From Flavisolibacter sp. (lineage in GTDB: Bacteria > Bacteroidota > Bacteroidia > Chitinophagales > Chitinophagaceae), in NCBI GenBank assembly GCA_028288675.1, contig JAQBNG010000089.1:1-32921 (forward strand): DNA of 32,921 bases. The letters run 5' to 3'. This document shows, one piece after another, positions 1 through 32,921 of the stretch (positions are counted from its first letter, which is position 1; every line of letters begins with the position of its first letter). The notes under the pieces are model-generated. The model saw only the letters and a program-made list of their open reading frames with translations. It did no database searches and was not told the DNA's origin. A program made the position numbers and the translations under genes.

Positions 1-285
1 TTTTGCCTGTCTTCTGGAAAATAGTTCTTCCAGGTTACGGCCAATCAATCCTTTTATTTTAATTCCATCGCTTTCTACATCCTCATCCTTAACCCCATAA
101 TTGCCGATGTGCACATTATTCATGATAAGCACCTGGCCATAATAACTTGGGTCGGTAAAAACTTCCTGGTAACCGGTCATGCCTGTGTTGAAACAAATTT
201 CACCGCCGGTTGTACCAATGGCACCAAACGCTTGTCCATAGCAGGTTGTGCCGTCTTCTAAAACTAAAATTGCTTGCTGGGTCAT
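1..285 (-). CDS. carA: Carbamoyl-phosphate synthase small subunit, N-terminal part
   Basis: This is the glutaminase subunit of carbamoyl-phosphate synthetase, which supplies ammonia for carbamoyl phosphate in pyrimidine and arginine synthesis. The gene runs off the left edge, so only the first 95 codons are present. The reading begins MTQQAILVLEDGTTCYGQ and continues with the family signatures GEICFNTGMTGYQE and TDPSYYGQ, which belong to the small N-terminal domain. The glutamine amidotransferase domain with its catalytic Cys lies outside the window. The ATG at 283-285 is the start because the family motif 'ALLVLEDGT' follows at once. It lies downstream of rplQ on the same strand, but a strong terminator stands between them, so it probably has its own promoter. 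The identification is firm. Confidence 0.93.
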   Translation of the reverse strand, partial: MTQQAILVLEDGTTCYGQAFGAIGTTGGEICFNTGMTGYQEVFTDPSYYGQVLIMNNVHIGNYGVKDEDVESDGIKIKGLIGRNLEELFSRRQAK

Positions 286-517
286 AGTAAAAAGATTGTG
301 CAAAGTAACCGCAGATTGTCGGGATTTTTAAAGGATTATTAAGATTAAATCTATATAGTTCCATCATACGTTTTTGTCACAGCAGGTGGCATGAATGGAA
401 AAGAATATTCGTAGTATCAAACACAATTCCTGATACTACTTTAAAGTCCTGTTCATCTGCGGTCAAAAAAAAGCATCCCGTTTTGTCGGGATGCTTCTAT
501 ATGAAAATCGGCAATCA
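286..517. other. Intergenic region between rplQ and carA
   Basis: This 232-bp gap holds the rho-independent terminator of the ribosomal cluster close to rplQ. The remaining roughly 180 bp are AT-rich and must carry the carA promoter on the reverse strand. CAAAGTAA at about 299-306 resembles the reverse complement of the Bacteroidota -7 box but does not match it fully. No second gene is visible. Confidence 0.5.
465..496 (-). terminator. Rho-independent terminator of the ribosomal-protein/rpoA cluster
   Basis: Read on the reverse strand, AAGCATCCCG pairs perfectly with CGGGATGCTT around a 6-nt loop (10-bp stem) and is followed by eight T residues. It begins 22 nt after the rplQ stop codon and should end the transcript before carA. 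Confidence 0.9.
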
Positions 518-1114
518 TTAGCTAGGTTGTTTCTCTGTAGCCTCCGGGGTGTTATCAACTGCAGCAGTAGCATCAGTGCTTGCTGTAGTTTCAACGGCTG
601 GTGTAGCATCAGTTTCAGCAGGCGAAGCAGTAGTTTCCTCAGCAACCGGCGTTGCAGTAGCAATACCTTCTGTTCCATCTGCTTTCTTCGTTGCCCTGCC
701 ACGACGGGTTCTTTTTGCTCCCTCTTTCTTCTCTTCTGTTCCTTTTCCGTAGATCTCATTGAAATCAACCAACTCAATCATTCCTCTCTCTGCATTATCA
801 CCAGGGCGGGTGCCTAATTTGATGACCCGTGTGTAACCACCGGGACGGCCTGCTACCTTTTCTGAAATAGTGCTGAACAATTCTGTAATAGCAGCTTTAT
901 CCTGCAGGTAGCTAAATACTACACGACGCTGGTGGGTTGAGTTGTCTTTGCTTTTGGTAATCAGAGGCTCTACATAGCCACGCAAGGCTTTTGCTTTTGC
1001 CAATGTAGTTACAATACGCTTGTGCTCAATAAGCTGGCAAGCAAGGTTGCTTAATAATGCTTCGCGGTGCGCTTTTTTGCGACCGAGATGATTGACTTTG
1101 TTTCCGTGATTCAT
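518..1114 (-). CDS. rplQ: 50S ribosomal protein L17 with long C-terminal tail
   Basis: L17 is a component of the large ribosomal subunit near the peptide exit tunnel. The first ~120 residues carry the family pattern ([20 protein letters not shown] at the start, then [12 protein letters not shown] and [20 protein letters not shown]). The remaining ~75 residues are a low-complexity tail: first basic ([11 protein letters not shown]), then rich in Ala, Thr, Glu and Val with repeated 'ETTAS/TDAT' words. Typical L17 has about 115-130 residues, so this is a long form; extended tails are common in Bacteroidota. It is last in the rpsM-rpsK-rpsD-rpoA-rplQ order, 101 bp after rpoA with a terminator-like hairpin between. 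The tail is probably disordered and its role is unknown. Confidence 0.95.
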
Positions 1115-1169
1115 GACTTTTAAAATTAGGTTCCTTCACACCGTGTCAGGAATTGTGAAGTACTGTTAT

Positions 1170-1204
1170 AAAAAACCTCCACCGATTTTTAAATCATGTG
1201 GAGG
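1170..1204 (-). terminator. Terminator-like hairpin between rpoA and rplQ
   Basis: On the reverse strand CCTCCAC pairs with GTGGAGG. The interior can extend with GATTT/AAATC, and six T residues follow directly. This has the form of an intrinsic terminator or attenuator inside the cluster, 12 nt after the rpoA stop. It would lower rplQ expression relative to rpoA unless read through. Confidence 0.65.
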
Positions 1205-1215
1205 AATAAAAAAAA

Positions 1216-2217
1216 TTAATAATCGTCTCTGTCTGCACCAAGCTTGCTAAGATCCATACCAAAATGCAAACCTCTTTCATGCAATACTTGTTCAATTTCA
1301 CTTAAAGACTTCTGACCGAAGTTTCTGAACTTCATCAGGTCTTCCTGCTCATACTGAACCAGCTCGCTTAATGAATTGATCTTAGCTGCTTTCAAACAGT
1401 TGAAGGCACGTACAGAAAGATCAAGATCTTCTAATGGCGTCTTTAATACTTTACGAAGCTGTAATGTTTGTTCATCAACAATGTCCTCTTTCTTTTCTTC
1501 TTTAGAATCGAAAGTAATATTCTCATCTGTGATGATCATTAAATGCTGAATCAAAATACGGCTGGCTTGCTTTACCGCTTCTTCAGGATTAATGGTACCG
1601 TCGGTAAGCACTTCCATGATTAGTTTCTCATAATCCGTACGTTGCTCAACACGAGTGTTTTCAATCGTATATTTTACATTCTTGATGGGAGTGTAAATAG
1701 CATCAACCGGGATGTAACCTAATGGTGCATCTTTTGGTTTATTCTCCTCTGCAGGAACATAACCACGGCCTTTGCCAATGCTGATTTCAATATCTAAGGT
1801 AGCAGATGTGTCGAGTGTGCAGATCAATAAATCAGGGTTCATGATCTGGAAGCTTTGAGTGCCTTCCGCTAACATACCAGCAGTTAGTTCACCGCGGTTT
1901 TTTATAGAAAGAGAAATTTTTTCTGTTTGTACATCGTGATCAACTACTTTCTTCAAACGAACTTGTTTGAGGTTCAAAATAATTTCCACAACGTCTTCAG
2001 AAACGCCTTTGATGGTAGCAAATTCATGCTCCACGCCTTCAATCTTTACACCTACAATTGAATAGCCTTCTAAAGAGCTAAGCAATACCCGGCGCAAAGC
2101 ATTTCCAATGGTAACGCCATAACCTGGCTCCAGCGGACGAAACTCAAACTGAGCTTCAAAGTCGTTGACTTTTTGAAGAACGATTTTATCGGGCTTCTGA
2201 AAATTTAAGATTGCCAT
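1216..2217 (-). CDS. rpoA: DNA-directed RNA polymerase subunit alpha
   Basis: The alpha subunit dimerises to nucleate RNA polymerase assembly and contacts promoter UP elements and activators. The 333 residues match the normal length. The N-terminal domain (about 1-235) shows the dimerisation signature FRPLEPGYGVTIGNALRRVL with LLSSLEGYSIVGVKIEGVEHEF after it. The C-terminal domain (about 265-333) shows LDLSVRAFNCLKAAKINSL and FRNFGQKSLSEIEQVL, the helix-hairpin-helix DNA-binding core. The ATG at 2215-2217 gives the usual start. It lies between rpsD (94 bp upstream) and rplQ, the conserved alpha-operon order. Confidence 0.97.
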   Translation of the reverse strand: MAILNFQKPDKIVLQKVNDFEAQFEFRPLEPGYGVTIGNALRRVLLSSLEGYSIVGVKIEGVEHEFATIKGVSEDVVEIILNLKQVRLKKVVDHDVQTEKISLSIKNRGELTAGMLAEGTQSFQIMNPDLLICTLDTSATLDIEISIGKGRGYVPAEENKPKDAPLGYIPVDAIYTPIKNVKYTIENTRVEQRTDYEKLIMEVLTDGTINPEEAVKQASRILIQHLMIITDENITFDSKEEKKEDIVDEQTLQLRKVLKTPLEDLDLSVRAFNCLKAAKINSLSELVQYEQEDLMKFRNFGQKSLSEIEQVLHERGLHFGMDLSKLGADRDDY

Positions 2218-2311
2218 ATTTTAATGCAGATTTTCAAATTAGTAAACTTGTTTCCGGTGAGAATTGAACTATAAAACGAGTCTCTACAGTTTCGCATCTG
2301 ATGCCGCACGA

Positions 2312-2917
2312 TTATTTGCTATACAATTCCACGATCAACTGCTCTTTAATATTTTCAGGAACAGCTTCTCTTTCAGGGTAAGTAATAAAAGTGCCTTGCA
2401 TGGAAGTATCGTTATAATCAACCCAGGTAAACTTAGGGTTGCGTCCACGGATAAAGCTTGTAACAGATGCGTTATCTTTTGACTTTTCCTTTAGGGAAAC
2501 AATATCACCTGGCTTTAACTGGTAAGAAGGAACGTTTACCACTTCGCCATTTACTGTCACATGTTTGTGACTTACTAACTGGCGGGCACCCGGACGGGAA
2601 GGCGAAATACCCATGCGATAGACTACATTGTCTAAACGGGCTTCTAATAATTTAATAAGATTTTCACCGGTAACACCTTTTTTGCGGGAAGCTTCTTCAA
2701 AGGTTTTGCGGAATTGCTTCTCCAAAATACCATAAGTGTATTTTGCTTTTTGCTTTTCACGCAACTGAAGTGCATATTCGCCCATTGTTTTACGCTTGCG
2801 TTGCGCACCGTGCTGCCCGGGAGGGTTGGAATTTTTACCTAACCATTTTCCATTGCCTAAAATAGGCTCCCCGAAAATGCGGGAAATCTTGGTCTTTGGA
2901 CCAGTGTAACGTGCCAT
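2312..2917 (-). CDS. rpsD: 30S ribosomal protein S4
   Basis: S4 is a primary 16S rRNA-binding protein that nucleates small-subunit assembly; in Escherichia coli it also represses the alpha operon. The 201-residue product starts [20 protein letters not shown] and contains the S4 RNA-binding domain at about residues 93-155 ([27 protein letters not shown]). The N-terminal zinc-binding cysteines seen in some S4 proteins are absent, so this is the zinc-free form. It sits between rpsK and rpoA with unusually wide flanking gaps (186 and 94 bp). Whether S4 autoregulates this cluster cannot be told from the sequence. Confidence 0.97.
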
Positions 2918-3103
2918 AATTGTTTATTCATTTCCGCTTTTTTGTATCGGTGCGTTCATCTGTAAAAACGGTAAAAATTAATGAAGCACCCTTTAATTAA
3001 ATGAATAGCCTGTGGCTAATATGTCTTGAATTTTTGATTTATAAATTTGGTGATTTTGAGATTTAAATCCCTACATCACAAAATTCAGCAATCAGAAATT
3101 CTA

Positions 3104-3529
3104 TTAAACTCTTCTTTTCTTAGGAGGACGGCAACCATTGTGAGGCAATGGAGTAACATCTTTAATAGAAGTTACTTCAATACCTGATTGTGCTAATCCA
3201 CGAATAGCACTTTCTCTACCGGCGCCGGGGCCTTTTACAAATACATCTACTCTTTTTACACCAGCGTCTAATGCTACTTTAGAAGCATCGCCTGAGGCCA
3301 TTTGTGCCGCATAAGGTGTATTCTTTTTAGAACCTTTAAATCCCATTTTACCAGCACTGCTCCAGCTAATAACCTGGCCTTGCTTGTTGGTAATAGAGAT
3401 AATCAAATTGTTGAATGTTGCGTTGACGTGAGCATCACCGTAGGAGTCAACTTTTACAATTCTTTTTTTTGCTGCAGCTTTGGCGCTTTGTTGTTGTCCG
3501 CCTTTACCGCCTGCTTGTGCTTTTGCCAT
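3104..3529 (-). CDS. rpsK: 30S ribosomal protein S11
   Basis: S11 lies on the small-subunit platform and helps form the cleft that binds mRNA. The 141 residues are slightly longer than the common ~130 because of a basic Gly/Gln/Ala/Lys-rich N-terminus (residues 1-22). The core follows the family: [48 protein letters not shown], and the C-terminal [18 protein letters not shown]. The start at 3527-3529 is the only ATG consistent with this extension. It is preceded by a 185-bp gap from rpsM that holds two strong hairpins. Confidence 0.97.
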
Positions 3530-3646
3530 TTTACTTAGGTAATCTTTGTTTGTTAGTAATTATCCCGCTGTTATGCGAAACCCAAATCAACTCTCCATTT
3601 GCACCGGAATATCAGTAATTGATTTGGTAGTTTATCGGTGCAGTAA

Positions 3647-3666
3647 GGTCATGCCATGGCGTGACC
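3647..3666 (-). promoter_or_regulatory. Inverted repeat in the rpsM-rpsK gap
   Basis: The 20-bp stretch GGTCATGCCATGGCGTGACC is an inverted repeat with one mismatched pair. A longer-range 6-bp pair (GCACCG at 3601, CGGTGC at 3636) lies beside it. Neither has a T tract on the transcribed strand, so a structural or processing role is more likely than termination. Function is inferred only. Confidence 0.45.
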
Positions 3667-3684
3667 CCTTGTATAAAACATGAG

Positions 3685-3707
3685 GACATCCGCCTAAGGC
3701 GGATGTC
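3685..3707 (-). promoter_or_regulatory. Strong hairpin just downstream of rpsM
   Basis: GACATCCGCC and GGCGGATGTC form a perfect 10-bp stem around a 3-nt loop, starting 7 nt after the rpsM stop. No T run follows on the reverse strand, so it is not a standard intrinsic terminator. It may protect or define an mRNA end, or be a small palindromic repeat. Confidence 0.5.
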
Positions 3708-3714
3708 GCTATAA

Positions 3715-4095
3715 TTATTTCTTAGCTACTTTCTTTTTACCGGCAACCGTTTTACGTTTTCCCTTACGGGTACGGCTATTGGTTTTTGTACGCTGGCCTC
3801 TTACCGGCAATCCTTTACGGTGGCGAAGACCGCGATAGCAAGCGATATCTAACAACCGCTTAATGCTCATTTGCACTTCAGAACGCAAAGCACCTTCTAC
3901 CTTCAACTCATCGGTGATAGTACCACGAATGGCAGATAATTCTTCATCGTTCCACTCATTTACCTTCTTACTTCGGTCAATGGTATGCTTGTCAAGAATG
4001 TAGCGGGAAGTAGCAAGGCCAATTCCGAAGATATAGGTCAAGCCTATTTCGCCTCTTTTATTTTTTGGTAAGTCAACACCGGCAATACGAGCCAT
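3715..4095 (-). CDS. rpsM: 30S ribosomal protein S13
   Basis: S13 sits in the head of the small subunit and contacts the P-site tRNA and 50S bridges. The 126-residue product has the typical start [20 protein letters not shown], the helix-hairpin-helix region [14 protein letters not shown], and the tail signature [20 protein letters not shown] followed by a Lys-rich end. Start and length agree with the family. It follows rpmJ by 103 bp and precedes rpsK, as in the Bacteroidota cluster. Confidence 0.97.
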
Positions 4096-4198
4096 AATTT
4101 TTTATTTCTTTTTATTTGATACTGATTGCAAAATTCCAAAAATCAAAATACAAACTTCAAATTTGGAATTTGCGATTTGTCTTTTGGTGCTTTTCAAA

Positions 4199-4315
4199 TT
4201 ATCCTTGTCTTTGCTTAAAGCGGGGATTTTTTTTGTTAATTACATAAAGGCGACCCTTGCGACGTACAATTTTGCAGTCAACGCTTCTTTTTTTAATGGA
4301 TGCTCTAACTCTCAT
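4199..4315 (-). CDS. rpmJ: 50S ribosomal protein L36
   Basis: This 38-residue gene begins [20 protein letters not shown] and ends [12 protein letters not shown], the Bacteroidota form of L36, a small basic protein buried in the large subunit. Only one cysteine (C14) is present, so the zinc ribbon of the four-ligand form is absent; this is the zinc-independent type. The ATG at 4313-4315 and TAA at 4199-4201 fit exactly. Its position between infA (80 bp upstream) and rpsM (103 bp downstream) is the canonical place. Confidence 0.96.
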
Positions 4316-4395
4316 GGTTATTTTAATTTGAGCTTTGAATTTTCCGCTTTAACTCTGGTATTTTTCAACCCTAGCTCACGGCTCGAAGCTTGTTT

Positions 4396-4614
4396 TTATT
4401 TGTATCTAAAAATGATTCGCCCCCTTGACAGGTCATAAGGACTCATCTCCACTCCTACTTTATCTCCAGGCAAAATACGTATGTAGTGCATTCTCATCTT
4501 TCCTGAGATTGTAGCCAAGATTTCATGACCGTTTTCAAGTTTTACCCTGAACATAGCATTGGATAAAGCTTCTAAAATACTACCGTCTTGTTTAATTAAT
4601 GGCTGTTTCGACAT
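4396..4614 (-). CDS. infA: Translation initiation factor IF-1
   Basis: IF-1 binds the ribosomal A site during initiation. From the ATG at 4612-4614 the product is 72 residues, the standard size: [20 protein letters not shown], then [20 protein letters not shown] and a closing segment with [20 protein letters not shown]. The S1-type OB fold covers the whole protein. An in-frame upstream start would add 13 residues that do not match the family and would lie over the promoter-like box, so the shorter start is chosen. In most Bacteroidota secY and map precede infA; here an unrelated small gene does. Confidence 0.95.
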
Positions 4615-4630
4615 ACAGAATTTGGAGGCG

Positions 4631-4638
4631 CAAATATA
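4631..4638 (-). promoter_or_regulatory. Bacteroidota-type -7 box for the infA cluster
   Basis: The reverse strand reads TATATTTG, an exact match to the TAnnTTTG -7 consensus, 17 nt before the infA start codon. No well-spaced TTG -33 element was found. A start site about 5-6 nt downstream would leave a very short leader. Confidence 0.5.
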
Positions 4639-4716
4639 TAAGAATAAAGGCAAAAAAATGGAATGGGCAGAATAATTTCCTGCCTCAACCTTTATTTTGC
4701 CAATTCTTTAAGAAGT

Positions 4717-5124
4717 TTAATGCGCAGCAACCTGTTCCAGTGGCACTTTCGTCATATCAAGATGATGATTTTGAAGTTCGTGCAGGTAAAGCGGGTGGTT
4801 AAAATGCCGGTGGTCTTCGCGGTACCAAAGGTCAATATTGGTGTAATTGCCGGGGTCTTTTACTACAATACGAAAAGCGCCTTTCTTAAACTTTACGCCA
4901 TCTTCCATTTGTTCTTTCTCAAAACCTAAGGTATTGATCAATCTTCCCTCACTCATTGGAATTGGAATAATTTGATCGGCACTGTACCAAAATTCCTGGA
5001 TACCATTATTTACACAAGCCATTCCTTCATCCCGGCTTACATCTGCAATTCTGCCTTCCCTTTCTTCCCCATCGTGCAACACTCTTACTACATCACCCTC
5101 TTTTAAGTCTGAGATTTTTATCAT
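4717..5124 (-). CDS. Conserved protein of unknown function
   Basis: The 135-residue product starts MIKISDLKEGDVVRVLHDGE. The N-terminal ~55 residues look like a small beta-barrel (a KOW/SH3-like 'GDVV...V..DGEEREGRI' pattern). The rest has IPIPMSEGRLINTLGFEKE, a central 'GAFRIVVKDPGNYTNIDLWY' and the ending LYLHELQNHHLDMTKVPLEQ. The combination 'PIPxxxxxLxxxGFE ... LHELQN' recalls a group of small Bacteroidota and Bacteroidota-phage proteins of unknown function; that link is from memory. No signal peptide or membrane segment is seen. It stands 102 bp upstream of infA on the same strand, where map or secY would be expected. Function is not assigned. Confidence 0.8.
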   Translation of the reverse strand: MIKISDLKEGDVVRVLHDGEEREGRIADVSRDEGMACVNNGIQEFWYSADQIIPIPMSEGRLINTLGFEKEQMEDGVKFKKGAFRIVVKDPGNYTNIDLWYREDHRHFNHPLYLHELQNHHLDMTKVPLEQVAAH

Positions 5125-5285
5125 AACACAATTGATTTATTTCCGAAAATAATGAAGATTATCTAAAACGATTTTTGAATAATTTTTACTATTAAACAGT
5201 TTGGCTACGCTTAATGTCAGTGTACTATTCGTCAACAAGCGATGGTAAAGCATGCCAAAGCCTTTCTTTGGAAGGGTGGAGACTT

Positions 5286-6443
5286 TCATTCCGCCCAACT
5301 CATTACATAGCCATCGTTTTCAATTTCCAAGGCCTGCTTTGTCAACATCAATGGATGAAAGGTGTCTACCATTACCGCTAACTCTTTTGTTTCTTTTTTG
5401 CCAATGCTCTTCTCAACTGTTCCTGGATGCGGCCCATGCGGAATGCCGGCAGGATGTAACGTTATCATACCACGGGTTACATTTTTACGGCTCATAAAAT
5501 CACCATCAACATAATACAAAACTTCATCACTGTCAATATTGCTGTGGTTGTAAGGAGCAGGAATAGAATCGGGATGATAGTCGTACAACCGTGGCACAAA
5601 AGAACATACAACAAAATTGTTCGCTTCAAATGTTTGATGCACCGGCGGCGGCTGGTGTACCCGGCCGGTAATAGGTTCAAAATCATGAATTGAAAAAGCG
5701 TACGGATAACAGCAACCATCCCAGCCCACCACATCAAACGGATGGGTACCGTAATGAATGTTATACAGCACGCCACGTTTTTTTGTTCGCACTATAAAAT
5801 CGCCTTTTTCATTATGGGTTTGTAAGTTTTGCGGAGGCCTGATATCCCGTTCGCAAAATGGTGAGTGCTCTAAAAGCTGGCCGTATTTACTCAAATATTT
5901 TTTTGGAAACCGTATTGGGCTAAACGATTCTACAATAAACAAACGATTCGCTTCTTCATTAAAATGAATCTGGTAAATGGTACCCCTCGGGATAGAAAGA
6001 TAATCACCGTAACTAAAGGCTAACTCGCCATACAAAGTTTTTAAAACCCCGGTTCCTTCATGAATAAAAATGAGTTCGTCAGCGTCCGCATTCTTATAGA
6101 AGTAAGTGGTAACGCTTTGTTGCGGCGATGCTAAAACAATGTGCACATCGTTGTTAACTAAAACAGGAATGCGGCTTTCCAAATAATCTTTTATTGGTTT
6201 GATGTTAAAGCCTTCAAAGCTGCGATGACTAAGCATTTTTTCTTCTGCAACCTGTGGGGCAACATTTACAGGTTTTTCGGTTTTGATGATCTGCGTTGGC
6301 GGATTGATATGATAAAGCAAAGAAGAATCATTGGAGAAGCCTTCGGTAGAAAATAACTGCTCTGAGTACAAGCCTCCATCAGCTTTACGAAATTGAGTAT
6401 GCCGTTTATGCGGAATGTTGCCGGATTTGAAGTAGTAAGGCAT
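5286..6443 (-). CDS. hmgA: Homogentisate 1,2-dioxygenase
   Basis: This enzyme opens the ring of homogentisate to maleylacetoacetate in tyrosine and phenylalanine breakdown, using Fe(II) in a cupin fold. The 385-residue product matches the short bacterial form. It opens MPYYFKSGNIPHKRHTQFRK, then GGLYSEQLFSTEGF. The core reads GVLYNIHYGTHPFDVVGWDG and PPPVHQTFEANNFVVCSFVP. Candidate iron ligands are H300 (APYNHSNIDSDE), E307 and H336 (HPAGIPHGPHPG), by analogy with the His-Glu-His triad of the family. Neither hydroxyphenylpyruvate dioxygenase nor fumarylacetoacetase is adjacent, so the pathway is encoded elsewhere. The start ATG at 6441-6443 gives the standard N-terminus. Confidence 0.93.
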   Translation of the reverse strand: MPYYFKSGNIPHKRHTQFRKADGGLYSEQLFSTEGFSNDSSLLYHINPPTQIIKTEKPVNVAPQVAEEKMLSHRSFEGFNIKPIKDYLESRIPVLVNNDVHIVLASPQQSVTTYFYKNADADELIFIHEGTGVLKTLYGELAFSYGDYLSIPRGTIYQIHFNEEANRLFIVESFSPIRFPKKYLSKYGQLLEHSPFCERDIRPPQNLQTHNEKGDFIVRTKKRGVLYNIHYGTHPFDVVGWDGCCYPYAFSIHDFEPITGRVHQPPPVHQTFEANNFVVCSFVPRLYDYHPDSIPAPYNHSNIDSDEVLYYVDGDFMSRKNVTRGMITLHPAGIPHGPHPGTVEKSIGKKETKELAVMVDTFHPLMLTKQALEIENDGYVMSWAE

Positions 6444-6450
6444 GAGGAAA

Positions 6451-6478
6451 GTTTGGAGTTTAGTGTTAGGAGTTAAGA
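6451..6478. repeat. Degenerate heptamer repeat upstream of hmgA
   Basis: Four consecutive 7-bp words (GTTTGGA, GTTTAGT, GTTAGGA, GTTAAGA) begin 7 bp before the hmgA start codon. The reverse complement resembles the AACTCCA words in front of xerD. See the findings on heptamer-built elements. Confidence 0.6.
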
Positions 6479-6655
6479 TTTGTATTGAATATGGTCAACT
6501 CTTTTTTACGACTCAGTTTTTATTCTCACATTCCTGAAAGTTCTAATGTCGTCAGTAGAAAAACATATTTCCATTTTCGTTTGTCAATCCAATAAATGAA
6601 ATTGCGATGAAAAATCATACAATCGCTTTTGTTTAATAAAAATACAAGATAATCA

Positions 6656-7162
6656 ATGACGAGAATTGGGCTTATTTCTGACACACATAATTATTTAGAT
6701 GATGCCGTTTTCAAGCATTTTGAGAACTGTGATGAAATATGGCATGCCGGTGATTTTGGAAGCATCGCTATAGCCGCCCGTCTATCCGTTGAAAGCGGCC
6801 TGAAAGTGAAAGGGGTTTGGGGTAATATTGATGGTTATGATGTACGAAGTGTTTATCCGGAAAAACTGCTTTGGAATTGTGAAGATGTAACCATTTACAT
6901 GACGCATATCGGCGGGCACCCGGCCAGGTATGCACCAGGAATAAAACAGGAATTGATTAGCAATAAAGCAAAGCTTTTTATATGTGGCCACTCGCATATT
7001 TTGAAGGTGATTTACGATAAAGCAATCAACTGCCTGCATATGAATCCCGGAGCGGCGGGTAACCAGGGGTGGCATAAAGTAAAAACCATCATTCGCTTTG
7101 CAATTGATGGTTCAGAAATTAAAAACTGCGAGGTGATTGAATTAGGCAAACGAGGCATCTGA
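6656..7162 (+). CDS. YfcE/MJ0936-family metallophosphoesterase
   Basis: This is a small calcineurin-like phosphodiesterase, predicted to hydrolyse phosphodiesters with a two-metal centre in the cytoplasm; its natural substrate is unknown. The 168 residues carry the full motif set: D9 and H11 (LISDTHNY), D33 (HAGDFGS), N57 (GNIDG), H84 (MTHIGGHP), and H112/H114 (CGHSHI), followed by NPGAAGNQGWH. Family members are usually 155-175 residues, so it is complete. It is convergent with the next gene (73 bp apart). The ATG start follows an AT-rich region without a clear promoter box. Confidence 0.9.
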   Translation: MTRIGLISDTHNYLDDAVFKHFENCDEIWHAGDFGSIAIAARLSVESGLKVKGVWGNIDGYDVRSVYPEKLLWNCEDVTIYMTHIGGHPARYAPGIKQELISNKAKLFICGHSHILKVIYDKAINCLHMNPGAAGNQGWHKVKTIIRFAIDGSEIKNCEVIELGKRGI

Positions 7163-7234
7163 ACCGGGATGAATGGATGTATAGGATTCTTATGATGTCG
7201 TTATCCCATATTTTCCATTCACCCATAGCATCCA
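7163..7234. repeat. Possible imperfect hairpin between convergent genes
   Basis: The gap contains ATGAATGGATGTATAGG and, about 25 bp on, CCATTCACCCATAGCATCC, which can pair imperfectly through the ATGGATG/CATCCAT words. It lies between two convergent stop codons and may serve as a two-way terminator. Built from short words like the other hairpins in this window; weak evidence. Confidence 0.35.
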
Positions 7235-7708
7235 TCAATACCACCCGCGGCCCGTACCAATTGCCCTGAATGGCCATGGGATAGAAACCAGTATAATCAG
7301 CAAAGCAAGAAAATAAAAGATCATCGTGCGGCGGTGCTTTGCCTTGTCGCCAATTGGCTTCCTGGCTTGCGCCTTACCAATGTGAATCAGGATAATAGCT
7401 ATTAACATACCGGCCATGTGCTCTACTGCATAAAACCGTGCATACGCATCTTTCATCACGGCACCCATACTACCATAACCTGCAAATAACTTATACCCTC
7501 TTTCACCAACAACATATAAATAGATACCCACCAGCAACATCAGGTCCGAAAAAATGGTAAGTAACAAACCCAGCCGGTTGTCCGATTTAATGAACGGCCT
7601 GTTACCTGCTATCAAACTATTAAAGATGGCGAACAATAAAAGCAGTAAAACAATCCATCGACCTATGCTGTGCGCATGTACCATTGCATTGTAAAGTGAA
7701 ATATCCAT
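7235..7708 (-). CDS. Four-helix membrane protein, cytochrome-b-like
   Basis: The 157-residue product is almost entirely membrane-embedded, with four predicted helices at about residues 17-33, 46-67, 94-111 and 130-147. Conserved-looking histidines lie near helix ends (the VHAHS motif at the N-terminus, YAVEHMAG before helix 3 and LIHIGKAQ after it). This pattern is typical of small Bacteroidota proteins sometimes annotated as cytochrome b-like; heme binding is plausible but not proven. The ATG at 7706-7708 is preferred to a TTG eight codons upstream, because the protein then begins MDISLYNAMVHAHS. No partner gene is nearby. Confidence 0.75.
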   Translation of the reverse strand: MDISLYNAMVHAHSIGRWIVLLLLLFAIFNSLIAGNRPFIKSDNRLGLLLTIFSDLMLLVGIYLYVVGERGYKLFAGYGSMGAVMKDAYARFYAVEHMAGMLIAIILIHIGKAQARKPIGDKAKHRRTMIFYFLALLIILVSIPWPFRAIGTGRGWY

Positions 7709-7881
7709 TGCTGTTGAATTTGATTGGCTCAAAACTACGTTGAAAAGAGTTAACTGAAACTCTTAATCGTCAGCATCAATCCTTGTCTGTTTAGGTTAGT
7801 ATTGACAGAACCTTGCCTGATCTGCAAAAGAATTTTGAATGGCAAATTGCCGAAGACTATTTTTGTTTGCAACAAATTCAT

Positions 7882-8520
7882 ATGCGCATAACTTTTCTTT
7901 TTTTATTGGTTGGGGCAATCGCTTTTGCAACCTCCTGCAGCAATAGTTCTTCCGGCAAAACATTTTGCGACACGGCTTGCGGAACCGACTCTTTCAACTT
8001 TAAAGGCGCCGATCCATTGAACCCGATAGTAGCCATTGGCGTTAATAAATGCAAAGCCGACAGTATGCTTTGGGCTTATGATCTGGTAGACTCAAGGCTA
8101 ATATCGCTATCTGAATTTTTGGGTCAGCCGGTTAACTTAAATAAATCTGCAATTGATTGTTTTTTTAAAGACACCAGTTATGCCTGGCTTCAGTTTAACG
8201 ATTGCATAACGGGCAGAGGATTTTTAGTAAAACTAAGCTACGACAGGGCCAAAGAAACAAGGAAAATCACTGGGGCGTTTACAAAGTTTGACCCTAAGTT
8301 TTCAATAGACCCCGAGTTGGTTGCTTATACAGACAGAGGCTCAGTATTTGTTGAAAACATGGCAACCGGGCAAAAGGCTACTCTTTCGTTTGAAAAAGCT
8401 TACGATATTGAATTTAATAAACTTCATGAAACAGTTGACAGCGTAAATATTACCAAAAGCCGCGTTTTTGTGAAAATGGTTGAGGAAGGAAAGGTGTATG
8501 AAAAAAAGATTAGCCTTTGA
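7882..8520 (+). CDS. Putative lipoprotein of unknown function
   Basis: The 212-residue product starts MRITFLFLLVGAIAFATSCS, a signal peptide ending in a lipobox-like ATSC, so a lipid-anchored envelope protein is likely. The mature region has several cysteines near the N-terminus (TFCDTACGTD, NKCKAD) and more at AIDCFF and FNDCIT. Beta-strand-rich text follows (GRGFLVKLSYDRAKETRKIT, YTDRGSVFVENMATGQKATL). I do not recognise the family. An upstream in-frame TTG would add 23 residues and bury the signal peptide, so the ATG is used. xerD follows after a 101-bp gap on the same strand. Confidence 0.75.
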   Translation: MRITFLFLLVGAIAFATSCSNSSSGKTFCDTACGTDSFNFKGADPLNPIVAIGVNKCKADSMLWAYDLVDSRLISLSEFLGQPVNLNKSAIDCFFKDTSYAWLQFNDCITGRGFLVKLSYDRAKETRKITGAFTKFDPKFSIDPELVAYTDRGSVFVENMATGQKATLSFEKAYDIEFNKLHETVDSVNITKSRVFVKMVEEGKVYEKKISL

Positions 8521-8592
8521 TTATAAATAAGTTAATAGGCTAATGGATTCATACGTTGTAGTGAAGCAGCATTTGTGCAGTGGGCAACCCTG

Positions 8593-8616
8593 AACTCCAA
8601 ACTCCAAACCCCAAAC
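8593..8616. repeat. Heptamer repeat directly before xerD
   Basis: AACTCCA, AACTCCA, AACCCCA and a partial AAC lie in tandem, ending 6 bp before the chosen xerD ATG, so they occupy the ribosome-binding region. Confidence 0.7.
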
Positions 8617-8621
8617 TTCTC

Positions 8622-9521
8622 ATGTGGGAACCGTATAAAAAAGGATTCAAAGCCTACCTTCAATTAGAGCGTTTACTATCTGACAATTCTATTGTCGCTT
8701 ACTTATCAGACATTGAAAAATTTACACAGTTTTTGTTAAGTGCTGATTTAAAAAAATCTCCGTCAGAAATTGATTTAAAGATCCTGCAACAGTTTATTAA
8801 ATGGATTGCCGAACTGGGCATGATGCAAACATCACAGGCCCGCATCATATCAGCCCTTAGAACCTTTTATAAATACTGTTTGCTGGAAGATATAACTACA
8901 GTTGATCCTACATCGCTTTTAGAAGCGCCAAAGCTAAAGCGGGTTTTACCTGATACATTAAGCTTTGATGAAATTGAAGACATCCTTTCGCAAATTGATT
9001 TAAGCACACCTGAAGGCACCCGCAACAAAGCCATAATAGAAACCATGTACAGTTGCGGCCTGCGGGTAAGTGAAGCAGTAAACTTAAAACTATCGCAGCT
9101 TTTTTTTGATGTGGGTTTTGTAAGGGTAATTGGCAAAGGAAATAAGGAACGGTTAATACCGATTGGCAGCAGCGCTATTAAATTTATTTTGATTTATGTG
9201 AACAGTATTCGTAACCAGCAGGTGATACAAACGGGCGAAGAAGATATTGTTTTCCTGAACCGGAGAGGAAAGCGGTTAACAAGGGTAATGATCTTTATTA
9301 TCATTAAAGACCTGGTAAAAAAAGCGGCCATAAAAAAAACAATTTCTCCGCATACATTCCGTCATTCTTTTGCTACGCATTTGGTTGAAGGCGGCGCTGA
9401 CCTACGGGCCGTTCAGGAAATGCTGGGGCATGAAAGTATCACCACTACTGAAATTTATACGCACCTTGACAGGGAATTTTTACGTAAAACGCTGGAGCAA
9501 TTTCATCCGGGTTTTCAGTAG
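8622..9521 (+). CDS. xerD: Site-specific tyrosine recombinase XerD
   Basis: XerD acts with XerC at dif to resolve chromosome dimers. From the ATG at 8622 the protein has 299 residues and the catalytic set falls at R148 (CGLRVSEA), K172 (GKGNKERL), H244 and R247 (PHTFRHSFATHL), H270 (LGHESI) and Y279 (TEIYTHL). As I recall, these are the positions in E. coli XerD, which supports both the identity and the start. An upstream GTG would add 14 residues translated from the heptamer repeat and is rejected. The N-terminal SAM-like core-binding domain spans about 1-100. The gene is isolated, and nothing suggests a prophage or integron. Confidence 0.93.
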   Translation: MWEPYKKGFKAYLQLERLLSDNSIVAYLSDIEKFTQFLLSADLKKSPSEIDLKILQQFIKWIAELGMMQTSQARIISALRTFYKYCLLEDITTVDPTSLLEAPKLKRVLPDTLSFDEIEDILSQIDLSTPEGTRNKAIIETMYSCGLRVSEAVNLKLSQLFFDVGFVRVIGKGNKERLIPIGSSAIKFILIYVNSIRNQQVIQTGEEDIVFLNRRGKRLTRVMIFIIIKDLVKKAAIKKTISPHTFRHSFATHLVEGGADLRAVQEMLGHESITTTEIYTHLDREFLRKTLEQFHPGFQ

Positions 9522-9540
9522 TTATTGTATGATGATGCTT

Positions 9541-10503
9541 TTATTGAACAATAAATTTTTGCGAGAAGATTTTATTGGCAGATCTATCAAACAAACAAAT
9601 AACATAGTTACCTGCTGCATAATTAATGGTCTTAATTTGCAAGGACTGATTTGCAGATAGAATAAAGATACCTGATTGAATTATTGCCCCTGAAGTTGAA
9701 AAAATTTGGTACTCGCCATCAACCGGCTCTTTTGTAATAATTGTGAGCTGCCCGCCTTTTTGAACTGGATTTGGATAAACAGCCCAGTTTGAAGGAAAGT
9801 GTTGAATACTAGATTTGGATGCTGAATAACCCTTTATATATTTCACAGAATTGCCACAAGAAATCGTTCTATAGGAAATACTGGGGTAAGAAATAATTAC
9901 CACTTCATCCAGCCTCGTATTTTTTCTTTTTAATTGAATGGTAGTTGGTACTGTTGAATTCATTAAATCGGCTTTCTGAGTTACTGATTCGTATCCTATA
10001 TTGCTTACTTCTATCTGTTCGATAGCATTAAAATTTTCCTTGCTCAGATTTACAACACCATTGGAATCAGCAGCCATCTCCAAAAACCTGTTCTTCAATT
10101 TAATTCTTACAGAAGCATTTGAAATAGGTTGACCCGTTTCTTTATCCTTTATAATGATCATACTCTTTTTTGAAGTGATTAAAATAACCCCATGCATGTC
10201 ACGGGAGCAAAAGGAAACGCCAGCTTCATCGCCTTTTAAAATAGTAATAGCTTCAATAGTGTTTGGGTTGATGGTAGACAAACTACCTTGAGTTAACAGA
10301 ATACCATCCAATAAAACCAAAGGTTCGGTAGCCAATGTTGTGGCGGCGCCGCATCTCACCCGTATTTGCGGTACTGATGGAGCGACATTTGATACTATGC
10401 CGCAACCCATTCTGCCTTGCAATAATTTCGCTAATGAATCAGTTCCCTGCGACCAGGTAAGAACGGGCAGCAGGCAACTTAAAAGGAATAAAATTCTTTT
10501 CAT
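9541..10503 (-). CDS. Secreted protein: TonB-plug-like domain plus T9SS type A tail
   Basis: The 320-residue product starts MKRILFLLSCLLPVLTWSQ, a Sec signal peptide. Residues ~55-112 resemble the plug domain of SusC/RagA-type receptors (PLVLLDGILL, INPNTIEAITILKGDEA, SRDMHGVILITSKKS) but no beta-barrel follows. Residues ~118-192 look like a carboxypeptidase-regulatory/CNA-B-type beta-sandwich (DKETGQPISNASVRIK, SNGVVNLS, GYESVTQKA). The linker has TRLDEVVIISYPS, reminiscent of plug linkers. Residues ~240-320 match the T9SS type A sorting domain (WAVYPNPVQKGGQLTI, GNYVICLFDR, KFIVQ). Export to the surface or medium is inferred. An ATG ten codons upstream is possible. The gene diverges from the sigma factor with about 85 bp between. 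Confidence 0.75.
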   Translation of the reverse strand: MKRILFLLSCLLPVLTWSQGTDSLAKLLQGRMGCGIVSNVAPSVPQIRVRCGAATTLATEPLVLLDGILLTQGSLSTINPNTIEAITILKGDEAGVSFCSRDMHGVILITSKKSMIIIKDKETGQPISNASVRIKLKNRFLEMAADSNGVVNLSKENFNAIEQIEVSNIGYESVTQKADLMNSTVPTTIQLKRKNTRLDEVVIISYPSISYRTISCGNSVKYIKGYSASKSSIQHFPSNWAVYPNPVQKGGQLTIITKEPVDGEYQIFSTSGAIIQSGIFILSANQSLQIKTINYAAGNYVICLFDRSANKIFSQKFIVQ

Positions 10504-10588
10504 AAACAATGATTTTCTAACGGATGCACCCATTTAACAAATTGCACACCCCCTTTCAAAAAAATATTTCTCCTTACTTTTAACCACC

Positions 10589-11170
10589 TTGGCTTTTCTC
10601 AAAAAAATATCATCCTCTTTATCCGATGCTGAACTGGTGGAGCAATTTAAGCAGTCATCCGACCTGGCTGTACTTGGCGATTTATATCAGCGCTATATGG
10701 ACCTGGTATATGGCGTTTGCCTCAAGTATTTAAAAGAACCTGAAGATGCACAGGATGCGGTAATGGCCGTCTTTGAAGAACTGGTTACAAAGCTCCAAAA
10801 ACACCAGGTTGAAAACTTTAAAAGCTGGCTCTATACATTGGCCAAAAACCATTGTTTGATGCGGCTCCGGAGCCTAAAGAAAACTCCTGTTACAAAAATG
10901 AAGGAAGAGTTTATGCAATCGGAGGAAAACGGGCATCTGGAGGACGTAATGTTGCGGGAAGAGAATTTTACGCAACTGGAATATTGCATGGCGCAGTTGG
11001 CAACCGACCAGCGAAAAGTAATTGAAGCATTTTACCTGCAAGGAAAATGTTATAACGAGATAAGCGCTGAAACAGGAATAGACTGGAATAACGTACGCAG
11101 CTATATTCAAAACGGGCGGCGGAACTTAAAGCTTTGCATGGAGAAGCAAGGCAAAAAAATAATGGTGTAA
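10589..11170 (+). CDS. Sigma-70 family RNA polymerase sigma factor (ECF-like)
   Basis: The 193-residue product shows region 2 at about 28-95 (YQRYMDLVYGVCLKYLKEPE, SWLYTLAKNHCLMRLRSL) and region 4 at about 130-188 (MAQLATDQRKVIEAFYLQGK, then YNEISAETGIDWNNVRSYIQ with a helix-turn-helix). There is no region 1 or 3, as expected of an extracytoplasmic-function sigma factor. The start is a TTG at 10589; no in-frame ATG lies upstream and the first downstream ATG would remove part of region 2. The stop codon is immediately followed by the ATG of the anti-sigma-like gene, which points to translational coupling. Confidence 0.87.
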   Translation: MAFLKKISSSLSDAELVEQFKQSSDLAVLGDLYQRYMDLVYGVCLKYLKEPEDAQDAVMAVFEELVTKLQKHQVENFKSWLYTLAKNHCLMRLRSLKKTPVTKMKEEFMQSEENGHLEDVMLREENFTQLEYCMAQLATDQRKVIEAFYLQGKCYNEISAETGIDWNNVRSYIQNGRRNLKLCMEKQGKKIMV

Positions 11171-12232
11171 ATGAAAGAGTTAATTAATTATACAGCACAG
11201 GATATCGAACGCTATCATAGCGGTGGGCTTTCGCCTGTGCAAATGCATGCGCTTGAAAAAGCTGCGCTGGAAGATCCCTTTCTTGCCGATGCCCTTGAAG
11301 GATACACTTATACGCAAACGGCTTCGGCTGATTTAACCTCTCTTCAACAAAAACTGAAACAAAGAATTGAAAAAGACGAGGAAAGAAGTGTCTTTTCCAT
11401 GAGCAATAACTGGATGAAAATTGCGGCTCTTTTTCTTGTAATTGCCGGGGGCGGCTGGTTCATTATTCAAAGCCTTAGCCCATCTAAAAATGAAGTAGCA
11501 ATTGCTGCTTCAGATAATAATAATAAACAACAGTCTCCAATTATAAACCGAGATATAAATGCCGATTCAGCTTCTACTTTTTTAAATACACCTGTGAGTA
11601 ATGAAACGGCATCCACCAGTAAAAGTGTATCTGCTGCTCCCCGCCAGGAAGAATATAAAACCAGAAATAAAAATAATTATAATACACCTTTGGTGGTGCC
11701 GTCTGCAAACAGCCTGTTAAGGCAACAGGGCAATGAAGTAACAGCAACTGCAACTGCGCCTTACAGGGATATTGATAAGGAAAAAGATCAAGCGGACGTT
11801 ACGGCGATGCAGAAAAAAGAAGGAGTAAATAGCCGTAGCAGAACTAACGATACAATCCGAAATGTTGATGTGGTATTACAAAGGACGGAAGGTACACTTG
11901 AGGAAGTAGTTGTCAACCCAAAAGCAAAAGCAAATACCCAGGCATCCAGAAAAATGATGATGCAAATTGATACCCTTGAGCCTGCCAACGGCTGGGGCTA
12001 TTTCGACGACTACATCGCCTCCAATATTAAATCTCCCGGCGATTTAAAAATAAAACCGGTCAGTGGCGAAGTGGAGTTGAGTTTTGACCTTAATAAGGAT
12101 GGCGAACCCGTGAATATTACTGTTACCAAATCGCTTTGCGATAAATGTGATGAGGAAGCGATTCGCCTTTTAAAACAAGGCCCAAAGTGGAAAAATAAAG
12201 GTAAGAAAGGCAAAGTAAAAATCAGGTTTTAA
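11171..12232 (+). CDS. Anti-sigma-like membrane protein with C-terminal TonB_C domain
   Basis: The 353-residue product begins with a cytoplasmic segment (1-~80: YTAQDIERYHSGGLSP, MHALEKAALEDPFLADALEG), the usual Bacteroidota anti-sigma opening. One transmembrane helix follows at ~82-100 (MKIAALFLVIAGGGWFIIQS). A long polar, Asn/Ser/Thr-rich periplasmic linker (~105-255) contains TLEEVVVNPKAKA. The last ~90 residues resemble the TonB C-terminal domain (FDDYIASNIKSP, SGEVELSFDLNKDGEPVNIT, DEEAIRLLKQGPKWK). I infer that it holds the adjacent sigma factor at the membrane and senses a periplasmic or outer-membrane partner. No zinc-binding anti-sigma motif is seen. It begins one base after the sigma factor stop. 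Confidence 0.83.
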   Translation: MKELINYTAQDIERYHSGGLSPVQMHALEKAALEDPFLADALEGYTYTQTASADLTSLQQKLKQRIEKDEERSVFSMSNNWMKIAALFLVIAGGGWFIIQSLSPSKNEVAIAASDNNNKQQSPIINRDINADSASTFLNTPVSNETASTSKSVSAAPRQEEYKTRNKNNYNTPLVVPSANSLLRQQGNEVTATATAPYRDIDKEKDQADVTAMQKKEGVNSRSRTNDTIRNVDVVLQRTEGTLEEVVVNPKAKANTQASRKMMMQIDTLEPANGWGYFDDYIASNIKSPGDLKIKPVSGEVELSFDLNKDGEPVNITVTKSLCDKCDEEAIRLLKQGPKWKNKGKKGKVKIRF

Positions 12233-12324
12233 AACTCTCGCTCACCTCAGACTCCTGAAGAAGAGCTTCTATGCACAGCACAGTATCCCGGTAGCTGAAG
12301 ATGTTGATTAGAATTGTTGCCGGT

Positions 12325-12377
12325 GAAGAGTGCGACGCAACAAAAGCTAAATAGTAGCATTCAGCTTGGTACATAAA
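12325..12377 (-). repeat. Dispersed GTGCGACGCAA element, copy A
   Basis: The core AGAGTGCGACGCAACAAAAG followed by CTAAATAGTAGCAT and GTACATAAAA is shared with copies at 15.65, 19.30 and 32.45 kb. It lies beyond the 3' end of the reverse-strand FKBP gene and overlaps its terminator. Confidence 0.8.
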
Positions 12378-12406
12378 AAAACTCAACCGACAAAAATGGT
12401 TGAGTT
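12375..12406 (-). terminator. Rho-independent terminator of the FKBP gene
   Basis: On the reverse strand AACTCAACC pairs with GGTTGAGTT around a 9-nt loop, followed by a run of T. It lies about 73 bp after the FKBP stop codon and overlaps the end of repeat copy A. Confidence 0.8.
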
Positions 12407-12478
12407 AAATAAGTATCATTGCAAGGCCAGTAACTATGCGTCAGTTCTCCCTATCCTTGAGAAGAGGCCAAAGCGAGG

Positions 12479-12931
12479 CTACGGCATTATAATCCTCGAT
12501 ACCGGCTGAACCTCCACCATCTCAATATCAAAAATTAAATCCTGGCCGGCTAACGGATGATTGGCATCTAAAATAACAGACGTTTCTTTTACTTCGGCAA
12601 TCACCACCGGGAACTGTTGTCCCTGGTCGTTGCTTAACATCAATTGGTGCCCTGGCTCAGGAGTCACATCAGGCGGAAACTGGTCTTTTGGAAACTCAAT
12701 CAAGTTGGCTTCTTCCTTTTGCCCGTAAGCATCATCGGCGCCTATTTCCACTGTTTTTTTATCACCTGGCTGCATTCCTTTCACACCTTCATCAAAGCCT
12801 TTGATCATCTGGCCTGCGCCTACCGTAAATTCCAAAGGTTCACGTCCCTGCGATGAATCGAATGTTTCACCATTACGTAAACGGCCATGATAGTGCACTT
12901 TCACTTTATCTCCTTCCTTTACCTGTTGCAT
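12479..12931 (-). CDS. SlyD-like FKBP-type peptidyl-prolyl isomerase
   Basis: This enzyme catalyses cis-trans isomerisation of prolyl bonds and acts as a folding helper in the cytoplasm. The 150 residues start MQQVKEGDKVKVHYHGRLRN and continue with GETFDSSQGREPLEF and MIKGFDEGVKGMQPGDKKTV. These are the FKBP strands, interrupted at about 70-125 by an insert-in-flap domain. The signature DANHPLAGQDLIFDIEMVEV at 122-141 is characteristic of SlyD. The histidine-rich metal-binding tail of enterobacterial SlyD is missing. No signal peptide is present. The gene converges with the anti-sigma gene. Confidence 0.9.
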   Translation of the reverse strand: MQQVKEGDKVKVHYHGRLRNGETFDSSQGREPLEFTVGAGQMIKGFDEGVKGMQPGDKKTVEIGADDAYGQKEEANLIEFPKDQFPPDVTPEPGHQLMLSNDQGQQFPVVIAEVKETSVILDANHPLAGQDLIFDIEMVEVQPVSRIIMP

Positions 12932-13101
12932 GTTTCAAAATTTTTAATGTTGAATAATACCTCCTCTTTTAATAGCACCGCAGCCAACTTTTTGCAACAC
13001 CTGGCAATGCTCACAAAAAGAGAAAGAAACAAGGCGGGCAAGGTACTAATCTTTCACGTTTTGATGGCGGTATTTTACTGATATTTGAGCTGAACAATTA
13101 A

Positions 13102-14388
13102 ATGTTTCCAATGTTTAAAAACTATTTTTTTCTCTTTCTCAGTATCGTTTCTATCAATGTAAATTGTTCAGCACAAAAGCAAAAATTGAAGTTGACAACA
13201 GAAGCAAATAGTAATCAAAATTCAAGCGCTGCTATTATCCCGGGTGCTGACCAAATGGAAAAATATTTGCCTATGCTGAAGGGTAAAAAGGTTGCCCTGT
13301 TGGTAAACCATACTTCTACAGTTGGTAAAGCCCATATTATTGATACGCTTATAAAATTGGGTGTTGGCATTAAAGTAATCTTTGGTCCTGAACACGGCTT
13401 TAGAGGCGATGCGCCGGACGGAGCAAAGATTGAAACTACTTCCGACCCCAAAACCGGCGTACCGGTCATTTCTCTATATGGGAAAAAGAACAAACCGGCA
13501 CCGGAAGATCTGAAAGATGTTGATATAATGGTTTACGATATACAGGACGTGGGCACCCGCTATTACACCTTCATTTCTTCCATGCAATATTTTATGGAGG
13601 CGGCACTTGAAAACAACATTCCGCTCATCATTTTAGACCGCCCAAACCCTAACGGTTTTTATGTAGACGGCCCTGTGCTCGACACAGCCTTTAAATCGTT
13701 TGTAGGCATGCAACCAATACCTGTTGTTTACGGCATGACGATAGGCGAATATGCTAATATGATTATGCAGCAAGGATGGTTAAGCGATGCAGCTAATAAG
13801 GCCTACCATACTTTAAAACTCGTGCGGTACATGGCGGGTGCAAAATACTTTCAACTGCATGTTATTCCTGTTGCCAATTACACACACAAGAGCAAATATA
13901 TTTTACCTATTAAGCCATCTCCTAACCTACCCGATATTGGCTCTATTTATTGGTATGGATCGACTTGTTTTTTTGAAGGGACCACATTGAGTGAAGGCAG
14001 GGGAACAACTAAACCATTTGAATATATTGGCCACCCTTTATTACCAAAAACAATGTTTTCTTTTACGCCTGCAAGTACCGCGGGAGCTCCCTCACCAAAG
14101 CATAAAGACAAAGTTTGTTATGGGTGGAATTTAAGTGGCACACCGGAGCAGGTTTTAAAAATGGTTGATAATAAAGTACAGATAAAGTACCTGATAGAGG
14201 CTTACAAACTTTTCCCTGATAAAGAGAATTTTTTTAATAAAGGAATTAACCGCCTGGCCGGCAATAATGAACTGGCGCAGCAAATTAAAGATGGCAAGTC
14301 AGAAGCGGAAATTCGTAAAAGCTGGGAGCCCAGATTAAATGAGTTTAAAAAGATACGGAAGCAGTACCTGATGTATGCTGACTTTTAG
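13102..14388 (+). CDS. DUF1343/NamZ-family exo-beta-N-acetylmuramidase
   Basis: DUF1343 proteins include NamZ (glycoside hydrolase family GH171), which releases N-acetylmuramic acid from the non-reducing end of peptidoglycan fragments. The 428-residue product has an N-terminal signal (MFPMFKNYFFLFLSIVSINV, then NCSAQ) and the family core: GKKVALLVNHTSTVGKAHII, IFGPEHGFRGDAPDGAKIET, VDIMVYDIQDVGTRYYTFIS, PLIILDRPNPNGFYVDGPVL and the GTTLSEGRGTTKPFEYIGHP motif. Length and motif order agree with the family. A second ATG three codons in is equally possible. It is probably periplasmic or lipid-anchored (VNC). No other amino-sugar recycling gene is adjacent. Confidence 0.88.
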   Translation: MFPMFKNYFFLFLSIVSINVNCSAQKQKLKLTTEANSNQNSSAAIIPGADQMEKYLPMLKGKKVALLVNHTSTVGKAHIIDTLIKLGVGIKVIFGPEHGFRGDAPDGAKIETTSDPKTGVPVISLYGKKNKPAPEDLKDVDIMVYDIQDVGTRYYTFISSMQYFMEAALENNIPLIILDRPNPNGFYVDGPVLDTAFKSFVGMQPIPVVYGMTIGEYANMIMQQGWLSDAANKAYHTLKLVRYMAGAKYFQLHVIPVANYTHKSKYILPIKPSPNLPDIGSIYWYGSTCFFEGTTLSEGRGTTKPFEYIGHPLLPKTMFSFTPASTAGAPSPKHKDKVCYGWNLSGTPEQVLKMVDNKVQIKYLIEAYKLFPDKENFFNKGINRLAGNNELAQQIKDGKSEAEIRKSWEPRLNEFKKIRKQYLMYADF

Positions 14389-14415
14389 TAAAGTAAACAG
14401 CTTAATACGTTAGTT

Positions 14416-14461
14416 GGTTAATAAGTATTAGCGAAGTTTGCACTCTATAAACTTATTAACC
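14416..14461. repeat. Hairpin of short words between DUF1343 gene and fmt
   Basis: GGTTAATAAGT and ACTTATTAACC are a perfect 11-bp inverted repeat with a 24-nt spacer. The right arm continues as 8-bp words (ATTAACCT, ATTTACCT, ATTAACTC) up to the fmt start. It could end DUF1343 transcription; no T run follows. Confidence 0.6.
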
Positions 14462-14483
14462 TATTTACCTATTAACTCTTTAG

Positions 14484-15422
14484 ATGAACTATAAAGATTT
14501 ACGCATCGTGTTTATGGGTACGCCTGAATTTGCTGTAGCATCGCTTGATGCCCTGGTAAAAATTGGATGCCATGTTGTTGGTGTAATTACTGCACCCGAT
14601 AAACCTGCAGGACGGGGAATGAACCTGCAGCAAAGCGCTATAAAAAAATACGCAGTTGAAAACAATTTTCGAGTTTTACAACCTGAAAGATTAAAGAATC
14701 CACAGTTTTTAGAAGAGCTAAAATCCTTGCAGGCTGACTTGCAAATTGTAGTAGCCTTTAGAATGTTGCCCGAAGTTGTTTGGAATATGCCGCCTATGGG
14801 AACGGTCAATGTTCACGGCTCTTTGTTGCCGCAATACCGTGGGGCTGCGCCTATTAACTGGGCTATTATTAATGGTGAAGAAGAAACCGGTGTTACAACG
14901 TTTAAACTAAAGCACGAAATAGATACCGGTGATATTTTAATGCAGGAAAAGCTTTCAATTGGCAAGGCTGAAACTGCGGGCGAACTGCATGACAGAATGA
15001 AAGAACTTGGCGCCCGGGTTTTAGTAAAAACAGTTCAAGGATTAGGTGAAGGCACACTGGTAGAAAAGCCGCAATTATCAGCTCTTGAAAGTTTCTCTTT
15101 TGAAATAAAACATGCACCAAAAATTTTTACTGAAACCTGTAAAATAGATTGGACTAAGCCAACTGATGAAGTGTACAATTTGATACGGGGGTTATCTCCT
15201 TATCCCGCTGCCTTTACTTTTTTAAAAGAAAAGGTATTGAAGATTTATAAAAGCGAAAAAGAGATTGTGCAACTCAACGTTTACGCAGGCCAATTGGAAA
15301 CGGATTCGAAAACCTATTTAAAATTTGCTTGCGCCGATGGATATATTTTAGTGAAAGAAGTACAATGGGAAGGAAAGAAGAGAATGATGGTTGAAGAGTT
15401 TTTGAGAGGGTTTAGGATGTGA
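14484..15422 (+). CDS. fmt: Methionyl-tRNA formyltransferase
   Basis: Fmt formylates initiator Met-tRNA using 10-formyltetrahydrofolate. The 312-residue product has the Rossmann-like start (LRIVFMGTPEFAVASLDALV), ITAPDKPAGRGMNLQQSAIK, and the catalytic region GTVNVHGSLLPQYRGAAPIN with N109, H111 and D147 (HEIDTGDIL) in the places expected for the family triad. The C-terminal OB-like domain spans about 205-312. The ATG at 14484 directly follows the heptamer/octamer tract. The usual neighbour def is not adjacent. Confidence 0.95.
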   Translation: MNYKDLRIVFMGTPEFAVASLDALVKIGCHVVGVITAPDKPAGRGMNLQQSAIKKYAVENNFRVLQPERLKNPQFLEELKSLQADLQIVVAFRMLPEVVWNMPPMGTVNVHGSLLPQYRGAAPINWAIINGEEETGVTTFKLKHEIDTGDILMQEKLSIGKAETAGELHDRMKELGARVLVKTVQGLGEGTLVEKPQLSALESFSFEIKHAPKIFTETCKIDWTKPTDEVYNLIRGLSPYPAAFTFLKEKVLKIYKSEKEIVQLNVYAGQLETDSKTYLKFACADGYILVKEVQWEGKKRMMVEEFLRGFRM

Positions 15423-15446
15423 GGAATGATTGCTAAAAGAAGTAAG

Positions 15447-15579
15447 GCCGTTTGTCATTCCGACAAAGGACGAACCTTTGAATTGCCATCGTAAACGACC
15501 ACTGCGAAGAGTAAGACCATCTGCATAAGCCCCTTATAAAGCACCAATCAAATCCCTCCTGCGTCCGGATGACAAGGCC
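15447..15579. repeat. Palindromic element with GTCATTCCGA ends
   Basis: The left end GGCCGTTTGTCATTCCGACA and the right end (reverse complement GGCCTTGTCATCCGGACGCA) are imperfect inverted repeats separated by ~70 bp. The words GTCATCCCGA...GGAGGGAT resemble a palindromic intergenic repeat frequent in Bacteroidota genomes (from memory). A lone related end, GCCATCCCGAGGAACGAGGG, occurs at 30957-30976. Confidence 0.6.
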
Positions 15580-15708
15580 AAAGCTTTATTGTAATAGTCA
15601 GCTTGAAAGATTGAAGGGTTATATAATGTTCAATAGATTACAAAGTGTACAAGAGTGCGACGCAACAAAAGCTAAATAGTAGCATATCCGCTAAGTACAT
15701 AAAAACCT
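15541..15708 (-). repeat. Dispersed GTGCGACGCAA element, long copy B
   Basis: A ~168-bp unit from GCACCAATCAAATCCCTCCT to CTAAGTACATAAAAACCT is nearly the same as the unit at 32336-32505, with a few substitutions and 1-3 nt indels. It contains the core GTGCGACGCAA at 15655-15665. It lies 72 bp beyond the LysM gene stop codon. Confidence 0.85.
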
Positions 15709-15779
15709 AAAAAATTAATACCAAATCAATATTGCTGCTGTTGTATACAGAGCAACCATTTCTTGTTTATAATTCAGTC

Positions 15780-16712
15780 TTAATAATTCACCCTTACAGA
15801 AAACTTTTCCGTATCGGCAATATTCAACGCGGTAGCCGCGGCATTGGAAACCCGGATGGTATAACCCTGGTTCTGGCGAATGCCCGTCATTTTATCTAAT
15901 ACTTTAGCGTAAATGGCTTTACTGTTATTCGGGTTAGTGATCCTGATGATTGTCCCTGGCTCAACGCCATCTATCAGTGCATAATATTTTGCATCCTGCC
16001 AGCCGCTGGCGGTTTTAAAAATTCCGGCGGTAGCGACATCATCTTTTTTTATGGGCTGCCCTTTTACCTGCTGGTCAAACGATGCTTTAAAATAACCGCC
16101 ATTGCCATCATTTACAGCCGTATTGGAGATCCTGGGAGCCTCAGCTTTTTTCTCGGTAAGGGCTGCTTTTTTCTCAACCGGCTTTTCCTCATTTACTGCA
16201 ACCCCGGTTTTTTCCTCTGGCATTTTCAGGGGTTCCTTTTTCTCCGGCACTACAGTTTTATTGGCAACAGCAGCTCCATCATGCGAAGGAATAAAGCCCA
16301 CAATTAATTTTTGCCCGGCTGAAACGGCATCTGCCTTCAGGCCGTTCCATTTGCGAAGATTAGCCATCAGCACCTTATTATTGTTCACACTTACACGGTA
16401 CAAGCCTTCCTTTTCTCCTACTACATAATATACGGGCTGACCTTTTTGTACGTCCTGGGAGAAATTAGCGGCCGTTAATGGAATGTTTACTATTTGACCA
16501 ATGTTTAACCCCTTTTCCATGTCAAGGTTATTGAGTGCGGCAATATCTTTTGGAGGAATGGCATACAACCGGCCAAGAGAATAAAATGTTTCTTTAGCTG
16601 CCACGGTGTGACTAACATACAAGCCCTTATCACTATGCCGGGCGATTATTTCCTGCGCATGAAGCCAGGAAGCGAAAAAAAGAGCAAGCGTTATAAATAA
16701 GAATTTCTTCAT
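15780..16712 (-). CDS. Secreted LysM protein with RlpA-like double-psi beta-barrel
   Basis: The 310-residue product has a signal peptide (MKKFLFITLALFFASWLHAQ), a LysM-type repeat at about 32-79 (SHTVAAKETFYSLGRLYAIP, LNIGQIVNIPL) and a second, weaker one at about 93-140 (YYVVGEKEGLYRVSVNNNKV). A Lys/Glu/Pro-rich linker (~145-210) follows, then a C-terminal domain (~215-310) with GTIIRITNPNNSKAIYAKVL and IRVSNAAATALNI, the pattern of RlpA-like double-psi barrels. Peptidoglycan binding in the periplasm is inferred. The typical 'NDRGPF' of active RlpA is replaced by LDKMTGIRQNQGY, so lytic activity is doubtful. An upstream start would add 32 residues before the signal peptide and was rejected. 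Confidence 0.82.
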   Translation of the reverse strand: MKKFLFITLALFFASWLHAQEIIARHSDKGLYVSHTVAAKETFYSLGRLYAIPPKDIAALNNLDMEKGLNIGQIVNIPLTAANFSQDVQKGQPVYYVVGEKEGLYRVSVNNNKVLMANLRKWNGLKADAVSAGQKLIVGFIPSHDGAAVANKTVVPEKKEPLKMPEEKTGVAVNEEKPVEKKAALTEKKAEAPRISNTAVNDGNGGYFKASFDQQVKGQPIKKDDVATAGIFKTASGWQDAKYYALIDGVEPGTIIRITNPNNSKAIYAKVLDKMTGIRQNQGYTIRVSNAAATALNIADTEKFSVRVNY

Positions 16713-16791
16713 GATGGATAGAATTTGGCTTTTCAAACCGACAACAATTTCACGGTAACATTGCTTAGGGTAATGCCTGCAAATATGCTTA

Positions 16792-18240
16792 TTATTTCTT
16801 GAAAGCAATGTTATTCTGCGCCTTCAAAATACGGATTTCTTTGGGATAGTAATTGTTCACCCGGTTTTTTAACGCATTGATCCAGCCAAGCGAATGATTT
16901 TTATAACGCACAACCTGCCAGCCAGTTGTTGCCGTTTCTATAACCAGGTCTTGCCGTTGCAGATACTTGATCGCATCTTCATAAATCAGCTTTGTAGCCG
17001 GAATGGCAGAAGAAAGAATAGTGCTTTGCGAGAATGCATGTTGTGGCACTACTTTATCTTTTAATACCGACCCTATCCTTACACCTGCATATTGAATATT
17101 TAACACCGGTTGAAGCACAGAAAACTCTTGTAGCAAATGTGGTGACAAGGCTATGATCTCATCGCGATAATATATAAAAGAGAGATCCTTGGTGGTAGTC
17201 CATTCTTCGATCAAGCTTTTTTCTTTTGCTGAAACAGCTTCCGGTTTTGATGGCCGGATTTTACTAGCCTGCTCTTTTTCTTTTTTTCTAAAGCAGGCTA
17301 AAAAAAATCCTTCTCCCTTTATTTTATCGGGGTAAAACCGGTAACCGATTGAATGGGTTAAAGGCGATGCCGTTTGTACAATGTCCGGCCAATTCTCTGT
17401 TTGCAATGCAACATTCTCCATATCCATTTCTCCTACCAGCCAATCAATAATTTGCTCATCTTCCTCGGCTGAATATGAACAGGTGGAATAAATTAATAAA
17501 CCATCTTGTTTCAAAGCCGGCAAGGCATCGGCTAATATCCGCTGCTGGCGCTGGCTACAGAGTTGCACATTATTGGGACTCCATTCCTCAATGGCTTCCT
17601 TATCCTTTCTAAACAAGCCGCTGCCGCTACAGGGCGCATCTACAACCATCACATCAAAATAACCGGGCAGCTTTTGAAATGCTTTGGGATCGTTATTGGT
17701 AACAATTACATTTTGGCAACCCCATTTAATAATATTGTCGCTCAGCACATAGCTCCGTTGTTTAATTACTTCGTTACTTACCAGCAGGCTTTCTTTTGAA
17801 AGAAGCGATTGGATATGCGTTGATTTACCGCCTGGCGCTGCGCATAGGTCCAGCACTTTAAGGGGCTGCTGCAAATCCAGTAATTGTTTAAACGGCTGCT
17901 CTAAAAACATGCTTGATGCCTCCTGCACATAATAAAGCCCGGCATGAAAAAGCGGATCGAAGGTGAAGGAAGGACGTTGCGAAAGATAGAAGCCGGTAGA
18001 ACACCAGGGGATAGGTGAATGGTGAATGGTGAGTGGTGAATCAGTGTCTTTAACTTCCGTTTCTCCTATTATTGGTTGAGTATTCACCATTGACCACTCA
18101 CTACTCACCACTGATCCCTTTGCCGGGTTTATCCTGATAGAAACAGGGGCTGCGCTTTGTTCATGTACATTGATAAAAGCTTCCATGTCAAAGCCTGCTA
18201 GGCCTTCCAATGATTGCAAAAATTTTTCAGGAAGCTTCAT
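16792..18240 (-). CDS. RNA cytosine-C5 methyltransferase, NOL1/NOP2/Sun (RsmB/RsmF) family
   Basis: The 482-residue product methylates cytosine C5 in RNA, most likely rRNA. The AdoMet-binding motif is LDLCAAPGGKST (131-141). The two cysteines of the mechanism are C204 (DAPCSGSG) and C254 (STCSYSAEEDE). Upstream are SIRINPAK and DPLFHAGLYYVQEASSMFLE; the C-terminal ~130 residues look like the PUA-type domain of RsmF relatives. Residues ~42-77 are an unusual linker encoded by a hairpin-forming repeat inserted in frame (see the repeat entry). The frame is intact, so the gene is probably functional. The LysM gene follows after 79 bp. Confidence 0.9.
   Translation of the reverse strand: MKLPEKFLQSLEGLAGFDMEAFINVHEQSAAPVSIRINPAKGSVVSSEWSMVNTQPIIGETEVKDTDSPLTIHHSPIPWCSTGFYLSQRPSFTFDPLFHAGLYYVQEASSMFLEQPFKQLLDLQQPLKVLDLCAAPGGKSTHIQSLLSKESLLVSNEVIKQRSYVLSDNIIKWGCQNVIVTNNDPKAFQKLPGYFDVMVVDAPCSGSGLFRKDKEAIEEWSPNNVQLCSQRQQRILADALPALKQDGLLIYSTCSYSAEEDEQIIDWLVGEMDMENVALQTENWPDIVQTASPLTHSIGYRFYPDKIKGEGFFLACFRKKEKEQASKIRPSKPEAVSAKEKSLIEEWTTTKDLSFIYYRDEIIALSPHLLQEFSVLQPVLNIQYAGVRIGSVLKDKVVPQHAFSQSTILSSAIPATKLIYEDAIKYLQRQDLVIETATTGWQVVRYKNHSLGWINALKNRVNNYYPKEIRILKAQNNIAFKK
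18014..18118. repeat. Heptamer-built hairpin element inside the methyltransferase gene
   Basis: Four words GGTGAAT, GGTGAAT, GGTGAGT, GGTGAAT (18014-18041) face TATTCACCATTGACCACTCA and CTACTCACCACTGATCC (18081-18117) as an imperfect inverted repeat. The same words form the hairpin at 24920-24987. It keeps the reading frame and adds about 35 codons. Confidence 0.75.
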
Positions 18241-18259
18241 GTATCAATTTCGTTTGACT

Positions 18260-18267
18260 CAAAGGTA
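18260..18267 (-). promoter_or_regulatory. Bacteroidota-type -7 box before the methyltransferase gene
   Basis: The reverse strand reads TACCTTTG, an exact TAnnTTTG match, 20 nt before the start codon. The -33 TTG was not found at good spacing. Confidence 0.45.
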
Positions 18268-18330
18268 GAGCCAATAAAAAGATTGATTTTTGTTTTGCTA
18301 AGATGAATTTGCATGACTTGGGGTTCATAC

Positions 18331-19224
18331 TTAAACGGAGCCCAAAGGGGCAAATATTTCCTCCACATTCCGCTTAATATTATCGCACATCTGCTGCATG
18401 GGCAAATCATTGGCATCTTTACCAAAAGGCTCTTCTATTTCTTCTGCAATCAGTTCTAAACTACCTAACACATAAAAAACAAAAACCACTACCGCAATAG
18501 TAAGATAGCCAAGACTAAATACAAGTCCGATAGGTAATGAAAGCACGTAGAGAAAAATAAATTTTTTGATGAACACACTGTACGAATAAGGGATCGGTGT
18601 GTTCTTAATTCTTTCGCAGGCGCCGCAAATGTCTAGAAAAGAAGTAACCTCCGGATTCAGAAAGAGGAGTTGCTCAGCAGAGAGAAGTCCTTTGTTATGC
18701 AGTGTTTGCAACTGAACCATCATATTAGTTACAACCTGGTTAGGTACATGGCCGTTACGGTTGAAATTAGGAATCTCCGGATGCGGCCGTTCATCCAATT
18801 GCCAGCTTGTTTCCTCGGCTTGCAAATGATTTTTTAACTCCAAAGCAAAGGTGGGAATCAATTGTGCAAAGAACTTTCTATATGGATCATCAGCCGGTAA
18901 AAATGCGGAAAGCTTTACGGCCAGGTTACGGCTGCTATTTACCAGGGCGCCCCATTGCCTTCTACCTTCCCACCAACGATCGTAAGCTGTATTTGTGCGA
19001 AAAACAAGCAGCATGGAAATAGCGAAACCTAACAGCGTATGCAGCACGGAAACATTTTTCAAATAACTGTTAACCGACAATTGAAAAACTTCCGTTTCCA
19101 AATAAGCAATGCCGAAAGAATAAACAGCCATGCCTACCAGCAATGGAAACATTTTCCGTACCGTGTCGGCTTTATGAAAATTAAAAATAAACCGTATCCA
19201 CTTTTTCGGGTTGTAGGAAATCAT
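18331..19224 (-). CDS. Bestrophin-family (YneE/UPF0187) ion channel
   Basis: Bacterial bestrophins are pentameric inner-membrane ion channels. The 297-residue product shows the family pattern: MISYNPKKWIRFIFNFHKAD, a first membrane region (MFPLLVGMAVYSFGIAYLET), LHTLLGFAISMLLVFRTNTA followed by YDRWWEGRRQWGALVNSSRN, the signature segment, and a C-terminal membrane pair (FIFLYVLSLPIGLVFSLGYL, TIAVVVFVFYVLGSLELIAE) ending EEIEEPFGKDANDLPM. Length and order are normal. The start codon precedes the family's typical first residues. It lies 90 bp upstream of the methyltransferase gene on the same strand and may be cotranscribed. The substrate ion is not predictable here. Confidence 0.92.
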   Translation of the reverse strand: MISYNPKKWIRFIFNFHKADTVRKMFPLLVGMAVYSFGIAYLETEVFQLSVNSYLKNVSVLHTLLGFAISMLLVFRTNTAYDRWWEGRRQWGALVNSSRNLAVKLSAFLPADDPYRKFFAQLIPTFALELKNHLQAEETSWQLDERPHPEIPNFNRNGHVPNQVVTNMMVQLQTLHNKGLLSAEQLLFLNPEVTSFLDICGACERIKNTPIPYSYSVFIKKFIFLYVLSLPIGLVFSLGYLTIAVVVFVFYVLGSLELIAEEIEEPFGKDANDLPMQQMCDNIKRNVEEIFAPLGSV

Positions 19225-19265
19225 TTGCCGCCATTAATTGCTAAAAATAAAAGTATAAAAGAGGT

Positions 19266-19340
19266 TTGCTATATGCTGAATAGAATTACAGAATGTGCAA
19301 GAGTGCGACGCAAGAGACGATCAATAGTAGTACTTCCGCC
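19266..19340 (-). repeat. Dispersed GTGCGACGCAA element, short copy C
   Basis: CAAGAGTGCGACGCAAGA with flanking AATAGTAGTACTTCCGC and a left part (GAATAGAATTACAGAATGTG) matches the other copies over roughly 65 bp but lacks the outer segments. It lies 82 bp beyond the stop of the CBS gene. Confidence 0.7.
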
Positions 19341-19421
19341 GGGTTCAAAAGAAAAATGCAATTAATAGTACGGAACAATTATAAAAAACTAAAAGCCCTC
19401 TTCATCAATCCATATAATACT

Positions 19422-19880
19422 TTAATACACATCCCCGCCTTCCTCTTCATCTACCAGCTTTTGAGCCAGCGTACGGTCAAATACATCTTCCTTACTGCTT
19501 ATTACCTGGCGAAGAATATCATGAATAGTGATCACGCCGGCAAAATTCTCATCCAAATCAAATGCAACCAGGTAGCGGCTTTTGTGTTGGTTCATAAGGT
19601 GCATGCATTGTTCAACCGTGTCAGCCATATTTACCATAGGAACATCGGTGCTCATTACTTCCGCCACGGTGGTGCTGTCGCTATGGCGGCCTTGCAGAAT
19701 TACCTTTCGGCTATAATCCCTTTCCGAAAAAATTCCTTTAAAAACTTCACCTTCCATCACTACCAGGTAACTTAAGTTAATTGTGTTAAGCAGGCTTAGT
19801 GCATCAAAAACCAAAGTCTGAGGCGTTACGTTATTAAAAGGTTTTGCTTTAGAGGCCAATACGTTTTTTACAGTGCGCAT
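19422..19880 (-). CDS. CBS-domain pair protein
   Basis: The 152-residue product consists almost wholly of two CBS domains (about 15-70 and 82-140), which usually bind adenosyl ligands and regulate partner activity. Diagnostic stretches are TLVFDALSLLNTINLSYLVV, GIFSERDYSRKVILQGR and VNMADTVEQCMHLMNQHKSR, closing with GVITIHDILRQVISSKEDVF. The start at MRTVKNVLASKAKPF (19878-19880) is preferred; 12 extra upstream codons do not look like the family. No partner domain is fused and no obvious partner gene is adjacent, so the regulated process is unknown. Confidence 0.87.
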   Translation of the reverse strand: MRTVKNVLASKAKPFNNVTPQTLVFDALSLLNTINLSYLVVMEGEVFKGIFSERDYSRKVILQGRHSDSTTVAEVMSTDVPMVNMADTVEQCMHLMNQHKSRYLVAFDLDENFAGVITIHDILRQVISSKEDVFDRTLAQKLVDEEEGGDVY

Positions 19881-20110
19881 AAAGTCATGGTTATTTCGTA
19901 AAAATACTAAGTACAATTTTTAATTGGATGATTTGATTTTTACCCTGCCTGATTTTCATCATGATTAAAAGAATTAAGTAAAAACACTACGTAAAAACGA
20001 CAGAATCCCTCATTTATAGAAAATAGTCATTCAATTATTGGCGAATACAAAGCCTAGCTAATATCTTGGCAAGAATTAGATATCCTACGAATAACTAAAC
20101 ATCCAATCCT

Positions 20111-23100
20111 ATGACTTTTATGGGTAAAAGCCTTCACCGGCTTTTTGCTATAGTACTTTTTTTATGTTGCCATGCCTTTGCATCGGCGCAGCTTACAGCA
20201 AATTTTACAGCCTCCCCCTCGCTATCTGGTTGCTCGCCCCTTGTAGTTAATTTCACAGATGCTTCTACGGGCAATCCCACACAATGGAAATGGGATTTAG
20301 GCAACGGGGTTACCTCGTTATTAAAAAATCCTTCCGGTACTTATTTTAACCCTGGTACCTATGCCGTAAAATTACTTGTACAAAATGCGGCCGGTGCCGA
20401 CTCCGTAATAAAGACAGATTACATCACCGTATTCCAGGCTCCAACAGTAAATTTTAGCGCTGACAAACTGAGCGGCTGTTTTCCGCTGACTGTAAATTTT
20501 ACAGATGGAAGCACACCGGGTTCAGGAACAATTTCATCATGGCTCTGGGACTTTGGAGATGGCAACACTTCCAGCGTACAAAATCCCTCGCATGTTTATA
20601 CAGCCGCGGGTAACTATGGCATTACCTTAAAAGTTACCAATTCATCGGGCTGTACTAAAACGTTTACACGGTCGCAATACATAGCAATTGCAGATGGTGT
20701 TACAGCAAGCTTTACCAACACACTTTCGGGCCTTTGTTCAGCACCGGCTACCATAAATTTTACGAATACTTCTACTGGTCCCGGGCCGCTTTCCTACACC
20801 TGGACTTTTGGCGATGGGGGTACAACTACTGCAACTAATCCTTCGCATACTTATAGTGCAAATGGCGCTTATTCAGTATTGTTGATTGCCACCTCTCCCC
20901 AGGGCTGTACCGATACAGTGCGTAAGAATGATCTCATTACTCTCGGAAATAATCATGCGGATTTCACAGTGCCTGACACGGTTTGTGTGAATGATTCAGT
21001 TTCGTTTATCAATACATCGTCGCCAACGCCGGTAGCTGCACTTTGGAGTTTTGGCAATGGTGCCTTTTCAACTTCACAAGATGGAAAAACAATCTACACA
21101 ACACCCGGCACGTACACAATTAAACTCGTAAGCAACTTTGGCGCCTGTACCGATTCCATTACAAAGCAAATTGTTGTGTCGCCAAAGCCGCAGCCTGCTT
21201 TTGATGCAACGACCAAAGTATTTTGTTCTTTTCCTGCTACCGTTGATTTTACAAATGGAACACCGGGTACAAATAATGTAGTTTGGGATTTTGGCGACAG
21301 CACTACTTCAACCCAAAACAATCCATCGCATACCTATAACCGCGAAGGCAATTTTACGGTTACACTTACGGTAACCAATGCTGCAGGTTGCAGCGAAACA
21401 ATAACTAAAACCGCTTTCATTACGGTACAAAAGCCCGAGGTGCTAATTAACGGCTTACCAAAAACCGGTTGCGTCCCGCTTACTGTTTCACCAACCGTTA
21501 CAGTTACCTCGGCACATACAATTACAAGCTGGCAATGGAGTTTTGGCGATGGTACAACGTCCACATCGGCTACTCCTTCTCATACCTATACCGCTACGGG
21601 CACTTACACGGTGAAACTGGTTTATACTACTTCTGCCGGCTGTACCGACTCTATTATAATCACCGATGCTGTACGAACAGGTACCAAGCCTAAAGCTGCG
21701 TTTACTTTAACACCAAAAGACGCCTGCGCTTTTCAGCCTATTTCTTTTACAGATAATAGTACCGGCCCTGTTAGCGAATGGCTTTGGACGTTTGGCGATG
21801 GAGGAACTTCAACACAACAAAACCCTCTTTACGGGTATAGTGATACCGGCTGGTTTCATGTGCAGTTGATCGTGTTAAATAATACCTGCCCCGATACAAT
21901 ACGAATTTTAAATGCGGTGCATATTAAGCCGCCCATTGCACGGTTCTCCGTTCAAAATAATTGCATTGATAAATACACGAAGAATTTTATTGATGCCTCA
22001 ATCGGCGCCACATCATGGTTCTGGACATTTGGCGACGGCGTTACTTCAACCCAAAAAAGCCCTGTGCATACGTACGCCGCTACCGGATTGTACCAGGTAA
22101 ACCTTACTGTTAGCAATGATACCTGCTCGCATACTTTCACTGAAACCATAAAGGTGATTGATGAAAAAGCACTGTTCACATCGGCCGATACCGTTATTTG
22201 CCGTAAGCAAACAGCGTTATTTACTTCTACCGGAATTAATACAGCAAACATCCTTTCCTGGCAATGGCATTTTGGCGATGGCACCACAAGCACTACCGAT
22301 TCTGTTGCAACACATGCGTATAACGCGGCAGGCAATTATACGGTGCGGCTAATCATCACCGACCTTTTAGGATGCAAAGACACAGCCTTTTTAAAAGTAA
22401 AAGTATATGGCCCTGTCGCTGATTTCTCAGTGCCGGCAACCGTATCCTGTTTGGCTAATAACCTTGTAACCTTTACTGATCTATCTGTGCCCGATGTATC
22501 GCATCCTATTATTAAGTGGGAATGGAATTATGGCGATGGATTGCTTGATTCTTCCGGCGTTCCACCCTATCAGCATACTTATAGCGGGGCAGGAAGTTAT
22601 ACGGTTAGCTTAGTAATAAAAGATAACTATGGTTGCACAGATACAACCATCAAACAGGCGGCTATTCTTATTTCGCAACCAAAAGCGGATTTCTTTTCAG
22701 TTGATACTATCTCCTGTACCGGCAAGCCTATTCAATTTACAAATACTTCAACCGGTAACAGCCCTCAGTATGTATGGAGCTTTGGCGATGCCGCAACATC
22801 AACCGCCGTTAATCCAACGCATAATTATGGAAGCATCGGAACGTATAGCATCAAGCTTATCGCTACTGACCAATATGGTTGCAAAGACTCTATTTCCAAA
22901 CAGGATTATATCAATGTTTCGTATCCGAAAGCGGCATTTACCGTTTCTGATTCGGTGAGCACTTGTCCGCCTATGCTGGTTGATTTCTTTCATACCTCAA
23001 CCGACTATAAAACACTTACCTGGAACTTTGGCGATGGCACTTCTTCTACGCTTGATTCGCCATCGCATTTCTACACAGCCCCAGGTGTTTATAATGCCAC

Positions 23101-24916
23101 ACTTACAGTTAGCGGCCCGGGTGGTTGTACCGATGTTGCCAAGCAGAGAATAGAAATTAAAGGTCCGAGCGGAAGCTTTACTTACGCTCCTGTTGCAGGA
23201 TGTAAACCGCTTACGGTAAACTTCACAGCTACGTCGAAAAACAACGCAACATACACCTGGGATTTTGCCGATGGAAACATCGCCGTTACGGCTGATTCTG
23301 TTATCTCGCATACTTATACTTATGCCGGTGAATTTATTCCGAAGCTGATTTTAACGGATGCGGGTGGATGCAGTGTTCCTATTACCGGAACAGAACCGGT
23401 TAAAGTAACCGGAGTTACAGCCGGCTTTACAATGGGGACGGCAACATTTTGTAACGATGGCACGGTGCAGTTTACCAACACTACGGTTAGTAATGATTTC
23501 ATTACAGGTTATCAATGGAATTTTGGCGATGGAACTTCTAGTTCAGCACAACATCCTTCACATTTTTATGCTGCACCAGGAACTTATACTGTGTCGTTAC
23601 ATGTTACTTCACTGTTTGGTTGCCAGGATTCTTTGAAGCTTACTGACACGATAAAAGTTTACCCAAATCCTGCTATTTCAATTAGTAATGAAGCATCGGG
23701 TTGCACACCGGTTACGGTTAGTTTTAAAGGATTGGTTGCTGCCGGAGATGCTTCTAAATTAAAGTGGCTATGGAACTTTGGTAATGGACAAACAGACAGT
23801 TTGCAAAACCCGGCGACCCAGGTTTATACAGTTGCTAACGCTTACACTATCGCAGCAACTGTGAATGATGATCATGGCTGTACTGCGAATGCAACGAAGG
23901 TTATTACGGCGTACCCGGTTCCTGTTACCGACGCAGGCCCGGATGCTTTTATATGCCGTGGCAGCTTTACTCAGTTAGCAGCTTCCGGCGCTGATACTTA
24001 TAGCTGGACTGCTGCAGCTTCACTTAGCTGTACATCCTGTGCCAACCCATTAGCGGCCCCTACTGATTCTACAAAATATTTTATACTTGGTACAACGCAG
24101 TTTGGTTGCAGTTCTATAGACTCAATAGTTGTGCGGGTGCATCAACCTTTTACGTTGCAGGTAGGGCCCGGCGATACGGTATGCAGTGGAATGCCTGTTC
24201 ACTTAAAGGCTGGCGGAACTGATAAATATAGTTGGACACCATCAACCGCGGTAGCTGATGCTGGTGCAGGAATTACCACTGCCAATCCAACTACAACGAC
24301 ACTTTACCAGGTAGTGGCAAAAGACAATTTCAATTGCTTTACCGATACGGGTTACGTTAACATTAAAGTATGGCAGTATCCTAAAGTTGATGCTGGACCG
24401 GATAAAACGGTATCTATCGGAACAACGTTTTTATTGCAGCCCACTTATTCAAATGATATTATAGATTATCAATGGAATAATCCTTTGCAAACACTTAGTT
24501 GCGTTACCTGCCCGGCACCTACTGTACAAACAAAAGGCGCACAAATTACCTACGCCATCAAAGTAAAAAATGAAGGAGGCTGTGTTTCGGTTGATGAGAT
24601 AACGGTGTATGCGATCTGTAATGGCGGCAACTTATTTATACCAAATACTTTCTCGCCAAATACCGATGGAAAAAATGATAAATTCTACCCGAGAGGAACC
24701 GGTCTTAATCAAATTAAATCGCTGCGTATTTATGACCGCTGGGGCGAAGTAGTATTTACCAGGAACAATTTTAATGCAAACGATCCTTCCGCAGGATGGG
24801 ATGGCAGTTATAAAGGAAAGCCGCTTTCACCCGATGTATATGTTTATACCTGCGAAGTGGTTTGCATGAACAATGAAGTATTAATTTATAATGGAAACGT
24901 AACACTATTGAAGTAA
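20111..24916 (+). CDS. Giant surface protein: 15 PKD repeats and T9SS type B sorting domain
   Basis: The 1601-residue product has a signal peptide (to about residue 27, ending FASAQ). It then has 15 PKD-type repeats to about 1270, each with a W-x-(F/Y)-G-(D/N)-G core such as WDFGDG or WNFGDG and a following 'H.Y...G.Y.V'. Three Ig-like modules follow (starting near DAGPDAFICRG, VGPGDTVCSG and VDAGPDKTVS). From about 1505 comes the gliding-motility-associated type B sorting domain (LFIPNTFSPNTDGKNDKFYP, RIYDRWGEVVFTRNNF, GWDGSYKGKPLSPDVYVYTC). Secretion through T9SS and surface attachment are inferred; such proteins often act in adhesion. The PorP/SprF gene follows 84 bp downstream, supporting paired function. 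No catalytic domain is visible. Confidence 0.9.
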   Translation: MTFMGKSLHRLFAIVLFLCCHAFASAQLTANFTASPSLSGCSPLVVNFTDASTGNPTQWKWDLGNGVTSLLKNPSGTYFNPGTYAVKLLVQNAAGADSVIKTDYITVFQAPTVNFSADKLSGCFPLTVNFTDGSTPGSGTISSWLWDFGDGNTSSVQNPSHVYTAAGNYGITLKVTNSSGCTKTFTRSQYIAIADGVTASFTNTLSGLCSAPATINFTNTSTGPGPLSYTWTFGDGGTTTATNPSHTYSANGAYSVLLIATSPQGCTDTVRKNDLITLGNNHADFTVPDTVCVNDSVSFINTSSPTPVAALWSFGNGAFSTSQDGKTIYTTPGTYTIKLVSNFGACTDSITKQIVVSPKPQPAFDATTKVFCSFPATVDFTNGTPGTNNVVWDFGDSTTSTQNNPSHTYNREGNFTVTLTVTNAAGCSETITKTAFITVQKPEVLINGLPKTGCVPLTVSPTVTVTSAHTITSWQWSFGDGTTSTSATPSHTYTATGTYTVKLVYTTSAGCTDSIIITDAVRTGTKPKAAFTLTPKDACAFQPISFTDNSTGPVSEWLWTFGDGGTSTQQNPLYGYSDTGWFHVQLIVLNNTCPDTIRILNAVHIKPPIARFSVQNNCIDKYTKNFIDASIGATSWFWTFGDGVTSTQKSPVHTYAATGLYQVNLTVSNDTCSHTFTETIKVIDEKALFTSADTVICRKQTALFTSTGINTANILSWQWHFGDGTTSTTDSVATHAYNAAGNYTVRLIITDLLGCKDTAFLKVKVYGPVADFSVPATVSCLANNLVTFTDLSVPDVSHPIIKWEWNYGDGLLDSSGVPPYQHTYSGAGSYTVSLVIKDNYGCTDTTIKQAAILISQPKADFFSVDTISCTGKPIQFTNTSTGNSPQYVWSFGDAATSTAVNPTHNYGSIGTYSIKLIATDQYGCKDSISKQDYINVSYPKAAFTVSDSVSTCPPMLVDFFHTSTDYKTLTWNFGDGTSSTLDSPSHFYTAPGVYNATLTVSGPGGCTDVAKQRIEIKGPSGSFTYAPVAGCKPLTVNFTATSKNNATYTWDFADGNIAVTADSVISHTYTYAGEFIPKLILTDAGGCSVPITGTEPVKVTGVTAGFTMGTATFCNDGTVQFTNTTVSNDFITGYQWNFGDGTSSSAQHPSHFYAAPGTYTVSLHVTSLFGCQDSLKLTDTIKVYPNPAISISNEASGCTPVTVSFKGLVAAGDASKLKWLWNFGNGQTDSLQNPATQVYTVANAYTIAATVNDDHGCTANATKVITAYPVPVTDAGPDAFICRGSFTQLAASGADTYSWTAAASLSCTSCANPLAAPTDSTKYFILGTTQFGCSSIDSIVVRVHQPFTLQVGPGDTVCSGMPVHLKAGGTDKYSWTPSTAVADAGAGITTANPTTTTLYQVVAKDNFNCFTDTGYVNIKVWQYPKVDAGPDKTVSIGTTFLLQPTYSNDIIDYQWNNPLQTLSCVTCPAPTVQTKGAQITYAIKVKNEGGCVSVDEITVYAICNGGNLFIPNTFSPNTDGKNDKFYPRGTGLNQIKSLRIYDRWGEVVFTRNNFNANDPSAGWDGSYKGKPLSPDVYVYTCEVVCMNNEVLIYNGNVTLLK

Positions 24917-24919
24917 CCG

Positions 24920-24987
24920 TCAGTGGTGAATGGTCAGTGGTGAGTTAAGGCCGCCTTATTCACCATTCACTACTCACCATTCACCAA
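24920..24987. repeat. Heptamer-built hairpin between the PKD gene and porP-like gene
   Basis: GTCAGTGGTGAATGGTCAGT plus GGTGAGTTAAGG face CCTTATTCACCATTCACTAC plus TCACCATTCACC as an imperfect inverted repeat with a tight centre (AAGG/CCTT). It fills nearly the whole 84-bp gap. It may attenuate transcription into the downstream gene; the same words occur in the methyltransferase gene. Confidence 0.75.
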
Positions 24988-25000
24988 CAAAATCCACCTT

Positions 25001-26029
25001 ATGAAAAACTTTTACCAACGAGCTTTAGCGGCGGCCCTACTTGTTACTGCCTGCTGCCTGGTGCCTGCCTCTTGCCTCCTTGCACAAGACATTCATTTCT
25101 CCCAGTTTTTTGAAGCGCCGTTGTACCGCAACCCGGCCCTGGCAGGTATCGTGCATGGTGATTATCGCATTCAAACCGTTTACCGTTCACAATGGAACAG
25201 CATTACCGATGCTTATAAAACTACTTCTATCAATGCGGAATATAAACTACCAATAAAAGGTGATGATTTCCTGACGCTGGCATTGCAAGTTTTTAATGAT
25301 AAAGCGGGAACCACCAACCTAAGTACAACGCATTTGCTGCCTGCGGTAAACTACCATAAATCATTAAGCAGTGAAAAAAGCATGTACCTGTCGGTGGGTT
25401 TTATGGGAGGCTACGTGCAACGCAGAATTGACCGCAGTAAAATAACAACCAATACCACGTACGATGGCGGGGGTGATGGTGAAGATGCGTTGAATTCACA
25501 ATTTAGTTATATGGATGGAAGCGCCGGTATCAGCTTCAATTCACAGCTTGCCGATAACCCGGAAAACAACCTGGTGCTTGGTGTAGCACTTCATCACTTT
25601 ATCCGCCCCAAAGCGTCATTTTATAATAATGCTTCAGTTGTGGTAAACCCAAAATGGGTATTTAGCGCCGATGTAAAATTCGGCCTGTCAGAGTATTCCT
25701 ATCTCACCATCCATAACGATTATGTGCAGCAAGGTTCGTACAGCGAAAAACTAACCGGGGCATTGTTCACACAGAAAATTGGCGCTTATTCCGATGAGCC
25801 TGATTTTACTGTTGGCGCAGGTGGCTTTCTTCGCTGGAACGATGCATTTATTCCAACCTTTCAATTGAATTACAAACCGTTTGCTCTTTCTATGAGCTAT
25901 GATGTAAACGTATCGGGTCTTTCTAAAACAAGCTATGGCCAGGGCGGCTACGAAATGTCGCTAACCTACATTGGATTTATGGATAGAGATAATAGCAGTG
26001 CCAACGCGGTGTTGTGTCCACGGTTTTAA
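25001..26029 (+). CDS. PorP/SprF-family T9SS outer-membrane protein
   Basis: PorP/SprF proteins are outer-membrane barrels that assist export or surface anchoring of T9SS cargo, often cargo with type B tails encoded next to them. The 342-residue product has a signal peptide (to about 29, ending CLLAQ) and the family start DIHFSQFFEAPLYRNPALAG. YRIQTVYRSQWNSIT and YKTTSINAEYKLPI follow, then alternating beta-strand text and a typical glycine-rich late part (DFTVGAGGFLRWNDAFIPTF, YDVNVSGLSKTSYGQGGYEM). It is cotranscribed with the PKD giant gene by position, and its client is most likely that protein. Confidence 0.92.
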   Translation: MKNFYQRALAAALLVTACCLVPASCLLAQDIHFSQFFEAPLYRNPALAGIVHGDYRIQTVYRSQWNSITDAYKTTSINAEYKLPIKGDDFLTLALQVFNDKAGTTNLSTTHLLPAVNYHKSLSSEKSMYLSVGFMGGYVQRRIDRSKITTNTTYDGGGDGEDALNSQFSYMDGSAGISFNSQLADNPENNLVLGVALHHFIRPKASFYNNASVVVNPKWVFSADVKFGLSEYSYLTIHNDYVQQGSYSEKLTGALFTQKIGAYSDEPDFTVGAGGFLRWNDAFIPTFQLNYKPFALSMSYDVNVSGLSKTSYGQGGYEMSLTYIGFMDRDNSSANAVLCPRF

Positions 26030-26157
26030 GATTGATAGCTAGCGGTTGTTCATTTTGCAAAATGCTTTACAGCCAAGGATCAACTGTCAACCTACAACGA
26101 ATCTTAAGATAACTTTTCAATTTATACCACGCAGCTTTTGCTAAGTTGCAGCTACAC

Positions 26158-26922
26158 ATGACACCTTATGTACATACCGATTCTGTTGTAAGAAAAATCT
26201 GGGGTAAAAGTGACACGATCCTTTTTATTTTCTCCGGCGCTGCTGCCGAATTTGCCTTGAACAAAGCTGTGGACTGGCTATACTTTACCGGCCGCCTTCC
26301 TGCCGACCCGATTGGCCGTTTGTTCTCCACAGTTTCTTACGCCAGGCAAATTGTTTTCGCATCAAAAGAAGAAGCCGAAAAAGCGATTGATAAGATCACC
26401 TCTATCCATAGCGCAGTAGAAAAAGGGAGAGGCGCTAAAATCCCAGACTGGGCTTATCGCGATGTTTTATTCATGCTTATTCATTACTCCATTGCAGCTT
26501 ATGAATTATTGGAAAAAAGGTTATCAGCACAGGAAAAAGAGGACATATACGAAGTGTTTTTGCGCATCGGCCTCAGGATGAATATACCGGGCTTGCCAAC
26601 TACTTATACTCAGTGGTTACCAGTTAGAGAAGCTCATATTAAAAACGATTTGATGCTAAGCAGGTACACAGATGATTTGTTTTTGCAATACAGAAAGCAC
26701 TTAGGTTCTTTTCGTTATAAAGTTTTAAGGGAGGCGCAGGTTTTAGTTGTTCCAAAAAATATTGCACAGATACTACATTTTAAAAAAATATCCCTACTTT
26801 TCGCTGTCGTCCCTTTATACAAAGCTGCCCGTTGGCTAAAGTTAGATGGACCGATAAAACGGCTTTTGCTTCCATCCGGATACATAAAACAAATTAAAGA
26901 TCTGGATGTTGTGCCTTACTGA
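26158..26922 (+). CDS. MpaB-like oxygenase family protein (DUF2236)
   Basis: The 254-residue product starts MTPYVHTDSVVRKIWGKSDT and contains FIFSGAAAEFALNKAVDWLY, DPIGRLFSTVSYARQIVF, then KIPDWAYRDVLFMLIHYSIA and a C-terminal helix. These fit the DUF2236 family, which includes MpaB and latex-clearing proteins that carry heme; oxygenase activity is inferred. Cofactor ligands cannot be assigned with certainty. A TTG four codons upstream is possible, but the ATG is preferred. It is followed after 12 bp by an HD-type hydrolase gene, so the two are very likely cotranscribed. Confidence 0.77.
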   Translation: MTPYVHTDSVVRKIWGKSDTILFIFSGAAAEFALNKAVDWLYFTGRLPADPIGRLFSTVSYARQIVFASKEEAEKAIDKITSIHSAVEKGRGAKIPDWAYRDVLFMLIHYSIAAYELLEKRLSAQEKEDIYEVFLRIGLRMNIPGLPTTYTQWLPVREAHIKNDLMLSRYTDDLFLQYRKHLGSFRYKVLREAQVLVVPKNIAQILHFKKISLLFAVVPLYKAARWLKLDGPIKRLLLPSGYIKQIKDLDVVPY

Positions 26923-26934
26923 AAACTACTGCTT

Positions 26935-27570
26935 ATGCTTCAACCCCAATTCACCACACTCCTTTTGAGGTACACTCAAAACAACACACTTATTCAAAAT
27001 TGTTGGAATGAAATTGAGGACGCTTATAACAACAGCGAACGATACTTTCATAACATGTCGCACATTGAACAATTCTATGAAGCGCTATCCCCTTTACAAC
27101 TCCAGGTAGAAGACTGGGACTCTCTCCTGTTTTCACTTTTTTATCATGATATCGCATATGATGTCGTACAATACGTACTGGAAAATGATAATGAAGAAAG
27201 GAGTGCCGCCATTGCTGTAAAAGCCTTAACGGACATTGGCTTTCCAACTCATAAAACAGAGCGGTGCAGGCTGCATATTTTAGCAACAAAAACGCATCAG
27301 GCTTCCAGTGATGCTGATACCAACCTTTTCATTGATGCCGACCTTTCCATTTTAGGGCAACCCTGGGAAGATTACCAGCAATACATGAAAAACATACGAA
27401 AAGAATACATCATTTATCCTGATAACATTTACCATTCAGGGCGGCTAAATGTGTTAAAGCATTTTCTGAAAATGGAAAGGGTTTATAAAACCGACCACTT
27501 TTTTAACTTATACGAGGCTACTGCAAGAGAAAATATGAGGCGGGAGATTGAGATTCTTTCCTCCTTATAA
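26935..27570 (+). CDS. HD-type predicted metal-dependent phosphohydrolase
   Basis: The 211-residue product carries the HD-family histidines: YFHNMSHIEQF with H39 and H43, FYHDIAYD with H71-D72, and a later LFIDADLSILG acidic segment, as in the COG4339 family of predicted metal-dependent HD proteins. The substrate is unknown. It has no signal peptide. Only 12 bp separate it from the MpaB-like gene and 46 bp from the small membrane protein gene, so the three form a likely operon. Confidence 0.82.
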   Translation: MLQPQFTTLLLRYTQNNTLIQNCWNEIEDAYNNSERYFHNMSHIEQFYEALSPLQLQVEDWDSLLFSLFYHDIAYDVVQYVLENDNEERSAAIAVKALTDIGFPTHKTERCRLHILATKTHQASSDADTNLFIDADLSILGQPWEDYQQYMKNIRKEYIIYPDNIYHSGRLNVLKHFLKMERVYKTDHFFNLYEATARENMRREIEILSSL

Positions 27571-27616
27571 TCTCATCTGGTATAAGGATTGCTTTATAAG
27601 CGGAAATAGTTTTTTT

Positions 27617-27796
27617 ATGAAGAAAATGTTCATAGCCGCTTCCGCAGTTGGTGCTGCCATTGCCGGCCTGGTTTTATACTACCAAAGAAAGAACAAACCG
27701 GAAAATAAAATGATAGATGCTGCAAAAGATGCTTATCAAACCATAAATAATGGTCTTGGTAATTTAGAACGTCCGGCGCATCATACGATGGGATGA
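27617..27796 (+). CDS. Small single-helix membrane protein
   Basis: The 59-residue product begins MKKMFIAASAVGAAIAGLVL, an N-terminal hydrophobic helix, followed by YYQRKNKPENKMIDAAKDAY and a short polar tail ending in HHTMG. This layout resembles small YtxH-like envelope-stress proteins, but the similarity is only general. A longer reading from 27548 would overlap the HD gene end and bury the helix, so the ATG at 27617 is used. No function is assigned. Confidence 0.6.
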   Translation: MKKMFIAASAVGAAIAGLVLYYQRKNKPENKMIDAAKDAYQTINNGLGNLERPAHHTMG

Positions 27797-27808
27797 ATTG
27801 GTTAATTT

Positions 27809-27874
27809 GTTGACTGGTTGATTAGTTCCCTGACACAATTTTGCAAGATTGCTTCAACTAATCAACCGGTCAAC
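27809..27874. terminator. Large inverted repeat between convergent genes
   Basis: GTTGACTGGTTGATTAGTT and AACTAATCAACCGGTCAAC form a 19-bp stem with one G-T position and a 28-nt loop, between the small membrane protein gene and gcvP. The flank continues as TAACTAA-type heptamers to the gcvP stop. A two-way terminator is plausible; no clear T run exists. Confidence 0.6.
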
Positions 27875-27895
27875 TGATAACTAATAACTAATAAA

Positions 27896-30769
27896 CTAAA
27901 CCTCCGCATACATCTCCGTAGGGAGACAAACACAAATTAAATTTCTATCACCTACTGTATTGTTTACCCTCGCAACACTAGGCCAGAATTTATTAAGTTT
28001 TACATAAGGCAACGGGAAAGCTGCCATCTCACGGCTGTAAGGCCTTTTCCATTCATCGCTGCAAACAGTAAACATGGTATGCGGTGCGTTCTTCAACGGA
28101 TTATCTTTTCTATCCAGTTCGCTTTCTTCTACCAATGCAATTTCTCTCCTGATGCTTAACAGCGCATTACAAAAGCGATCCAGTTCATCTTTGTCTTCAC
28201 TTTCTGTTGGCTCGATCATAATGGTTCCAACAACGGGAAACGACATAGTGGGTGCGTGAAAACCATAATCTATTAATCGCTTGGCCACATCTTCTGCTTC
28301 TATATCCGCCGACTTTTTAAACGGTCGCAGATCAACAATAAACTCGTGGGCACAGGCACCATGATGATTGGTATATAAAATATCGAATTGATCTTTTAAT
28401 CGGGCCAGCATGTAGTTAGCATTTAAAATAGCATACTCGGTTGCTTTGCGAACACCATCATTACCTAACATTCTAATATAGCCATAGCTGATTAATAAAA
28501 TGCTTGCACTTCCATAAGGCGCAGCCGACACTGCACTAGAATTTTTTCCTTCATTCGATTCCACATGCTTTGGTAAAAACGGAGCTAAATGTTCACGTAC
28601 ACAAATTGGTCCCATGCCGGGGCCACCACCACCGTGTGGGATAGCAAATGTTTTATGGAGGTTAAGGTGACAAACATCAGCACCGATCAATCCTGGCGCT
28701 GTTAGGCCAACCTGCGCATTCATGTTGGCACCATCCATATACACCTGTCCGCCATGCTGATGAACAATTGCAGTAATTTCTTTTATTGATTCTTCATACA
28801 CGCCATAAGTAGATGGATAAGTGATCATGATGCCTGCAAGATTTGCTGCATTTTTCTCTGCCTTTTCTTTCAGATCTTCTACATCAATGTATCCGTTTTC
28901 CAATGCTTTTACTACCACCACATGCATACCGCACATAACAGCCGATGCAGGGTTAGTACCATGCGCCGAGATTGGGATCAGCATTACTTTGCGATGGCCT
29001 TCTCCCCTGCTTTCGTGATAAGCTTTGATAGTTAACAAGCCAGCGTATTCGCCTTGTGCGCCGCTGTTAGGTTGCAGGCTGCAGGCATCAAACTTAGTGA
29101 TCTCACAAAGGTATTTACTAAGCTCTTTTACAATGTATAAATAACCTTCGGCCTGGTCGGTTGGCGCAAAGGGATGCATCTTGCTCCAGTGTGTCCAACT
29201 TAATGGCATCATCTCAGAAGCTGCATTTAATTTCATGGTGCAACTGCCCAAAGAGATCATACTGGTGTTCAGTGAAAGGTCTTTATTCTCCAGCATTTTG
29301 ATGTAACGCATCATTTGTGTTTCGCTATGGTGCGAGTTGAAAACAGGGTGCGTCAAGTAGTCTGATGTTCTTGTTAGAGAAGTTGGAATGATATCCAGCG
29401 TATCCTCATGCTCCAACTCATATGCTACAGGGTCGACATCATTTACAAAAGAGTTGATGATGTCGAATAGATCCTGCGGCGTAGTGGTTTCGTCCAGGGA
29501 TATTCCTATGTGCTGATTATCGTAGTAACGGAAGTTGATACCCTGCCTTTCTGCTTTTTCACGATACTGTTTTACATCACCCGTTTTAACTACGATAGTA
29601 TCAAAGAAAAATTCATTTACTACTTCATAGCCTCTTTCTTCCAGGGCGTTGGAGAGGGTTTGCGTTAACAGTGCTATTCGTTTGGCGATATTCCTCAATC
29701 CATCAGGGCCATGAAATACGGCATACATCGCCGCCATATTAGCTAATAAAGCCTGTGCCGTACAAATATTTGATGTCGCTTTCTCCCGCTTGATATGTTG
29801 CTCTCTTGTTTGCAACGCCATGCGTAAAGCACGGTTGCCTTGTGCGTCTACACTTACACCAATAATGCGCCCGGGCAGGTTACGCTTGAAATCATCTTTG
29901 CACGAGAAGAAGGCAGCATGTGGCCCGCCATAACCAAGTGGCACACCAAAGCGTTGCGACGAACCAAGGGCAACATCAGCTCCTAACTCGCCAGGAGGCG
30001 TTAATAAAGTAAGGGCTAACAAATCGGTAGCCATTGCAGCAAAAGCACCAACGCCATGCACTTTAGTTATGAATTCACGGTAGTCTTCTACCGAGCCTTT
30101 GTTGTTTGGATATTGTACTAAAGCACCAAAATAAGAGTTGTCAATTTCCGTGGTTTTATAATCACCAAACACCACTTCAATACCTACAGGGATTCCCCGT
30201 GTTACCACTACATCTTTTGTTTGCGGGAAAACTTCTTCATCTACAAAAAACTTAGGGCGGCTGATGTGATGCTGGTCTTTATTGAGCATGTTAAAGAACA
30301 TGGTCATGGCTTCTGCCGCGGCGGTGGCTTCATCAAGCAAAGAAGCATTGGCCAATGCCAAACCGGTAAGGTCGCTTACAACGGTTTGAAAGTTCAAAAG
30401 GCTTTCCAAACGGCCTTGCGATATCTCTGCCTGGTAAGGTGTGTACTGTGTGTACCAGCCTGGATTTTCAAATACGTTGCGAAGGATAACGCTGGGCGTA
30501 TGCGTATCGTAGTAACCCTGCCCGATATAATTTTTAAAGACTTTATTTTTTAAAGAAACCTCTTTTATATGACTCAGGTATTCTGCTTCGCTCATGGCAG
30601 AAGGAAGGGCTAATTCTTCTTTCATACGGATAGCTGGCGGAACGGTACGGTCAACCAATTCTTCTAAAGAAGAAGCGCCAACTGTCTTTAGCATTTCCGC
30701 TAATTGCTCTTCATTGGGACCAATATGGCGGCCCTGAAATTCTGTGTTTTGTGCGTTGAAAAGGCTCAT
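27896..30769 (-). CDS. gcvP: Glycine dehydrogenase (decarboxylating), P protein
   Basis: The P protein decarboxylates glycine with pyridoxal phosphate and passes the aminomethyl group to the H protein of the glycine cleavage system. The 957-residue single chain is the full-length homodimeric form (not the split GcvPA/GcvPB type). It begins [17 protein letters not shown]; the first half has [20 protein letters not shown] and [20 protein letters not shown]. The second half has [19 protein letters not shown] and the PLP lysine K706 in [20 protein letters not shown]. Genes for the T, H and L proteins are not adjacent. A TACCTTTG box precedes it. No glycine riboswitch was recognised upstream. Confidence 0.97.
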
Positions 30770-30794
30770 AGATTTTGTCTCCTTTTGGAAGGCG

Positions 30795-30802
30795 CAAAGG
30801 TA
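30795..30802 (-). promoter_or_regulatory. Bacteroidota-type -7 box for gcvP
   Basis: The reverse strand reads TACCTTTG (TAnnTTTG consensus), 26 nt before the gcvP start codon. The -33 element is not obvious. Confidence 0.5.
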
Positions 30803-31041
30803 AGGGAAGATGGGAAGCAGTGAGTTACGAGAAGAGAGCTATTGGGCTGGGGAAATAGTTAAAAGATAGAACGGGAAGGTTATGAATTGAAGGCCACCAA
30901 TACCGCACTAATCTTACCTGTACTTTAGACTCCTCCTTCTATGGCTCCTCTTCCTTGCCATCCCGAGGAACGAGGGAACTTTGGTGACTATTGTGATGAG
31001 TTATGGAAAAAGCAAAAGCCTTTCCTGTAACAGTGTTATGC

Positions 31042-31069
31042 ATAAACCTCAGTAAAAACTGAGGTTTAT
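31042..31069. terminator. Perfect hairpin after the HsdR-like gene
   Basis: ATAAACCTCAGT and ACTGAGGTTTAT form a perfect 12-bp stem around AAAA, 30 bp beyond the HsdR-like gene's stop codon. It is the likely transcription end of that gene, although no long T run follows. Confidence 0.7.
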
Positions 31070-31099
31070 GTTTGGGCAAATAATATTGTTTTGGTTCGG

Positions 31100-32173
31100 T
31101 TAAGCAGGATTTGCGACCTTTTCGTATCGCTCAATTGTTTTAATTAACCTTGACGAAAACTCATAAAGTTGATTGCTATTTTCTATTTCTATTCTCTCTT
31201 CTTTGTCTGTATCGAAAAAGGAAACATGCTTCTTTTTTCCATTATAGTGAAGCCTGGCAATAGGTTTCCGGTTATTATCGTCAAGTAAGATTCCAAAATA
31301 GGATTGTTGATCTCTATGTATGATTCTTGCCACTTTGACCTTCACGCAACAAATAGCCCGGATAATATAAAAACTTTCCATTTCTTCGGCCGTCGTTTGC
31401 ACTTTATTCTCTTCCGTAACAGTTAACGATTCTACCCTCTCTACTTCCTCTTGCTTTTGCTGATCTGTGGCTAGTGCTGATTTTAGTCTTTCGTTTATAG
31501 CATCATTAATATACTGATGAAAAGAGCGTTTTACCAAACCTCTGAATTGTTCTAAAACTTTAGGAGTAACCATTGAAGAATAAACATTCTTTGCAAAGAA
31601 GCGGGTGAATTCATCTGAAGGTTCACTTATCTCTTTTACAATCGTGTTCCGTAATTCAGACATGAATTTCAATTCGCTGGCTGTATTAATGATGCTGTCA
31701 AGATTAAAATAGCTTTTATGAAACTCTTTTAGCTTTTCGGTCTGTGATTCTTTAATATCATCAATCCTAAATTCAAAGAAAGGTTTATCATCCATCTTGT
31801 TAGGCTGCACTAAGTCCGTATAAAATCGAAAAGTGATGCCATTTGTAAGAATCCCGAACTTAGACTCAGTTGTATGAAAGTATCTAAAAAGCTGGCTGTT
31901 GTGAGGGTCAAGGTCAGCAGACCAATGTTTACATTCAACTAAAATAATTGGCTTATCATCTTTAAAAATTGCATAATCTACTTTTTCACCTTTTTTGATT
32001 CCAATATCGGCTACGAATTCCGGAACTACTTCTAAAGGATTGAATACGTCATATCCCAAACATTGAATGAAAGGCATAATGAAAGCATTCTTTGTAGCTT
32101 CCTCTGTCAAAATTTTGTCTTTCATTTTAGCAACCCGGTCACCGAGTTGTTTTATTTGATCTTTGAAGTCCAT
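31100..32173 (-). CDS. Solitary HsdR-N-type nuclease
   Basis: The 357-residue product has a PD-(D/E)xK nuclease domain like the N-terminus of type I restriction R subunits: LTEEATKNAFIMPFIQCLGY, then D66, E80 and K82 (KVDYAIFKDDKPIILVECKH) and a QxxxY motif (Q94, Y98 in SQLFRYFHT). A charged helical middle (~125-260) follows. The last ~90 residues contain FYIIRAICCVKVKVARIIHR and GILLDDNNRKPIARLHYNGK, a small beta-rich domain common in standalone relatives. No helicase motor and no hsdM/hsdS genes are nearby. The role could be defence or DNA repair; it is unproven. It lies between repeat elements and a gene remnant, suggesting an accessory locus. Confidence 0.8.
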   Translation of the reverse strand: MDFKDQIKQLGDRVAKMKDKILTEEATKNAFIMPFIQCLGYDVFNPLEVVPEFVADIGIKKGEKVDYAIFKDDKPIILVECKHWSADLDPHNSQLFRYFHTTESKFGILTNGITFRFYTDLVQPNKMDDKPFFEFRIDDIKESQTEKLKEFHKSYFNLDSIINTASELKFMSELRNTIVKEISEPSDEFTRFFAKNVYSSMVTPKVLEQFRGLVKRSFHQYINDAINERLKSALATDQQKQEEVERVESLTVTEENKVQTTAEEMESFYIIRAICCVKVKVARIIHRDQQSYFGILLDDNNRKPIARLHYNGKKKHVSFFDTDKEERIEIENSNQLYEFSSRLIKTIERYEKVANPA

Positions 32174-32220
32174 AAGCAGGTTTAATTTTTCTCAATATAG
32201 AGATTATCAACAAACAAAAA

Positions 32221-32334
32221 CTATTGTGTCTTAAATAGAGAAGGTGCACGGAAAGGATACTCCTCTTCAATAATATCATAAACCTGTAATCGAAATGCAG
32301 AATACGCTTTGCCGTTAGTATTGTTCATCCACAT
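32221..32334 (-). pseudogene. Probable 3' remnant of a protein gene (or 37-residue ORF)
   Basis: From ATG at 32332-32334 the reverse strand reads MWMNNTNGKAYSAFRLQVYD and then a mixed acidic/aromatic ending FRAPSLFKTQ with a TAG stop at 32221-32223. The composition looks like the C-terminus of a normal protein. The frame stays open upstream through repeat copy D (to about 32427), where it reads repeat sequence and then meets a stop. I infer that the repeat replaced or cut off the 5' part of a gene. It ends 47 bp before the HsdR-like gene, possibly a former operon partner. Family not recognised. Confidence 0.45.
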
Positions 32335-32335
32335 T

Positions 32336-32505
32336 GCACCAATCACCTCCCCTCCTGCGTCGGATGACAAGGCCAAAGTTTTATTATAGTAGTCAGGTTG
32401 AAAGATTGAAGAGGGGTTATATAAGGTTCAATAGCATTACAAAGCGTACAAGAGTGCGACGCAAGAAAAGCTAAATAGTAGCACTTCTGCTAAGTACATA
32501 AAAGC
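32336..32505 (-). repeat. Dispersed GTGCGACGCAA element, long copy D
   Basis: This is the second ~170-bp copy, from GCACCAATCACCTCCCCTCC to CTAAGTACATAAAAGCCT, with the core at 32454-32464. It ends immediately at the stop codon of the beta-barrel gene. By eye it agrees with copy B at most positions. Confidence 0.85.
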
Positions 32506-32921
32506 CTACGGCCGTTGTCCAACATTTCCTTCGCCATCCGGCACTTTGGCTTCTTCTTTCTTGCGGATACCAAAATTGTAGCGAAGATTTAATCCAAAAC
32601 GCTTTGAATCGGAACGGCGCTCACCAGTCGCATTGATGTTGCCCTGCGTAAGTACGAACTCATTTTTATTAGTGTAGAAAATATCCTGCGCACTCAGTGA
32701 AACGGTCAACTTCTTTTTATAAAATTGCTGGCTCAGGTTCATATTCATCTGGCCAAAAGTTGATAGTTCGTAAAACTGGATTTGCCCTTTAAAGAATACA
32801 AAACCATTCAATGATAAGTTAGTGTTGGGCGACAGCTTCAAATTGTGATAGGTGAATATTCGCCAGCTACCACGCTTGAATTGTAACGGCTTGTTTTCGT
32901 AAGAACCCTGGTAATGATTGT
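32506..32921 (-). CDS. Outer-membrane beta-barrel (TonB-dependent receptor-like) protein, C-terminal part
   Basis: The gene enters from the right edge; 137 codons and the TAG stop are visible. The text is amphipathic beta-strand throughout: SYENKPLQFKRGSWRIFTYH, NLSLNGFVFFKGQIQFYELS, QFYKKKLTVSLSAQDIFYTN, ending RFGLNLRYNFGIRKKEE and a polar tail (GEGNVGQRP). This matches the C-terminal barrel of Bacteroidota 'outer membrane beta-barrel family' proteins related to TonB-dependent receptors, which end in similar strand pairs. The substrate cannot be inferred. Its 3' end directly abuts repeat copy D. Confidence 0.8.
   Translation of the reverse strand, partial: NHYQGSYENKPLQFKRGSWRIFTYHNLKLSPNTNLSLNGFVFFKGQIQFYELSTFGQMNMNLSQQFYKKKLTVSLSAQDIFYTNKNEFVLTQGNINATGERRSDSKRFGLNLRYNFGIRKKEEAKVPDGEGNVGQRP

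Follow-up and report, generated by a model that had tools for sequence, protein, structure and literature searches.

A high-copy extragenic repeat of Flavisolibacter is probably one end of small, non-autonomous two-ended elements of the Chitinophagaceae

Introduction

MITEs are non-coding elements with inverted terminal sequences and a variable interior, found at sites that are occupied in one species only. Populations of REPINs or BIMEs, as described in two reports, consist of inverted doublets with a diverse spacer and of singlets, and show long persistence (PMC8049555, PMC6006769). A further report describes CGTC-tagged REPs as stem-loops with stems of 8-9 bp, present in several phyla including the Bacteroidetes and having no dedicated transposase (PMC3733652).

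The stretch of 32,921 nucleotides analyzed here (the window) contains four copies of a repeat that the original prediction had taken for a transcribed RNA segment with fixed polarity at the 3' ends of genes. No earlier description of this repeat was found in the literature searched by core letters, host names and terminator insertion. The repeat, numerous and extragenic, with outward pairing, alternative ends, a 3'-end bias and sites that stand empty in relatives, is in our judgement (probability about 0.72) the A-type end of small, gene-free, two-ended extragenic elements of the Chitinophagaceae, which are non-autonomous and BIME/REPIN- or MITE-like.

Results

The four copies in the window

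The exact core GTGCGACGCAA occurs four times in the window, at 12330, 15655, 19303 and 32454, each time on the + strand, so that the four copies claimed, and their common orientation, were found again. The features of the window are as follows.

12302..12379, + strand: A-type end, copy 1; core 12330-12340; the A-run touches the FKBP hairpin at 12380-12406
12380..12406, - strand: terminator-like hairpin AACTCAACC/GGTTGAGTT following the reverse-strand FKBP gene; 9-nt arms, 100% complementary
15452..15575, no strand assigned: interior inverted repeat TTGTCATTCC.../...GGATGACAA next to copy 2, on its inner side; 19-nt arms, 79%
15627..15704, + strand: A-type end, copy 2; core 15655-15665; the tail points to the LysM gene
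19275..19352, + strand: A-type end, copy 3; core 19303-19313; lies between CBS gene (stop side) and bestrophin-like gene
32361..32411, + strand: companion segment common to copies 2 and 4; 92% over 51 nt
32426..32503, + strand: A-type end, copy 4; core 32454-32464; the beta-barrel ORF ends 2 bp away

Pfam confirmed the reverse-strand neighbours that had been named, i.e. the FKBP, LysM, CBS and outer-membrane beta-barrel genes; the distances from the end of the conserved block to the ORF end are 99, 75, 69 and 2 bp for copies 1-4. The start assigned earlier to the first copy (12325) lies 5 bp before its core; the other three (15541, 19266 and 32336) precede their cores by 114, 37 and 118 bp. 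Two of these, 15541 and 32336, mark the onset of a longer similarity common to copies 2 and 4 (GCACCAATCA...) and are extended-similarity starts, not errors. The flanking motifs CTAAATAGTAGCA and GTACATAAAA, said to be shared by most copies, are present in three of the four, the copy at 19303 being the deviating one. The near-palindrome TGCGACGCA exists as described, but its centre is a single base.

The T-tract of the terminator-like hairpin of the FKBP gene (12380-12406) is at the same time the A-run of copy 1. An arrangement like the inverted repeat inside of copy 2 (15452..15575) was seen in many composite units, and the companion segment at 32361..32411 is probably a remnant of a composite unit of the kind found at copy 2.

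Two other features of the window were recorded. The protein encoded at 31100-32173, adjoining copy 4, carries the N-terminal domain of type I restriction R subunits. Between 20540 and 23800, inside an ORF of 1601 aa with what look by eye like PKD-like tandem domains, a 24-nt motif (TGG..TTTGGCGATGG) occurs 11 times with a spacing of about 250 bp or multiples of it.

Copy number and extent of the conserved block

The whole-genome search with the core that had been proposed was performed on the own genome (4,738,586 bases, 4.74 Mb, in 254 contigs). The 11-mer GTGCGACGCAA was found 160 times, far above chance, 79 copies being forward and 81 reverse; the reversed pattern, used as control, was found once. 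The view that the repeat is not random debris is borne out by this difference.

We read 140 of the 160 copies, in 110 fetched stretches and the window. The sequence logo showed a block conserved from about -29 to +50 around the core, strongest at AAGAGTGCGACGCAA and with an A-run at +44 to +50; the conservation of the 11-mer itself is by construction, as the copies were found by their core. The A-type end is therefore delimited as a block of about 78 bp running from TGCTGAATAG to GGTACAAAA and closing in the A-run. Contig ends cut 2 of the 140 copies read, so that assemblies can be broken by such repeats.

Two candidate features of the block were rejected. A tandem duplication within the end scored 6.5 in its best window, where the null distribution has a mean of 6.1 and its 95% point at 7.9. 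For a hypervariable middle, identity in seven orthologous pairs was 147/189, compared with 580/770 and 490/630 in the flanks. The identity of the core in these pairs (105/105) is uninformative, because both copies had been found by the core.

Outward pairs and alternative ends

Among the fetched loci, 26 of the 27 neighbouring pairs less than 450 bp apart were oriented outward, with the tails apart; the own genome contributes four of the 26. Outward pairs were found in convergent, co-directional and divergent gaps alike, the gene contexts being +- in 8 cases, ++ in 8, -- in 5 and -+ in 3, with one gene unknown in 2.

A second type of end, B, has the core GGAGCGTCGCC and, after it, the same tail scaffold as A; the genome contains 29 such cores, against none for the control. 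All 19 B cores within the own DNA that was fetched, which was chosen around A copies, were outward, 66-396 bp from an A core. A third core, C (GAGTGACACAA), was found three times in the fetched own DNA.

With a profile of the right half of the end, which took in B and C ends first met beside A copies and so leans toward finding them, an inner-side partner was detected on the opposite strand for 39 of 136 own copies and on the same strand for 2, while 97 of the 136 had no detectable partner. On the outer side a partner was found for 1 of 137 copies.

Gene context, polarity and terminators

No core lay inside a called gene among the 140 own copies (home-made ORF caller), and four did among 275 distinct copies of other genomes. 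In the own genome, the gene on the A-run side faced the copy with its stop in 87 of 136 cases and with its start in 49 (P = 3e-5), the background being the proportion of stops among the gap-facing gene ends of the same DNA (0.459). On the inner side there was no bias (65 of 132 stops, P = 0.48). Copies without a called gene, 4 of 140 on the tail side and 8 of 140 on the inner side, were left out of these counts. The other genomes gave the same picture: 164 of 260 stops on the A-run side (P = 4e-6) and 128 of 258 on the inner side (P = 0.80). A Fisher test of convergent versus divergent gaps, the background of which took in the same gaps, was not relied on. A preference for the 3' ends of genes is hence real in both sets when orientation to the nearest gene is tabulated; the fixed polarity described from the window is not a genome-wide rule, the bias amounting to about 64% only.

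The A-run abutted a terminator-like hairpin in 15 of the 87 stop-facing copies, including copy 1 of the window, versus 1 of the 49 start-facing copies and 3-4% in shuffles. Units may settle at A/T tracts between genes, including the T-tracts of terminators. Such insertion would account for the A-run itself and for part of the 3'-end bias, and would produce an apparent fixed polarity without any role in the message. An insertion preference alone could imitate a 3'-end RNA signal.

The repeat as an RNA element

The block might be transcribed with the upstream gene as part of its 3'-UTR and serve as a processing, stabilising or termination-linked site. The report cited above states that many other REP repeats are located downstream of genes and that they may function as RNA (PMC3733652). 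The excess of stops on the A-run side, 87/136 in the own and 164/260 in foreign genomes, and the 15 of 87 copies located directly behind a terminator-like hairpin fit this explanation. The 49 of 136 copies that face starts do not, nor does the occurrence of outward pairs in gaps of every type. In the terminator cases the blocks lie downstream of the T-tract and would be beyond the expected transcript. Behind the same genes in relatives (FKBP, LysM, CBS and DEAD-box sites) the block is missing, a borderline remnant apart (see below).

Structural analyses gave no support to an RNA role. The covariation analysis that had been suggested was performed on 138 of the 140 copies, the two copies cut at contig ends being left out. 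Of the 45 strongest column linkages, 43 were between columns at most 8 apart and two between columns 11 apart, and no base-pairing columns or pairing pattern emerged from the alignment. The 138 single ends folded like their shuffles (mean z -0.19, one below -2). No Rfam family reached its gathering score on the window. The proposal of a transcribed 3' RNA segment was not supported by these results, and we regard it as improbable.

At a permissive threshold, the Rfam search of four unit-bearing loci returned a tRNA elsewhere and one sub-threshold match to the ribosomal L10 leader. The latter adjoins an A end (L016:3117-3235; 30.3 bits against a threshold of 44, E 0.19). A coding repeat was also considered, a shared peptide having been noticed by eye on the reverse complement, and was rejected: across the 140 copies, stops occur in all six frames.

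Distribution and site occupancy in relatives

Of 58 genomes searched, 19 contained the 14-mer AGAGTGCGACGCAA. They comprise 12 of the 18 genus members and 7 of the 17 genomes from other genera of the family; none of the 23 genomes from other families of the order had it. The count per genome of the genus ranged from 0 to 149. The exact 14-mer was absent from 6 of the 18 members, at least one of which, G013, retains decayed copies.

When named genomes were scanned with a 19-mer, at least 114 stretches matched. The titles among the 80 matches listed included Segetibacter, Foetidibacter, Limnovirga, Pinibacter, Niabella, Ferruginibacter and Lacibacter, all of which we take to be Chitinophagaceae; other titles among these 80 were Chitinophagaceae, Chitinophagales or Bacteroidetes bacteria. 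The 19-mer was also seen in nine stretches of six viral contigs (L328-L336). The plasmid collection held no match for one unit of 431 bases.

Site occupancy was determined at four own sites, behind the FKBP, LysM and CBS genes of the window and behind a DEAD-box gene elsewhere, by scanning the loci of the orthologous genes within the genus with two profiles, one locus per genome. Own loci included, 17 loci were compared for FKBP, 17 for LysM, 15 for CBS and 16 for DEAD-box. Weak, split or missing matches were left out (G001 for FKBP; G001 and G010 for DEAD-box; G007 for LysM; G015, G010 and G007 for CBS). Among these 65 loci a clear element was found in the own locus only; it was absent from the 61 loci of relatives, with the exception of one borderline remnant behind the FKBP gene of G003 (L261:1392-1426), a weak match (E = 0.031) that may be what is left of a copy at that site. 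Another profile match, in L401, lay more than 1 kb from the gap tested.

The related genomes G014 and G006 have 7 of the 18 sites of G014 in common, so that many copies are old; the pairs L343/L360 and L345/L360, repeat-to-repeat matches of about 290 bp, are not included in this count. In differing by lineage yet retaining old sites, the family resembles MITE- or REPIN-like families. Across genera, a same-gap test gave 23 of 62 against a rough expectation of about 20%, a weak indication of shared sites that has no bearing on mobility.

A further observation concerns the DNA behind the DEAD-box gene in relatives (L281-L289, L291-L293, L295), where a short frame rich in aromatic codons is followed by a GC-rich hairpin with a T-run and then by the next gene. 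By eye, this frame and hairpin recall an amino-acid leader peptide with its attenuator. The leader-like frame was not seen in the 380 bp of the own genome that were examined.

The copies could alternatively be DNA sites for a chromosomal protein, acting as a nucleoid, uptake or segregation signal and kept between genes by selection. The high conservation of the core, the even distribution over the strands (79/81), the absence of cores from called own genes and the 7 sites common to two species would all be expected of such a site, which would need neither a 78-bp scaffold, nor alternative cores, nor outward pairing. Absence of the exact 14-mer from a third of the genus (6/18), even if at least one of these members (G013) still has decayed copies, also argues against it, and we find this explanation as improbable as an RNA role.

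Unit interiors and associated inverted repeats

The interiors of the units vary. Many contain a long hairpin (TTGTCATCCCGACGCAGGAGGGATC ... GATCCCTCCTGCGTCGGGATGACAAG) and others different inverted repeats; when folded, one outward pair from another genome formed a long hairpin (z = -5.78). The two ends of a unit are often alike in core and tail only.

In L115, L133, L343, L345, L347 and L360 a longer inverted-repeat element was noticed, with ends like GGCCCCCTGTCCCCCGGTGGGGGAACTTAG. Inside the longer inverted-repeat element are an A end and, after it, the hairpin ATGCCTG...CAGGCAT, and this other element (L115, L343, L347) carries part of the copy number along.

The A end might accordingly be thought immobile, multiplied by other inverted-repeat elements that carry it or insert beside it. 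Its position next to different hairpin repeats and inside the longer element ending in GGCCCCCTGTCCCC speaks for such hitch-hiking. Some copies, however, have no neighbouring repeat by eye, e.g. the + strand copy in L042, with its core 57 bp behind a stop codon, and other genomes repeatedly show A-A pairs facing outward around a small interior. We therefore hold this to be a quite unlikely origin of the family.

A type I restriction locus between outward ends

In G014 and G006, two A ends are located in a type I restriction locus identified by Pfam (EcoEI_R_C, Methylase_S, HsdM_N/N6_Mtase).

L341:2000-6991 and L356:2000-6340: type I restriction locus in which outward A ends enclose hsdS and the genes after it

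The first A end fills the gap between the hsdR stop and the hsdS start, and the second is at the hsdM start. In G006 the second end directly precedes hsdM; in G014 it precedes a duplicated hsdM start, the full hsdM following about 600 bp further on. The flanks of the locus are 89-95% identical between the two genomes, while alignment of the 4.3-5 kb between the ends is confined to the first 60 bp or so and to two segments of hsdS, of 198 and 139 bp. G013 has a decayed copy (E = 0.0048) in front of hsdM. An hsdM-like remnant was seen in the own genome (G000:C36:3429-3685; L370, L382); it matches residues 1-35 and, almost immediately afterwards, residues 426-492.

That the ends are active recombination borders, between which gene cargo is exchanged by a cassette-exchange system with its own recombinase, seems very unlikely, and one such locus is too little to claim it.

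Search for a mobilising enzyme

Protein clusters built from the genes on the inner and outer sides showed no inner excess, the largest one having seven members on both sides. The genes in 22 outward intervals of 0.4-5 kb looked like ordinary host genes, with no transposase by eye, and no parent transposon with the same ends was seen in the fetched loci.

A RAYT was considered as the mobiliser and was not supported. The whole-genome transposase search was directed at the PF01797 (Y1) family, which has five matches in the own genome. One end-like match each was found in 3 of 33 Y1 loci, and the numbers were uncorrelated: over 18 genomes, copy number against Y1 count gave rho 0.18 (P 0.48). Two loci, L255 and L256, have Y1 transposase genes amid other repeats (the CTCCGTAGGAGCC and GGTTGCACC types) that by eye are unlike the element studied here.

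Inspection by eye of 30 unit rows revealed no common target-site duplication, the ends being A/T runs, and the loci compared yielded no exact junction between an empty and an occupied site.

Discussion

The full unit would consist of two inverted, outward ends (A+A, A+B or A+C) around a short, variable interior that often forms a hairpin, and the single ends would be decayed or truncated units. The 78-bp block is best explained as the recognition end of a non-autonomous element, and units may spread by transposition in trans, through an enzyme recognising the conserved core. What moves and maintains an extragenic family of 160 copies with a conserved core, alternative ends and no visible transposase is a question that can be tested.

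Of the systems described, CGTC-tagged REPs differ in the stem of 8-9 bp, which is absent from the A end. The interior hairpin of many units (GTCATCCCGACG) is more alike, a resemblance only. With MITEs the family has in common inverted terminal sequences, a lack of coding capacity, sites occupied in one species and a variable interior. It differs in that the two ends of a unit often agree in core and tail only; by eye no target-site duplication was recognised, and no parent transposon was seen in the fetched loci.

The comparison with REPINs and BIMEs has two sides. A REP is a palindrome of 20-40 bp, whereas the A end is about 78 bp long and, as a single end, does not fold beyond shuffles. The cognate RAYT of a REP is flanked by the repeat, and here no Y1/RAYT gene was found flanked. 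A further difference is that one scaffold carries any of three cores, A, B or C. Because the palindromic unit and the cognate RAYT both fail as tested, we call the family REPIN/MITE-like and do not file it as REPIN. What it shares with REPINs and BIMEs is the organisation of the population: high-copy extragenic repeats, with two inverted copies around a diverse, hairpin-capable spacer, and singlets beside them.
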